Part shown: piece after piece, positions 1-64,000 of the stretch
Numbering within the stretch: position 1 is the first letter of the stretch
Layout: every line of letters begins with the position of its first letter
From: Candidatus Krumholzibacteriota bacterium
GTDB taxonomy: Bacteria; Krumholzibacteriota; Krumholzibacteriia; Krumholzibacteriales; Krumholzibacteriaceae
Reading direction: 5' to 3'
Assembly: GCA_016933255.1 (NCBI GenBank)
Contig: JAFGBF010000003.1
Span: forward strand, 124,001 to 188,000
DNA: 64,000 bases
The notes under the pieces: generated by a model
Told to the model about the DNA's origin: nothing
What the model saw: only the letters and a program-made list of their open reading frames with translations
Databases searched by the model: none
Made by a program: the position numbers and the translations under genes

Positions 1-217
1 CGGTTGCGAGAAAGATGACTTTCTACTGCAGGCACGGGCAATTATCCTTTTTACTTATGTTTATTGGAAACCTCCTTATAATTCTTCTTCCCGCTCTTTT
101 TCAGAAACATTGATTATTCTTTCTCTATAAATATACAGGTTGTAGCTTTTTGTGACTTAGGATATTATTTCCCCGTGCGAATGTTCTGGTTTGAAATCGG
201 ATGGGTGTGATATCTAT

Positions 218-742
218 ATGGGACTTTACTGGTCGATATTTATTGCTTTCCTGAAAGTCGGGACATTTGGTTATGGCGGCGGTCCCTCGTTGATCCCCCT
301 GATTGAAAAAGAAGTTGTGACCAATTACGGATGGTTGACCGCGGAGGAGTTTATCGATGCCAACGCCATGGCAAACACTTTGCCGGGCCCGATTGCGACA
401 AAACTGGCCATCTGTATCGGGATGAGAACGGCAGGCCCGCTTGGAGCTGCCTCAGCTCTTGTTGCCATGCTCCTGCCTTCCAGCATCTTTATAATCATAC
501 TAACGATGCTGTACTATAAATACAGGAGTCTACCATCGGTTCAGGGAATGATTCGCGGTGTAAGGCCCGTCGTTATAGCTCTGCTTATGGTAACAGTTGC
601 TCATCTTGGCCCGAAATCCGTCGTTGGCTGGGATACTTTTATTATCGCCCTTATCGCGTTTATCGTCGTATTCTATCTTAATATTCACCCTGTATATACC
701 ATACTGAGCGCTGCTTTTATCGGGTTTATGTTCTACCGCTGA
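218..742 (+). CDS. Chromate transporter, half-size CHR domain (ChrA-like)
   Basis: FLKVGTFGYGGGPSLIPLIEKE...NAMANTLPGPIATKLA motif typical of CHR family; in-frame TTG at 191 is an alternative start. Confidence 0.88.
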   Translation: MGLYWSIFIAFLKVGTFGYGGGPSLIPLIEKEVVTNYGWLTAEEFIDANAMANTLPGPIATKLAICIGMRTAGPLGAASALVAMLLPSSIFIIILTMLYYKYRSLPSVQGMIRGVRPVVIALLMVTVAHLGPKSVVGWDTFIIALIAFIVVFYLNIHPVYTILSAAFIGFMFYR

Positions 743-781
743 TCGATATCCTTCCCGAACCTTCTTAAAAGGCGGAGTCTG

Positions 782-2026
782 ATGGACTATAACGAAAGAG
801 GATACGTTTCTGAACCAGACAGGTTTGACTTCAGCGCGAAAGTAGTGAAGTCAGAGGATGCCGGCGATGGAAATACGCGCGTATGGCTTGAGAAGACTTT
901 CTTCTATCCTTTTTCCGGTGGACAGCCAGATGACAGAGGAACTCTGAACGGGATCGAAGTCACTGAAGTGAGCGAAGACGAAAACGGAGTATGTCATCTT
1001 GTCGGAGGCATTATCGGAGAGGGTGATATAGTCGAAGGGAGAGTCGATCCCGAAAGACGAAGGGATCATATGTGCCAGCACTCAGGGCAGCATCTGCTTT
1101 CCCGCATCTTCCTGGAAAAGGCAGGATTTTCTACCGTTGGGTTTCATATGGGAGAAAGGATCTCAACGATCGATCTTGATAATGACAATGTGACCGATGA
1201 TCTGATCGAAGAGGTCGAGATCAGCGTGAATCGACTTGTACTTAAAAACATCCCTTTTTCCAGCAGAATAATAACTATCGGAGAATATACCGAATTGATT
1301 GAAAACCGTAATGACTCTGGAATCAAGGGAGGGATCAGGTCGAGGATTCCAGAAGGCACCGAAATGGTAAGAATAGTCGAGATAGATGGAATCGACAGTT
1401 CGACATGCTGCGGAACACATGTTCAAGCCACAGGCGAAATCGGATCTGTAAAGATCCTTGGAAGGGAGAAAGTAAAGAACGGGACACGCCTGCAATTTGT
1501 CTGCGGTCTTAGAGCAGCGGCAGATTACAGGGGAAAGCACGACATGATCGATTCTCTCGCGAGAAAATTCAGTACGGATTGGAGCAATATAGAAAAGTCG
1601 ATCGAAAAGCTCTACGACGAGAATAGAACTCTTCGCAAGGAGGCGGCCGCCCTTAACCATGAATTGGCTGAATTCAGGGTCAGAGAGATCGAAGATCCCA
1701 CAGATCATATTGGTGACTATGGGGTCATCCGGAAGATCTTCGATCAGATGGAACCCGGAGTCTTAAGGGACATAGCGGGAAATATCAGGGAGAAGAGTGG
1801 AATGATCGTCCTGTTTGGATACAGAAAACCGTCCCCTGGGCTGATTTTTGCCTCTTCAGCCGGGATTGATATTGATATGGGAGAGATATTGAAAACTTCG
1901 GCGGGAATTATGGGAGCAAGAGGCGGAGGAAGCAAAAACTTCGCGCAGGGGGGTGGTGGGGATGAGGAAAAAGTAGAAGGAGCGGTCGATGAGGCATTCA
2001 GAATATTGAAAGAAAAGCTGAAATGA
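782..2026 (+). CDS. Alanyl-tRNA editing protein (AlaX-L-like, with C-terminal DHHA1)
   Basis: HSGQHLLS, CCGTHVQATGEIGSVKI motifs and glycine-rich GGGSKNFAQGGG C-terminus. Confidence 0.88.
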   Translation: MDYNERGYVSEPDRFDFSAKVVKSEDAGDGNTRVWLEKTFFYPFSGGQPDDRGTLNGIEVTEVSEDENGVCHLVGGIIGEGDIVEGRVDPERRRDHMCQHSGQHLLSRIFLEKAGFSTVGFHMGERISTIDLDNDNVTDDLIEEVEISVNRLVLKNIPFSSRIITIGEYTELIENRNDSGIKGGIRSRIPEGTEMVRIVEIDGIDSSTCCGTHVQATGEIGSVKILGREKVKNGTRLQFVCGLRAAADYRGKHDMIDSLARKFSTDWSNIEKSIEKLYDENRTLRKEAAALNHELAEFRVREIEDPTDHIGDYGVIRKIFDQMEPGVLRDIAGNIREKSGMIVLFGYRKPSPGLIFASSAGIDIDMGEILKTSAGIMGARGGGSKNFAQGGGGDEEKVEGAVDEAFRILKEKLK

Positions 2027-2682
2027 TAAAGGGACACCGCGAAGACAGGGATACTCTAAGAAGAAATATGGTACATTCCCAGATCGTCGCGCGCGGAATA
2101 AAGGACAAGAAAGTCATAGAAGCGATGATCCGCGTACCGAGGGAAATACTTGCGGATACCGATGATCCCGCTGCGGCTTTCTACGATGGGCCTCTTACGA
2201 TCGGATACGGACAGACGATCTCTCAGCCTTATATAGTCGCGTATATGACGGAACAGCTTGAACTATCAGGAAATGAAAAGGTTCTCGAAATAGGGACGGG
2301 AAGCGGGTACCAGTCGGCTGTGCTCGCTGAACTTGCCAGGGAAGTATATTCGGTAGAAATAATCGAAGAGTTGTCCCGCGCTGCCAGATCCCGTCTCGCA
2401 GATCTTGGATATAAAAACATCCATTGTCGTTGCGGAGACGGCGCGTCAGGATGGCCGGAGGAGGCTCCTTTCGACGCGATAATAATCACCGCAGCTCCGA
2501 CCGAAATACCCTGGAGTATAGCGTCTCAATTAACCGAGGCTGGAAGGATGATACTTCCGGTCGGTGATTCGATCCAACAGCTTCAGAGGGTCACGAGATC
2601 AGAAGACGGTTTTAGAGTGGAAGACCTGATCGGCGTAAGGTTTGTTCCCATGACAGGTGGGAGCCGGGAGACTGAATTATGA
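2023..2682 (+). CDS. pcm: Protein-L-isoaspartate O-methyltransferase
   Basis: GYGQTISQPYIVAYMTEQLEL...VLEIGTGSGYQSAVLA; 4-bp overlap with the upstream gene. Confidence 0.93.
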   Translation: MIKGHREDRDTLRRNMVHSQIVARGIKDKKVIEAMIRVPREILADTDDPAAAFYDGPLTIGYGQTISQPYIVAYMTEQLELSGNEKVLEIGTGSGYQSAVLAELAREVYSVEIIEELSRAARSRLADLGYKNIHCRCGDGASGWPEEAPFDAIIITAAPTEIPWSIASQLTEAGRMILPVGDSIQQLQRVTRSEDGFRVEDLIGVRFVPMTGGSRETEL

Positions 2683-3644
2683 CAGGTGTAATATATCATG
2701 ATCTTTTCGGCAGGCATCTTGAGGGTTACAACCATGTTGAAAGTCCGGAAAGATATAAGGCTGTGATTGAAAAATTAAGGGGCTGTTCTTTCTCGGAGTC
2801 GATCAGATTTATCGAATCCATACCGGCGGAACGGAAATGGATCGAAGCGATCCATGAGAGATCTTATGTCGATTCGATACTGTCCCTAAAGCCGGATAGT
2901 TATTTTCTTCTCGATGCCGGAGATACCGTTGCTACGGCAGACACCGTTCAGGCAGCGTTATATTCGGCCGGAGCGGGAATTCTTGGAGCACGGATGGTCC
3001 TTGAAGGCGAGTTATCGAACGCATTCTCCACCGGCAGGCCCCCCGGGCACCACGCGGAAAAAAACAGGGCTATGGGGTTTTGTCTCTTTAACAATATCGC
3101 GATAACCGCTTCGTACCTTTTGAATGAGGGAGGCCTGAAAAGGGTAGCGATAATCGACTGGGACGTACATCACGGCAACGGAACCGAGAATTCCTTTATA
3201 GATGACAGCAGAGTCCTTTATATAAGTATTCACCAGTATCCTCATTATCCAGGTTCAGGCCATGCCGATATCAGGGGAAAGGGAAAAGGAACCGGATATA
3301 ATCTGAATCTTCCGGTAAGTTCCGGTTCTGATGATTCTGAATACCTCTCATTGTTTTCAGAAAGAGTGATTCCGGCGCTTGAGGATTATGCTCCAGAATT
3401 TATACTGATCTCAGCAGGATTTGACGCTCACATAAATGATCCATTGTCAGGGGTGAGGCTGTCAAGCGGGGCATATCGCGAAATGACCCTTATGATCAGG
3501 GAAGCTGCTGACGAGTACGCCGAAGGAAAGATCGTTTCTTTTCTCGAGGGCGGATATAACACCGGTGCTTTAGCAGAATCAGTTGAGCAGCATGTCCTGG
3601 CACTTATCACAGATACAACTGGTAGTCAGCACGGCTTTCGTTGA
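2679..3644 (+). CDS. Histone deacetylase-family protein (class II-like/acetoin utilization family)
   Basis: RPPGHHAEKNRAMGFCLFNNIA, IDWDVHHGNGT, SAGFDAHINDPL motifs. Confidence 0.93.
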   Translation: MTGVIYHDLFGRHLEGYNHVESPERYKAVIEKLRGCSFSESIRFIESIPAERKWIEAIHERSYVDSILSLKPDSYFLLDAGDTVATADTVQAALYSAGAGILGARMVLEGELSNAFSTGRPPGHHAEKNRAMGFCLFNNIAITASYLLNEGGLKRVAIIDWDVHHGNGTENSFIDDSRVLYISIHQYPHYPGSGHADIRGKGKGTGYNLNLPVSSGSDDSEYLSLFSERVIPALEDYAPEFILISAGFDAHINDPLSGVRLSSGAYREMTLMIREAADEYAEGKIVSFLEGGYNTGALAESVEQHVLALITDTTGSQHGFR

Positions 3645-5166
3645 TCGACGTTACTCTTATCCCCGGCTTGTCTGTGAGGGGACATTTATTTTCACATATT
3701 CCGCATCCGATACATAGTGATGGGTCGAGGGCGGGTTTTTTCAGTATGAAGATGTTTCCGTTATTATCTGTCATTTCCTCGTTCTTGAACTTGATCGCTT
3801 TTCCCGGGGCGGGACAGTGTTCCTCGCAGACGCCGCAGTTTCTGCCCAGCGCGTAGGGTATACATCTGTTTTTGTCAAAAAATGCCATGCCGATCCTGAT
3901 CTTCTGTTTTTCCTCAAGAGATGTATTTCTGATCGCTCCCGTGGGACAGACCTGTCCGCACAGGGTACAGTTGAATTCACAATATCCGAGCTGGGGGACA
4001 AGAACTGGTGTCCAGATGCCCTCTAATCCGGCCTGGCTGAATGTCGGTTGAAGGCCGTTCGTAAGGCATACTTTCATGCACTCGCCGCATTTGACGCATT
4101 TTCGCAGGAATTCATCTTCGGGTAAAGCGCCGGGAGGGCGTATCAGCTGAGGATGGGGTCTCTTACCGGTCTCGCCGATCCCAATGAGCGGTACTGCCAC
4201 TATCGCGGCCGCCGCGGTAGTAAGAATATGTCTCCTATGCAGGTCGACGTTTCCATCTCCTGTTACTTTTGCAGTCGGATGAATAGTTACGGCTGTCGCG
4301 GGACATACGTCCCTGCAGTTGAAACAGACGAGACATTCTCTGCTGGACCATCTTCCCGGGGGAAAAGGAGTCGCGTCCCCCTGGCATGATCTGTTGCACA
4401 TATGGCAGGAAATGCATTTTTCCCCGTTGACGTCTACCCTTGCCAGAATCTGACGTGCTCCAACAAGGCCGAGGAGGGCTCCGAGCGGGCACAAGTATCT
4501 GCACCAGAATCTCGGAGCGATAAAATTGAGTCCGAGAATAACGGAGAATATCAGCGCAATCGAGATCATCTGCCTGAAGACAGGCTGCTCAAAGGCGAGA
4601 AGGGTGCCTGTCATAGCTGAATAGAGCGAGTCGAGCGCCGGAGATATCCCCGGAAGATCCAGTTTATAGCTGAATTCGAAGAAAGCGCGTACCATTCCGT
4701 TGATCGCAGGATTGAATCCGATCGCCATCGATCTGATCATCAGTGATATCGGATCCAGAAATCCGGCCGCGTTCCAGCCGAATACCGCGGCAACCAGGAT
4801 GAATATAAGGATATAATATTTGATCTTTCTCAGGTGCGGGTGATTTCCTTCATCTGCTTTTTTCGCTGGACGCCGCATGCGGAAATACCCAAGCGCGTTG
4901 TTCAGTGTTCCCAGAGGGCATACCCAGCCGCAGAAAAATCGGCCGAGGAAAACAGTCATACCGATCGTTATAAGGGATAACAGAAAGATCTTTCTGGCTG
5001 CATGAGTAGCCAGAAAGGATGAGAGCGCGATCAATGGGTCAAAATCGAGAAAAAACCTGACCGGAATTCCCAGCTCGTCTTTCCCCTTATACTCGGTCTG
5101 GATGAACAGGAACAGGAATAGCAAAAGGAAAAGGATCTGTGATGTCCGTCTGAGGTTTTTCATCAT
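3607..5166 (-). CDS. NapH/YccM-like polyferredoxin membrane protein (4Fe-4S)
   Basis: Multiple CxxCxxCxxxC clusters (CISCHMCNRSC, CIGCGICENKCP), N-terminal TM region with GRFFCGWVCPLG. Confidence 0.9.
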   Translation of the reverse strand: MMKNLRRTSQILFLLLFLFLFIQTEYKGKDELGIPVRFFLDFDPLIALSSFLATHAARKIFLLSLITIGMTVFLGRFFCGWVCPLGTLNNALGYFRMRRPAKKADEGNHPHLRKIKYYILIFILVAAVFGWNAAGFLDPISLMIRSMAIGFNPAINGMVRAFFEFSYKLDLPGISPALDSLYSAMTGTLLAFEQPVFRQMISIALIFSVILGLNFIAPRFWCRYLCPLGALLGLVGARQILARVDVNGEKCISCHMCNRSCQGDATPFPPGRWSSRECLVCFNCRDVCPATAVTIHPTAKVTGDGNVDLHRRHILTTAAAAIVAVPLIGIGETGKRPHPQLIRPPGALPEDEFLRKCVKCGECMKVCLTNGLQPTFSQAGLEGIWTPVLVPQLGYCEFNCTLCGQVCPTGAIRNTSLEEKQKIRIGMAFFDKNRCIPYALGRNCGVCEEHCPAPGKAIKFKNEEMTDNNGNIFILKKPALDPSLCIGCGICENKCPLTDKPGIRVTSINESRADYQLYL

Positions 5167-6086
5167 ACCTGCCCGAGGTCTATCTCAACGTAACCGCTTG
5201 CCCTGTAATCCGAACTTCCAAGGCCCCTCTTCTCGGCGAGTTGAAGGTGAGGAAATCCCGAAAGGCCCTGTTCCTTGAAGATGTCACCGAAAAGATCGAT
5301 CCCGAAAGCGTCAATTTTGACAAGGTCGGTGCTTGCTGCGATCGTATCGCGTCTTTCGACATCGTTCAGAGTGCTTCCCTGAGGACCGTTTGCTTTTAGA
5401 ATCCTTACTGCGTCGAGGATCGTCAGTTCAGGTTTAAAAAAGGAAGCCAGATCGACGATACTTCCCGAGAGTTTCTGATGAAGAAGATCACGCCTGCCGC
5501 CGATCAGACCCATAAGGTTTTTCATTGACAGGGTGACTCCTGACAGCCCGTGATGTTTTGCAACGGGAATATTGATGATCTTGTCCGCCTCGACCGCTTC
5601 GGTATAGATTTCCCAATCTTTCAGGACATCTCCATCCAGGTTCATCTTTTCAAATTTTCTTTTCTCCATAAAGGGAACGTCCGCACCGGCTGTTTGTGCT
5701 GCTTTTTGTATCCCGCTTCTTTTATAGCTTCTTCTCGCGTCGTTGCAGGTATTATCAGCGACAATTACCTTTTTAGCTCCTGCTTCAAGGACCATCTTGA
5801 CCACAGTTTCCACGACAAGCGGGTTGGTAGTGGCTGCCTGTTCAGGATTTCTATCCCAGGATATATTCGGCTTAATAAAAACTGTTTCACCTTTTTCGAC
5901 AAACGAGCCCATTCCGCCGAGAAGTTCGACAGCTTTCCGAACCGCCGCGGCAGTGTCCCTGCCTTTCACTACGGCGAAAGTGTTTTTGCCGGTTACAGAG
6001 GTATATGACGAAAGTTTTCCTGCCGGAGTCAGCAGGAATGCAGCTCCTCCTGCGAGTGTTTTTAAGAATGTTCTTCGATCAGCCAT
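5163..6086 (-). CDS. DUF362 domain protein with Tat-like signal
   Basis: RRTFLKTLAGGAAFLL Tat-like N-terminus; FIKPNISWDRNPEQAATTNPLVVETVV; 4-bp overlap with the polyferredoxin gene. Confidence 0.87.
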   Translation of the reverse strand: MADRRTFLKTLAGGAAFLLTPAGKLSSYTSVTGKNTFAVVKGRDTAAAVRKAVELLGGMGSFVEKGETVFIKPNISWDRNPEQAATTNPLVVETVVKMVLEAGAKKVIVADNTCNDARRSYKRSGIQKAAQTAGADVPFMEKRKFEKMNLDGDVLKDWEIYTEAVEADKIINIPVAKHHGLSGVTLSMKNLMGLIGGRRDLLHQKLSGSIVDLASFFKPELTILDAVRILKANGPQGSTLNDVERRDTIAASTDLVKIDAFGIDLFGDIFKEQGLSGFPHLQLAEKRGLGSSDYRASGYVEIDLGQV

Positions 6087-6234
6087 TTTACCATCCTTTA
6101 CATTTTCTGACAGGCTGATTATATCTGTCGAGACTCCATACGTAAAGATAAATCCGGTATCAAGAAATCAATTGCAAAAGGTCGATTAAACCGCTATCTT
6201 CGCGCAAAGTGGCGGTTTGAACTGGAGTCTTTAG

Positions 6235-7419
6235 ATGAATACTGGTGATTTTCACCCCAAAGTATTTTACAGAAAATTAGATTCTCTTCTGGTGCGTATA
6301 GGTAACAGCGCTAATACCAAGGATGTCCTTTCACTCGTACTCGAGGAGCTTGTCAAATTTTTCGGGGTCGAACTCGGAATCAAAAGCGGAAGCATATACA
6401 AACTGCGTTTCGGATCGTTCCATCTTGTAGAAGGTCCCGTAGGAGATCCTGAAGGACTCTGGCCCGTTTCTATTTTCAAAAACGATCCCGTGTTCGGGCT
6501 GTTGTTCGAACATAAGAGCTATATTTTCGCCGATTCGGCCTCCTCTCCGTGGGGGATTAACTGTGTGGCGGTCATGGTCGGAGAGAACGATCAATTTATG
6601 CTGGTTTTAATGCTCGATGAAGGATGGCAGAGGGAGTCTCTTCAGTTTACACTCAACACTATCCGAAGTACGGTCAATTACAGCCGTTCGACGAGCCGGT
6701 TTAATGCCGATATCCAGGAAGCGTATGAGATTCAGAAGTCGCTTCTTCCCCGAAACGATCCGCATTTTAAAGGTTATGATATCTCGGGAAGATTTGTACC
6801 TGCTGAACGTGTCGGGGGGGATTTATATGACTTCAATATTCTCGAAGAGGGCGTGTTGAGTTTTGCGATAGGTGACGCAAGCGGCCATGGATTGCCCGCT
6901 GCTCTTCTTGCAAGGGATGTCGTGACGGGGCTGAGGATGGGGATTGAAAATGATATGAAGATATCCAGTGTAATTCGGAAATTGAATGCGGTGATCCATA
7001 AAAGCCAGTTATCCACAAGATTTGTCTCACTGGTCTATGGTGAACTGGAGCGCAACGGGACGCTCGTATATATCAACGCGGGGCATCCGCCTCCTCTCCA
7101 CTTTAGAGATGGATCCGTAACTCAACTTGATGTCGGAGGCACGATACTTGGACCTCTGGAGGAGACAATATTTAACAGAGGGTTCGCGTTTATGGATCCA
7201 GGCGATCTTCTTGTTATGTTTTCAGACGGCATATTCGAGATTACAAACAGCGATAATGATATGTATGGTACTGAACGTTTGACCGATGTCGTCGGCCAGA
7301 ACAAGGGTGAGTCATCCGCTGTTATTATCGACAGGGTCTTTAAAAGTATTACAGCTTTCAGGGGCAGCAGCATTTTTTCGGATGACGCTACGCTTCTGGT
7401 CATCAAAAGGGTCGAATAG
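6235..7419 (+). CDS. SpoIIE/PP2C-type serine phosphatase with N-terminal GAF-like region
   Basis: QKSLLPRNDPHFKGYDISGRFVPAERVGGDLYDF, GDASGHGLPAALLA, FSDGIFE. Confidence 0.88.
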   Translation: MNTGDFHPKVFYRKLDSLLVRIGNSANTKDVLSLVLEELVKFFGVELGIKSGSIYKLRFGSFHLVEGPVGDPEGLWPVSIFKNDPVFGLLFEHKSYIFADSASSPWGINCVAVMVGENDQFMLVLMLDEGWQRESLQFTLNTIRSTVNYSRSTSRFNADIQEAYEIQKSLLPRNDPHFKGYDISGRFVPAERVGGDLYDFNILEEGVLSFAIGDASGHGLPAALLARDVVTGLRMGIENDMKISSVIRKLNAVIHKSQLSTRFVSLVYGELERNGTLVYINAGHPPPLHFRDGSVTQLDVGGTILGPLEETIFNRGFAFMDPGDLLVMFSDGIFEITNSDNDMYGTERLTDVVGQNKGESSAVIIDRVFKSITAFRGSSIFSDDATLLVIKRVE

Positions 7420-7516
7420 ATGCCTCTTGTTCGATTTCTGACGTCATGAGGCGGATTTCGGCTGCCGCGCAGCTTTTGGACAGGAATGATCACATTCCAT
7501 GAATTGGAGGGTGACG

Positions 7517-9973
7517 ATGAGTAATGCACCGAAAATAAAAGAACTTTCCCCAAAAAAGATGAGATGGCAGTGTCCGGTCAGTATGTTCAAGTTTAAAACC
7601 ACTGCCAAGATCAATCCTTGCGATAACATAATTGGACAGGACAGGGCATTGATGGCCATAAGTACGGGTCTTAACCTAGAGCATAGAGGGTATAACATAT
7701 TTATTACCGGACTTGTCGGGACAGGGCGTACCACGACGATAAAACACCTTCTTGAGAAGATGGAAAGTAAGGATTCGATTCCTCCTGATATCTGCTACAT
7801 GCACAATTTCAGGGACGAGAATATGCCGCTGCAGCTTGAACTGCAGGCAGGCGAGGGGATCAGACTGGCTGCAGAGATGGACGGGCTGATCTTCAATCTG
7901 AAAAGAAAGATCCCTTCGATGCTGAAAAGCGACTACTACCTCGGTAAGAGAAAAAAAATCGTCGAACTTCATCAGGAACAGCAGAAAAAAATCGGTACTG
8001 CGTTTGAGAAACAGATCGGCAAGGAAGGGTTTACGATGGTCAGCGTCCAGGTGGGAGGAGCGATCAGGCCTCAGATTGTTCCGGTCATCGACGGAAAAGC
8101 CGTGGATTATGCCCAGATCATGAAAATGATCGAAGAAGGGACTATCACGCAGAAAAAATTCGAATCGATGAAGGAAAAGGCAGAGGCTCTTTCCGAAGAT
8201 ATGTCTGGTGTCTATGAAGCGATGAAGGAGATTGAAAGAAATCTGAATGAGCAGCTGGAAAAACTGGATAAAGAGTTTATTCATCCTGCCGTTCACGGGA
8301 TGATTGTCGAGATAGACCGACTTTTCAAAAACAAGAAACTTTCAAATATCCTCAAGAGTGTGGAAAATGCCCTGTTCAGGAAGCTGGACCTTTTTAAGAA
8401 TGGTGGCAATGAGGAATCCCCGGAAGAGGTCCAGATGTCCGGGGTAGTCGACCCGGTGGAAGATGATGATCCCTTCAGAGAATTCAGAGTCAATGTATTG
8501 ATAGATAACTCGTATGCGGAAGCTCCCCCTGTGATCATCGAGAATTTTCCCAACATCAAGAATGTTTTTGGGATCATAGAACGTGATTTTTATCCAGGAG
8601 GCTGGTCCAAAGCGGATCATATGAATATCAAGCCGGGATCACTGCACAGGGCAAATGGCGGATTCCTCGTAATGAATGCTATGGATGTATTTATTGAACC
8701 GGGAGTATGGCAGACTCTGAAAAGAACGCTGAAAGGCTCCGAAGCGATCATACAGAACTTCGATTCATTCAGTTTTGTGAGTTCATCAGCATTGAAACCC
8801 GAACCGATTGTGGTCAAGACAAAGATCGTTTTGATAGGTGATTCCAGGATGTACTATCTGCTGCAGTCTTATGATGAGGATTTTCGAAAGATATTCAAGA
8901 TAAGAGCGGATTTCGACAGGGAGACAGATAGGGATCACAGGATAATACAGCAGTATGCCGGTTTTATAAAGGCGGTCTGCGACAGGGAAAATCTTCTGCA
9001 CTTTGACAGGTCGGGAGTAGCTGCTGTCGTTGAATTCGGGGTAAGGCTCGCAGAAAGGCAATCGAAGATATCGACCCGTTTCTCCATGATAGCTGATATC
9101 ATCAGAGAATCAAGCTATCAGGCGAAGACTGAGCATGCCAGGGTCGTCAGAAGGGCGCATGTTGAAAAAGCCATAGAATACCGTGCGATGCGCGTAAATC
9201 TTTTCGAAGAGAAACTTCAGGAGCGGATAGATGACGGGACCATCCTTATCGAGACAGATAAAGCAGTCGTCGGACAGGTCAACGCTCTGTCAGTGTACGA
9301 TATGGGAGATTATTCTTTCGGTAAGCCTTCCAGGATCACTGTGCGGACCTCTCTCGGCAACTCCGGTGTCATCAATATCGAGCGCGAATCCGATCTCAGT
9401 GGAAGCACGCATAACAAAGGGGTCCTGATCCTGAGCGGATATCTAAGAGGAAAATACGGGAATGATAATCCGCTTGTAATGAGTGCCAGCCTCTGTTTTG
9501 AACAGTCGTACGGCGGTGTAGACGGAGACAGCGCAAGTTCCACCGAACTCTATGCGATTCTTTCGAGTCTTTCCGATCTGCCGATCAGGCAGGATATCGC
9601 CGTTACAGGTTCCATCAATCAGAATGGTGAGATTCAGCCGATCGGCGGCGTCAATCAAAAGATAGAGGGATTTTTCAATGTGTGCAGTTCGAGAGGCCTC
9701 AAGGGAACTGAAGGAGTAATAATACCCTGGCAGAACGTTGGGGACCTTATGCTTAATGAGAAGGTAGTCAGTGCGGCCCAAAAAGGGAAATTTCATATCT
9801 ATCCGATAAAACATGTCGACGAAGGAATCAGCCTGCTTACAGGTGTAGATGCAGGCAAAAAACTCAAAAACGGAAAATATTCAAAAGGATCAGTAAACGA
9901 TCTTGTGGAGAGAAAATTGTATGACATGGCGATGAAGTGGAAAAAATTCGGCACCGACAACAGACAGAAATAA
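7517..9973 (+). CDS. Lon-like ATP-dependent protease (AAA_32 + S16 peptidase)
   Basis: Walker A-like GLVGTGRTT; S16 catalytic context GDSASSTELYAILSSLSDLPIRQDIAVTGS and GGVNQKIEGFF. Start moved to 7517, which has GGAGG 6 nt upstream. Confidence 0.9.
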   Translation: MSNAPKIKELSPKKMRWQCPVSMFKFKTTAKINPCDNIIGQDRALMAISTGLNLEHRGYNIFITGLVGTGRTTTIKHLLEKMESKDSIPPDICYMHNFRDENMPLQLELQAGEGIRLAAEMDGLIFNLKRKIPSMLKSDYYLGKRKKIVELHQEQQKKIGTAFEKQIGKEGFTMVSVQVGGAIRPQIVPVIDGKAVDYAQIMKMIEEGTITQKKFESMKEKAEALSEDMSGVYEAMKEIERNLNEQLEKLDKEFIHPAVHGMIVEIDRLFKNKKLSNILKSVENALFRKLDLFKNGGNEESPEEVQMSGVVDPVEDDDPFREFRVNVLIDNSYAEAPPVIIENFPNIKNVFGIIERDFYPGGWSKADHMNIKPGSLHRANGGFLVMNAMDVFIEPGVWQTLKRTLKGSEAIIQNFDSFSFVSSSALKPEPIVVKTKIVLIGDSRMYYLLQSYDEDFRKIFKIRADFDRETDRDHRIIQQYAGFIKAVCDRENLLHFDRSGVAAVVEFGVRLAERQSKISTRFSMIADIIRESSYQAKTEHARVVRRAHVEKAIEYRAMRVNLFEEKLQERIDDGTILIETDKAVVGQVNALSVYDMGDYSFGKPSRITVRTSLGNSGVINIERESDLSGSTHNKGVLILSGYLRGKYGNDNPLVMSASLCFEQSYGGVDGDSASSTELYAILSSLSDLPIRQDIAVTGSINQNGEIQPIGGVNQKIEGFFNVCSSRGLKGTEGVIIPWQNVGDLMLNEKVVSAAQKGKFHIYPIKHVDEGISLLTGVDAGKKLKNGKYSKGSVNDLVERKLYDMAMKWKKFGTDNRQK

Positions 9974-10170
9974 CGATGAGACACGAAGGTTGACGGAGAT
10001 CCGTTATGTATATGGCCGCTCCAGGCGTTTATAGAGATATCCTGCGCAAAGCGTGGTTTTTAGAAAAATTCGGCTACTTGTTTGACTCATGCCTGTTGAA
10101 TTGAAACAAATGGGCGTATAGATTGTATAAAAATATGTATTAAAACGCAAATTACCGGGAGGGATGTTCA

Positions 10171-11484
10171 ATGGCTTATAAAAGACCTGTTCTTTTTGTC
10201 CTGATTTCACTTTTGATGATCTTTTCGTTTGGCAGCTGCGAAAAGGACAATGCCGAACAGACTGAGAATATGCCGGAAATCAAAACAGACGTAAATGTCG
10301 TCGTTAACCCGTCTTTTGAGGAGTGGGAGGGTTTTATGCCCGTGGGCTGGGAGCTTAGACAGTTTTCGGGTGACGGTGATAAGATGGTCATGTTCGGTAA
10401 GAGTTCCACTCATTATAAAAGCGGGAGACATTCATATTATATAAGGGGAATATTTAATACCGACAAATGGATGGTTCTCTGCCAGCGTTTTCCGATTAAG
10501 CCCGGGTACGACGTCTTCTTTTCCGCCGAGATGAAGACCGATGATGTCGAGAAAGCAAAAGGACAGGATGCAGACTGTAATATCTATATCATCTTTTATG
10601 ACAAAAATGGAAACAGGGTAAATTCAAGGCATTCTACCGATGCGAGCACGATGAGAAGAATAGGGACGAGCAAGTGGGCGAAAAACAAGAATATGATGAA
10701 CGTTCCTGATAAGGCAAGGTCGATAGAGATAGGACTGATAAACAGGATGAGCGGGTACGCATATTTTGATGATATCGAACTTGTCTTCCAGCCGGAACAG
10801 CATTGGGAAAAGAAAGAGACACGGTTTGTAGATTTTAAATGGCTTTCCGAGAAAGAATTTCCTCAGGGAGATATCGACCGTTTTGTGAAGCTTGCCGATG
10901 AGATCACAAAAGACTTCGGAATTAAAAAACTGGATAAAAAAGTTGAATACTATTTTTATCCCTCCGAAGACAGGTTTCTCAAACTATTGCGCAGAAAAAG
11001 GTATAAGCAGCTTCCAAGGTGGGGAATAAAAGAGTTCCATTCCATTGAATCGTATGAGGACCACGATATGATCCATATGATCCTGTACGACCTGGGTACG
11101 CCTCCTATGGGGCTGGCCAAAGGTGTCGTTTTTCATTACAGAGAAAAAATTTATGGATGGGACCTGCATAATTGTGCAAAGCAGGATCTGATCAACAAAA
11201 GGCTCCCGGTGCTCTATAAGACCATATCTAAAAAGGAGTTTATTCATACCGACGTTTCTGTAACCGTCCCTTCATGGGGCTCATTTGTAAATTACATGAT
11301 TGAAAAATACGGTATGGACAAGATTGTAAGGCTGTTCAAGGAAACTGACGGTGTCGATAGTTTCGGAGATTTCAATATACATTTCAAGGAGATCTACGGA
11401 GAAGAGTTTCCAGTGATAGACCAGCAATGGCGCATGTTTTTGCTTCGATACGAATGTGACGCTGCGGCTGACACATTAATATGA
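10171..11484 (+). CDS. Putative lipoprotein; N-terminal carbohydrate-binding-like region plus degenerate gluzincin (peptidase MA-like) region
   Basis: Lipobox-like SFGSC; HDMIHMILYD...PPMGLAKGVVFHY resembles HExxH...P-WLxEGxA; GSFVNYMIEKYG...W tail. Confidence 0.6.
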   Translation: MAYKRPVLFVLISLLMIFSFGSCEKDNAEQTENMPEIKTDVNVVVNPSFEEWEGFMPVGWELRQFSGDGDKMVMFGKSSTHYKSGRHSYYIRGIFNTDKWMVLCQRFPIKPGYDVFFSAEMKTDDVEKAKGQDADCNIYIIFYDKNGNRVNSRHSTDASTMRRIGTSKWAKNKNMMNVPDKARSIEIGLINRMSGYAYFDDIELVFQPEQHWEKKETRFVDFKWLSEKEFPQGDIDRFVKLADEITKDFGIKKLDKKVEYYFYPSEDRFLKLLRRKRYKQLPRWGIKEFHSIESYEDHDMIHMILYDLGTPPMGLAKGVVFHYREKIYGWDLHNCAKQDLINKRLPVLYKTISKKEFIHTDVSVTVPSWGSFVNYMIEKYGMDKIVRLFKETDGVDSFGDFNIHFKEIYGEEFPVIDQQWRMFLLRYECDAAADTLI

Positions 11485-11508
11485 TGAAGGTGCTGGTTCG
11501 GGAATCAT

Positions 11509-12012
11509 ATGAAGAAAGCATTCAGATATTGCCCCTATTGCGGAAGCACGGTTCAGAGGAGTGAAGAGGGCGGGATAGAAAGGATGAAGTGCCCTGATTG
11601 TGACTTCGTCCAGTATGTCAATCCTGCTCCCGCTGCGGGAGTCCTTATACTTGATGAGTATGGGCAGATCCTTCTTGTCAAGAGGGCTTTCGAGCCTTAC
11701 AGGGGGAGATGGGTAATACCGTCAGGATATATCGAATATGATGAAGAGATAAGAGCTACGGCTGTAAGAGAACTGAAAGAAGAGACTGGACTCGATGTGG
11801 AGATCGAAGGTATTCACGCGATAGAATCGTGTTTTGACGACCCGCGCGGCAACACTATCCTTGTCCTCTTTAAGGGGAAAATATCAGGAGGCACGCTTAA
11901 AGCGGGAGATGACGCCGGGGACGCAGGGTTCTTTCCCCTGGATGACCTTCCGTCGATAGGGTTTGAATGCCAACGTAAGATTATCGCGGACCTTAAAAAC
12001 AGTATCTCCTAA
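11509..12012 (+). CDS. NUDIX hydrolase with N-terminal zinc ribbon
   Basis: CPYCG...CPDC zinc ribbon; Nudix box GYIEYDEEIRATAVRELKEETGL. Confidence 0.92.
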   Translation: MKKAFRYCPYCGSTVQRSEEGGIERMKCPDCDFVQYVNPAPAAGVLILDEYGQILLVKRAFEPYRGRWVIPSGYIEYDEEIRATAVRELKEETGLDVEIEGIHAIESCFDDPRGNTILVLFKGKISGGTLKAGDDAGDAGFFPLDDLPSIGFECQRKIIADLKNSIS

Positions 12013-12131
12013 TTACGGGAACCGTCTTTCTTTTTCTTTTCCATTTTGATGACAAATATTATCAGACTGGCGAATCCGCCCCAGACCAGGCTGCATATTA
12101 CGGACATCATTATTACAGCTGATCTTGTCAT
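12009..12131 (-). CDS. Small subunit-like protein of NSS transporter (MetS/MaAIMP-like), 40 aa
   Basis: Read by hand: MTRSAVIMMSVICSLVWGGFASLIIFVIKMEKKKKDGSRN*; single TM with basic tail; ATGA overlap with the transporter stop codon. Confidence 0.75.
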   Translation of the reverse strand: MTRSAVIMMSVICSLVWGGFASLIIFVIKMEKKKKDGSRN

Positions 12132-13708
12132 CGATCATCATCCTTTCCCCTCGATCTTTCCCCCTGTCTTTTTTTCTCCGCGCGGCTTTCGTCTGTCAGA
12201 ATCCAGCTATCTGTGGATTTTCGCTCAAAAAGGATCCTGTTGACGGGCCTCTGAAATATCAGCAGGATCAGAATAAGCAGGCTCCATTGAAAGATACAGG
12301 TTCCCAGGCTGAATTTTCGAAAAGGATGCCACCAAAGTTCCGGGTCATATACAGTCACCGACTGGAAAAACCACCACCCCGTCATCGCGAGAAACTCTAT
12401 CGGAAGGATGTATTTGACGGCAAAATCGAATATCCTTCCCGGTCTTATATCGTTATCAAGGCCGTCGAGGAGTTCGATCCGGAATTTTTTAACTCCGTAG
12501 CGGATCACTGTGACGCAGAAAAGAAGACCGCTGATTATCAGGCCGATGCTCCACACCCAGTCCTGATTCTGAAAAAACCCTGGATCGAGGGCAGACGGAA
12601 GTCCGAAAATAAAACAGGCTGACGCGATTATAAAGATGCTGCGCTTTCTGGAAACACCGAAATCCATGACGTTGCGCGTTCCAAGTTCGATCATAGCTAT
12701 CAGGGATGAAAGCGCCGCGACGGATAATGCGAGAAAGAACACAAGAAGAAAAAAACGTCCGCCGTTGATCTGTTCGAATAGTTTGGGTATCCATATGAAA
12801 GTCAGCCCTGTGCTGAGCGGCCCCGTGTCCTGCGCGGCGGAGAGCGCCTGGCCGTATGGGAGGACCGCGAAGACTGTCGGGATGACCGCAAGGGCGGCCA
12901 GCAGTGAAGCCGAATTATTCCCAAGACCGGCAAGAAAGGAATTGGCCACAATGTCGTCATCTTTTTTCATATAGACTGCGTATGTCAGGATCAGTCCCCA
13001 GCCCGCGCCGGTCGACCACGCGCTTTGTGTGAGTCCTTCCAGCCAGATTCGATAGTTCAGCAGCGCGCTCCAGTCAGGTTGAAAGAGATAATTCATCCCT
13101 GCAGATGCGCCTGGAAGAGTCACGGCTCTGATTACCGCGACTATAAGGAGAGCAAAAAGAGAGGGCAGCATGATACGATTGGCTTTCTCAATACCGCCTA
13201 CTACCCCTCTGTATATGATAAAAGAACCGGCAAAAATTCCTGTCATGTGAAAAAGGACCGGCTGCCACCTGGTACCCTGAAATGATGTCCAGAATCCGGT
13301 TGTTTCACTACCCCACAGTCCGGATCCGGGGAATGTCCCGTTCTGGAAAAAGATATCGAGGAATGATGCAAGTGAATACCGGAAGCACCATCCAGTCACT
13401 ACACTGTAATAGAATGTTATCGCAAGCGTGCATATCCCGACAAATCCCCCCATCCATGTAAGCTTCCTGTCAATCGAACCGAACGCGCCGATAGTACCCA
13501 TCCGGGTCTTTTTGCCGATGCCGAATTCGATCATAAGAAGTGGGATAGACCAAAGAAAGAGAAAGAGAAACCAGGGGACAAGGAAAGGCGCTCCGCCGTT
13601 CTGGGCGATCACTCTCGGAAATCTCCAGATATTGCCGGTACCGACCGCCATGCCGAGCGCGGCCAGCAGAAGCGACCATCTTGAGGTGAATTCTTCTTTA
13701 ACGATCAT
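12128..13708 (-). CDS. Sodium-dependent transporter, NSS/SNF family
   Basis: EEFTSRWSLLLAALGMAVGTGNIWRFPRVIAQNGGAPFLVPW. Confidence 0.94.
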   Translation of the reverse strand: MIVKEEFTSRWSLLLAALGMAVGTGNIWRFPRVIAQNGGAPFLVPWFLFLFLWSIPLLMIEFGIGKKTRMGTIGAFGSIDRKLTWMGGFVGICTLAITFYYSVVTGWCFRYSLASFLDIFFQNGTFPGSGLWGSETTGFWTSFQGTRWQPVLFHMTGIFAGSFIIYRGVVGGIEKANRIMLPSLFALLIVAVIRAVTLPGASAGMNYLFQPDWSALLNYRIWLEGLTQSAWSTGAGWGLILTYAVYMKKDDDIVANSFLAGLGNNSASLLAALAVIPTVFAVLPYGQALSAAQDTGPLSTGLTFIWIPKLFEQINGGRFFLLVFFLALSVAALSSLIAMIELGTRNVMDFGVSRKRSIFIIASACFIFGLPSALDPGFFQNQDWVWSIGLIISGLLFCVTVIRYGVKKFRIELLDGLDNDIRPGRIFDFAVKYILPIEFLAMTGWWFFQSVTVYDPELWWHPFRKFSLGTCIFQWSLLILILLIFQRPVNRILFERKSTDSWILTDESRAEKKRQGERSRGKDDDR

Positions 13709-15762
13709 TCGATTATCTTGATACTGAAAGTGTCGCCTGTCTCTATCATGTCCACGACCTCGATCCCATCTGTGACCTTTCCGATAATCGTGTACCGTCC
13801 GTCAAGGTGAGGCTGCGGAGTGTGTGTAATAAAAAACTGGCTTCCCGGAGTATCTTTTCCTGAATGGGCTACACCGACATATCCCCTGCCGTATCTGTGC
13901 ATATTGAACTGACTGCGGAGAAAATATCCGGCATCTCCCCATCCATCCCCGCGGGGACAACCTCCCTGTATAACAAATCCAGGCACGACCCGGTGAAAAT
14001 TCAGGCCGTCATAGAAACCGTCTCTCGCAAGAGTAAGGATCCCGGTAACGATATTCGGGGCGTCATCCCCGAAGAGTGTGATCCCGATCCGTCCCCTTGA
14101 CGTAATCAGTGAAATCTTTTTTTCTCCGATCGGAAGAGATGGCTCGCCCCACGGGAGATCACCCCTGTTCCAATCCAGCGCCCTGGAAGTGTCGGGAGGA
14201 AAGGCCGATCCGAAACTGGATGACGCATCGGATGAGGCCTTCCGGACCCTGGGGTCTGGATCGGCAACTGCGAGTTTTAACAGGCTGATGATCTTTTCCC
14301 TGTTCCGTGCATCTGAATCCTTGTCGCCTGCGATCAGATCAAAAACTGTTATTATAGCGAGTCTTCTGTCAGCATCTTCACGGGATCCGCTTTTGTTGAA
14401 GATCCCGATCAGGTCATCAACAACCTGTTCCGGGATTGTATTTCCCAGCGCCTCGATCGAAATCGCCGCTACTACACAATCGCCACCGCCTGCGGCATCG
14501 AGAAGTGCCGCAGCAGGTGAAATACCGCTTTCACCTGCCGGGGTATAAAAACGATCCGTATTCTCAAATCGGCCCAGTCCTGCAGCAGCGCCCTCTCTTG
14601 AAAGGTCGTCTGTTTCCGAGGATAGGATATCCGTTAGTAATCCCAGATCTTCTTCGTTCCCTATCTCGCCCAGAAATTCCAGGGCTATCATCCTTTCGTA
14701 CGGAGTCCGGTTCATGGCAGTTTCGAGAAGATATTTCCGGGCGTCTGAACCTCCTGTCGCTGCCGCGGCCCTTATTGCCGCCATTCTTACCATCAGCGAG
14801 CTGTCGCTGAAAAGAGGAAGGATCTTTTTGAATGATTTTTTGTTCTCCGATCTTTCAATTCCCTGAAGAGCAACGGTCTTAAGGTAGCTGTCGTCTGAAG
14901 AAAGGACCTTTTCCAGCTTCTCGGCAGATTTCTTGTCTCCTATCCGGGCGAGCGCTTCAGCGACTTTTATCGAAAAGATCCTGTCTCCGCTGCTCATCAC
15001 AGCTGCCAGCGGTTCTATAGCTTTCTCCTCACGCAGTCTGCCGAGGGCCTCTGCGGCCTGAATCCTGACTTCCGGGTCGTCATTAAGCAGGAGATTTATC
15101 AACTTGATGTTCTCACCGCCGTAGCCGAGCCTGCCTAATGTATAAGCAGCCATCGCTGCAACTTCAGGCGCCGGGTCATAAAGCAAAAGGGCGCATGAAC
15201 CGGCCTGCGTGGAATCTCCCAGAAGACAGACGGACAAAGCGGCACCGGCGCGGAGCGACGAGTGAAAATTTGTCATGTATTGTTTTATCAGAGGAGCGGC
15301 ATCACCTGACTTTGTCCTCCCAAGGGCGTACAAAGCGAGTAATTTCATGTCTTTGGTGCCTTCTTTGAGGACCGAGGATAGAGTCTCGACCGCCAGCCGG
15401 CTCGTCTCTTCCCCGTATCCGACCAAACCGAGAAAATATACCGCTGATGCCGCGACATCCGGGTCGGTATCTTTCGCGAGCTTTGAGAGGAAGGTAACGG
15501 TACCAGCAGGATCGTCTATGCGGCCAAGGACCTCGGCGGACCTGAGCCTTATCAGAGGGTCCGGGTCCTCGATCGAGTATTTTATATCATCCGTCAGGAT
15601 CCGGTTCTCCTCCATAAGTGCCAGGATCTGAAGTTTTCTTCTTCCATCAGGGTCATTGAGAAGCCGGTCATATTTTGACCCTGCCGAGACCCAGCCGGCC
15701 GAAAGGGATATGAATACGGCAGCGGCAATAAATACTCGATAGATTGATTTTACTCTGTTCAT
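13705..15762 (-). CDS. HEAT-repeat protein fused to C-terminal cyclophilin-type peptidylprolyl isomerase
   Basis: Repeated DPDxxVRxxAAxALGxLG units; C-terminal FHRVVPGFVIQGGCPRGDGWG...GSQFFITHTPQPHLDGRYTIIGKV; signal peptide. Confidence 0.92.
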   Translation of the reverse strand: MNRVKSIYRVFIAAAVFISLSAGWVSAGSKYDRLLNDPDGRRKLQILALMEENRILTDDIKYSIEDPDPLIRLRSAEVLGRIDDPAGTVTFLSKLAKDTDPDVAASAVYFLGLVGYGEETSRLAVETLSSVLKEGTKDMKLLALYALGRTKSGDAAPLIKQYMTNFHSSLRAGAALSVCLLGDSTQAGSCALLLYDPAPEVAAMAAYTLGRLGYGGENIKLINLLLNDDPEVRIQAAEALGRLREEKAIEPLAAVMSSGDRIFSIKVAEALARIGDKKSAEKLEKVLSSDDSYLKTVALQGIERSENKKSFKKILPLFSDSSLMVRMAAIRAAAATGGSDARKYLLETAMNRTPYERMIALEFLGEIGNEEDLGLLTDILSSETDDLSREGAAAGLGRFENTDRFYTPAGESGISPAAALLDAAGGGDCVVAAISIEALGNTIPEQVVDDLIGIFNKSGSREDADRRLAIITVFDLIAGDKDSDARNREKIISLLKLAVADPDPRVRKASSDASSSFGSAFPPDTSRALDWNRGDLPWGEPSLPIGEKKISLITSRGRIGITLFGDDAPNIVTGILTLARDGFYDGLNFHRVVPGFVIQGGCPRGDGWGDAGYFLRSQFNMHRYGRGYVGVAHSGKDTPGSQFFITHTPQPHLDGRYTIIGKVTDGIEVVDMIETGDTFSIKIIE

Positions 15763-15909
15763 AACATCTCCCGTAAGTCAGAAGGTTATTAAATTCCTGC
15801 CATTTTGAAGAGGTGGATGTCAAGATGTTTTGCATCCGGTGCTGAAGATGTGTATTCTTCTTTACGTGAGTTTTTGTAGTGAACCCGATCTTATGGAGGC
15901 CCTGCGGAT

Positions 15910-17550
15910 ATGAAAAGATTATCTTGCCTTGCTATCCTGATTTCTGTCGTATTCCTGTCTGTTCCACATGATTTGACAGCCTGTACGAGTCTGATTGTGA
16001 CAAAGGGAGCCAGCGCGGACGGCTCGGTTATGATAACATATGCCTGTGACGGCGAGTTTCATCCGCATATGAACTATACGCCCCCCGAAGATCATGGGCC
16101 CGACGATCTTTATGAATTGAAGGGCTGGGACGGGAATGTGCAGGCACGGATCGCGCAAGTGCCGCATACGTTCGGCGTCGTGTACCTGATGAACGAATAT
16201 CAGGTAGTGATAGGGGAGACGACATTCACCGGGAGAGAAGAACTGAAGAATAAAGAGGGGGGGATGCATTACTGGTACCTGATGAGGGTCGCTCTTCAGA
16301 GAGCCAGGACAGCAAGAGAGGCTGTGGAGATAATCGGAGCCCTTGTGGAAGAATACGGGTACAGAAGCGAGGGAGAGTCTTTCTCCATAGGGGATAAAAA
16401 CGAGGCATGGATACTTGAGATAATAGGAAAAGGCGCGGGAGTGAAAGGGGCCAACTGGGTCGCCCTGAGGGTCCCCGACGGGTATATCTGCGCTCACGCG
16501 AACAAGGCCCGCATAGGTGAGTTTCCGTTGAAGGACAGCAAAAACTGTATCTATTCGAAAGATGTCATTGATTTTGCAATCGAAAAGGGATACTACGACC
16601 CCGGTTCGGGAAAACCGTTCAGATTCCATGAAGCGTACTGTCCTGCTCCACCCCAGAAACTGCGTTACTGCGAGACCCGCGTCTGGAGCATATTCAGAAG
16701 GGCCGCTCCGTCGAAGGAATTTTCTTCCGACTATCACAGAGGAGTAAAGGGGGCGGAAGGATATCCTCTATGGATAAAACCTGACGAAAAACTATCCCGC
16801 GAAGATGTGTTTGCCCTGATGAGGGATCACTATGAAGGCACGCCGTACGATATGACAAAAGGAGTCGACGCCGGGCCTTTCGGCAGTCCGAACAGGTGGC
16901 GTCCCATGAACTGGAATATCGACGGCGAAGATTATACCTGGGAGAGGCCGATCTCGACGCAACAGACCGGATTTTCTTTCGTCTCACAGTCGCGTTCATA
17001 TCTGCCCGATGCTATCGGCGGCGTCTTCTGGTATGGGGTCGATGACACGTATTTTTCCGTCTATATGCCTTTTTATGCCTGCACCGACAGAATACCTGAA
17101 ACGCTTGCAACAGGAAGTATGGCTGAATTTTCCTGGGATTCAGCCTGGTGGGTATTCAACTTTGTCGCTAACTACGCGAACCTCAGATACTGTCTTATGA
17201 AAGAGGATATTCAGGAGGTACAGTCCGGGCTGGAGGACAATCTCTCGGCGATGCAGCCAGCTGTCGAGAAGGCGGCGCTGGAGCTGTACAAAAGCGACCC
17301 CGCTCTCGCGGCGGATTATCTGACCGATTATTCAGAGAATGCGGCAAACAGGGTGGTCAAGAGATACCGTGAACTCGCTGAACTGCTGATCAGAAAGTAC
17401 AACGACGGGTATATCCAGCATGAAAAGGGTCAGGCGGAAGAAGAGGGATATTCAGAGGAATGGCTCCGAAAGGTCATAGAACTTCATCCTGATAAATACA
17501 GGCTGGAAAGATGGACGGCAGATTCGCTGGAGACGGATCTTCCGTACTGA
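15910..17550 (+). CDS. C69-family dipeptidase (U34)
   Basis: Signal peptide then CTSLIVTKGASADGSVMITYACDGE (N-terminal nucleophile Cys). Confidence 0.92.
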   Translation: MKRLSCLAILISVVFLSVPHDLTACTSLIVTKGASADGSVMITYACDGEFHPHMNYTPPEDHGPDDLYELKGWDGNVQARIAQVPHTFGVVYLMNEYQVVIGETTFTGREELKNKEGGMHYWYLMRVALQRARTAREAVEIIGALVEEYGYRSEGESFSIGDKNEAWILEIIGKGAGVKGANWVALRVPDGYICAHANKARIGEFPLKDSKNCIYSKDVIDFAIEKGYYDPGSGKPFRFHEAYCPAPPQKLRYCETRVWSIFRRAAPSKEFSSDYHRGVKGAEGYPLWIKPDEKLSREDVFALMRDHYEGTPYDMTKGVDAGPFGSPNRWRPMNWNIDGEDYTWERPISTQQTGFSFVSQSRSYLPDAIGGVFWYGVDDTYFSVYMPFYACTDRIPETLATGSMAEFSWDSAWWVFNFVANYANLRYCLMKEDIQEVQSGLEDNLSAMQPAVEKAALELYKSDPALAADYLTDYSENAANRVVKRYRELAELLIRKYNDGYIQHEKGQAEEEGYSEEWLRKVIELHPDKYRLERWTADSLETDLPY

Positions 17551-19728
17551 TCACCGGAGCAGGACCATCTTCTTTACTTCACTGCGTTCTGGGGTCACGA
17601 GACGGTAAAAATAGATCCCCGAAGAGACCGCCGCGCCCGCGCTGTTTTTTCCGTCCCAGATGATGTCTCTTCTTCCGCCGTCGATCGATTCATCGAGAAG
17701 AACGCAGACAAGTTTTCCCGTCACATCATAGACCGAGAGACCGACCTTCATCGTTTCCGGAATATCAAACCGTATCGTCGTCGACGGGTTGAACGGATTG
17801 GGAATATTTTGATGCAGGACGACAGCATCAGGCACAGGGGGAGTATCATCCCCGGCAAGCGTCGAATAACTTAGGATATACAGGCCGTAATAGCCGTCTG
17901 CGAGATAGGCATAAGAACCGCTTACAGTGACTCCCTCTGCGGCCAATGTATTGTAATATCCCATCTCCGTCGGCAATTCGGGGTCTGATACATCTATTAC
18001 GCGAAGGCCAGAATAGTGGTCGGCGAGATAGACATAAGTTCCGATCAAGGCAACTCCATGCGCAGGATTCGAAGTATCAAAATATCCAACCCTGGCGGGG
18101 AATTTGGGAGTCGATATATCTACAATATCCAGGCCGTCATAGCTTTTAGCCACATAGGCATAGGTTCCATTTATGACAATATCCTTTGCATCTCCGATAT
18201 CACAATATCCCGCTTCTTTAGGGGATGCAGGGTTATTTACGCTTATTACTCGAAAACCGTCGCCAACGGCATAGGCATGAGAACCGCTAATGGCGACGCC
18301 TATTAAATAATATGTATCAAAATATCCAACCTCGGTCGGGGATGCAGGGGTCGATACGTCTATGATACGAAGTCCGCTAGAGCCGTCTGCGACATAGGCG
18401 TAAGAGCCGTCCACGGTAACTCCACGTGTATAACCCGGTGTATCAAAATATCCTGCATTGGTCGGAGATTCAGGGGCTGATATATCTATAATACGAAGGC
18501 CGTCACGGGCGGCAGCGACATAGGCGTAATCACCGCTTACGGCAACTCCAAATATACGATCCACCCCGATATCGCAATAACCTACCCTGTTCAGGGACTC
18601 AGGGTCTGATATATCCACAACATTAAGGCGTCCATTCTCTAAGTCTGTAACGTAGGCATAGGAACCCCTCACTGATACATCGACCGCGTAACCTCCTGAA
18701 TCAAAATACCCCGCCTCAGTCGGCAATTCAGGGTCTGATATATCTATTACACGAAGACCGTCATGGTAACGGGCGACATAGGCATAAGAACTGCTTACAG
18801 AAAGATCTTTTCCACCCCCAAGGTAATATTTTCCCACCAGATCCGGTAATTCAGGGTCTGATACATTCAGTATCGCAAGGCCGTCAGCGCCCTCGAAGGC
18901 GACATAGGCGATAGAGTCGATTACTGTAACAGCATTTGCGCTCTGGTAATACATCGGATTAACATAGGATCCTACTTCAGCAGGTGATTCAGGGTTCGAT
19001 ATATCTATTATACGAAGGTGTTTATAGCTGTCAGCGACATAGGCATAAGAACCGTTTACGGCAACCTCTTTTGCAGAACCCGGTGTATCATAATATCCCA
19101 CCTCGGCCGGGGCTGCAGGGGTCGATATATCTATAATACGAAGGCCTTCACCTCCGTCAGCGACATAGGCATAAGGACCGATTACGGTAACTCCACTTGC
19201 AGAACCCGGTGTATCATAATATCCCACCTCGACGGGGGCTGCAGGGGTCGATATATCTATAATTCGAAGTCCGCTTTCATAGTCAGCGACATATGCATAA
19301 GAGCCGCTTACGGCAGCTCCACGCGCAGAACCGGGCGTATCACAATATCCTATCTCGGTCGGGGATGTAGTAATCGATATATCCAGTATTCTAAGGCCGC
19401 CATCCCCGTCAGCGACATAGGCATAAGAACCGTTTACCACGATGTCCATGATAGTTTCAGGTAATGTCGTGTTCCCCAGTTCAACAGGGTGCGCCGGGTC
19501 ATAGAAACCAACTATCTCAAAGCAGTTCTCATTTCCAAAATATGCTATAAGTCCTTCCGCAAAAACAGCCATGCAGTCTCCATCGATCCACCTGCCGACA
19601 AGATCGACATTCCAGCTGTCTCCAGCCTCTGCAGGGAGAGAATCAGCTGTAGAAGCGGGTACGGAATTCACAGACAGCACGACGAGTGCTACCAGGAGGT
19701 GCCTGAAACGAAGGAAATGCGGACGCAT
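17551..19728 (-). CDS. LVIVD-repeat secreted protein with C-terminal FlgD/T9SS-like sorting domain
   Basis: ~12 full copies of SYAYVADGxxGLRIIDISxPxxPxEVGYxDTPGxAxGVxVSG; C-terminal NIPNPFNPSTTIRFDIPE...VYDVTGKLV...SGIYFYRL. Start at M17 precedes a signal peptide. Confidence 0.9.
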   Translation of the reverse strand: MRPHFLRFRHLLVALVVLSVNSVPASTADSLPAEAGDSWNVDLVGRWIDGDCMAVFAEGLIAYFGNENCFEIVGFYDPAHPVELGNTTLPETIMDIVVNGSYAYVADGDGGLRILDISITTSPTEIGYCDTPGSARGAAVSGSYAYVADYESGLRIIDISTPAAPVEVGYYDTPGSASGVTVIGPYAYVADGGEGLRIIDISTPAAPAEVGYYDTPGSAKEVAVNGSYAYVADSYKHLRIIDISNPESPAEVGSYVNPMYYQSANAVTVIDSIAYVAFEGADGLAILNVSDPELPDLVGKYYLGGGKDLSVSSSYAYVARYHDGLRVIDISDPELPTEAGYFDSGGYAVDVSVRGSYAYVTDLENGRLNVVDISDPESLNRVGYCDIGVDRIFGVAVSGDYAYVAAARDGLRIIDISAPESPTNAGYFDTPGYTRGVTVDGSYAYVADGSSGLRIIDVSTPASPTEVGYFDTYYLIGVAISGSHAYAVGDGFRVISVNNPASPKEAGYCDIGDAKDIVINGTYAYVAKSYDGLDIVDISTPKFPARVGYFDTSNPAHGVALIGTYVYLADHYSGLRVIDVSDPELPTEMGYYNTLAAEGVTVSGSYAYLADGYYGLYILSYSTLAGDDTPPVPDAVVLHQNIPNPFNPSTTIRFDIPETMKVGLSVYDVTGKLVCVLLDESIDGGRRDIIWDGKNSAGAAVSSGIYFYRLVTPERSEVKKMVLLR
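17868..19428 (-). repeat. Tandem coding repeat, ~42 aa / ~126 bp unit, ~12 full copies plus a partial
   Basis: Repeated GACATAGGCATAAGAACCG...GATATATCTAT.ATACGAAG blocks on the + strand. Confidence 0.93.
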
Positions 19729-19944
19729 GTCAATCGCCCCCCCATAGTTTGAGTATTTATTACCACCGGTTTTCATTCTAGCACAATTTCCGATTTTTTT
19801 CCATTACTTATAGGCAATTTCCCCCAGTTTCCGTTGATGGCCTGGAGAGAGATGCACGCTTCCGAGATGGTATATGAAGAGATTCGAATCTTCCGGGTGT
19901 AAATGGTCCTTGCCCGCCGGTGTGGGAATATATATAAAGATGAT

Positions 19945-20664
19945 ATGCGTAATTTGAAACTGACGATCGAGTATGACGGCGGAGATTTCAGCGGATGGCA
20001 GGTCCAGACCGACAGGCGGACGATCCAGGGCGAGTTGTTACGCGTATTCGCGGAACTCGCAGATGGAGAGGTCAAGATAATCGGGGCGGGAAGGACCGAT
20101 GCAGGAGTCCATGCAGTGGGGCAGGTGGCAAATGTTCTATTGAGTACCGATCATGGCCTCGACGTTATCAGAAAAGCGGTAAACGCGAAACTTCCCGATA
20201 CTATCCTTGTCAGGCAGGCCGAGGAGGCCGATCTTTCATTCCATGCCCGGTACGATGCTAAAAGCAGATCTTACAGATATATCTTTATCACGAAACCGAC
20301 CGCCCTGTGGAAAAAGTATTATCATTACACACGAGGGCCGGTCGATATAGATGCAATGAGAAAAGCGGTGAAGGAGCTGCAGGGATATCATGATTTTACA
20401 TCATTTGCCACTGTCGGTGATGCGAGGTCATCATGGTGCCGTGTCATGCGGGCGGAACTTCTTGAAAACGGACCTCTTCTTACTATCTCCTTAAAGGCGG
20501 ACCGGTTCCTCTATAACATGGTGAGGACGATCGCCGGGACAGTCCTCGAGATAGGAAGAGGAAAGGATCTCAATATCAGACAGGTCATCGAAGCGCGCGA
20601 CAGGAGAGCCGCGGGGCCCGTCCTTTCCCCGAGCGCCCTTTACTTTATGGAAGTAGAATATTAG
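19945..20664 (+). CDS. truA: tRNA pseudouridine synthase A
   Basis: LTIEYDGGDFSGWQVQ, GAGRTDAGVHAVGQVAN, FLYNMVRTIAG. Confidence 0.96.
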   Translation: MRNLKLTIEYDGGDFSGWQVQTDRRTIQGELLRVFAELADGEVKIIGAGRTDAGVHAVGQVANVLLSTDHGLDVIRKAVNAKLPDTILVRQAEEADLSFHARYDAKSRSYRYIFITKPTALWKKYYHYTRGPVDIDAMRKAVKELQGYHDFTSFATVGDARSSWCRVMRAELLENGPLLTISLKADRFLYNMVRTIAGTVLEIGRGKDLNIRQVIEARDRRAAGPVLSPSALYFMEVEY

Positions 20665-20799
20665 GATTTCCCTTAGATTTAAGGTCACTGAGGCATTAAT
20701 ACAGATTTTCCTCCCGAATTTGGTTGTCTGATCGGGGGGTTGACTGTATAATTCTTGTTTCTTTTAGTGGGTTTAAAAAACAGAAGATCTGGAGGAAAA

Positions 20800-21444
20800 A
20801 TGAAGTTTTTTATTGATACTGCGAATGTCGGTGAGATCAGGGAAGCTGCGAAACTTGGTCTACTTGATGGCGTTACGACCAATCCTACCCTTCTTTCCAG
20901 GGAAAAGGGAAGTTTCAGGGATACTCTCAAAGAGATCTGCTCGATAGTGCCGGGCCCGGTAAGCGCTGAAGTCGTCTCGCTCGATGCCGATGGTATGTTC
21001 GAAGAGGGCAAGGATCTGGTCAAGATCGCGGAAAATATAATCATAAAGGTTCCCTGCACTACCGAGGGGGTCAAGGTTATCGGGATGTTCAACGCAGAAG
21101 GGATCAAGACGAACGCGACACTATGCTTTTCCGCCAACCAGGGACTTCTGGTGGCGAAAGCGGGAGCTACCTATGTGAGTCCCTTTGTCGGCAGGCTTGA
21201 TGACGTCGGCCAACCCGGCATGGACCTTATAGCCGATCTCGTCGATATATATAATAATTACTCTTTTGCGACCCAGATCATCGTCGCCAGCATAAGAAGC
21301 GTCCAGCATGTTTATGAATCTGCTCTTATAGGCGCCGATGTCGCGACCATACCTTTCAAGGTGATATCTCAGCTGATCAAACATCCACTTACAGACAAGG
21401 GTATCGAAAGTTTTCTCGCAGACTGGGAAAAGGTCGAGAAATAA
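20800..21444 (+). CDS. tal: Transaldolase / fructose-6-phosphate aldolase family
   Basis: [51 protein letters not shown] upstream. Confidence 0.95.
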
Positions 21445-21564
21445 GGGCACTATATTGATTCATGCGGTTAAAACATGTGCCGGCGCTGAACAGGCTCCAG
21501 GCGGCGCGCTGAAACTGCCGTATTGTTGACCGAGAAGGAGAGCCCGGGAGAGGATTGATCATAA

Positions 21565-22758
21565 TTGAAGTCATTTGAATCAAGATGGTCGAGGGCGTTT
21601 CCTGTCGTGATGGGTGTGCTGTTCGGGCTTGCCATGGCGATGCTGATAGTATCGATCTTTCTTCTCGTCAGGATAACAAAAGAGAAGTCGTTTTTTCCTG
21701 AATCTTCCGGTAATTATATTTCCGGGGAGAGTTCATTATCAAGGCAGGATGCGATTGTCGGTGCGAGGCGCAGAGTCAGCCCCTCTGTTGTTTCAGTGAC
21801 TGCATACCGTACTCAGCTTGTTTACGCCAGCCGCGGATGGGATGAATGGTTCCAGCAGTTCCGCGGACGGATGCCTACCCTTGCCAAACAGAGGTATCCC
21901 AGCTACGGTTCAGGAGTGATCGTCAACCCCGATGGGTATATTCTGACAAATGAGCATGTGATCCGTGATGCTGAAGAGATATATGTAACGATGACAGACA
22001 GTACGGAGGTCCTCGCTACATTGATCGGCCGCACTCCCGAATTCGATCTTGCCCTTCTGAGGATAGAGGGCAGGAACCTCCCGTTTGCCCCGCTCGGCGA
22101 CTCGGATCAGCTGGAGATCGGCGAGACTGTGATAGCTATCGGCAGTCCATTTACATATCTATTCAACGACACTCAGCCTACAGTGACAGCCGGGGTGATA
22201 AGCGCTCTTCACCGGGACGTAAAGCAGACTTCGAGAGCAGTCCAGATATTCAAGAATATGATCCAGACGGATGCCGTGGTCAATCCAGGGAACAGCGGAG
22301 GTCCTCTGGTCTCTGCCGACGGCCTTGTGGTAGGGATCAATACCTTCATCTTTTCATCGAGCAGCGGCAGCAGCAATATCGGTATGGGGTTCGCGATCCC
22401 TGTAAATACAGCAAAGATGGTAATCGATGAACTCAGGCAATACGGAAGATTCAGAAACGTATGGACCGGGCTGATAGTTAAGGAACTTACGCCTGATGTC
22501 ATTAAACAACTAGCGATTCCCTTCAATACGGGGCTGGTCGTCGCACAGCTTGAGCAGGGAGGGCCTGCCGAAGAGGCCGGCATAGAGGTAGGCGATGTCA
22601 TTATTGAGATAAACGGAAAAACCATTCTTGATGCTTCACAGGCCGAGAGAGTGATCTTCGGGCGGCAGGTCGGAGACGATCTTGAAGTAGTAATATGGCG
22701 CGACGGCCGTACGCTGGATGTAAAGTTAAAACTTGTCGAGGCGAAAGAACAGACATAG
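21565..22758 (+). CDS. HtrA/DegP-like trypsin-like serine protease with PDZ
   Basis: GSGVIVNPDGYILTNEHVI, DLALLRIEG, NPGNSGGPLV, C-terminal PDZ; TTG start. Confidence 0.94.
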   Translation: MKSFESRWSRAFPVVMGVLFGLAMAMLIVSIFLLVRITKEKSFFPESSGNYISGESSLSRQDAIVGARRRVSPSVVSVTAYRTQLVYASRGWDEWFQQFRGRMPTLAKQRYPSYGSGVIVNPDGYILTNEHVIRDAEEIYVTMTDSTEVLATLIGRTPEFDLALLRIEGRNLPFAPLGDSDQLEIGETVIAIGSPFTYLFNDTQPTVTAGVISALHRDVKQTSRAVQIFKNMIQTDAVVNPGNSGGPLVSADGLVVGINTFIFSSSSGSSNIGMGFAIPVNTAKMVIDELRQYGRFRNVWTGLIVKELTPDVIKQLAIPFNTGLVVAQLEQGGPAEEAGIEVGDVIIEINGKTILDASQAERVIFGRQVGDDLEVVIWRDGRTLDVKLKLVEAKEQT

Positions 22759-22768
22759 GAGGAGATAA

Positions 22769-24085
22769 TTGATTCCACGGTATTCACTTCCAGAGGTCGC
22801 GGAAATATGGACAGATAAGAACAAGTACGATCTCTGGCGGGAGATCGAAGTCCTTTATTGCGAGGGGATGGCGGAGTACGGACTTATCCCGAAAAAAGCG
22901 GCGCGGGAGATAAGAAAAAAAGCGGATTATAATATCAAACGGATACTGAAGATCGAACAGAAGACGCGCCACGACGTAATAGCTTTTCTAACCAACATGA
23001 CTGAATATATCGGAGAGTCCGGAAAGTATCTTCATATGGGCATGACAAGTTCGGACCTGCTCGATACCGCCCTCGCATGTCAGATGAGGGATGCGGGCCT
23101 GGTCAACCTGAAGAAGCTGAAAAGGCTGAGGGCAGTGCTGAAGCGTCAGGCATTGAAGTACAGGGGGACGCCCATGGTGGGAAGGAGCCATGGGATACAC
23201 GCCGAACCGATGACGTTCGGTATGAAGCTGCTTGTCTGGTACGCTGAGACAGAAAGAAATATCAAAAGGCTTGAAAACGCGATTGAAGAGATCTCCGTAG
23301 GACAGATCACCGGCGCCGTCGGAACGATGTCGCATACCGACCCCAGGGTCGAACGGTTCGTGATGCGGAAACTCGCTCTTAAGGCCGCTCCCGTGACAAC
23401 ACAGATAATACAGCGGGACAGGCACGCGGCCTATCTGTCAGCACTTGCTTTGACAGGCGCTTCTCTGGAAAAGATGGCGACCGAGATCAGGGGGCTGCAG
23501 CGGACGGAGGTCGGAGAGGTCGAGGAGCCGTTTACGAAAGGTCAGAAAGGATCGAGCGCGATGCCGCACAAGCGCAATCCTATCCTGACCGAAAGGATAA
23601 CCGGAATGGCGAGGCTGCTCAGATCGAATTCAATCGCCGGCCTGGAGAATGTCGCCCTGTGGCACGAGAGGGATATCAGTCATTCTTCAGTTGAGAGGGT
23701 AATACTTCCGGATTCTACAATGATACTGGCTTATATGCTTGAAAAGTTCATCTGGCTTGTCAGCGGGCTCAGGGTGAATAAAGAGAGGATGCTGAAGAAT
23801 CTCGATATGACAGGAGGGCTTGTTTTTTCGCAGCATCTCCTTCTTTTACTTGTCAAGAAAGGACTGTCGAGGGAGAAGGCGTATTCTATCATCCAGGGAG
23901 CTGCGATGAAGAGTATCGGTTCAAAACAGTCTTTCAGAGAGATTCTGAAAAAGGATAAAAAGATGATGGAGCTTTGTACGGAGTCTGAATTGGAAAACGC
24001 CTTCGATCTTAAGACGCACCTTAAGAAGATCGATTTCATATTCAGCAGGGTCCTTTCTGAAAAGAGAAGGCCCGGGAAAGGATAG
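22769..24085 (+). CDS. purB: Adenylosuccinate lyase
   Basis: GSSAMPHKRNPI signature; MTSSDLLDTALA; TTG start after GGAGGAGAT. Confidence 0.95.
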   Translation: MIPRYSLPEVAEIWTDKNKYDLWREIEVLYCEGMAEYGLIPKKAAREIRKKADYNIKRILKIEQKTRHDVIAFLTNMTEYIGESGKYLHMGMTSSDLLDTALACQMRDAGLVNLKKLKRLRAVLKRQALKYRGTPMVGRSHGIHAEPMTFGMKLLVWYAETERNIKRLENAIEEISVGQITGAVGTMSHTDPRVERFVMRKLALKAAPVTTQIIQRDRHAAYLSALALTGASLEKMATEIRGLQRTEVGEVEEPFTKGQKGSSAMPHKRNPILTERITGMARLLRSNSIAGLENVALWHERDISHSSVERVILPDSTMILAYMLEKFIWLVSGLRVNKERMLKNLDMTGGLVFSQHLLLLLVKKGLSREKAYSIIQGAAMKSIGSKQSFREILKKDKKMMELCTESELENAFDLKTHLKKIDFIFSRVLSEKRRPGKG

Positions 24086-24090
24086 TACGG

Positions 24091-26466
24091 TTGCTTAAAG
24101 GAACAGTCCGAATAACCGACAGAACTGACGCAGAAGTGGCTGAGTCACTGAAGAAGAGAGACCTTAACCTGGCGGTCAGCGAAGCGCGCAGAGTGTGCGA
24201 GCTCCTGGGCAGGGACCCTACGATCGTGGAGCTCACGATATTCAACACGATGTGGAGCGAGCATTGCAGCTACAAGAGCAGCCGCCGGATACTTGGCGAG
24301 ATGCTTCCTACTAAAGCGGCCAATGTCGTTATGGGACCAGGCGAAGATGCCGGCGTCGTGAGATTCGCGAAGGCCGCCGACGGCGACTGGCACTGTCTTG
24401 TCATAGCCCACGAGAGCCACAACCATCCCTCACAGCTGCTTCCGGTCGAGGGAGCGGCCACAGGGATCGGAGGGATAGTAAGGGATGTCTATTGTATGGG
24501 GGCTGAGGTCGTAGGCGTTCTCGATCCTCTGAGGTTCGGTGATCCGCATGGGGAGAATGCCGGTCAGACCATATCGATCGCGCGGGGAGTCGTCGATGGG
24601 ATAGCTCAATATGGAAACGCTCTCGGTGTCCCCAATCTTGGCGGAGATGTAGTCTTTGACGAAGGGTATGACGATAACTGTCTCGTAAACGTCGTGGCTG
24701 TCGGAACGGTGATGGAATCGAAGATCCTGCGGAGCAGGGTCCCGGAAGAGGCGAAGAACAGGCCATACAAGATAATACTGGTCGGAAAGCCGACTGACGA
24801 TTCAGGATTCGGCGGGGCAGCTTTTGCGTCTGAAGACCTCTCTTCCGAGGAGGACGCGAACAGGGGCGCCGTGCAGGTCCCCGACCCTTTTCTTAAAAGA
24901 GTGCTGTCTGTAGCTAACAGGAAGGTTCTGGAACAGGCTTCCGAGCGCGGTTTTTCAATCGGATTCAAGGATCTTGGAGCAGGGGGAATATCATGCGTTA
25001 CATCGGAACTCGCCGATGCGGGCGGTTTCGGCGTAAGGCTCGATCTTGATCAGGTCAATGTAGCGGCGGGGCATTTCCCGGCAGCTGTGATCGCATGTTC
25101 AGAGACGCAGGAAAGATACGCGATGGCGGTCCCGGAAGAGTTCGTGGGAGATGTCCTGAAGATATACAACGAAGAATTCGATCTTCCGCACATATACCAC
25201 GGCGCGGGCGCTTTTGTCGTCGGCGACGTGACGGTCGAAAAAAAATATACGATAGTCTCTCAGGGTGAAATAGTATGCGAAGCTCCGATAAATGTAATTA
25301 CTACAGGTATAAGCTATGACCGGGCGAAAAAAAGCCGCCGGCTTCTTTTCAAGGAGCCTGCCGGGCAGGATGACCGGTCTCTGAAAGAGGATCTTCTGAA
25401 GGTTATCTCTTCCGTAAATATCGCTTCGAAGGGCCATCTCTTCCGTCATTATGATTCTGAAGTACAGGGAAGGGCTGTCCTGAGGCCGGGAGAGGCTGAT
25501 GCAGGCGTCATAGCGCCGGTGCCCGGCATTGCGGCAGGTATCGCTTTATCGGTAGACGGCAATCCGCGCTACGGGACGATCGACCCCTATCAGGGGGGAG
25601 CTTTGGCCGTTATCGAAGCGGCTCGGAATGTAGCGGCGGTGGGAGCGGAGCCGTGGACGATAACAGATTGTCTTAATTACGGAAATCCTGAGATAGAAGA
25701 AGTCTTCTGGGAATTCTATGAGGGAGTCAGAGGCGTTGGAGATGCATGCAGGGGGATAGGGCTTATTTCCCACGAGGGAGATCCTCTTCCTGTAGTCTCG
25801 GGAAATGTTTCTTTCTACAATCAGGGCGAGAGCGGCAAGGCGATCCCGCCTTCTCCGATCATAGCCTGCGCGGGAGTGGTGAAAGATTATTCCAGGAGCC
25901 GGTCTATCGGTTTCAAGGAGTCGGGAAATACAGTCTACTATGTCGGCGAACCGCTCGATGAACTCGGCGGCAGCGAATATTACAAGGTGATATACGGTGA
26001 ACTCGGAGCCAACGTGCCCGAAGCTGATTTTGTCAGGGAACGAAACCAGATCCGGGCTGTCATCGAAATGCACGATCTCGGCTGGGTCAGGGCCTGTCAC
26101 GATACTGGGCAGGGGGGGATGATCACGGCTCTTGCGGAGATGCTGGTAGCTGCCCGGACCGGCAGTTCTGTCGGCCTGACTATAGACATCGACGAATTCA
26201 GCAATACGGGGCTTAGCGCAGAAAAAATACTCTTTTCCGAAACTGGCGGATTTGTCGTCGAACTTTCCGCCGGAATAGAACGCGAAGTCCTCGCGCTCTG
26301 CGCAAGGGTAAGGGTCAAGCTGCATAAGATAGGTACACTCAACAGCAGATCGAATCTGGAAGCCGTTTCCGGAGACAAGAGGCTTGCAATCTGGGAAACC
26401 GAAGAGCTTAGAGACGCATATATAAATGGTTGCCGCGGTATCTTTGGTATCGAGAAAGGAGAATAA
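24091..26466 (+). CDS. purL: Phosphoribosylformylglycinamidine synthase subunit PurL
   Basis: IFNTMWSEHCSYKSS, HESHNHPSQLLPVEGAATGIGGIVRD. Confidence 0.96.
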   Translation: MLKGTVRITDRTDAEVAESLKKRDLNLAVSEARRVCELLGRDPTIVELTIFNTMWSEHCSYKSSRRILGEMLPTKAANVVMGPGEDAGVVRFAKAADGDWHCLVIAHESHNHPSQLLPVEGAATGIGGIVRDVYCMGAEVVGVLDPLRFGDPHGENAGQTISIARGVVDGIAQYGNALGVPNLGGDVVFDEGYDDNCLVNVVAVGTVMESKILRSRVPEEAKNRPYKIILVGKPTDDSGFGGAAFASEDLSSEEDANRGAVQVPDPFLKRVLSVANRKVLEQASERGFSIGFKDLGAGGISCVTSELADAGGFGVRLDLDQVNVAAGHFPAAVIACSETQERYAMAVPEEFVGDVLKIYNEEFDLPHIYHGAGAFVVGDVTVEKKYTIVSQGEIVCEAPINVITTGISYDRAKKSRRLLFKEPAGQDDRSLKEDLLKVISSVNIASKGHLFRHYDSEVQGRAVLRPGEADAGVIAPVPGIAAGIALSVDGNPRYGTIDPYQGGALAVIEAARNVAAVGAEPWTITDCLNYGNPEIEEVFWEFYEGVRGVGDACRGIGLISHEGDPLPVVSGNVSFYNQGESGKAIPPSPIIACAGVVKDYSRSRSIGFKESGNTVYYVGEPLDELGGSEYYKVIYGELGANVPEADFVRERNQIRAVIEMHDLGWVRACHDTGQGGMITALAEMLVAARTGSSVGLTIDIDEFSNTGLSAEKILFSETGGFVVELSAGIEREVLALCARVRVKLHKIGTLNSRSNLEAVSGDKRLAIWETEELRDAYINGCRGIFGIEKGE

Positions 26467-27339
26467 GTGGCCACATCCTTCAAGGGAAAGGTAGCAATCA
26501 TCCAGTTTCCGGGCGTTAACTGTGAAAATGAGACAGCCGATGCCATAAGGTCTGTCGGTCTGGATGCGGATCTTTTTCGATGGAACGAGGACCCGGGCCT
26601 TCTTGAGGAGAGCCTTGCTGTCGTACTTCCAGGCGGGTTTTCATATCAGGACAGGATAAGAGCGGGTGTAGTCGCGGCAAAAGATACGGTGATGGACGCG
26701 CTGAGCGATCTTGCCTCTGCCGGCCATCCACTGCTTGGCATATGTAACGGAGCACAGGTGCTCGTAGAATCAGGGTTCATCCCTGGAATACACTGGGAGA
26801 GGGTCGATCTTGCGCTCGCTCCCAACATCATGGAGGACAGGGAAGGGTATTACTGTAACTGGGTATATCTTCGAAATGAAGGAAGCAGCTGCCGATGGAC
26901 GAGATTGTTCCTGGAGGAGGAAGTCATCCCTGTCCCGATCGCGCACGCCGAGGGGAGATTCGTCACCAGGGATGAGGACCTTCTCGAGCAGATGATAAAG
27001 AACGGGCAGATCGTCCTCAGGTATTGTACTGACCGCGGAGATATAGACAGCGCTTTTCCGGTCAATCCGAACGGTTCGATGGAGAATATCGCTGGCATCT
27101 GCAACCGTGAAGGTAATGTGCTCGCGATGATGCCTCATCCGGAAAGAGCCTCGTGGCTTAGGCAGGTCCCGGAGGATATATGCGGTATATGGGGCAAGAA
27201 AAGATTCCAGGCAGCCGGTGATTTCAGCAGGATGGAAGATGAGGGGCCTGGGAGAAGATTCTTTGCTTCGCTCCTTGAGAAAGGACCGGTTTCTGCCTCT
27301 TCGGGCTGTTCAGGACAGGCAAAGGAGGGCGGCAGATGA
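26467..27339 (+). CDS. purQ: Phosphoribosylformylglycinamidine synthase subunit PurQ (glutaminase)
   Basis: LPGGFSYQDRIRAGVVAA, LLGICNGAQVL, PHPERA; GTG start. Confidence 0.95.
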   Translation: MATSFKGKVAIIQFPGVNCENETADAIRSVGLDADLFRWNEDPGLLEESLAVVLPGGFSYQDRIRAGVVAAKDTVMDALSDLASAGHPLLGICNGAQVLVESGFIPGIHWERVDLALAPNIMEDREGYYCNWVYLRNEGSSCRWTRLFLEEEVIPVPIAHAEGRFVTRDEDLLEQMIKNGQIVLRYCTDRGDIDSAFPVNPNGSMENIAGICNREGNVLAMMPHPERASWLRQVPEDICGIWGKKRFQAAGDFSRMEDEGPGRRFFASLLEKGPVSASSGCSGQAKEGGR

Positions 27340-27956
27340 GATTCAAGGCAGAACTTTGGGTAAGACTTAAGGTGGCCGATCTTGTAGCCCAGACCGCCTG
27401 GATGACACTGACGGAAAAACTCGATTTTTCTTCGGATCTTCATGGAATCGTACGGTATTCATACTGGGGTTTCGACGCAGAGGGCGAGAGCGCTGAAAAA
27501 GTGATTGAAGATCTTGACAGGGTCGTAAGGCTAGACAGCTCTTTTACAAATCAGAATAAACACCTTTATTTATTAAGGGTGACGGGGGATACGCCCGGGG
27601 CGGATTCTATCACCGCTGGAGACCTTCCTCTCGATAGAGATTACCCTGTTCATGACACGGTCGAAAATGTCGAAGCTGGGAATAAAAGATTCGCGTGTGA
27701 TCTGCTTGTACGTGAGCATAGGAACGACAGGGCTGAGGGATTTGTATCGAGGCTCGAATCGAGGCTCAAAGGGACAAAAGTCTCGGGGATGAAGGTCGGT
27801 GAAGTATGGAGGCTTATTGTGAACGCCTCGGGAGATGAGGATGCCGTGAGGAAAGCCGAAAATATGGCGGTTACCCGTTCACGCAGGGAAGGTGTCCTTT
27901 TGAACCCGCACTATCAGACTTCGGAGTTGGTAGGTATCAGTGTGCCGGAGGAGTAA
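27336..27956 (+). CDS. PurS-like protein with apparent tandem duplication (206 aa)
   Basis: C-terminal VGEVWRLIVNA...GVLLNPHYQTSEL resembles PurS; N-terminal half has analogous AELWVRLK...SSFTNQNKHLYLL; position between purQ and purF. Confidence 0.7.
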   Translation: MRFKAELWVRLKVADLVAQTAWMTLTEKLDFSSDLHGIVRYSYWGFDAEGESAEKVIEDLDRVVRLDSSFTNQNKHLYLLRVTGDTPGADSITAGDLPLDRDYPVHDTVENVEAGNKRFACDLLVREHRNDRAEGFVSRLESRLKGTKVSGMKVGEVWRLIVNASGDEDAVRKAENMAVTRSRREGVLLNPHYQTSELVGISVPEE

Positions 27957-27970
27957 AAGGAGATGATGTC

Positions 27971-29395
27971 TTGAAAGAGGAATGCGCTGTATTCGGCATA
28001 TTCGGCAGTAAGGAAGCTGCCCAGATGACGTACCTCGGCCTTTATTCACTTCAGCACAGGGGACAGGAATCTTCCGGTATCATAAGCTACGACGGCAAGA
28101 AAATGTATGAACATAAAGCGATGGGCCTGGTATCCAAAGTCTATTCAGACGATATCCTGAAGGAATTGGAGGGTCACGTCGCGATCGGACATAACAGGTA
28201 TTCCACTACAGGGATATCACACGTCGTCAACACTCAGCCCTTTCTGGTCGATTGCAGGTTTGGAAAGATAGCAGTCGCTCATAACGGAAACCTTGTAAAT
28301 GCCGTGGAGCTGCGTACCAGGATGGAGGATGATGGATCGATATTCAGGAGTACTATGGACAGCGAGGTCCTTCTGCATCTTATCGCAAGGAGCCGGGAAG
28401 ACTCGATCGAAAAGATGGTAATAGACGCACTCGGCCAGGTAAAAGGCGCTTACTCACTTCTCTTTTTGACGCAGGGGAAGATAATCGCGGCAAGAGATCC
28501 GAACGGATTCAGGCCGCTATGTCTCGGAAAACTTGGAAATACACATATCATAGCTTCTGAGAGCTGCGCCTTTGATATTATAGGTGCGGCCTATCTTCGC
28601 GAGGTCGAACCTGGAGAGATGATAGTACTTTCTGAAGATGGAATAAAATCGATAAAATTTGCCGCTTCCGCCGAGAGACTTTCGAAATGTATCTTTGAGT
28701 TTATTTATTTTTCCAGGCCGGACAGCAAGGTATTCGGGGAAAATGTCGATAAGGTCAGAAGAAAGCTCGGGAGAAAACTGGCTGAGGAGCATCCCGCAGA
28801 CGCCGATATAGTCATCTCGGTCCCCGATTCGAGCAATACGATTGCGCTTGGGTTTGCCGAAGCGTCGGGGCTTCCTTTTGAGCTTGGACTGATACGAAAC
28901 CATTATGTCGGACGGACCTTCATACAGCCGAAACAGAGGGAAAGAGACTGGGATGTCAGAATAAAATTCAATCCGGTCAAGGGTGTCCTGAGAGGCAAGA
29001 GGATAGTCGTCATCGATGATTCTATCGTCAGAGGCTCAACGATGCGCAAACTGGTCACTCTTATAAGAGAAGCCGGAGCAGCCGAGGTACATCTCAGGAT
29101 AGGGTCGCCTCCGATCACCCACTCATGCTACTATGGAATCGATACTCCGACCCGGTCGGAACTTATTGCTTCGAAAAAATCTGTCCGTGAGATAGAGAAA
29201 TATCTTGGCGTGGAAAGCCTCCACTATCTTTCTGTAAAGGGGCTTCTCGAGTGTGTCGATGACCCTGATAATTACTGCATTACATGCTTCAACGGCGTTT
29301 ATCCGATCCAGCGCGACGGCGATTATTCAAAAGATGTCTTTGATCAGGATATAAAAGACAAGTCCGGCCGCCGCGCCGAGAGGAATTCCGCGTGA
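27971..29395 (+). CDS. purF: Amidophosphoribosyltransferase
   Basis: CAVFGIFG N-terminal nucleophile, LGLYSLQHRGQESSGI, VVIDDSIVRGST PRPP motif. Confidence 0.97.
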   Translation: MKEECAVFGIFGSKEAAQMTYLGLYSLQHRGQESSGIISYDGKKMYEHKAMGLVSKVYSDDILKELEGHVAIGHNRYSTTGISHVVNTQPFLVDCRFGKIAVAHNGNLVNAVELRTRMEDDGSIFRSTMDSEVLLHLIARSREDSIEKMVIDALGQVKGAYSLLFLTQGKIIAARDPNGFRPLCLGKLGNTHIIASESCAFDIIGAAYLREVEPGEMIVLSEDGIKSIKFAASAERLSKCIFEFIYFSRPDSKVFGENVDKVRRKLGRKLAEEHPADADIVISVPDSSNTIALGFAEASGLPFELGLIRNHYVGRTFIQPKQRERDWDVRIKFNPVKGVLRGKRIVVIDDSIVRGSTMRKLVTLIREAGAAEVHLRIGSPPITHSCYYGIDTPTRSELIASKKSVREIEKYLGVESLHYLSVKGLLECVDDPDNYCITCFNGVYPIQRDGDYSKDVFDQDIKDKSGRRAERNSA

Positions 29396-30783
29396 TTATC
29401 GAACTTCCCCCTATCGGAGATATCCAGGACGCCCTTCAATCTCTTGTCGACGGCGGAGCTGAATTCGCGGAGCTTTTTTTCGAAGCAAGACTTGTCCATT
29501 CGATACGCTGCGAAGATATGAGGATCGACCAGATGTCCAGCGGCAGGGATGTGGGTTTCGGGCTGAGAGTGATCACGGGAAACAGGACTGCATACGGCTA
29601 TTCCAATATCCTTGAAAAAGAAGAGATCTTCCGCCTGGGCAAAGCGGTTTTGGGAAATCTCGAAAAAGGAGAGGGTTCCTTCAAAGATCCTGGAGAAATG
29701 CTCTCTGGAGTATGCGAGGGGATACTTATCCCGTCAGAGGATGTTTCTCTTGAGGAAAAAATCAAGTTGACGCTTGATTCCGAAAAGATCGCCAGGAGCG
29801 TGAGCAGAGAGATCACCCAGGTCCGGGTAAATTATTCCGATATGGTGCAGGAAGTAAGGATTTTCAACAGCGAAGGTGCGGCTGCAGGAGATGATCGAAG
29901 GCAGATTGTCTTTACAATCCGTTCCATAGCGGCTGATGGCGCAGATATACAGAGCGCCTACAGATCTATAGGAGGCCGCAGAGGATTTGAATTTCTCGAC
30001 GGAGAGACGATCCGCAGCCTTGCCGTTGAAAGCGGAGAGAGCGCGGTACGGACTCTTCATGCCGACAGGGCTCCAGCGGGAGTCATGACTGTCGTACTTG
30101 CCAGTGAAGCGGGCGGGACAATGGTCCATGAAGCGATAGGCCACGGCTTGGAAGGGGATGCCGCTGAAAAGGGTCTATCGATCTACAGCGGCAAAAAAGG
30201 GGAGAAGGTCGCTTCAGAAATGATAACTGTCGTCGATGACGCGACCCTGCAGGGAGCGAGAGGTTCCTACAATTTCGACGATGAGGGAGTGCCGGCCCAG
30301 AAAACCGTTCCGGTCGAGAACGGCGTGCTGAAATGTTATCTCCTCGACAGGAGGATCGCCCGCAAAGAGGGGGTAAGTTCGACCGGAAACGGAAGAAGAC
30401 AGGATTTTCGCCACAGGCCCATAGTAAGGATGAGCAATACAATAATATCCCCGGGAGATCATGAACCGGGGGAGATCATAGAAAGTGTCGGGAATGGACT
30501 CTATGTAGCGCGGATGGGGGGCGGTCAGGTAGATACTTCGAGCGGAGATTTTGTCTTCAAGGTCAATGAAGCCTACCTGATAAAGGATGGAAAGGTCACG
30601 AAACCGGTCAGGGGAGCGACTCTGATCGGAAACGGCCCCTCTGTGCTGGGAGATATCGATATGGTCGGAAGTGATCTCGGGTTCGATATCGGGACCTGCG
30701 GAAAGGATGGTCAGCACGTGCCTGTCTCCGATGCCCAGCCGACGCTGAGGATCCCTGGGATTACAGTCGGCGGAGAAGTCTGA
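29392..30783 (+). CDS. tldD: TldD/PmbA family metalloprotease
   Basis: GTMVHEAIGHGLEGDAAEKGLSIYSGKKGEKVAS, HExxxH. Confidence 0.94.
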   Translation: MIIELPPIGDIQDALQSLVDGGAEFAELFFEARLVHSIRCEDMRIDQMSSGRDVGFGLRVITGNRTAYGYSNILEKEEIFRLGKAVLGNLEKGEGSFKDPGEMLSGVCEGILIPSEDVSLEEKIKLTLDSEKIARSVSREITQVRVNYSDMVQEVRIFNSEGAAAGDDRRQIVFTIRSIAADGADIQSAYRSIGGRRGFEFLDGETIRSLAVESGESAVRTLHADRAPAGVMTVVLASEAGGTMVHEAIGHGLEGDAAEKGLSIYSGKKGEKVASEMITVVDDATLQGARGSYNFDDEGVPAQKTVPVENGVLKCYLLDRRIARKEGVSSTGNGRRQDFRHRPIVRMSNTIISPGDHEPGEIIESVGNGLYVARMGGGQVDTSSGDFVFKVNEAYLIKDGKVTKPVRGATLIGNGPSVLGDIDMVGSDLGFDIGTCGKDGQHVPVSDAQPTLRIPGITVGGEV

Positions 30784-30788
30784 ACCGG

Positions 30789-33458
30789 ATGAATAAGATG
30801 ATCGATCACATACCAGCCGGTTCTTATTACGATCTTCTTTTACCTTCGGTAGAGAAGCCCTCAAGATATATCGGCCGTGAATTGAATCTTTCATCGAAGG
30901 GATTTATAGATGGCGGGTTCAATGTCGTGCTGGTTTTTCCCGATCTTTACGAGATCGGGATGTCCCATCAGGGCATAAGGCTGCTCTACGATATTCTCTC
31001 ACGCAAAGAGAGTGCCGGGGTAGAGTTTGTCTTTGCTCCCTGGCCCGATATGGAGAAAAAACTCAGAGAATCGGGGGAGCCTCTCAGGTCGCTGCAGACC
31101 GGGACACCGGTATCGTCCTTTGATCTTGTAGGGATAACCATCCCGTATGAGCTTCACTATACAAATATCCTTACGATACTCGGACTTTCCTCTATTCCTC
31201 TTGAGAGGTCCGACAGGCATGAGAATGATCCTATAGTCATCGCCGGCGGCCCCTGTGCCACGAACCCTCTGCCTATCCTCAATACTCTCGATGCTGTTTT
31301 TGTCGGGGACGGAGAAGAATCTCTGCCGGAAGCGGTCGATCTCCTTGCTGGAATAAAGGCACGCCAGGGGGGGAGGGATGAGGCGAGAAAGGCTCTTGCT
31401 TCAGTCGAAGGCGTATATGTCGATGGAATCTCCGAGTCGATAGTCCCGAGAAAATATCTTCTGGCCGATGGGGATCTTCCCCGCAAGCCGATAGTCCCTT
31501 CAGCAAGCATAGTCCATGAGAGGTTATCGATAGAGATCCTCCGGGGATGTACCAGGGGATGCAGATTCTGTCACGCGGGAATGACATATCGTCCCAGAAG
31601 GGAACGAAGTGTCGATGAGATCACAGAGGCGGTATGTTCCGGCCTTGATGCTTCAGGGTGGGAAGAAGTCTCTCTTCTTTCTCTTTCTACATCGGATTAC
31701 TCGCGGTTCGATGAGCTTGTCCAGCGGATAGGTCCGGAACTTGAGAAACGAAGGGTTTCTCTCGCACTTCCAAGCCTGAGGCCGGAGACGATCTCTTCGT
31801 CGGTATTGTCGGCTTCAGCTATTGTCAGGAAGTCGGGTTTTACCATTGCTCCCGAAGCAGGTACAGAGAGGCTCCGGAGAGTCATCAACAAGGCGATGTC
31901 GGATGATGAGATCATGAGCGCGTGCACCGGTATCCTCGATGCCGGCTGGCAGACCCTGAAACTCTATTTCATGATCGGGCTTCCGACGGAGACAGAGGAT
32001 GATCTCGAAGGAATAGCTTCGCTTGTCGAAAGGATATTGAACATACCCCGGGGGAGAAAAAGGTTTAAGCTCAATATATCTGTTTCTCCGTTTGTTCCCA
32101 GGGTCCAGACCCCTTTTCAGTGGGAAAGACAGTCTTCGATCGAAGAAATTACCGGGAAAGAGGAATATCTCGCAAAGAGGATCAAGCACAGGAACGTCCA
32201 GCTCAGCATGAGAGAACCCAGGATCAGCGCCCTCGAAGGGATATTTGCCAGAGGTTCGGCCGATCTCTGGCCGGTCATCAGGAGTGCGTACGAAAAAGGG
32301 TGCAGGTTTGACGCGTGGAGGGACTATTTTCGATTCGATCTATGGCAGGAGGCTGTAAGAGAACATGGATATTCGATGCAGGGGCTGCTGGAAGGATTTG
32401 ATCCTGAGGCCCGCCTTCCCTGGGAGAGGTTCGGCTCAAGGGTGAGCAGAGGATTCCTCCTCCGCGAGCGGGAAAAAGCTTTTGCAGGCGAGACGACAGA
32501 GGACTGCAGAACGGGGGAATGCACAGGGTGCGGGGCCTGCGTGGACGAAAGCGACTTCGAAGCGGGGAAAGGAGCTTCATCAGAAAACGGGATACCAGAT
32601 GTGGATTCCGATCCGCGGGTTAAGACCGAATCTTCCGGTCAGGAAGACCCTCCTGTGCGATACAGGTGCATTTATTCCAAAACCGGCCTTGCCGGGTATA
32701 TCTCTCACAGGGAGTTCATTAATATTCTGCACAGGGCTCTCAGAAGAAGCGGGCTTCCATTAAGTTACAGCGAAGGATTTCACCCTCTCGCAAAAATATC
32801 CATGGGGCCTTCTCTTGCTGTGGGGATCGAGGGCGAAGAGGAATTTTTCGATATTGAACTTATCTCGGCGGCGGAGGTCGTTCCAGCCCTCTTCGACGAT
32901 CTGTTGCCTGAGGGGATAAGGGTCGTTTCCTGCACGGGGCCTTTCCTGAAAAAAACGGGGAAACTTCCCTCTGAAGCCAGGTATCATTACCGGCTGGGCC
33001 TGGAGGCTGCGGTGAGGGTGACATCTGCTGATTCGGGGACCTCAGACGATACTCTGTTGCCCGATGCCGACCGGATGTGGTATCTTCGCGGAGGAGATGA
33101 TCCTTCTTTATCGGAAGGTGCCGCAAAGGAAGATATTTCGATCGAACTGGCGCCTTCTCGATGGCTGGCTGAAAAGTTGTTGGATCTTTTCGAATCGGGC
33201 AGTAAGATAGTTGATCGAAAGGGAAGAGATCGGTCCTGCATCGGTTGCGGGATCGTTGAAGATATAGACGAAAATACGTTGGATCTCTATATCGGTGCTG
33301 ATGGGTCTCCCGGGATACGGGATATCCTCTCTCACCTCCTCACGGAAAAGGTGGCTGATGTAGTGAGAATAAAACGGAAAAAAATCTTGTATTTGACAAA
33401 TGGCCGGTATATCGGACCTGAAGAAAGGGTCGTCTCTGCCGGTCGGGAAAAGGCATGA
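30789..33458 (+). CDS. TIGR03960-type B12-binding/radical SAM protein fused to DUF2344 domain
   Basis: RGCTRGCRFCHAG radical SAM motif; C-terminal YRCIYSKTGLAGYISHREFINILHRALRRSGLPLSYSEGFHPLAKIS. Confidence 0.9.
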   Translation: MNKMIDHIPAGSYYDLLLPSVEKPSRYIGRELNLSSKGFIDGGFNVVLVFPDLYEIGMSHQGIRLLYDILSRKESAGVEFVFAPWPDMEKKLRESGEPLRSLQTGTPVSSFDLVGITIPYELHYTNILTILGLSSIPLERSDRHENDPIVIAGGPCATNPLPILNTLDAVFVGDGEESLPEAVDLLAGIKARQGGRDEARKALASVEGVYVDGISESIVPRKYLLADGDLPRKPIVPSASIVHERLSIEILRGCTRGCRFCHAGMTYRPRRERSVDEITEAVCSGLDASGWEEVSLLSLSTSDYSRFDELVQRIGPELEKRRVSLALPSLRPETISSSVLSASAIVRKSGFTIAPEAGTERLRRVINKAMSDDEIMSACTGILDAGWQTLKLYFMIGLPTETEDDLEGIASLVERILNIPRGRKRFKLNISVSPFVPRVQTPFQWERQSSIEEITGKEEYLAKRIKHRNVQLSMREPRISALEGIFARGSADLWPVIRSAYEKGCRFDAWRDYFRFDLWQEAVREHGYSMQGLLEGFDPEARLPWERFGSRVSRGFLLREREKAFAGETTEDCRTGECTGCGACVDESDFEAGKGASSENGIPDVDSDPRVKTESSGQEDPPVRYRCIYSKTGLAGYISHREFINILHRALRRSGLPLSYSEGFHPLAKISMGPSLAVGIEGEEEFFDIELISAAEVVPALFDDLLPEGIRVVSCTGPFLKKTGKLPSEARYHYRLGLEAAVRVTSADSGTSDDTLLPDADRMWYLRGGDDPSLSEGAAKEDISIELAPSRWLAEKLLDLFESGSKIVDRKGRDRSCIGCGIVEDIDENTLDLYIGADGSPGIRDILSHLLTEKVADVVRIKRKKILYLTNGRYIGPEERVVSAGREKA

Positions 33459-34984
33459 AAAAAGAAATAGTAATCAACTACACGAAGGGTGAGGTCAGGA
33501 TCGCTATCCTGGAAGATGACGAACTGGTAGAGTTTTTGATCGAACGCGAGGAAAACAGAAGGACAGTCGGAGGAATATATTCGGGAAAGATCAATGCTGT
33601 AATACCCGGGATTCAGGCTGCGTTCGTCGATATCGGGCAGGAGAAAGCCGCGTTTCTGCATGTCAGCGACGTGGCGACGGGATCTCTGGATCCCGATCTT
33701 CTCGATGACGATGATTATGTTCCGAGTGGAAGAAGAAAACGAAGAGATTTTCCTCCGATCGAATCGCTTCTCAAAAAAGGCCAGGATCTTGTCGTACAGA
33801 TCCGCAAAGAGGCCATAGGGACCAAGGGGCCGAGGATATCGTCGCAGATCTCGCTTCCAGGGCGTTTTGCCGTTCTTATGCCGAATCTTGACCACGTCGG
33901 CGTCAGCAAAAAAATAGAGAACCGCAAGGAGCGGAACAGGCTGCGCGGCATCGTCCGTAAATACCGTCCGAAAGGATCGGCTGTAATCGTCAGGACGGCA
34001 GGGTACGGGGTCGAGGAAGAGCAGCTTCGCGACGACATAAAACAGCTCGATAAAAGATGGAAACAGATCGCGAAGAATATCGAGAAGGCTACTCCTCCCG
34101 CCCTCGTTCACGAGGATGTGGATATCACCGTATTTGCCCTAAGGGATCTGTTTACTGAGGATGTAGACCAGATCACGATAGACAATAAACATGAATATGA
34201 ACGCCTCAAATCATATCTCGATTCGATAGGCGAAAACCTCTCATCGAAAGTGAAGTTCTATAACGATAAAAATCCCATCTTCGATTACTATGAGATAGAA
34301 GATGATATCGAGAAGACTCTGGAAAGCAAAATCTGGGTGCGCAAGGGCGGGTATATAGTGATAGAACATACCGAGGCCCTTGTCTCTATCGATGTCAATA
34401 CGGGAAGGTTTACAGGTAAGAAGAATCAGGAAGATACGATCCTGCAGACGAATCTGATAGCCGCGCGGGAGATCGCCAGGCAGCTGAGGCTGAGGGATAT
34501 CGGGGGCATCATCGTTATCGATTTTATCGATATGGAGCGAGAAGAGAATAGGAAAAAGGTCTATAACGAATTCCGGACCTGCCTGAAAAAAGACCGTTCG
34601 AGGGCGAGGATCTCGCCTATCAGCGACCTGGGCCTGATCGAGGTAAGTCGAAAGAGGGTTCGTCCTAGCCTTTTACACTATTACAGTGATGAATGCCCAT
34701 ATTGTGTCGGCAGCGGGAAGATATTGAGTATCGAATCGATGGCGATGAAGGTGGAACAGTGGATAAGACGCATCGGTTCCCAGAGAAACATCCAGGGTAT
34801 GCAGTTCCGTGTAAATCCCGTTCTCGGCATCTTTCTGAGAGAAGAGAGGGGAGAACATATCCACGAGCTTGCTGACAGCTACAAGATAATAGTCGAGGTT
34901 ATCGACGACCCGAGAATGCACAGAGAGGATTTTCATATCCATTCGCTCGATGGAAAGCGGGACCTGAAGGCAGAGTTTGTCTGA
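33455..34984 (+). CDS. rng: Ribonuclease E/G family
   Basis: VGGIYSGKINAVIPGIQAAFVDIGQEKAAFLHVSD; VSIDVNTGRFTGKKN; CPYC zinc-link motif. Confidence 0.95.
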   Translation: MKKEIVINYTKGEVRIAILEDDELVEFLIEREENRRTVGGIYSGKINAVIPGIQAAFVDIGQEKAAFLHVSDVATGSLDPDLLDDDDYVPSGRRKRRDFPPIESLLKKGQDLVVQIRKEAIGTKGPRISSQISLPGRFAVLMPNLDHVGVSKKIENRKERNRLRGIVRKYRPKGSAVIVRTAGYGVEEEQLRDDIKQLDKRWKQIAKNIEKATPPALVHEDVDITVFALRDLFTEDVDQITIDNKHEYERLKSYLDSIGENLSSKVKFYNDKNPIFDYYEIEDDIEKTLESKIWVRKGGYIVIEHTEALVSIDVNTGRFTGKKNQEDTILQTNLIAAREIARQLRLRDIGGIIVIDFIDMEREENRKKVYNEFRTCLKKDRSRARISPISDLGLIEVSRKRVRPSLLHYYSDECPYCVGSGKILSIESMAMKVEQWIRRIGSQRNIQGMQFRVNPVLGIFLREERGEHIHELADSYKIIVEVIDDPRMHREDFHIHSLDGKRDLKAEFV

Positions 34985-35072
34985 CGAAGAATGCCGGCCG
35001 GTCCCTGGATCGTCGGATTGATTCGGGCCGGGAGTGCGGCCTTGCAGATTCACAGGCGGTAATTAAGAAAGC

Positions 35073-35106
35073 AAAACGGTGGAGATCTTCAGGTCTCCAC
35101 CGTTTT
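35073..35106. terminator. Rho-independent, probably bidirectional terminator
   Basis: AAAACGGTGGAGATC-TTCA-GGTCTCCACCGTTTTT perfect-looking stem with A/T tracts on both sides, between convergent genes. Confidence 0.9.
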
Positions 35107-35152
35107 TATGTCGTTTTCTATATTCTCTTATCTGATACAGAGACGGTATCTT

Positions 35153-35716
35153 CTAAAAAGCGACTCCGCCCCTCATTATGAAACCAGGACCGTACGACAT
35201 TTCGAAATCATCGTTACCCCCGGTCGGAGATCCGGTTATCCCGATCATCGCCAGCCAGTTGATGCCGTTCTCCATCGGGAATATCGCTTCTACAGTACCA
35301 TGAATGATGAAAAACCCCGCTGAATCGACATAGTCGTTGGAACTGAGAGCCCCGTAGCATAAACCGAATCCCGGACGGAAGATTATGTTGGTATTTTCCG
35401 GTTTTATCCAGGCCTTAAGGCTGAATCCAAATTCGAACATAGTCGATGAAGCGTCCTCGTAGCCGAAATTGCTGATATTTGTCAACAGTCCGCCCGAGAT
35501 CTTGGGGCCGAGCTTGTAATCAAGCCCGGCGCTGAGGCTGTAGCTCATGTCTGTATCTGCATCGTAATCGTCGACCCAGAAAGTCCCAGGGCTAATGAAA
35601 CCTGCCTGGAAGTTGAAAGTCGTTGTCTTTTCCATGAATTCTTCTGCGAGTGACGCGGAGGCCCAAAGCACAGAAAGAACCATAACCAGAACACATGCGC
35701 GCAAAACCTTTGACAT
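35153..35716 (-). CDS. Outer membrane beta-barrel-like protein
   Basis: Signal peptide, alternating aromatic strands (TFNFQAGFISPGTFWVDDYD...GLDYKLGPKISGGLL), C-terminal GGVAF. Confidence 0.7.
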   Translation of the reverse strand: MSKVLRACVLVMVLSVLWASASLAEEFMEKTTTFNFQAGFISPGTFWVDDYDADTDMSYSLSAGLDYKLGPKISGGLLTNISNFGYEDASSTMFEFGFSLKAWIKPENTNIIFRPGFGLCYGALSSNDYVDSAGFFIIHGTVEAIFPMENGINWLAMIGITGSPTGGNDDFEMSYGPGFIMRGGVAF

Positions 35717-35937
35717 ACAGCCCTCCCATGAAAAGGAAAAATGACCCAGTCGCCGAAGTGTATGTGGCTCTTCGTAATTCTGTCAAGAAAGAACAGGATT
35801 ATTTTGTTTCTCAATAATTATTTGCTGGAATTGTTTTCTCATCACGGCAATAGTGGTATTTATATTCGGGATGAAGGTTCTTTCGCAATGGACCGCCGGC
35901 ATGGCGGAGATAATGCAGATGGAGGGCTATTGAACAG

Positions 35938-36786
35938 ATGCGGCTGAAAATCCAGGTATTAGCGGCAGTAATGTTTGTCCTGGCGATATCGGTCTGGGGT
36001 TCTATCAGGCCTTCAGGCGATCGACGCTGGGCCGATGATCAGGCGAGGTCTGTTTCGGTGAGTTTCAACGATTCATCAGTTACGATCGAAAATGCGAGAC
36101 ACTTCGACCACTGTCCGGAAAACGGAGGAAAAGCTGTCCAGCGCTGGGGGATAGACCGATATAATCTGTCCGATCTTCATAGCGTCTGGCTGATCATTTC
36201 TCTTTTCGACCGCGACAGGCGCGGACCCGCACACCCCTTTTTAAGTTTTCAATTTGGAGATACTTCTTTTGTCGCGGTATCGGTCGAGGCACGACGCGAA
36301 TCTCACGAATCATATTCAATATGGAAAGGAATGATTAAGAGATTTGAACTTGTATATATAATCACCGATGAACGTGATATTGTGAAACTGCGCGCGATCT
36401 GCCGCGATGACGCTGTTTATATCTACCCGATAAGTGCTTCTCCCGAAAAAGTCCGAAAGTTATTTGTAGATATCCTTGAAAGAGCAGTTCAGCTCGGGAA
36501 AGACCCTGAATTTTACAATACGATCTGGAACAACTGCACGACGAACGTGCTTGACCATGCCAACGCAGTGGCTTCCGAGAAGATTCCAGGGGGATTGTAT
36601 TTGATCCTGCCCGGGTATTGCGATAAAGTGGCGCTCTCTCAGGGATTGATCGATGAAGAAGGGCCGCTTGACGAAGTGCGGAAGCGGTTCATGGTAAATG
36701 ACAGGGTGAGAAAATACGCGGATAACCCTGAGTTTTCAGTTATGATCAGGCAGACAGGATCAGATCCCGATCAACCCGCTCCCTGA
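35938..36786 (+). CDS. DUF4105-like (Lnb N-terminal periplasmic domain) protein
   Basis: FYNTIWNNCTTNVLDHAN and HPFLSFQFGD motifs. Confidence 0.82.
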   Translation: MRLKIQVLAAVMFVLAISVWGSIRPSGDRRWADDQARSVSVSFNDSSVTIENARHFDHCPENGGKAVQRWGIDRYNLSDLHSVWLIISLFDRDRRGPAHPFLSFQFGDTSFVAVSVEARRESHESYSIWKGMIKRFELVYIITDERDIVKLRAICRDDAVYIYPISASPEKVRKLFVDILERAVQLGKDPEFYNTIWNNCTTNVLDHANAVASEKIPGGLYLILPGYCDKVALSQGLIDEEGPLDEVRKRFMVNDRVRKYADNPEFSVMIRQTGSDPDQPAP

Positions 36787-36799
36787 GGCCGTTATACGA

Positions 36800-37846
36800 T
36801 TAATCACTGCCGGCAAGCTCCGCCGCGATCCTCCAGTAAGGGTCTGATTTAGGATGTTCGAGAGGAACCGAGCTGCCGTTTTCTTCGATTTTCATCCCCT
36901 CGCTGTTGTCGAGGACTTCGCCGACTATCGCGCATTCGATCCCTTCCGCGTTCATCGCCGAGACGATATCGCCAGCTTCTTCAGGCGCTGCTATTGCGAT
37001 AAGCGTGCCCTCGCTTATCGCGCAAAACGGATCAAAATCAAAAAGCTCAGCTGTCCTGGCGACGACCGGCAGGATCGGTATCGAACTTTTGTCTATACGC
37101 AATCCGAAAGAACCGGCTCTTGCCATCTCGAAAAGCCCTCCCCAGATACCGCACTCGGTCGCGTCGTGCATCGCGCGGACTCCCCTGAAGCGGCGAGCGA
37201 TGATGCAGTCATCCATAACTGACATCTTGTAGAAGATGTCTTCAGCCTCTTTTCTGAACTGTTCGCCTCCCGCTTTGATAAAGTGCTTCGGGAACCCTGC
37301 GGCAAGAAGGCCTGTCGCTTCTACAGCAGCTCCTTTAGTTATCAATATGCTGTCGCCTGTTTTCACCAGGTGGGGCCCGCGTAGATCGGATACCGGCCCT
37401 TCAGCGATCGTTGTGGCTCCCCCTACCATAGGATAATTGCACCCTGTGTATCTGGCTGTATGTCCGGTGAGGATTGTTATCCCGTACTTGCAGGATTCAT
37501 CGTGGACGACCTGCCAGAGTTCTTCAAGTTCTGCCTCGGTGATTGAAGGGGGCAGATTGAGATCGATCGTAAGATATCTCGGAGTGAGTCCTGATACGGC
37601 TACATCGCAGAAAACGATATGGAAGGCAAACCACGCAGCGCGTGAAAATCCGTATTCAGGCATGATGAAGAACGGATCGGAAGACATGGCCAGGCATCTG
37701 TCTCCGAATCTGATAACGCCGTAATCGACGCCGTGACGGGGCCCCATCACTACTGATTCGTCTTCTACTCCGAGCCTTGGATATATAACACGGTCAAAGA
37801 ACTCCGGATGGATCTTGCCCAGATCGGGCAGTTTTGATTTCGACAT
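36800..37846 (-). CDS. AIR synthase-related (HypE/ThiL-like) protein, TPP-riboswitch controlled
   Basis: AIR-synthase fold pattern (SSDPFFIMPEYG...FCDVAVSGLTPRYLTIDLNLP...VKTGDSILITKGAAVEATGLL); preceded by a TPP aptamer. Confidence 0.82.
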   Translation of the reverse strand: MSKSKLPDLGKIHPEFFDRVIYPRLGVEDESVVMGPRHGVDYGVIRFGDRCLAMSSDPFFIMPEYGFSRAAWFAFHIVFCDVAVSGLTPRYLTIDLNLPPSITEAELEELWQVVHDESCKYGITILTGHTARYTGCNYPMVGGATTIAEGPVSDLRGPHLVKTGDSILITKGAAVEATGLLAAGFPKHFIKAGGEQFRKEAEDIFYKMSVMDDCIIARRFRGVRAMHDATECGIWGGLFEMARAGSFGLRIDKSSIPILPVVARTAELFDFDPFCAISEGTLIAIAAPEEAGDIVSAMNAEGIECAIVGEVLDNSEGMKIEENGSSVPLEHPKSDPYWRIAAELAGSD

Positions 37847-37851
37847 GACCT

Positions 37852-37978
37852 ACTCCCTTCGCAGGCATTACCCTGATCAGGTTCGTCCCCCCGAGCGGGG
37901 AGAGGGTCTCCCGGTACCTCCGGGACTCTCAGCCCTGGTTCCCGGCCTCGACGGCCGCGGGAAAAGGCTCCCCTGAAT
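37852..37978 (-). promoter_or_regulatory. TPP riboswitch (THI element)
   Basis: Minus strand: GGGGAGCC...GGGCTGAGAGTCCC...ACCCTCTCC...GAACCTGATCAGGGTAATGCCTGCGAAGGGAG, matching the conserved TPP aptamer core. Confidence 0.96.
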
Positions 37979-38350
37979 CTACTGTGAATCATGATATACT
38001 TGCCTCTCTCATCCAGTCAACTTGAAAGAGGAGCTTTGCAAGTTGACTTCTCTGAGATTGACGGATAGACCGCCCCGAGGGGATTTATCATCGCAGATAA
38101 TAAGCAGATCATGCAGGACACGAAGATGTTGGAACAACGAAGGCCCGCACCTGCGTTCTGAATCGGGATGATCGACGGTTTGAAAGATAAAGATTATTAT
38201 GAAGAAACAGTATAAATAGTAGTTAGGCACAGACGCCTAATGATAGAAAGGAGCAAGCTGCGAAAACTCTGGACACTACCTATTCTATTGTCTTATCCTG
38301 CGTTTGTTGACAAGCAAAACCATTAACTTCTGCAATAGAGGGGCGTTGCA

Positions 38351-39007
38351 GTGGCGAAAATCAGAATACTGCTGATCGAAGATAATCGTCTGCTCCGTGA
38401 AGGCATCGCCGCCATGCTGAATGGCCAGAGCGATCTCGAAGTCGTCGCGCGAGCCGAAGACGGAGACGTGGTTGTGCAGGTGAAGAAGATGAAAAATCCC
38501 CCCGACATCATTCTCCTGGATCTGGGGCTGGAAAAGGAAAACAGCCTGAATCTGATGACCGGCCTGCTGAAAGAGGTGCCGGCGGCGCGATTCATCGCCA
38601 TGGACATGTTCCCCGAACAACTCGATATCATCGAGTTCGTTCAGGCCGGCGGCAGTGGCTTTATTCTTAAGACCGCATCGCTGGACGATTACCTTCAAAC
38701 CATAAGAAAGGTCGTGGCGGACGAAAAGGTCCTTCCACCGGCCCTGACCAATTCACTCTTCACGCAAATCATCGAGACGGCGCTTAAAACCGGCAAAGAA
38801 ATCCCTAAGAATTCGATACAGTTGACCAGCCGGGAGCGGGAGATCGTCACCCTTATTTCCGAGGGCCTCGCAAACAAGGAAATCGCCGAACGCCTCCATA
38901 TCGCCACCTACACCGTAAAGAGCCATGTGCACAATATCCTGGAAAAACTCGCGCTCAATACCCGCCTGCAGATAGCAGCCTTTATCCGAAAAGAAGAGTC
39001 TAGGTGA
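38351..39007 (+). CDS. NarL/FixJ-type response regulator (REC + LuxR HTH)
   Basis: RILLIEDNRLLREGI...IILLDLGL; LTSREREIVTLISEGLANKEIAERLHIATYTVKSHVHNILEKL; GTG start. Confidence 0.93.
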   Translation: MAKIRILLIEDNRLLREGIAAMLNGQSDLEVVARAEDGDVVVQVKKMKNPPDIILLDLGLEKENSLNLMTGLLKEVPAARFIAMDMFPEQLDIIEFVQAGGSGFILKTASLDDYLQTIRKVVADEKVLPPALTNSLFTQIIETALKTGKEIPKNSIQLTSREREIVTLISEGLANKEIAERLHIATYTVKSHVHNILEKLALNTRLQIAAFIRKEESR

Positions 39008-39224
39008 CAGCGTTCCGGCCTTGATATACTCACTACTCGCGTGAGGGGCTGATTCTTATGGACTAGCTCCTTTTCCATCCTTTCGGGCGATTTACCCGCG
39101 CCCCATTTCCGAGTATATTTCATATATGAGTATCGCGCCGGACAATAATTTGAAAGGAGCGGGGACGGATCGTTACGGTGCGGTTAATTAATCAGTTTTG
39201 TTATTCACCACGAAAGGAACAGAA

Positions 39225-39659
39225 ATGTCAAAACGAATAGCGGTACGGGCAGTCCTGATGATGTGTGTCCTCTTTTACGCCGGAACGGCTCTGGGGCAGG
39301 ACAAGATTCAAAACTACTTCAACGACGCCGCGATCAAGGTAAAGGCAACGAACGACCCATCGCAAAAGCGTGAGATTCTGAGCACTAAAATTCAGAATAT
39401 GTCGACGGCTCTTGACAAGATCAGGGATTCATCGTTCGTGTCGGAATCAGACCGCGCGGGCATCGATCGCACCAGGGCCAGCCTAAAGGAGAAGCAGGAC
39501 GAGCTGGCGGGCACCAATGGTTTCAAGCGAGTTTCCGACACTCGGCTCAACGCATTCTCCGATTACCTGGTTCAGGATATGGAACAGGCCGACAGGACGA
39601 TAACGATGAGCGTCGTCACGGCTCTCCTGATAGTGATCGTAATTATCCTTGTTACGTAA
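39225..39659 (+). CDS. Hypothetical secreted protein with C-terminal TM anchor
   Basis: Signal peptide and C-terminal hydrophobic VVTALLIVIVIILVT; RBS GAAAGGAA. Confidence 0.75.
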   Translation: MSKRIAVRAVLMMCVLFYAGTALGQDKIQNYFNDAAIKVKATNDPSQKREILSTKIQNMSTALDKIRDSSFVSESDRAGIDRTRASLKEKQDELAGTNGFKRVSDTRLNAFSDYLVQDMEQADRTITMSVVTALLIVIVIILVT

Positions 39660-39693
39660 TCCGGGTGTTTCGCCGGTATTCGCGTGGTTTGGC

Positions 39694-40815
39694 ATGAAAA
39701 GTACGGTTAATCGATCTTTCGAAAGAGTCAAGCGGTGTAAATCAATACCGGTTGCGGGCGTCGCCTGTGCGGCGTTTGCTTTACTGTTCTTTTCATGCAG
39801 TTCGATACCGCCTTCCTATCGCGCGATTTCACTGGAAGACGAGAATCATCTTCCAGTGCGGTATTCGATTGTGTTCATCATTCACGGCGATGGCGGATAC
39901 CTTTATCACGATGCCGGCGGAAACGCGCATAGAGCAGACGAGGTGACCCTTGCAAAGGCGAAAACGGTCGCTGAGAATAATTTGCGGGCCGAGGTGTTTA
40001 TCTTCCATGAAAGACACAGAAGACACTTCATGCTTTTCTTCCCCCGTCGCGACGGAACATTCTATTATTATCGGAACGGCCGCCTTGCTGCTCAGGAATC
40101 GTATTGGCGCGATCAGGGCGAATTGCGTTTCGATCCTGAAATGGAGCTCTATACCCGTTTCCATGCAGAAGGTTCACCCGGGCCGGTGAGTATGTTTCTG
40201 TATTTCGGCCATGAAATCCCCGAATACGGCGGGGAGGGCTACGACGCCTCGTACAAGAATCGGACCTTCACGATCGACGACCTGTCGGAAGGATTGAAAA
40301 TTATCACGCGGGATTCCACGAAGGTGGATCTCGTGGTGCTTTCCACATGTTTCAACGGCACGCCTCATACCATGGAAGCGCTTGCTCCGCACGCGCGGTA
40401 CGTCATTGCCTCACCGGACAATCTTCACCTCTCGTACTTCGATATCGGCTCATTTGAACGGCTGGACACAGGATTGCGGGAAGGAGACGTGTCGGAATTC
40501 GCGAAGAAATTTGCTCGACACGCGTTCGACAGACTGGCGGAGGAATTGCAGACGACTGTGACCGTTGTCGTGTACGACATGGAGCTCGTCAGGCCATTCG
40601 TGAGTTCCGTAAAAGATGTCTACGATCGCACCCTGATCTCATTGGAAGGAAAAGCGTCCGGTTCGATTGAACGATGCGATTGCGCCGAAGATCCAGCATA
40701 CGCATCGCCAGAGATGAGCGAGGGGGTAACAGTGCTGTACCGCCCGCCGCAGTTCGGACGTTCGAAGAACAAGGATGGCCACTCGGGGTGGGAATGTTGG
40801 AGGATTGTTAAGTGA
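39694..40815 (+). CDS. Putative lipoprotein with clostripain (C11)/caspase-fold-like domain
   Basis: Lipobox LLFFSC; LYFGHEIPEYGGEGYD...TIDDLSEGLKII...VDLVVLSTCFNGTPHTMEALAPHARYVIASPDNLHLSYFD resembles C11 His/Cys dyad layout. Confidence 0.55.
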   Translation: MKSTVNRSFERVKRCKSIPVAGVACAAFALLFFSCSSIPPSYRAISLEDENHLPVRYSIVFIIHGDGGYLYHDAGGNAHRADEVTLAKAKTVAENNLRAEVFIFHERHRRHFMLFFPRRDGTFYYYRNGRLAAQESYWRDQGELRFDPEMELYTRFHAEGSPGPVSMFLYFGHEIPEYGGEGYDASYKNRTFTIDDLSEGLKIITRDSTKVDLVVLSTCFNGTPHTMEALAPHARYVIASPDNLHLSYFDIGSFERLDTGLREGDVSEFAKKFARHAFDRLAEELQTTVTVVVYDMELVRPFVSSVKDVYDRTLISLEGKASGSIERCDCAEDPAYASPEMSEGVTVLYRPPQFGRSKNKDGHSGWECWRIVK

Positions 40816-40886
40816 TCCGGAGTCGTGCGAAACGTTCGCATAACAAAGCCGGAACTTTCGGACCGGTTAAAAGGAAGAGATAAAAA

Positions 40887-41597
40887 GTGAAACTGACCAC
40901 ACGTTACTATGTTCTTTCTCTGGGTGGGCAGACTAACAGGCTTTATGAGGCGTTCCGGGATAATCTCATCGATATTCAAAACAGGAATTTCCCGATTGAG
41001 TCTGCCGATAAGATAGGCAAAAATGTCAAAATGGGGGCGAGAGACGATCAGGTGAGGGAATTCATTCGCACGGCAGACAGACACTTCGACCACTATTTTA
41101 AACATGACCCGCTTCAATTCGTCGTGGTCGGGGAAAGAAAACACCTGTCGATATTCGAGTCCGTGACATTGCACCAGGATGTGCTGATAGGCTGGGTCGA
41201 AGGCGATTATACTGAAACTTCTCCGCATGACCTGGGCAAAATTGTATGGCCGATCGTTAAGGACGCAATGGCCGGCACGAATGAAAAAGCGATGCATAAC
41301 CTGGAAAGGGCGGAAAAGACCCGGAATATCACCTCCGGGATTGAAGCGGTAGGACGAAAGGCGGGTTTAGCCGAGGGAGACACATTGTTTGTTGAAGAAG
41401 ATTATCATATGAAGGGCGGCATTCGCAGTACGGATCATTCGTTCATTACTCCCGAGGAACTGGACATCCGAGAGGTGATCAACGATGTGGTGGATGCCAT
41501 TATTGAAAAAGTGCTGGGGAAAAGTGGAAAAGTGATTTTCCTGGGAAGCGGTTCGCTTACAAAGCAGCGGAGAATAGCTCTCATAGCAGCAGGCTGA
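40887..41597 (+). CDS. baeRF-like protein (bacterial archaeo-eukaryotic release factor-like)
   Basis: FVVVGERKHLSIF...GWVEGDYTETSPHDLGKIVWP...GLAEGDTLFVEEDYHMKG...GKVIFLGSGSLTKQRRIALI. Confidence 0.7.
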   Translation: MKLTTRYYVLSLGGQTNRLYEAFRDNLIDIQNRNFPIESADKIGKNVKMGARDDQVREFIRTADRHFDHYFKHDPLQFVVVGERKHLSIFESVTLHQDVLIGWVEGDYTETSPHDLGKIVWPIVKDAMAGTNEKAMHNLERAEKTRNITSGIEAVGRKAGLAEGDTLFVEEDYHMKGGIRSTDHSFITPEELDIREVINDVVDAIIEKVLGKSGKVIFLGSGSLTKQRRIALIAAG

Positions 41598-41643
41598 TTG
41601 CACAACAACAGCAAGGATCTGATTTGAAGGAGGTGAAGTGGAA

Positions 41644-41790
41644 ATGCTTTTTACTATAGGAATAGTACTTTTGATTCTGTGGCTTCTCGGGCTGATTACG
41701 GCGCACACATTCGGTGGAGTCCTTCACGTTCTCCTGGTTATCGCGGTCGTAATGGTAGTCATACGGCTGCTCCAGGGTCGACGAATATAG
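41644..41790 (+). CDS. lmo0937-family small membrane protein, 48 aa
   Basis: Read by hand: MLFTIGIVLLILWLLGLITAHTFGGVLHVLLVIAVVMVVIRLLQGRRI*; GGAGGTGA upstream. Confidence 0.9.
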   Translation: MLFTIGIVLLILWLLGLITAHTFGGVLHVLLVIAVVMVVIRLLQGRRI

Positions 41791-41911
41791 TACGGGACAA
41801 AAGGAAAGAGAGTTCCAAAATTAAAAAGATAATCACTGCGATCCATGCGGCTTTACTCATGGGTCTGTTACTGGCAACCGCCGACCAGGGCGTTTGTGAA
41901 GCAAGGAGTTC

Positions 41912-42448
41912 ATGATGATATTCAATAAAACGGAATGCACCAAGGGTGGAACGTTGGCTGCATTATTGGTGTTTTTGATGTTGGCAATGAGTCTTTCGGC
42001 GTGCGGCGATAAAACTCCGTCCGAGAATGCAAAAGCTACCGGCGACGCGGTCGGCGACGCCATGGAAGCCACGGGCGAGGCCGTTGGTGACGCCGCGAAA
42101 GCGACCGGAAGCGCGGTAGGCGGCGCTATTGAGGCGACCGGAGAATTTCTGACCCAGACGAGGGAGGCGGATCTCAAAATCGCCCTGGAGACCCTCGAAA
42201 GGATCGAAAAGGAGTGGCAGGACCTTCAGGCAAAATCAGCGCCGGTCGGAGACGCGGCAAAGATCGAATTCCTGGAGACCAGACAGCAGATGTCGGAGGC
42301 GCTGGTTGACGCAAGAGCAAGGCTTGCCGAGGCGAAAGACGCGAGCGCCGACAGCTGGCGGGAGGACGCCAAGCCGGCGCTCGACGACGCCCTGCAAAAG
42401 GCTCAGGGGCTTTTCGAGGATGCGTACGCCAAATTCGGCGGCAAGTAG
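41912..42448 (+). CDS. Lipoprotein with LEA-like 11-residue repeats
   Basis: Lipobox LSAC; AKATGDAVGDA/MEATGEAVGDA/AKATGSAVGGA/IEATGEFLTQT. Confidence 0.8.
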   Translation: MMIFNKTECTKGGTLAALLVFLMLAMSLSACGDKTPSENAKATGDAVGDAMEATGEAVGDAAKATGSAVGGAIEATGEFLTQTREADLKIALETLERIEKEWQDLQAKSAPVGDAAKIEFLETRQQMSEALVDARARLAEAKDASADSWREDAKPALDDALQKAQGLFEDAYAKFGGK

Positions 42449-42489
42449 AAACGTTTGAAACGTTGAGGAATGTGTGAAGAGGTGAATCT

Positions 42490-42714
42490 ATGAGTACGAT
42501 AAAGATAGTCGCGATCCTCTTGATAGTCGTCGGCATCGCCGGTCTGGTGTATGGTGGGTTTGTTTACACCAAAGAGACACACGAGGCCAGTTTGGGTTCG
42601 ATCGAGATGTCGATCCAGGAAAAGCGCACCGTCAACGTCCCTCTCTGGGCCGGCGTCGGCGTGTTGCTGGTCGGAGGCACTCTTCTGTTTGTGCCTGGCA
42701 GGAAAAGTCAGTAA
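42490..42714 (+). CDS. Small two-TM membrane protein (DUF3185-like)
   Basis: MSTIKIVAILLIVVGIAGLVYGGFVYTKETHEASLGSIEMSIQEKRTVNVPLWAGVGVLLVGGTLLFV. Confidence 0.75.
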   Translation: MSTIKIVAILLIVVGIAGLVYGGFVYTKETHEASLGSIEMSIQEKRTVNVPLWAGVGVLLVGGTLLFVPGRKSQ

Positions 42715-42775
42715 TTGTCTATCTGTGTTTTCTGAAGGTTGAAAAAAAAGGTTCATTTTAAACGGAGGTAACGTT

Positions 42776-43318
42776 TTGTTGAAAAAATTGTTGCTGGTGA
42801 CGGGGTTGATTGTATTGATGTCCGCCCAGGCGGGCGCGCAGAGCATATGTCTGGGCCCACAGATAGGTTATTATAAAGCGCGGGGCGCGGACGAGGGCGA
42901 TTTTATGTATGGGGGGGCGCTGAGAGTAAAATTGATGCCTATGATAGGTATCGAGGCATCGATCAACTATCGCCAGGAAAAGTATGGCGACGACGCCGTG
43001 ACGGTTCGAAGCTGGCCCGTGATGGTGACCGGACTTATATATCCGGTCCCGATGGTCTACGGCGCCATGGGCTTCGGTTGGTACAACACCACCATAGATT
43101 ATGACCAGAGCCTGTTGCCGATTCTAGAAGACAATACAGTACAGAAAATCGGCTGGCACTTCGGTGGAGGCGTGGAACTGCCGGTCGGGGAGAATGTAAA
43201 ATTGACTGGAGACATCCGTTACGTTTTCCTGGATTACGATTTCGAGGCAATTCCGGGCAGCGATGATCTAGACAGTAACTTCTATGTCATCACCGCGGGG
43301 GTCCTGTTCGAATTATAA
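42776..43318 (+). CDS. Outer membrane beta-barrel protein (OmpX/OmpA-barrel-like)
   Basis: Signal peptide, strand-like pattern, C-terminal FYVITAGVLFEL; TTG start after GGAGG. Confidence 0.8.
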   Translation: MLKKLLLVTGLIVLMSAQAGAQSICLGPQIGYYKARGADEGDFMYGGALRVKLMPMIGIEASINYRQEKYGDDAVTVRSWPVMVTGLIYPVPMVYGAMGFGWYNTTIDYDQSLLPILEDNTVQKIGWHFGGGVELPVGENVKLTGDIRYVFLDYDFEAIPGSDDLDSNFYVITAGVLFEL

Positions 43319-43522
43319 TTGTCGCCAATAATCAGTAAAGAAGGCCGGGCGGAGGGAGCAATGATTGGCCGAACGACTGGGCTGTGCGAAACAGTCTCCG
43401 GCGGCACATATCGTACGGGTTGATTCCATCTGTACAACTTGTAGTGTAGGTTCGGAAGTTTAATTCAGAGGAGATGATCAAGTGCGAAATACTATTATAT
43501 TGGAATATTCCCGGGTGGTCGT

Positions 43523-43590
43523 GACCTGACCCCCTTGATCTTCAAATCGAATATATCTCATAACTCGGATCCAATCTAGGGGGCTGGGTC
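43523..43590. repeat. Imperfect inverted repeat (17-nt arms, 34-nt spacer), possible element remnant
   Basis: GACCTGACCCCCTTGAT ... ATCTAGGGGGCTGGGTC; 13 of 17 arm positions complementary by hand alignment. Confidence 0.5.
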
Positions 43591-43599
43591 ATCCTGTTT

Positions 43600-43740
43600 G
43601 AGCTTGTATTCCTGGGTACTGCTTTAAATTCACCGGCCCTGGTAGATATTTCGGTTGGATTTGGTGGTTTTATTGTCGGACCAATATGGTATATTTGGAT
43701 GGGGTTTGTGCGGAGGTCATTAGCCGGCGAAGAGGAGCAA
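43600..43740 (+). pseudogene. Possible 3' fragment of a membrane-protein gene
   Basis: Open frame without start: LVFLGTALNSPALVDISVGFGGFIVGPIWYIWMGFVRRSLAGEEEQENTH. Confidence 0.3.
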
Positions 43741-43750
43741 GAAAATACCC

Positions 43751-44263
43751 ATGAATCCGGAGATCGTTATCAGGGACGAGACAGATTCCGATGTAGGCGC
43801 AATAACCGAGGTTACCGCCGCTGCGTTTAAGGCTCTCGAGATCAGCAATCACACTGAACAGCATATCATTGTGGCACTACGCGACGCCAAAGCCCTCGCG
43901 ATATCCCTCGTCGCAGAGGTGGATCGCCGAATTATTGGGCATATTGCCTTTTCTCCCGTTACAATTTCAGACGGCACTCCAAACTGGTACGGCCTGGGAC
44001 CTGTTTCGGTGATGCCGGAGCATCAGAAGCAGGGCGTAGGAAAAGCTCTGATACGGGAAGGGCTTGCACGGTTGAAGGATATAAATGCTCAAGGATGTTG
44101 CCTTGTTGGACATCCGGATTACTACAAGAAATTCGGATTCAAGAATGTTCCCGGGCTAATGGTTGAGGGGGTGCCGCAGGAGGTATTTTTCGCCCTGTCT
44201 TTCGACGGGCATACTCCGCAGGGCACTGTCAATTTCCATGAAGGATTCATGGCGGATAGCTGA
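43751..44263 (+). CDS. GNAT-family N-acetyltransferase
   Basis: RDETDSDVGAITEVTAAAF; LGPVSVMPEHQKQGVGKALIREGL. Confidence 0.94.
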   Translation: MNPEIVIRDETDSDVGAITEVTAAAFKALEISNHTEQHIIVALRDAKALAISLVAEVDRRIIGHIAFSPVTISDGTPNWYGLGPVSVMPEHQKQGVGKALIREGLARLKDINAQGCCLVGHPDYYKKFGFKNVPGLMVEGVPQEVFFALSFDGHTPQGTVNFHEGFMADS

Positions 44264-44427
44264 CAACAAGGCGTAGGCGCCGGAGCCGCAGAGTATATTT
44301 TGACAGGCTAACCGTCGATTACAGCCGGCGGGATATTCCCTGTAACGTTTTTGCCCGGGTAGGGCCCGAGCCAGGGTCGCCCAGTGGCTGAAGCGAAGAT
44401 CATTAGATGCGCTTGTCAGGAGGTGAA

Positions 44428-44583
44428 ATGGAGAAGTCAACTATTAGTGCGCTGATCGTAGCTGGAAGTTCCGTGCTGGTCGGGATCGTACAGGTTGGCG
44501 TTCTACGAGCTGCCAGGAGGCACAGGAAGTCTGAGAATGAAGACGCAGTTGAAAAGAGATCAGAAGATCTGCCGGGTCCATAG
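44428..44583 (+). CDS. Short hypothetical membrane protein, 51 aa
   Basis: AGGAGGTGA RBS then MEKSTISALIVAGSSVLVGIVQVGVLRAARRHRKSENEDAVEKRSEDLPGP*. Confidence 0.5.
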   Translation: MEKSTISALIVAGSSVLVGIVQVGVLRAARRHRKSENEDAVEKRSEDLPGP

Positions 44584-44589
44584 CAAAAG

Positions 44590-45258
44590 ATGACGACACA
44601 CAAGATAATGGAGTACCCGATGGAAGAAAAGAAGGAGAAATATTGGAGCAGATTTCCAGATACATACGATGAAAATCAGGGGTATGTCGTCGGGAAGGAA
44701 CTTCTTGGTGATATTTCAGAAAAACTGAACGACTTGTCGACTTTGGGTGAAGTTGTAGAGTTTGGGTGCGGTACTGGATATTTCTCGGAAATAATTTCTC
44801 AAAAGGCGAATCGGATGATCTCTACTGATCTGTCAGATGAACTGCTCGATAAAGCGAAGGCCCGATTGGGAGACGATTCCAGGATAACCATACAGAGAGA
44901 AAATTGTATCGAGACATCTTTTTCATCTGATAGTTTTGACGCGGTACTCATGGCAAATTTGATCCACGTTATCGAGGATCCTGTAAAAGCCCTCCAGGAA
45001 AGCCATAGGATTCTTAAAGTCGGTGGAGTTTTGATCATTGTCACTTTCACCAGTTATGGTCTGGGGTTTTTTGATGCGATAAGATTGAGTTCAAGGTACC
45101 TTCGCAGTTGGGGAAGACCTCCCCGGCATATGCACAGGTTTTCCCCTGAAAGTCTGGCCTCTTTGGTGGAATCCGCCGGATTTTCGATAAACGAATCGGT
45201 CCTTCTCGGCAGCAGGACAAAAGCCATATTCATAGTAGGACAGAAAAAACAACTGTGA
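44590..45258 (+). CDS. Class I SAM-dependent methyltransferase
   Basis: VVEFGCGTGYFSEIIS; FDAVLMANLIHVIEDP; alternative start at 44620. Confidence 0.92.
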   Translation: MTTHKIMEYPMEEKKEKYWSRFPDTYDENQGYVVGKELLGDISEKLNDLSTLGEVVEFGCGTGYFSEIISQKANRMISTDLSDELLDKAKARLGDDSRITIQRENCIETSFSSDSFDAVLMANLIHVIEDPVKALQESHRILKVGGVLIIVTFTSYGLGFFDAIRLSSRYLRSWGRPPRHMHRFSPESLASLVESAGFSINESVLLGSRTKAIFIVGQKKQL

Positions 45259-45443
45259 CAGGAGCAGAATCATTGCCTACCTGGATGCTTGCGTCGAACG
45301 GGGAACGGGTGGTAGAATAGTTGCGGACCGTCAGGGGGAAGGATGCAGAGGCTTCAACGGATCCGAACCTGCTATCTGGAGTGGTTAGGAAGGTTGAATA
45401 GGTAGCCACCGCAGCTGGATGTCAGGGGCAGCACGCTGACTGA

Positions 45444-45779
45444 ATGGAGAGCAAAATGAGAATGCTGGAAGAATTTTTCCCGGAATTTGCAGGCGTACTG
45501 GATCAGATGGATTCTCTATACGGAGAGAAACGTCTGATTGATGAGAAGACCTACCAATTTCTCTGCTTCGCCCTTTCTATCAAGGCGAGATCGAAGCCCT
45601 GCGTGCTCAAGCATTTCAAGGGAGCTCTTGAAGCAGGGGCTACCGTAAAGGAATTAGCGTATATCCTCGCCCTCGTCATGCGCGAGGCGGCGGGAGCTGA
45701 TGATTGCTGGACACATGACGTGCTGGGCGATTGGAAAGAAATACTGGCTGGCAACGTCGATTGTGGCTGCGACAAATAG
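45444..45779 (+). CDS. Carboxymuconolactone decarboxylase/AhpD-like protein
   Basis: FLCFALSIKARSKPCVLKHFKGALEAGATVKELAYILALVMREAAG. Confidence 0.87.
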   Translation: MESKMRMLEEFFPEFAGVLDQMDSLYGEKRLIDEKTYQFLCFALSIKARSKPCVLKHFKGALEAGATVKELAYILALVMREAAGADDCWTHDVLGDWKEILAGNVDCGCDK

Positions 45780-45838
45780 AATGGATTCTCACAAAACTTG
45801 ATATATAAGGGCGATCCGGAAGGCGCGGGCGAAGATCA

Positions 45839-46570
45839 ATGGATTCTGAATTCAGGAATGTGTATGACGATGAACAGAGAGCCAGGGCTTACGCACAGCT
45901 TGATTTTCCAGGCACGTACTACCTTGCTTTTCGAGACCTGTCATCGGTTTTTGAAAATCATGCAAAGGGGAAACGCGCTGTTGATTTCGGGTGCGGCACA
46001 GGAAGGTCGACAAGGTTCCTGAGAGACCTGGGATTCGAGGTTGTGGGCATCGATATCTCGCGTCCGATGCTGGATGAAGCACGCAGGCTGGATCCCGATG
46101 GGGATTATCGTTTAGTCAAAGACGGAGACTTTGGCGGCCTGAAAGGCTGTCTCTTTGATTTGGTCCTCTCTGCATTTACATTCGATAATATCCCGACCAT
46201 GGGAGAGAGAAAGGCCGCTCTTTTGTCGCTTAAAGATCTTCTTGCTGAGGATGGCTGCATTGTCAGTGTGGTTTCGGCACCTGAGATATATATTAACGAA
46301 TGGGTCTCTTTCAGCACCAGGGACTACCCCGAGAACAGGAATGCCGTCAGCGGCGACAGGGTCCTCATAGAGATCCTCGGCGTAGGTGATGCCCGCCCTG
46401 TAGAAGATTCGGTATGTTCAGATGACGACTACCAGCGGTTGTTCAGGCAGTCTGGTCTGTCGGTCCTTGAGACTCTCCGTCCGCTCGCGAAAGGCAACGA
46501 GCCTGTCAAATGGGTGAGTGAGACGGAAATAGCTCCCTGGACGGTCTATGTCCTCGGTGCAGGTTCGTAA
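45839..46570 (+). CDS. Class I SAM-dependent methyltransferase
   Basis: AVDFGCGTGRSTRFLRDLGFEVVGIDIS. Confidence 0.92.
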   Translation: MDSEFRNVYDDEQRARAYAQLDFPGTYYLAFRDLSSVFENHAKGKRAVDFGCGTGRSTRFLRDLGFEVVGIDISRPMLDEARRLDPDGDYRLVKDGDFGGLKGCLFDLVLSAFTFDNIPTMGERKAALLSLKDLLAEDGCIVSVVSAPEIYINEWVSFSTRDYPENRNAVSGDRVLIEILGVGDARPVEDSVCSDDDYQRLFRQSGLSVLETLRPLAKGNEPVKWVSETEIAPWTVYVLGAGS

Positions 46571-46592
46571 ACGAGGCTGGAAAAATATCAGA

Positions 46593-47522
46593 ATGAATAT
46601 TGGAAATAACATTATGCAGGCGATTGGAGACACATCCATGGTGCGGTTACGCAGTGTTGTCCCGCCCGGCTGTGCCGAGATCTTCGCGAAACTTGAATGG
46701 GAAAACCCGACCGGCAGCATGAAAGACCGTATGGCGCAGGCGATGATCTCAGGAGCCGAGAAAGACGGACGGTTGAGGCCGGGAGATAAAATCGTCGAAT
46801 ACACGGGAGGCAGCACCGGCATATCACTCGCATTGATCTGTGCCGCAAAGGGGTACAGTCTTCATATAGTGACTTCCGATGCGTTCAGCAGAGACAAGTT
46901 GAATCAGATGTCGGCTTTTGGCGCCGAACTTACGCAGGTGCCGAGTGAGGGAGGACTCACTACCAGCAGACTGATAAGGGATATGATCAAAGTCGCTGAA
47001 GAACTCAGTAAAAGGCCGGGGACATACTGGACTGACCAACTTAACAACTTCGACAGTATCTCGGGGTACTATCCCTTGGCCGAGGAGATATGGAAGCAGA
47101 CAGAAGGAAAGCTCGACGCGTTTGTTCAATGCGTCGGAACCGCGGCTTCATTGCGGGGTGTGGCAACGGTGTTAAAGCGGTACAATCCAAGGCTGAAAAT
47201 AGCGGCGGTCGAGCCGGGTGAATCGGCGGTACTGGCAGGCGGCCAGTCCGGGCCTCACAAGATAGAAGGAGTCGGAATCGGCTATACACCCCCTCTATGG
47301 AACGAGGAGATCGTCGATGAGATCATTGCGGTCAAAACAGATGACGCAAAAGATATGGCAAGGCGCCTGGCTCGCGAGGAGGGTCTCTTTGCCGGCACAT
47401 CTTCAGGAGCAAATGTTGTCGCGGCAATCCGAATGGGAGAGCGTCTGGGCCCGGATGCCAGGATAGCTACTTTGATGGTCGACTCCGGCCTAAAATATCT
47501 CAGTACCGATCTCTACCGATGA
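46593..47522 (+). CDS. Cysteine synthase family (PLP fold II) protein
   Basis: IFAKLEWENPTGSMKDRMA; EYTGGSTGISLALICAAKGY; ATG at 46593 avoids overlap. Confidence 0.92.
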   Translation: MNIGNNIMQAIGDTSMVRLRSVVPPGCAEIFAKLEWENPTGSMKDRMAQAMISGAEKDGRLRPGDKIVEYTGGSTGISLALICAAKGYSLHIVTSDAFSRDKLNQMSAFGAELTQVPSEGGLTTSRLIRDMIKVAEELSKRPGTYWTDQLNNFDSISGYYPLAEEIWKQTEGKLDAFVQCVGTAASLRGVATVLKRYNPRLKIAAVEPGESAVLAGGQSGPHKIEGVGIGYTPPLWNEEIVDEIIAVKTDDAKDMARRLAREEGLFAGTSSGANVVAAIRMGERLGPDARIATLMVDSGLKYLSTDLYR

Positions 47523-47721
47523 GGAAGCGGATTCCGGCCGGCTTGAAAGAGGATTCCTTACTTTCCTGTGGCTGCCCCGCTGACAATGTGGTAGCCTTTG
47601 GCGCAGACGCCTGGGGGATGACGCGGTCCAGTTATACTATTCAGACAAAGACAGGAGGTGATTTGAAAGAGAGGGATATTTCTAGGGCTGGAGGCTTCTT
47701 TTTAATAAGGAGGGAAATATT

Positions 47722-48126
47722 ATGGGTATGATGAAAGAGTTTAAAGAGTTTGCGGTAAAGGGAAATGTCGTTGATATGGCGGTAGGCATCATTATCGGCG
47801 TCGCATTCGGCAAGATCATCTCATCCTTTGTTGCCGACGTGATTATGCCGCCGATCGGAGTCCTTCTGGGCGGAGTCGATTTTTCAGGTCTCGTATTTAT
47901 AGTCAAAGAGGCTGCCGGAGAAGCTCCAGCTGTGGTTATCAGTTACGGGAAGTTCATACAGACCCTGATAGACTTTATAATAATCGCATTTGCAATATTT
48001 ATGGCTGTAAAGGCTATGAACTCGTTAAAAAAGAAGGAAGAAGAGGCGCCTGCGGCGCCGGCCGCTCCTCCCAAAGAAGAAGTGCTTCTTGCGGAAATAA
48101 GAGATCTGCTCAGGGAGCGGAAGTAA
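47722..48126 (+). CDS. mscL: Large-conductance mechanosensitive channel
   Basis: [46 protein letters not shown]. Confidence 0.97.
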
Positions 48127-48176
48127 TCAGTGTTTTTTCGAGGGGCCGCATCGCAATCGCATCGAGAAGGAAAAGA

Positions 48177-49094
48177 ATGAATACTAAAATCTGCAGACCG
48201 AGATTTTTCACCCTGGTTCTTTTCCTTCCTGTTCTATTGGCGCTCGTCATATCAGCGGGAGGGGCGAGGGCAGAATCTTTTCGCCTGATATTCATCTGTG
48301 ATATACATCTGATGCCGGAATTGAACGGTGCCGGAGGCTTCAGGGCGGCGATAGCCCGGATAAACGAACTCGATCCGGATCTTGTCATAACAGGGGGGGA
48401 CCTCATATATGACGCCCTCGAGGCTGACTACAAGAGGTCCTCCTCACTTTACGACCTGTATATCGCCCTGCGCGATGAGATCGATGCCCCTGTCTATGAT
48501 GTCATAGGAAATCACGAAGTCTTCGGCCTTTACCCTTCGAGCGGGATCGACCCGGGCCATGCCGAATATGGAAAGAAGATGTTTATCGACAGAATTGGTG
48601 AAGGATCCACCTACAGGTCGTTCGATTTCAGGGGATGGCATTTTATTCTTCTCGATACGATAGGCTTTACTTCCGACAGAAAATATTTCGGGCTTGTCGG
48701 ACGCGGCCAGCTCGAATGGATAGCGCGCGACCTTGAGAAAACAGGGCAGGATACGCCGATAGCTGTTGCAGGGCATATTCCGCTCGTGTCGGCTTACGGG
48801 CAGACAAAAAAAGGGGCAGCTTCCGCCGCCTCGCCGAATGAAGTCGTTGTGAACTCGCATGAAGTCCTCGCCTTGTTCGAAGAATATGATCTTAAGCTCG
48901 TTCTGCAGGGACACCTGCATATCGTGGAACAGATCGCAATAAAAGGAACACATTTCGTTACAGGCGGAGCGGTCAGCGGGGCCTGGTGGAAGGGCCCCTT
49001 TGAGGGTTTTCCGGAAGGATTTGTCGTTGTAGATTTCGATGGCGCGAGGTTCAGTTACTATTATGAATCGTATGGATGGAAAGCGGAGGACTGA
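48177..49094 (+). CDS. Secreted metallophosphoesterase
   Basis: FICDIHLMPE, TGGDLIYD, IGNHEVFG, AGHIPLV, LQGHLHI. Confidence 0.93.
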   Translation: MNTKICRPRFFTLVLFLPVLLALVISAGGARAESFRLIFICDIHLMPELNGAGGFRAAIARINELDPDLVITGGDLIYDALEADYKRSSSLYDLYIALRDEIDAPVYDVIGNHEVFGLYPSSGIDPGHAEYGKKMFIDRIGEGSTYRSFDFRGWHFILLDTIGFTSDRKYFGLVGRGQLEWIARDLEKTGQDTPIAVAGHIPLVSAYGQTKKGAASAASPNEVVVNSHEVLALFEEYDLKLVLQGHLHIVEQIAIKGTHFVTGGAVSGAWWKGPFEGFPEGFVVVDFDGARFSYYYESYGWKAED

Positions 49095-49095
49095 G

Positions 49096-49968
49096 ATGAA
49101 AAGGGTTCTGGCGGTATTTCTTCTCCTTTTGCTGGTCCCCTCGGTTCTCTTCTCCGGTTCGATGGTATGGAAGGCCGTGTCGAAAAACGGTAGTACCGTT
49201 TATATCGGAGGGACTGTCCATCTGCTCCGAGAGAGCGACTATCCCCTGCCCGAGGAGTACGAGAAGGCATATATCGATTCTGATATCCTTGTCCTGGAAA
49301 CGGACCTCGACGCGATGAACGATCCGGATATCCAGCAAATGATTCTGGTAAAAGGTCTTTATGAGGAAGGGAAGAGTCTGGATTCAGTCTTGTCAAAAGA
49401 AGCTTATGGGCTGTTGAACGACTACTGCGAGAGTATCGGGATCCCCCTTGCCACATTTCATCAGTTCAGACCATCGCTTGTCTCTATCGCACTCCTCGGG
49501 ATCGAACTTCAGAGGCTCGGGATCGTCCAGGCCGGGATCGACCTGTTTTACCACAAGAGGGCTAAAGCCGATGGAAAAGAGGTCAAAGGGCTCGAATCGA
49601 TCGATAAGCAGATAGACTATCTCCTTTCAATTGGAGAAGGGAACGAGGATGAGTTCGTTATACATACAGTCAAGGAACTGAGAGAAACCGGAGAAACGAT
49701 CGATGGCCTTATCGAATCCTGGAAAAATGGTGATGAAGTGAAAATGTATCAGTACATGGTGGAGAGTATCAGGGATGCGTATCCAGAGCTTTTTGACAGA
49801 TTGATATTCGAGCGCAATGGAAACTGGGTACCCCAGATAGAAGCTTTTTTCGATTCCGGGGAAAAGGAATTCGTTCTGATGGGCGCTGCGCATCTTCTGG
49901 GTGATGACGGGATAATAGAGCAACTGAGAGGGCTCGGTTACTCTGTCGAAAAATCTGCCGGCGAATGA
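49096..49968 (+). CDS. TraB/GumN family protein
   Basis: WKAVSKNGSTVYIGGTVHLLRESDYPLPEEYEKAY; VLMGAAHLLGDDGIIEQLRGLGY. Confidence 0.92.
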   Translation: MKRVLAVFLLLLLVPSVLFSGSMVWKAVSKNGSTVYIGGTVHLLRESDYPLPEEYEKAYIDSDILVLETDLDAMNDPDIQQMILVKGLYEEGKSLDSVLSKEAYGLLNDYCESIGIPLATFHQFRPSLVSIALLGIELQRLGIVQAGIDLFYHKRAKADGKEVKGLESIDKQIDYLLSIGEGNEDEFVIHTVKELRETGETIDGLIESWKNGDEVKMYQYMVESIRDAYPELFDRLIFERNGNWVPQIEAFFDSGEKEFVLMGAAHLLGDDGIIEQLRGLGYSVEKSAGE

Positions 49969-50075
49969 TCTCCCGACAATCGAATTGAGTTGACCTGGAA
50001 CGTAAATCCGGGTGATACTGGGTCATCGACAACCGAGGTCAACCATGTAATTTCTTCCAGGGAAAAAGGAGGATC

Positions 50076-50798
50076 ATGCGAAAATCAATATTTATTGTGC
50101 TGCTTTTGCTCGCTGGTGCGGTCTCGTTAAATGCCGAGACCTGTATAACGACCAAAGAGCATACAGACGCAAGTTATCACCATGGCACTGTCGAGCCGGC
50201 TTCCGACAGCGAAAGTGAAGTATGGATAGGCGAAGGAAGGATCGCGTCTATAGGTGAAGATCACCATTTGATATTCGATTTTCCCGGGAATAGACTCACG
50301 ATCATTCAACTCAGGGACAGCTCCTATGTGGAAGCTGAATTGCCGCTCGATATGACAAGAATAGTCGCTCCCGAGATGGCTCAGAGGATGACGATGTTCC
50401 AGACTACAGGCGAAGTCAAGGCGCTCGATGAAAAGAAGGATATCGGTGGGAGGGAATGCGTCTGCTACTTCCTGGGATCGTGGATCGATTATATGGGTAC
50501 GCGGTTCAGGGAGACCGAAAGGACTTCATGGGTGACTACAGATCTTCCTTTCGATATCGTTATGCTCGAATCATACTATGACGCTGTCTTCAGACTGAAC
50601 AATTTCGGCAGCGAATATATTGAAGCAAGAAAAGCAGTCGTAGGCCTTGAGATCTTTTCGGAATCGATTCAGTACTCCGAAGGGCAGGCAAATAAATCGA
50701 CTGCAGAAGTAGTTGAGATTGCAGAAAAGGATCCGCCCGCGGGGGTATATACGGTCCCGGAAGGCTATGTAAAAAAGGATGTGCTTACACCTCGCTGA
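50076..50798 (+). CDS. Hypothetical secreted protein (DUF4412-like)
   Basis: Signal peptide; EVWIGEGRIASIGEDHHLIFDFPGNRLTIIQLRDSSYVEAELPLD; periplasmic-like composition. Confidence 0.6.
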   Translation: MRKSIFIVLLLLAGAVSLNAETCITTKEHTDASYHHGTVEPASDSESEVWIGEGRIASIGEDHHLIFDFPGNRLTIIQLRDSSYVEAELPLDMTRIVAPEMAQRMTMFQTTGEVKALDEKKDIGGRECVCYFLGSWIDYMGTRFRETERTSWVTTDLPFDIVMLESYYDAVFRLNNFGSEYIEARKAVVGLEIFSESIQYSEGQANKSTAEVVEIAEKDPPAGVYTVPEGYVKKDVLTPR

Positions 50799-50863
50799 CC
50801 GTACAACGATTAAATCAGAAATAACTGACAAGGCAGTCACCGGCCGTTATCTGGAGGTTGGAA

Positions 50864-52075
50864 ATGGACAGGAAAGAAGAGAAAAAGGGGCGAAGGGATT
50901 TTATCAAGACGGGGATCGCCGGCCTCGCCGGTGCCGCTCTGGCGCCATCATTACTTAAGGCTGAAGAAGTATCGAAAGAGAAGAAAAAGCACAGGCTGAT
51001 CTACAGGACTCTCGGAAGGACGGGGATAAAGGTTCCCATAGTCAGTATAGGGGCGCAGGCACAGGATGCGGCGATATTCAGCGCGGCACTTGAAGCAGGC
51101 CTTACCCATTTCGATACGGCAAGTAACTACGGAAACGGGGCGCATGAGTCGCAATTGGGGGAGGTCATAAAGGGAAGACCCAGAGATTCCTACATGATCT
51201 CGACCAAGGTCTATCTCCCGATGGATCAGAAGACGGGAGCGTTCAAGAAGGAAGCTACGTCGGAAGCCTTTATAGAGACTTTTGAGGGGAGTCTGCAGAG
51301 ACTTGGGGTGGATCATGTGGAAGTCCTCCACGCTCACGCGGTCGCCAGCAGGGAGGCGGTTCTTTATGAACCGGTCATCAATGCCCTTGAAAAACTGAAA
51401 AAGGACGGGAAGATCCTCGCATCCGGAGTCTCTGTCCACACTAACGAAGTCGAAGTGATCGATGCGGTAATCGAGGGCGGTTTTTACGATGTCGTTCTTA
51501 CCGCCTACAACTTCCGCCAGCCGCACCGGGAAGATCTGAAAAAAGCAATAGCGCGGGCTGCCAAAAATGGAGTGGGTATAGTTGCGATGAAGACTCAGGC
51601 AGGAGTCTACTGGGACAGGGAACGGACGAAGATGATCAATATGAAGGCTGCTCTTAAATGGGTCCTTGGCGATGAGAATGTACATACGACGATCCCGGGG
51701 TTTACGACCTTTGAACAGCTTGAAGAGGATATCTCCGTAATGGCAGACCTGAAGATGACGGCCGAGGAGAAAAAGGGCCTCGAACTTGGGAGCAGAGCCG
51801 GCCATGAAGGGCTCTATTGCGATCAGTGCGGGAAATGCGTCGATCAATGCAGAAACCATATTGATATACCATCGCTGATGAGAAGTTATATGTACGCGTA
51901 CGGCTACAGAAATCTTGCTAAAGCGAAGGATACGATCCGGACGGTCCTGAAAGAGAGCTCTCTCTGCGAAGGGTGCTCATCGTGCAGCGTTGCCTGCTCG
52001 ATGGGGTTCGATGTGAAAGGGAAGATATCCGATATAGCGAGACTTGCTGATGTGCCTGACGATTTTCTTGCGTGA
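50864..52075 (+). CDS. Aldo/keto reductase with Tat signal and C-terminal 4Fe-4S clusters
   Basis: GRRDFIKTGIAGLAGAAL; THFDTASNYGNG; CDQCGKCVDQCRN, CEGCSSCSVAC. Confidence 0.92.
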   Translation: MDRKEEKKGRRDFIKTGIAGLAGAALAPSLLKAEEVSKEKKKHRLIYRTLGRTGIKVPIVSIGAQAQDAAIFSAALEAGLTHFDTASNYGNGAHESQLGEVIKGRPRDSYMISTKVYLPMDQKTGAFKKEATSEAFIETFEGSLQRLGVDHVEVLHAHAVASREAVLYEPVINALEKLKKDGKILASGVSVHTNEVEVIDAVIEGGFYDVVLTAYNFRQPHREDLKKAIARAAKNGVGIVAMKTQAGVYWDRERTKMINMKAALKWVLGDENVHTTIPGFTTFEQLEEDISVMADLKMTAEEKKGLELGSRAGHEGLYCDQCGKCVDQCRNHIDIPSLMRSYMYAYGYRNLAKAKDTIRTVLKESSLCEGCSSCSVACSMGFDVKGKISDIARLADVPDDFLA

Positions 52076-52474
52076 TCCTTATGGGGGATCGGGATAATAT
52101 ATATTTCAGGCGTGTGCCCTCTTGCGGCGAGAACGTTCCGGGATGGGCAGCCTGGGCGTACGCGCTTGACCCGGCATGTTGACAAAGAGTATCCTTGCAG
52201 CTTGATTAAGTACATAGGGGGTGGTCGTCCCTTTTAGATCCTGCCGCGTATCCACAGGTTTCCAGGAATAAAGCTCGATGCCCTTTTGACATTATCTGAT
52301 TATCTTCCGGGCCGTCGCTCCGATACTGTTTCATGCGGTAATTTTTCAAAGAGGCGAAAAAATTTCAGAAAGGAGGGAACACCTGGTCGACTTATCCGGT
52401 CTAATATGTGAATCGGGAAACGGCGGGGAGATACCCTGCCGGGAGTCTTTTCACACAGACCGAAAGGAGCAGTC

Positions 52475-54460
52475 ATGAAACGTTTATCTATTTCGTCGAT
52501 GGCCGCTGCAGCATTTGTCGCCCTCATCTTTGCCCTTTTTTCTCCGGCAGGAGGGAACGACCGCCAGCCGTCTCCTTCGCCGGAAGTGACAGGAGTACAG
52601 ACCGGAGAGATCGGCGGGATCGTGGTAATTGATACTGCCGGACTGCCGCTGGCATATGCCAATGTGATTGTCGAAGGAACGAACCTGGGCTGCATGACTT
52701 TGAAGGACGGGACATTTTTGGTCAAGAATGTCCCTGTCGGTAAATACACGGTGACAGTCATGTTGATGGGTTATAAGAAAGAGCAGATCGATTCGGTGCT
52801 GGTCTTCGCCGGCAAGACGACACAAATTGAATTCAGGATGCGCGAAGAGTACGTGGGAGAGACCCGGGAGATCCTTGTAGAGGCCGATCAGAAACTGGTC
52901 AAAATCGGAGCCAGCAGTGCAGGGGATAAAGATGGTCTTCCAGGCGGAAGATCAGAGGTAATGTATTTCTCCGGCAAAAAGAGGTACTGTCCTCCCTACC
53001 CGTCTGTTTCTCACAATACAGAAGAGTATGAGCATATAAACGACAACAGGTTTCTCGGCGTGATCGCCAACCCCCTTTCGACATTTTCCATCGATGTCGA
53101 TGCCGCCTCATATTCCAATATGAGAAGATTTGTCAACGGCGGCGAGTATCCATACAAGGATGCGGTCAGGGTAGAGGAACTTATCAATTACTTCGACTAT
53201 GATTATGAGGAACCGAAGAAGGGTCTTCCGTTCTCGATCACTACGGAGCTTTCCGAATGTCCGTGGAACACCGGCCACAGGCTTGTACATATCGGGCTCA
53301 GAGGTGAACAGCTGGATGAGAAAAGCGTAAAACCGAGCAACCTCGTTTTTCTTCTCGATGTATCAGGGTCGATGGACCAGCCGAGCAAACTTCCGCTGCT
53401 GAAGGATGCCTTCAGGCTTTTAGTCAACCAGCTTGGAGAAGACGATCGTGTAGCGATAGTCGTATATGCCGGCAGCGCCGGTCTTGTGCTTCCGTCGACG
53501 AGATGTTCAAAGAAAGATAAGATAATCGAGTCTCTCGAAAAGCTGAGCGCTGGCGGTTCGACTGCCGGCGGAGAAGGGATAAGGCTCGCCTATGAGACCG
53601 CAAAAGAGAATTTTATCAAAGACGGAAATAACAGGATCATACTCGCCACAGACGGGGATTTCAATGTCGGGATATCGAGTTCGTCGGAACTCATAGAGTA
53701 TATCGAGAAGAAACGCGATGATGGGATCTTTCTTACGGTCCTCGGGTTCGGGATGGGGAATTACAAGGATCACAGGCTCGAACAGCTTGCCGACAAGGGG
53801 AACGGAAACCATGCCTACATAGATAATATCATGGAAGCAAAGAAGGTCCTCGTAAACGATGTCACCGCGACTTTGTACACGATAGCGAAAGACGTGAAGA
53901 TCCAGGTCGAATTCAATCCTGCCAGGGTCGCAGAATACAGGCTGATAGGTTATGAGAACAGGCTTCTCGAGACAGAGGATTTTGAGGACGACACCAAGGA
54001 TGCAGGAGAGATAGGAGCAGGGCACACCGTCACCGCATTGTATGAGATAGTCCCCGTCACAGATGGAGGCGAGGCATCAGAGGACCGGTTGAGGTACCAG
54101 GATGTGGTGATCAACAGTCAGGCAAAAAGATCGAAGGAGCTTCTGACAGTCAGTATCCGCTATAAGGAACCGGACGGTGAAGAAAGCAGATTGATCAGCA
54201 GAACCCTTAAAGACGACCCCGTAGCACTGGATGATTCCTCCGAAACTTTCAGGTTCTCCTCCGCCGTTGCGATGTTCGGGATGGTACTCAGAGAATCCGA
54301 GCATCGGGGAGATTCCGATCTCGATTCGGTCATCAGGCTTGCAAAAGGGGCCAAAGGCGACGACAATTATGGATACAGGGCGGAGTTCATAAGGATTGTC
54401 GAACAGGTAAAGATACTTGCGGAACTCCGGGAGATCGGTTCAAAGGACGGAGATGATTAA
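52475..54460 (+). CDS. von Willebrand factor type A protein with N-terminal CarboxypepD_reg-like and C-terminal DUF3520-like regions
   Basis: GGIVVIDTAGLPLAYANVIVEGTNLG; LVFLLDVSGSMDQPSKLPLLKDAFRLL; YfbK-like layout. Confidence 0.92.
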   Translation: MKRLSISSMAAAAFVALIFALFSPAGGNDRQPSPSPEVTGVQTGEIGGIVVIDTAGLPLAYANVIVEGTNLGCMTLKDGTFLVKNVPVGKYTVTVMLMGYKKEQIDSVLVFAGKTTQIEFRMREEYVGETREILVEADQKLVKIGASSAGDKDGLPGGRSEVMYFSGKKRYCPPYPSVSHNTEEYEHINDNRFLGVIANPLSTFSIDVDAASYSNMRRFVNGGEYPYKDAVRVEELINYFDYDYEEPKKGLPFSITTELSECPWNTGHRLVHIGLRGEQLDEKSVKPSNLVFLLDVSGSMDQPSKLPLLKDAFRLLVNQLGEDDRVAIVVYAGSAGLVLPSTRCSKKDKIIESLEKLSAGGSTAGGEGIRLAYETAKENFIKDGNNRIILATDGDFNVGISSSSELIEYIEKKRDDGIFLTVLGFGMGNYKDHRLEQLADKGNGNHAYIDNIMEAKKVLVNDVTATLYTIAKDVKIQVEFNPARVAEYRLIGYENRLLETEDFEDDTKDAGEIGAGHTVTALYEIVPVTDGGEASEDRLRYQDVVINSQAKRSKELLTVSIRYKEPDGEESRLISRTLKDDPVALDDSSETFRFSSAVAMFGMVLRESEHRGDSDLDSVIRLAKGAKGDDNYGYRAEFIRIVEQVKILAELREIGSKDGDD

Positions 54461-54893
54461 TATATCGCCTCGTATCAGGGTCCTCTTTCTCTGCACGGGA
54501 AATTCCTGCAGAAGCCAGATGGCGGAGGGTTGGATGAGACACCTGAAGAGTGATACCGTAGATGTATTCTCCGCTGGGATAGAGCCACATGGCCTGAATC
54601 CTGATGCAGTCCTGGTGATGGCAGAGGCAGGAGTCGATATCTCGCGGCAGGAAAGTACCAGTGTAAAAGAGTATTTGTCTGAAGAATTCGATTATGTGAT
54701 TACGGTCTGTTCAGACGCCGAAAAGAACTGTCCGGTCTTTCCTGCCGCGGCCCGTCATATCCATAGGGGGTTTGATGATCCGCCGCGGCTTGCCGAGCTT
54801 GAGACAGACCGGGAAAAAGCTCTGTCGCATTTCAGGAGGGTAAGAGATGAGATCAGGTCTTTCGTGGAAGAGTTTCCCGCGGGATCCGAATGA
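54453..54893 (+). CDS. Arsenate reductase ArsC / low-MW protein tyrosine phosphatase family
   Basis: VLFLCTGNSCRSQMAEGWMRHL; VITVCSDAEKNCPVFP; ATGATTAA overlap with the vWA gene. Confidence 0.92.
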   Translation: MINISPRIRVLFLCTGNSCRSQMAEGWMRHLKSDTVDVFSAGIEPHGLNPDAVLVMAEAGVDISRQESTSVKEYLSEEFDYVITVCSDAEKNCPVFPAAARHIHRGFDDPPRLAELETDREKALSHFRRVRDEIRSFVEEFPAGSE

Positions 54894-54992
54894 CAGATAA
54901 GTCTTTCCGTATCCTGAGAGAATAGGCCGTCCAGCTTCTTCCGGATATTGTATCTGTTGACAAACCCCTGAAAAGATCAGAGAATTCTGGTT

Positions 54993-56075
54993 ATGGAGAA
55001 AAGTCCGGATAGATTGAGGACTTCACAGATCCTTTTTACGCTCGCCAGTTTTGTCGTGGTCGTGGCGGGCCTGCGCGCGGCGTCTCAGATCGTGGTGCCG
55101 TTTCTGCTTGCTACATTCATATCTATAACCTGTTCCGCGCCGCTTTTCTGGATGAGAGGAAAAGGAATACCGGCCTGGCTCGCGATCCTCGTAGTCATGG
55201 TCGGTATCATTTTAATAGGATTTATCATAACGAGCCTGCTCGGAAATTCGATAGACGATTTCTCGAAAAACATTCCCCGGTATGGCGCGGTATTGAACGG
55301 CCAGTACAGGAACCTGCTTTTCTGGGTCGAGGAAAAGGGTGTCGATGTATCAAACCTGGAGCTTGTCGAGATCTTCAATCCCCAGAAAGCGATGCAGCTT
55401 GTCGCGAAGTTCTTCAACAGCCTCGGAGAGGTCCTGACGAACGGATTCCTTATTATAATTACGGTGATCTTTATGCTTCTGGAAGCATCCAGTATTCCGG
55501 CCAAGCTGCATTCTATATTTCGAAATCCCGATGATTCTCTTGCCCAGATAGAGAGGATAACAGCAAACGTAAAGAACTATCTTGCCATAAAAACGATCAT
55601 CAGCCTGATCACGGGAGTGCTTGTGGCGTTTGTGCTATGGCTGATGAAGGTCGATTTTCCGCTTCTCTGGGGGCTTCTGGCTTTTCTGCTGAACTATGTC
55701 CCGAATATCGGATCGATCATAGCCGCGGTGCCTGCGATCCTGCAGGCTTTGATCCAGCACGGTTTGGGCAGAGCAGCAGGTGTCGCCTTCTTTTTCCTGC
55801 TGATAAATCTCGTAATGGGAAATGCTGTCGAACCGAAGTTCATGGGTAAAGGGCTTGGCCTGTCGACACTTGTCGTTTTTCTTTCTTTGATTTTCTGGGG
55901 GTGGGTCCTGGGCCCCGTGGGAATGCTTTTGTCGGTGGTCCTGACAGTGACCGTGAAGATAGTCCTTGAGAGCCGTGAGGACACAAGATGGGCAGCTGTG
56001 CTTCTCGGTTCGCATGTTCCATCTGTCTCGGGTGAGGTCACTCCTGATGATTCTCCCGGTACTGACGCACGATAG
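54993..56075 (+). CDS. AI-2E family transporter
   Basis: Polytopic; LLWGLLAFLLNYVPNIGSIIAAVPAILQAL. Confidence 0.92.
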   Translation: MEKSPDRLRTSQILFTLASFVVVVAGLRAASQIVVPFLLATFISITCSAPLFWMRGKGIPAWLAILVVMVGIILIGFIITSLLGNSIDDFSKNIPRYGAVLNGQYRNLLFWVEEKGVDVSNLELVEIFNPQKAMQLVAKFFNSLGEVLTNGFLIIITVIFMLLEASSIPAKLHSIFRNPDDSLAQIERITANVKNYLAIKTIISLITGVLVAFVLWLMKVDFPLLWGLLAFLLNYVPNIGSIIAAVPAILQALIQHGLGRAAGVAFFFLLINLVMGNAVEPKFMGKGLGLSTLVVFLSLIFWGWVLGPVGMLLSVVLTVTVKIVLESREDTRWAAVLLGSHVPSVSGEVTPDDSPGTDAR

Positions 56076-57063
56076 ATTCGACTGCGGGAAACTTTCCGGA
56101 TTCTGCTATACTGTCTTCGAGAGTATCGATTCCCCGGGGTATCGATTCGAGGAAGGACTCTTTTTTCTTCTCGAAACCCAGAAAGGCAAAGGCCGCGAGC
56201 GCCTGCAGGTTGCGCTGGATAGCGGCTAAAGTGAATTTCTCTAAATATTCCTCAAATGTCTCTTCCGTGATCGCATCGACTTCTTTCAGCCTGTAGTAGA
56301 GTTCCATAAGAAGGGTCTTTCTTGTCCCTGGACGGATCGGGTGATAGAGGCCCTTAAGAATAGAAGCGGCGTCATATATTCCAGGCCCCCTGTGAGCATC
56401 TTGAAAATCGATCAATCGGATCTCGCCGTTTTTGACCATGACATTACGGCACTGAAGGTCTCTGTGCATGAATACGAGCGGTTCAGCAGAGAGCTGTTTC
56501 GCCAGACTGAGCCTCTCGGTCTCCCACCCGTCGGGAATGGAAGAACAGAACCTTCCGATAAATTCTCTCTCGAAATATTTGGTCTCACCGAGAAGTTTCT
56601 CTTCGCTGAAAACATTGTCTTCCAGTATGCCTCTCGCCATCATATCTTTGTTTACCGAAGTCTGGAACATGTAGAGGATGTCTATACATTCTCTGTAGTA
56701 TGAGAGTTCCACTTCCACAGTGCAGTATTTCAAAGCATCTTCCAGATGGATCGAACCAAGATCTTCCATCATCAGAATGCCCTGTTCGCTATCAAAGGAG
56801 TAAAATTCGGGGACAGGTACCTGGTTTTTTCTCAGGAAATCGCCTATTGAGATATAACGTGATAACTCAGATGCTCTGCCGGGCTGTATTATCGCGACGA
56901 TACTGCGTCTGCCGTCAGTGATCCTCAGGAAAAATCTGTCTGATCCGCCTCCGTGGATCATCGTTGAGGGCGAGTCTTGAGGGAACGCACCTCCCGGCAG
57001 GTCGCCTGTAAGTTTGATTGCTTCGGCGGTGTACTGTTTTATGACGTCATCAATCTGATTCAT
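56038..57063 (-). CDS. AmgK-like N-acetylmuramate/N-acetylglucosamine kinase (APH fold)
   Basis: SDRFFLRI, MMEDLGSIHLEDAL, FMHRDLQCRNVMV, LIDFQDAHRGPGIYDAASIL; 4-bp overlap with the nucleotidyltransferase. Confidence 0.85.
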   Translation of the reverse strand: MNQIDDVIKQYTAEAIKLTGDLPGGAFPQDSPSTMIHGGGSDRFFLRITDGRRSIVAIIQPGRASELSRYISIGDFLRKNQVPVPEFYSFDSEQGILMMEDLGSIHLEDALKYCTVEVELSYYRECIDILYMFQTSVNKDMMARGILEDNVFSEEKLLGETKYFEREFIGRFCSSIPDGWETERLSLAKQLSAEPLVFMHRDLQCRNVMVKNGEIRLIDFQDAHRGPGIYDAASILKGLYHPIRPGTRKTLLMELYYRLKEVDAITEETFEEYLEKFTLAAIQRNLQALAAFAFLGFEKKKESFLESIPRGIDTLEDSIAESGKFPAVESIVRQYRENHQE

Positions 57064-58073
57064 CCTGTTTTCATCTCTCCTTCCGGGAAAACGATCGTAT
57101 TTTCGATCGACCTGCCCTCATCAATCACGGAATCTTCCAGTACCACGCAATTTTTCAGGCTGCATCGCCTTCCTATTGCAACATTCGGGCCTATTTCAAG
57201 AAAACCTTGCCAGTCAAGGTCTGGAGGTATCCTCGTGTCCCTGCCGGCATGAAGCGGGATGGGGGGCGGATCCAGAAGAGGTGAAAAGATCTCTTTGCCC
57301 GCAAGGATCCTTTCGTGCAGGCTAAGGAAAGATTCCGGAGTGCCGATTTCGCTCCAACTGAAAGGAGGGTCCGCAGGCACGATATATCCCGCCACGGATC
57401 CGGGTCTTTCATCAATAATATGTCTCAGAATGTCAAGCAGTCCAATCTTCTTACTGGCGGGGAAATATTCGAGTGCCTCCCTCGATATGACGGACATTCC
57501 CGTGTAGCCGCAGCAGCCGGCGGAATCGGAACCTATGGATCGCGCCCCTTCGAATGCGATTATCAGATTATCGTTATCGATCACGACATGCGGAGGGGGA
57601 CTGCAGGTTTCCGGAAGAGAGGGATTTTCCGCCGCCAGGATCATCGTGACCAGCGCCTTCTTCCGGATATGAAACGATACGGCCGGTCTGAAAGAAATGT
57701 TCGTCAGGATGTCGGCATTGGCAAGAAGGACGATCTCTTCATCGATGAGAGATGCCGCCATATTACCGATTCCGCCGCCGGTATCGAGTAAGTCCACTTC
57801 ATGGTGCAGTGTTATCGGCAGCTCTTTTGCTGATATGAACTCCTCGATATTTCCAGAGAGATGGTGGGAGTTGGCGTGCAGGCTTGCAGCTCCTTCCGAG
57901 AGCAGTTTCGCGGCTACAAGTTCTATCATCGGAATACCAAGAATCGGTATCATCGGTTTCGGGATAGAAGAAGTGAGGGGCCTCATCCTTTTTCCGTAGC
58001 CAGCCGCCAGTATCATTCCGGCGGCCTTACCGGAGCTCTTTCCCATTACTGCCTTTCGATCCAGGATATTCAA
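57060..58073 (-). CDS. MurU-like sugar-1-phosphate nucleotidyltransferase
   Basis: GMILAAGYGKRMRPLTSSIPKPMIPILGIPMIE; C-terminal left-handed helix-like tail; adjacent AmgK-like gene. A downstream in-frame start (MGKSSG) is possible. Confidence 0.83.
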   Translation of the reverse strand: MNILDRKAVMGKSSGKAAGMILAAGYGKRMRPLTSSIPKPMIPILGIPMIELVAAKLLSEGAASLHANSHHLSGNIEEFISAKELPITLHHEVDLLDTGGGIGNMAASLIDEEIVLLANADILTNISFRPAVSFHIRKKALVTMILAAENPSLPETCSPPPHVVIDNDNLIIAFEGARSIGSDSAGCCGYTGMSVISREALEYFPASKKIGLLDILRHIIDERPGSVAGYIVPADPPFSWSEIGTPESFLSLHERILAGKEIFSPLLDPPPIPLHAGRDTRIPPDLDWQGFLEIGPNVAIGRRCSLKNCVVLEDSVIDEGRSIENTIVFPEGEMKTG

Positions 58074-58112
58074 GCGCGGGAACAGGCCGGATTACACCTA
58101 TAATGCCGGCTT

Positions 58113-59306
58113 TCAGTATAGAAGATGATCTTTTCTGGCTGCAAGATAATCTTTTTCATCACTTTTCCATGACATAAAGAGCTCTTCGATATCCTGATCA
58201 GAATCTATTGTCTTTCTCAGCAGCCGGCTTCCAGAGAGGATATCTATCGGCATATGTTTCTCTTCATATTCATAGGGGGGAGCGAGCCATTCGAAATCAT
58301 CCGGAAAGATATCAGATATCGATTTTATCAGAATCGCCGCGGTTCTTAAAGGCATGAAGCGGCTGCGATCGGTAATATGCAGCTGGATCCCGCGGCAGAT
58401 CCGTCCGGAGTATTTATCCCAGGCAGGCGAAAAATCGATCGGCCGGAATACCACTCCTTCGAGATTATGACTTTTCAGTACCGAAATGAGTCTTTTCGGT
58501 TCTATCCAGGGCGCGCCGGTCATTTCGAACGGCCGGGTCGTACCGCGCCCTTCGGATATATTGGTCGCTTCCAGAAGGACCATCCCGGGATATACGATCG
58601 CCGTATCGAGGGTCGGGATATTAGGAGACGGCATGACCCACGGCTGTCCGGTTATGTCAAAATACATCTCTCTTTTCCAGCCATCGAGCTTTTTGACCTC
58701 CAGGGCGGATTGCAGTCCCCTGGAAAGGCCTATCATCTGCAGGGCTTCACCTATCGTCAGAGCGTGTCTTACAGGAAAAGGGTACATCCCGACGAAAGAG
58801 AAGAACTCTTCCCGCAGAATGGGGCCTTCGACGACCGAGCCTCCAATAGGATTCGGCCTGTCAAGCACCAGGATCTCGATCCCGGCCTTCGAGCATTCCT
58901 CAAGCATGCAGAGCGCCGTCCAGATGTATGTATACGGACGGGCACCCACATCCGGGAGGTCTATTATCATCATGTCGAGTCCGGCCAGGCTCTCCGGAGA
59001 AGGTCTCCTGGTTTTTCCGTAGAGAGAGTGCACCGGAATATTGAACTCGGGGTGGATATATCCTTCCCATTCGACCATATTGGCCTGCGTGTCACCGCGA
59101 AATCCATGCTGAGGACCGAATATACAGGAAAGGTCTATCCTGTTTCTGACCAGGATCTCCGTTATATGGGTAAGTTCTGATGAGACAGAAGCGTGATTGG
59201 CTAGAAGTCCAACCCTGCGCCCTTTCAGGCAGCTGCATGAATCATCGGCTAATATGTCGCAACCGGTTCTGATCAATTGTCCCTCCATATCCTTACCGGG
59301 AATCAT
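58113..59306 (-). CDS. DUF1343 (NamZ-family exo-N-acetylmuramidase-like) protein
   Basis: GRRVGLLANHASV, FGPQHGFRGDTQANMVEW, DLPDVGARPYTYIWTA, LDRPNPIGGSVVEGPIL, TNISEGRGTTRPFEMTGAPWI. Confidence 0.93.
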   Translation of the reverse strand: MIPGKDMEGQLIRTGCDILADDSCSCLKGRRVGLLANHASVSSELTHITEILVRNRIDLSCIFGPQHGFRGDTQANMVEWEGYIHPEFNIPVHSLYGKTRRPSPESLAGLDMMIIDLPDVGARPYTYIWTALCMLEECSKAGIEILVLDRPNPIGGSVVEGPILREEFFSFVGMYPFPVRHALTIGEALQMIGLSRGLQSALEVKKLDGWKREMYFDITGQPWVMPSPNIPTLDTAIVYPGMVLLEATNISEGRGTTRPFEMTGAPWIEPKRLISVLKSHNLEGVVFRPIDFSPAWDKYSGRICRGIQLHITDRSRFMPLRTAAILIKSISDIFPDDFEWLAPPYEYEEKHMPIDILSGSRLLRKTIDSDQDIEELFMSWKSDEKDYLAARKDHLLY

Positions 59307-59453
59307 AACCTGTCCGGTCCTTTATGACAAGAAAAGGATAAATCCAGGCGACCCGGACCCTGTCGAAAAAGAGAGGGTTTTTCCTTTGTATAAATCTCCT
59401 ATTGATATAATATCTGTCTGTTATTTCTATCAGGAAACAAGGAAGGTGGGTCA

Positions 59454-61052
59454 ATGAAGATAGACAGGATCATTACGGGGATTTTATCGCTTGCTCTTGC
59501 ATCGGTTCTTTTTCTAACGTTCTGTTCATGTACGGAAAGCAGGAATGCCAGTCATCGCAAAGGCACATTGATAATAGGCGAGACGAGCGCTTATGAATCC
59601 CTGAATCCTATGCACACGACAGATGCTCATGCCAGGGATATCTATCAACAGCTTTTTCTCCTTCTGCTGAAAGAGAATTCCGACCTTCTTACATTTTCTC
59701 CGCAGCTTGCGAGATCATGGGAATTTTCCGAAGACAGGAAAGACCTTACATTTCATCTCAGAGATGATGTCCTTTGGAGCGACGGGGTCAAGGTGACCGC
59801 TAATGACGTCAAGGCGACTTTCAATATTCAGATCGATCCGGATGTCCTGTGGAGCGGAAGGCATCTTAAAAAATATATCGACAGCGTCTCTGTCGTTGAC
59901 GATTATACGGTCGTTTACCATTTCAACCATGTCTATCCGTATCAGGTGATGGATGTGAATGATGGGCCGATACTCCCGGCGCATTTTATAGAGAAGTTCG
60001 AGAGATCGGAGATAAGATCTGTCCCGATTGAGGAATTTCCCACCGATGGACCTTTCAGGATAGGAGAATGGGAAAAAGGGCAGTCCCTGACTCTGGTTCC
60101 CAACGAGAATTATTTTGAAAGTGGAAAGCCGTATCTCAGCAAGGTGATCTTCAAGATAATCCCTGATCAGATGACGCTTATAACTCAGCTTCGCGCGGGT
60201 GAGATCGACTGTATGGAAACGGCTCCCCCGGCCGAAGTGGATATGCTGAGAAAGAATCATCCAGAGCTCAGGATCTACGAATTTGACGGCAGGGGATATG
60301 TCTATCTCGGATGGAACGGTTCAAGGACGCCATTCGACAATGTCAGGGTCAGGAGGGCACTGAGCCATGCCATCAACAGAAAGATGATCATAGATAATCT
60401 TTACTACGGCCTGGCCAAGGAATGTATTGGACCGTTCCCGCCTGTGGTCTGGGCATACGATCCCGATATCACGCCGATACCGTATGATCCGGCGGAGGCT
60501 GTAAGAATCCTGGAAGAGGAGGGATTTGAGGATACCGACGGAGATGGATATCTGGAGAAAGACGGTGAGCCGTTTGAATTCGAATTGCTGACCAATCAGG
60601 GAAACCAGGTAAGGGCAGATATTCAGATCATGGTTCAGGAACAGCTGAAAAAGGTCGGAGTGAAGGTCATCCCAGTGACAATGGAATGGACGGTCATGCT
60701 TTCCAGACACAAAGCCGGTGATTTTGACGCGGTAGTAAGCGCCTGGAGAGCCAGCTCAAAAGCGGACCTTTCTCCGATATGGTCCTGCGATGCGAGGAAT
60801 GAAGAAGGCTACAACAGGGTGAATTACTGTGATCCGGTTGTAGACAGCCTTAACGCTCTTGCGGCCTCTATGCTTGATTTTGACGAGGCGCGCCCGTTGT
60901 TCCACAAGGTACAGAGAATGATATATGAAGCTCAGCCGTACACTTTCCTCTATGTAAGATCAGAACTGCTGATACTTAACAAAAGGTTTACAGGTGCGGT
61001 CCCTGATGCGGTAAGCACTTTTAACAACCTGCATGAGTGGCGGGTCGATTGA
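59454..61052 (+). CDS. Peptide/oligopeptide ABC transporter substrate-binding lipoprotein
   Basis: Lipobox LTFCSC; GETSAYESLNPMHTTDAHARDIYQQLF; RVRRALSHAINRKMIIDNLYYGLA. Confidence 0.92.
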   Translation: MKIDRIITGILSLALASVLFLTFCSCTESRNASHRKGTLIIGETSAYESLNPMHTTDAHARDIYQQLFLLLLKENSDLLTFSPQLARSWEFSEDRKDLTFHLRDDVLWSDGVKVTANDVKATFNIQIDPDVLWSGRHLKKYIDSVSVVDDYTVVYHFNHVYPYQVMDVNDGPILPAHFIEKFERSEIRSVPIEEFPTDGPFRIGEWEKGQSLTLVPNENYFESGKPYLSKVIFKIIPDQMTLITQLRAGEIDCMETAPPAEVDMLRKNHPELRIYEFDGRGYVYLGWNGSRTPFDNVRVRRALSHAINRKMIIDNLYYGLAKECIGPFPPVVWAYDPDITPIPYDPAEAVRILEEEGFEDTDGDGYLEKDGEPFEFELLTNQGNQVRADIQIMVQEQLKKVGVKVIPVTMEWTVMLSRHKAGDFDAVVSAWRASSKADLSPIWSCDARNEEGYNRVNYCDPVVDSLNALAASMLDFDEARPLFHKVQRMIYEAQPYTFLYVRSELLILNKRFTGAVPDAVSTFNNLHEWRVD

Positions 61053-61133
61053 GGGAAAGGGGCCGGGAATTTCCAGCAGCAGGATGGATATCCGCTGGAT
61101 CAGGGATTGTGAATAGAGAGAATAACTGAAGGG

Positions 61134-61562
61134 ATGCTGATGGTTCACGATATAGCGATCGCGGCTCTGATAAGCGCGGTCGCAGCACAGTTTCTAAAGC
61201 CTTTTGCCGACCTGCTGCAGAAGCGTAAATTCAGTTTTTTCAGGATGATGGATTCAGGGGGGATGCCTTCTTCACATACATCCGTCGTAACTACGCTTAC
61301 TGTCGGTGTAGCCGTTTATCAGGGTGTCGGTTCCGCACTGTTCGGGATATCCCTCGTATTCAGCCTCTATTTTATATTTGAAGCGACCGGGCTGAGGCAG
61401 GAAGTGGGAAATCAGGCGAGAGTCCTCAACGAGATCATTGAAAAAGTCAGAGAGACCCATCATCTCAACGCCGAGGAACTGCAGGAACTGATCGGTCATA
61501 CCTGGGGTGAAGTTATCGGGGGTTTTGTGATAGGGATACTGGTCGCTCTGCTGTACTATTGA
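61134..61562 (+). CDS. Divergent PAP2 family protein (DUF212)
   Basis: AQFLKPFADLLQKRKFSFFRMMDSGGMPSSHTSVVTTLTVGV; GLRQEVGNQARVLNEI. Confidence 0.93.
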   Translation: MLMVHDIAIAALISAVAAQFLKPFADLLQKRKFSFFRMMDSGGMPSSHTSVVTTLTVGVAVYQGVGSALFGISLVFSLYFIFEATGLRQEVGNQARVLNEIIEKVRETHHLNAEELQELIGHTWGEVIGGFVIGILVALLYY

Positions 61563-61620
61563 GCCTGTCAGATCGAGAAGTTTGATATGCCGTTCCCGCC
61601 AGTGAAATACTAAAAAACCC

Positions 61621-61650
61621 TTGACACATATTGAAGTGATAGCCCACTAT
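61621..61650 (+). promoter_or_regulatory. Candidate sigma70-type promoter of the ParA-CBM gene
   Basis: TTGACA-N18-CACTAT; lies within the ORF-track upstream extension, supporting a downstream start. Confidence 0.4.
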
Positions 61651-61714
61651 GACGGTGGGAATCCACACCGATGCGCATCATTCGACCGGTTCAAAAGGAC
61701 AGGAGGGGATGTTA

Positions 61715-62791
61715 ATGCGGACGGTCTCGGTCATCAATCAAAAGGGTGGTTGCGGTAAAACCACTATCGCTATCAATCTTGCTGCCGCTCTCGGCAAGAT
61801 CGGCAGCCGTGTTCTTCTTTTGGATCTTGACCCTCAGTCACATGCTTCACTAGGGCTCGATGTTACTTATCACGATGTTCAGCACACTACGTATGATCTT
61901 CTTAGAAATCCCAGGATAATGGTAAAAGATGCTGTTTTTACCGTTAACCCCAGCCTCGATGTCATTCCCTCTTCCCCTGTTCTGAGTGCTATCGAGCAGG
62001 AGCTTTCGGGGAAACCGGGAAGAGAGACAAGACTCGCGCTCAAACTTATGAGGCTTAACAGCAGCTACGACTATGTCATCATCGATTCTCCCCCCAGTGT
62101 AGGGCTGCTGACATTCAATTCTCTCCTGGCTTCGGGAGAGGTGCTTATCCCCGTCGAGCCGAGTTATTTTTCGCTCCAGGGGCTGTCAAGGCTTATGGAG
62201 ACGCTTGAGCTTCTCAAGAGTGAGACAAAACACAAAACAAAAATACATGTAGTCGTCAATAACATAGAAAAGAGGACGACCTTTTCACGTGATATTGTGA
62301 TGGAGCTGGATCGGCACCACGGAGATATCGTCCTGGACAGTACGATAAGCCATTCCGTAAAGTACAAGGAAGCGGCTCTTTGCGGAGTATCGATATTTGA
62401 GATGCCGAGATCCGAAAGGTTGAAGCGGGAGTTCCTTTCTCTTGCCCGCGAACTTGAGGAAAAGAGATCATCTCTGCTCGAGGTAGATAATATCAGGGAC
62501 TGGATGGTAAAACTAAATGGGCCGAAGATAGTCGATTCCGGAGTGGTTTTTACCCTCAAGGCGCCTAACGCGAGAAGTGTAAGCCTGACAGGCGAGTTTA
62601 CAAACTGGTCGCATGAGGGGATCAGAATGCTCAGGGATGAAGACAATGAGACATGGAAGATAGTCATGAATCTTGATCCCGGCGATTATGAATACAGATT
62701 CATAGTTGATGGTGTGTGGATCAAAGATCCCAATAATGTCGACACAGTCCTTAACGAATATGGACAGGAAAATTCTCTTCTGATCGTTTAG
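61715..62791 (+). CDS. ParA-family ATPase fused to C-terminal glycogen-binding (CBM48/AMPK-type) domain
   Basis: INQKGGCGKTTIAINLAAAL, LLDLDPQSHASLGL, YVIIDSPPSVGLLTFNSL; C-terminal VVFTLKAPNARSVSLTGEFTNWSHEGIRMLRDEDNETWKIVMNLDPGDYEYRFIVDGVWIKDPNN. Start 61715 has AGGAGG 8 nt upstream. Confidence 0.92.
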   Translation: MRTVSVINQKGGCGKTTIAINLAAALGKIGSRVLLLDLDPQSHASLGLDVTYHDVQHTTYDLLRNPRIMVKDAVFTVNPSLDVIPSSPVLSAIEQELSGKPGRETRLALKLMRLNSSYDYVIIDSPPSVGLLTFNSLLASGEVLIPVEPSYFSLQGLSRLMETLELLKSETKHKTKIHVVVNNIEKRTTFSRDIVMELDRHHGDIVLDSTISHSVKYKEAALCGVSIFEMPRSERLKREFLSLARELEEKRSSLLEVDNIRDWMVKLNGPKIVDSGVVFTLKAPNARSVSLTGEFTNWSHEGIRMLRDEDNETWKIVMNLDPGDYEYRFIVDGVWIKDPNNVDTVLNEYGQENSLLIV

Positions 62792-62814
62792 GTCCCGTTA
62801 CAACCGATTAATCG

Positions 62815-63633
62815 ATGCCTGACAGAAAAAGATCAAAACGACTTCACGATGTTTCACATCTATTCCTTTCCGGGAGTGCCGGGGCGGACAGCGGGGCCGG
62901 GGTCTCTTTCACAAGCCGTGTCTATCTCTGTATATCGGGAGACCCGTGTTACCGCGGATTTATCTCCTCAGGGCTCTCCTCTGCCGTGTCAGCAGAAAAC
63001 ATACCTGTGACTCTGCTTGAGACGGGGTATTCAATGCCGAATGCCGGATATTATTTTTCTTTCGAGCCGGAAGAATATCTATCGACTACCCTTGGGGGAA
63101 GAAAGGGGTTTAAAAAGAAAGTAAACGATTATCTTAGATATTCCTATGCTTCCCGCTACGCTGACCTGGAAAGGTATGACGATCCTTTCTCCACTCCTTC
63201 AGCTTTACAATTGACGATAGAGGCTTTCGGACCTGCCGTTCCCGGCGGGACGATGGCGGACCAGAAGATCCTTGCCGATCTTTCCTCGAAGCCGGTAAAG
63301 AAATACGATCACATATTCAGCAGAGGAAGGACTCTGGTGATATTTGATTGCTGCGGTGAGGATGACTGGATAGATTATCTCTGCTCCGCTTTCAGGACAG
63401 GATCTTCATCCGATCCGATCTTTGTCATCGGAATGGGGAAGGGGAACGGGCCAGGCCGGGATCCTTCGATTTCCGGTTATTCAGAACGATATCTTGAAAT
63501 GCCGCCGGGATTCATGAAAGATCTCGGCAAACGTATTCCTCCGGTATCGACCTTTATGAGAGGGCTTGCAGGCAGTATTACCCGATCGATAGCCTCCGTC
63601 GAGAAAGAGAGGAGGAAAAATGCGGTCATATAG
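62815..63633 (+). CDS. Hypothetical protein, possible ParA/MinD-fold pseudo-ATPase
   Basis: RVYLCISGDPCYRGFISSGLSSAVSAENIPVTLLETGYSMPNAG parallels MinD/ParA VISGKGGVGKTTLSANLAAAL...VLLIDADLQSPNAG with Walker A lost. Confidence 0.55.
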   Translation: MPDRKRSKRLHDVSHLFLSGSAGADSGAGVSFTSRVYLCISGDPCYRGFISSGLSSAVSAENIPVTLLETGYSMPNAGYYFSFEPEEYLSTTLGGRKGFKKKVNDYLRYSYASRYADLERYDDPFSTPSALQLTIEAFGPAVPGGTMADQKILADLSSKPVKKYDHIFSRGRTLVIFDCCGEDDWIDYLCSAFRTGSSSDPIFVIGMGKGNGPGRDPSISGYSERYLEMPPGFMKDLGKRIPPVSTFMRGLAGSITRSIASVEKERRKNAVI

Positions 63634-63952
63634 CAGCAGGATCAGGGAAGCTGCCGGAAATGGAACGAGGATCAGGCCGGTCAAGATCAGAGACCTGTAT
63701 GACACACTGTGCGACCACCTGATCTGTTTTTCCTCAGGAGTAGAGGTGGAGGCTGCCCTGTTTGAGACCCGGTTCACCGGCCCCGGCGGTATCGCGATAA
63801 TATTGTCACCATATAGCGAGATATTTACGGTATCGATAGGAGGGAGTTCCAGATGTGACGTAAGGGTGAATGATGAACAGAGTTATTTCCGCGCTTTGGA
63901 CCTTTCAATAAAACACCTTCTGACCTGTACTTCCAGAGTTACCCGGCAGTGA
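63620..63952 (+). CDS. Hypothetical 110-aa protein
   Basis: ORF overlapping the upstream gene by 14 bp, same strand; no recognised family. Confidence 0.65.
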   Translation: MRSYSSRIREAAGNGTRIRPVKIRDLYDTLCDHLICFSSGVEVEAALFETRFTGPGGIAIILSPYSEIFTVSIGGSSRCDVRVNDEQSYFRALDLSIKHLLTCTSRVTRQ

Positions 63953-64000
63953 CCCGGCTGCCGGAAAATCTTCAGAAAAACCCGTTCAGATCAAAGAATA

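Follow-up and report, generated by a model that had tools for sequence, protein, structure and literature searches.

A ParA-type ATPase fused to a glycogen-binding domain: a candidate positioning system for alpha-glucan in Krumholzibacteriota and other phyla

Introduction

A gene of a Candidatus Krumholzibacteriota bacterium (assembly GCA_016933255.1) encodes a ParA-type ATPase fused to an AMPK-beta/CBM48-type glycogen-binding domain, and we propose, with a probability of roughly one half, that the protein belongs to a system of the ParA type that positions or tethers alpha-glucan (glycogen) as its cargo. ParA/MinD ATPases place chromosomes, plasmids, carboxysomes, flagella and chemoreceptor clusters. 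The positive basis for adding alpha-glucan to this list is sequence-derived and consists of the architecture of the protein, its conservation as a single clade, its catalytic and glucan-contact residues, a linked partner motif and neighbouring glucan genes; the cellular role assigned to the fusion is thus a predicted one. The gene lies in the stretch of 64,000 nucleotides of contig JAFGBF010000003.1 (positions 124,001 to 188,000) that was analysed here and is referred to as the window.

Results and Discussion

Domains and conserved residues of the fusion protein

61715..62791, + strand: ParA-CBM48 fusion ATPase, 358 aa (ORF list, Pfam, AlphaFold, full-length homologues)
61701..61706, + strand: Shine-Dalgarno-like AGGAGG, read from the sequence, preceding the ATG at 61715
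61715..62470, + strand: ParA ATPase domain, residues 1-252 (Pfam AAA_31 4e-50, Foldseek, conservation)
62531..62788, + strand: AMPK-beta/CBM48 glycogen-binding domain, residues 273-358 (Pfam AMPK1_CBM, AMPK beta alignment, conservation)

An alternative in-frame ATG at 61649 would extend the protein to 380 amino acids, but the start at 61715 is favoured because of the AGGAGG at 61701-61706 and because Met1 is kept in 98% of the homologues (98 compared). The ParA motifs quoted in the initial annotation are all present in this ORF, namely NQKGGCGKTT at residues 8-17 (KGGCGKTT at 10-17), DLDPQ at 37-41 and DSPPS at 124-128, and residues 1-176 match Pfam AAA_31 (E 4e-50, 170.6 bits). Among 98 fusion members the deviant Walker A motif with its signature lysine (KGGxGKT), DxDPQ and DxPP are invariant or nearly so. 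The AlphaFold model, generated with 68 homologues, has a mean pLDDT of 91.8 with its sole dip at residues 251-270, the interdomain linker. Its top Foldseek matches are all ParA/Soj (E about 1e-23, TM-score on target 0.9), the nearest solved ParAs being Soj/ParA structures with 30-38% identity in structural alignments. Lysine or arginine is kept at residues 216 and 218, in a region expected to bind DNA. The fusion is predicted to form an ATP-dependent dimer and to bind DNA non-specifically, to which the two basic residues point only indirectly.

At two positions the fused ParAs differ from their unfused relatives. Cys13 (in KGGCGKT) and His43 are found in 98 of 98 fused proteins, whereas the unfused ParAs of the same phylum (n=11) have valine at the Cys13 site in 11 of 11 and asparagine at the His43 site in 10 of 11. 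The asparagine of M. xanthus ParA, to be compared with the His43 site, is catalytic, and the pocket that receives the ParB arginine in that protein is formed by Y81/E82 (PMC12462528), to which Y60/D61 of the fusion correspond.

The C-terminal part, residues 285-356, matches Pfam AMPK1_CBM (E 2.3e-13, 50.6 bits, cut-off 26.8). Pfam CBM_48 is likewise matched by the protein (37.6 bits against a cut-off of 22.4), while none of the NCBIfam models reaches its cut-off on the fusion. The C-terminus likewise matches the crystallised glycogen-binding domains of AMPK beta-1 and beta-2 (E about 1e-8 to 1e-7), so that the assignment to the AMPK/CBM48 type, rather than to an unrelated Ig family, is borne out. 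W298 (62606-62608), R328, W335 (62717-62719) and N353 align with W100, K126, W133 and N150 of AMPK beta-1, whose sugar contacts have been described (PMC9788615); plant PTST likewise depends on the two Trp to bind starch (PMC4339375). These carbohydrate-site residues, which the initial annotation had proposed as a check, are nearly invariant over 98 fusion proteins (W298 in 98, W335 in 97, R/K at 328 in 92 and N/D at 353 in 96). AMPK L146 and T148 are not retained, their places being taken by Y349 and Q351. From the conserved contacts we infer that the CBM48 domain of the fusion binds alpha-glucan. Three more CBM48 domains are encoded in the genome of the window (G000:C31 44838-47610; L005, L007, L008), two of them on small lipoprotein-like proteins.

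Distribution and origin of the fusion

Of 58 related genomes, 48 contain the fusion, in nearly every case at full length. Within the phylum, full-length copies occur in 38 of 46 good genomes, and 26 of the 30 genera have the fusion overall. In G011, a related genome in which no match was obtained, the contig breaks off at the downstream genes, and the fusion is therefore considered to be missing owing to an assembly gap. Both domains are also spanned in 80 of the 80 best loci from other GTDB species (33-66% identity), a set ranked by whole-query similarity, which favours fusions and hence is no unbiased survey of ParAs. By MAG record title these loci come from about ten phyla: Krumholzibacteriota, Latescibacterota, Eisenbacteria, Omnitrophota, Auribacterota, Desulfobacterota, Rokubacteria, Acidobacteria, Gemmatimonadales, Zixibacteria and Planctomycetota. 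The architecture, which the initial annotation knew from a single genome, is thus conserved well beyond it. Eight of the loci that lacked the fusion anchor in gene calling, where antisense ORFs had been called in GC-rich DNA, were placed by match coordinates. A contig labelled as a Methanomassiliicoccales archaeon carries the fusion beside a GlgB sharing 89% identity with the GlgB of a Desulfobacterota bin (L080 and L088); the contig is probably mis-named or mixed.

When the ParA parts are placed in a maximum-likelihood tree, one branch (support 96/93, 98% of bootstrap trees) splits 46 fused proteins from 19 unfused ParAs of the same phylum. This topology would agree with a single origin of the fusion.

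A linked partner gene with a ParB-like N-terminal peptide

62815..63633, + strand: candidate partner/activator, 272 aa; N-terminus basic and disordered, followed by a degenerate MinD-like alpha/beta domain that lacks a P-loop
62824..62871, + strand: partner N-terminal motif RKRSKRLHDVSHLFLS, residues 4-19; counterpart in other phyla LGRGLEDISHLFLS; resembles the ParA-binding peptide of ParB

The initial annotation saw neither parB nor parS near the fusion. This holds as far as it goes: the window contains 0 parS-like sites at up to 3 mismatches, no ParB-family gene stands beside the fusion, and the canonical parA-parB pair of the genome is located on another contig (L002). Since that pair is separate and the window has no parS, the possibility that the fusion is a canonical parAB component is ruled out. 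What was overlooked, however, is a partner-like gene that starts only 23 bp downstream of the fusion.

The protein encoded by this gene has no match in Pfam or NCBIfam, ParB included. Its AF2 model (pLDDT 80, with low confidence for the first ~30 residues) finds weak Foldseek matches to FlhG/FleN/MinD (E about 4e-4). Clustering of the neighbours revealed that the +1 genes differ in sequence but begin alike, with a basic N-terminal peptide of the pattern '[LG(R/K)GL]xD[IV]SHLFLS': MPDRKRSKRLHDVSHLFLSG in the window, MDKGKKLGRGLEDISHLFLSS in L062, MAKKSLGRGLDEISDIFLST in L066 and MTTARKLGKGLGDISHLFLSG in L070. The canonical ParB of the genome of the window begins MRRTVLGRGLEALIS, and some partners start exactly like ParB (MDKGKKLGRGLEDISHLFLS in L062, as against MRRTVLGRGLEALIS in own ParB). 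What follows the peptide is a degenerate MinD-like domain in the Krumholzibacteriota partners, and in L086, where it is less degenerate, it matches Pfam CbiA; other partners contain HTH_17 (L073) or PAS (L077), and HTH-like sequence is present in L088 as well.

The linkage of the peptide to the fusion was assessed with a profile of 14 positions, for which the distinct sequences of closer relatives served as training set and which was scored at every start codon in fixed intervals, with intervals further downstream, upstream and on the opposite strand as controls. Among 38 loci that had not been used for training, 32 exceed the threshold of the profile at +1, versus 2 of 127 controls (Fisher p 1e-25). 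The shorter pattern D[IV]SHL[FY]LS occurs once in the genome of the window and 13 times in 58 related genomes, at most once per genome; 12 of the 13 occurrences immediately follow the fusion on its 3' side, the remaining one is at a contig end (G011), and the reversed pattern has zero matches in the whole genomes searched. In ParB the N-terminal peptide binds the ParA dimer, and a central Arg/Lys is needed for stimulation of the ATPase (PMC12462528). More generally, the partners of ParA/MinD ATPases activate through a charged N-terminus, the remainder being extremely diverse (PMC10241942). The +1 gene at 62815-63633 is therefore likely to encode the cognate activator of the fusion, and its product would be expected to activate the ATPase.

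The profile motif is found at +1 in 4 of 14 Phycisphaerae loci and in 0 of 19 from Omnitrophota. The latter have at -1 a gene for a conserved, membrane-anchored protein of ~185 aa that begins 'KKDIYEHLAKIYLDAS', its N-terminus being (D/E)IYEHLAxIYLDASxKKKK followed by a hydrophobic segment (L079, L084, L097, L102, L116 and others). This protein may or may not be the counterpart of the partner; since a profile of its motif (IYEHLAxIYLD) does not rise above background, the assignment is only a guess.

A third gene at +2

63620..63952, + strand: third cassette gene, 110 aa; overlaps the end of the partner gene; no known family; at +2 in 13 Krumholzibacteriota loci

Unclassified genes at +2 are found across many phyla (L062 10444-11133, L072 7864-8538, L059 10165-10809, L070 8557-9222, L086 9940-10737). 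In L069, L110 and L089, from Rokubacteria and an Acidobacterium, the partner peptide is fused to a domain that is otherwise encoded as a separate +2 gene, which weakly suggests that the +2 gene is part of the cassette. A relationship between the third gene of the window and the larger +2 genes elsewhere is suggestive only, with an hhalign probability of 16% for its match to the C-terminus of the larger Eisenbacteria gene.

Elsewhere in the window, genes for an APH-fold kinase, a nucleotidyltransferase and a NamZ exo-N-acetylmuramidase follow one another at 56038-59306 on the - strand, as judged by family matches, and resemble a MurNAc recycling cassette (AmgK, MurU, NamZ).

Glucan genes in the neighbourhood of the fusion and in its genomes

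The initial annotation had considered that the fusion might position a glucan-containing body. The gene context lends this partial support. In a genome of the same class (G033; L122 8407-17877) a complete glucan operon stands behind the fusion, all on one strand, with genes for a stand-alone CBM48, two GT4 glycosyltransferases whose nearest models are glycogen synthase, a GH57 branching enzyme, an alpha-glucan phosphorylase, a GH57 protein and MalQ. GlgB adjoins or is near the fusion in Desulfobacterota L088 and its close relative L080, GH57 lies near it in Omnitrophota, mostly at a distance of two genes on the upstream side (9 of the neighbours scanned), and in Eisenbacteria L051 a GH13 enzyme with a CBM48 of its own is close by. 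Small stand-alone CBM48 genes are found near the fusion in L062, L072 and L073, and CBM_48 is the commonest Pfam family among 116 neighbours (Desulfobacterota-like and other loci). All of these loci are individual cases.

Together with the ParB-like partner peptide, these neighbours speak for the idea of glucan-body positioning; what speaks against it is that the genome of the window, like most of its relatives, has no glucan genes near the fusion, and that one related genome with the fusion lacks the common glucan enzymes. The genome of the window does encode a GT5 glycogen synthase, a phosphorylase and three GH57 genes. G036, in contrast, a closed genome of 4.3 Mb with an estimated completeness of 91%, has two fusion copies (G036:C1 960939-962012 and 1789209-1790282), each with its own partner gene, yet no GT5, phosphorylase, GH57 or GH13 was found in it, nor in G045 (84% complete). 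Either glucan is made or met otherwise in these organisms, or their CBM48 has another job. Position 328 is occupied by Gln in one of these G036 copies, and one copy sits directly after ATP synthase genes. Over 58 genomes, the co-occurrence of the fusion with GT5 is weak (38/10 versus 6/4, p 0.23); it was dropped as a functional test on account of that p value and because GT5 misses GT4-type synthases such as those of L122.

A model of ATP-switchable glucan attachment and its alternatives

How could a ParA with a glycogen-binding domain work? We suggest that the ATP-sandwich dimer would bind the nucleoid non-specifically, while its two C-terminal CBM48 arms would grip the surface of a glycogen particle. 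The basic N-terminal peptide of the partner would dock at the ParA dimer interface and trigger ATP hydrolysis, upon which DNA and glucan would come apart. Glucan and nucleoid would in this way be joined by an ATP-switchable link that could spread glycogen along the cell or share it between daughters. Such a wiring is unusual, because in classical systems the cargo is held by the partner and not by the ATPase. This counts against the model, as do the lack of the peptide at +1 in Omnitrophota and most Phycisphaerae and the replacement of AMPK L146 and T148. Tentatively, we would go further and regard the fusion as representing a widespread, undescribed positioning class, in which the ParA itself carries the glycogen domain and a partner with a ParB-like peptide helps to spread or segregate glycogen particles on the nucleoid.

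But does the domain have to bind sugar at all? CBM48-like domains can dock proteins in AMPK/SnRK complexes, and the main rival to a glucan cargo is that the CBM48 of the fusion is a protein-docking module tying ParA to some other protein cargo, in which case ParA and its activator would still work and stored glucan would be irrelevant. The occurrence of the fusion where GT5, phosphorylase, GH57 and GH13 are all absent (G036 and G045), the weak co-occurrence with GT5 and the stand-alone CBM48 lipoproteins of the same genome, which indicate that CBM48 has other uses there, would all be in line with docking. It does not readily explain, however, why the sugar-contacting Trp pair, the K/R and the N, unneeded for docking, should be near-invariant over many phyla, or why a glucan operon, GlgB, GH57 and GH13 adjoin the fusion in separate lineages; we regard it as the less likely reading.

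Alternatively, glycogen bound to the CBM48 might alter the ParA ATPase cycle, which would then control transcription, division or the segregation of chromosomes, comparable to MinD, FlhG or BcsQ. A sensing switch of this kind would fit the HTH_17 or PAS domains of some partners (L073, L077; HTH-like in L088), and BcsQ, a ParA relative among the Foldseek matches, is tied to polysaccharide synthesis. In AMPK, glycogen is sensed through this type of domain (PMC2642990). Then again, HTH and PAS are both absent from most partners, and the basic residues of the DNA region and the ParB-like peptide suit a spatial system equally well or better, which makes sensing improbable as the main function. A chance fusion or assembly artefact without common function can be dismissed, as the protein is found at full length in dozens of independent assemblies, forms a single clade and has invariant residues in both domains.

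If the positioning of alpha-glucan by the fusion is true, no other ParA-type machinery would be known so far that serves a storage polysaccharide. The glycogen of E. coli gathers in condensed form at the old pole, which leads to asymmetric division (PMC12706056); a conserved ParA-CBM48 system would let bacteria place and share glycogen and thus deal with the very problem posed by such old-pole deposits. The DISHLFLS peptide moreover offers a sequence handle for the partners of 'orphan' ParAs, and the two-tryptophan site and the activator peptide make the idea directly testable.

Comparison with known systems

The open literature on ParA with CBM48, AMPK1_CBM or glycogen, as far as searched, yielded no account of the fusion or its partner family. 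The ATPase and the activator logic look conventional, whereas cargo module and partner family have no precedent, and the system would thus be a variant within the ParA/MinD positioning systems. With ParABS (Soj/ParA and ParB) it shares the ParA fold and motifs and a partner whose N-terminus is like the LGRGL peptide of ParB, but it differs in the CBM48, Cys13 and His43 of the fusion and in the lack of a ParB fold or parS beside it. McdAB likewise combines a ParA-type ATPase with a diverse partner that activates through a basic N-terminus and with a metabolic body as cargo (PMC13052382, PMC10241942); here, however, the cargo module is on the ATPase itself and the partner is unrelated in sequence. 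No microcompartment or carboxysome family is among the top 25 neighbour families listed.

Other systems resemble single elements of the proposed one. AMPK beta and plant PTST have a CBM48 with a Trp pair for glycogen or starch, but joined to a kinase scaffold or a coiled coil and not to a ParA ATPase. BcsQ and FlhG/FleN are ParA/MinD relatives tied to polysaccharide synthesis or polar organelles, and FlhG/FleN weakly resemble the second domain of the partner; they lack a CBM, however, have other partners and are less similar to the fusion. Finally, the PHB-granule tethers PhaM and PhaF link a storage granule to the nucleoid, as is proposed here for the fusion; the review in which PHB and polyphosphate tethers are covered does not mention glycogen (PMC13052382). 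Different from the fusion, PhaM and PhaF rely on histone-like DNA-binding domains, have no ATPase and serve another polymer. Taken together, we suggest that the proposed system would be nearer to a switchable version of the PhaM/PhaF tether than to ParABS or McdAB.
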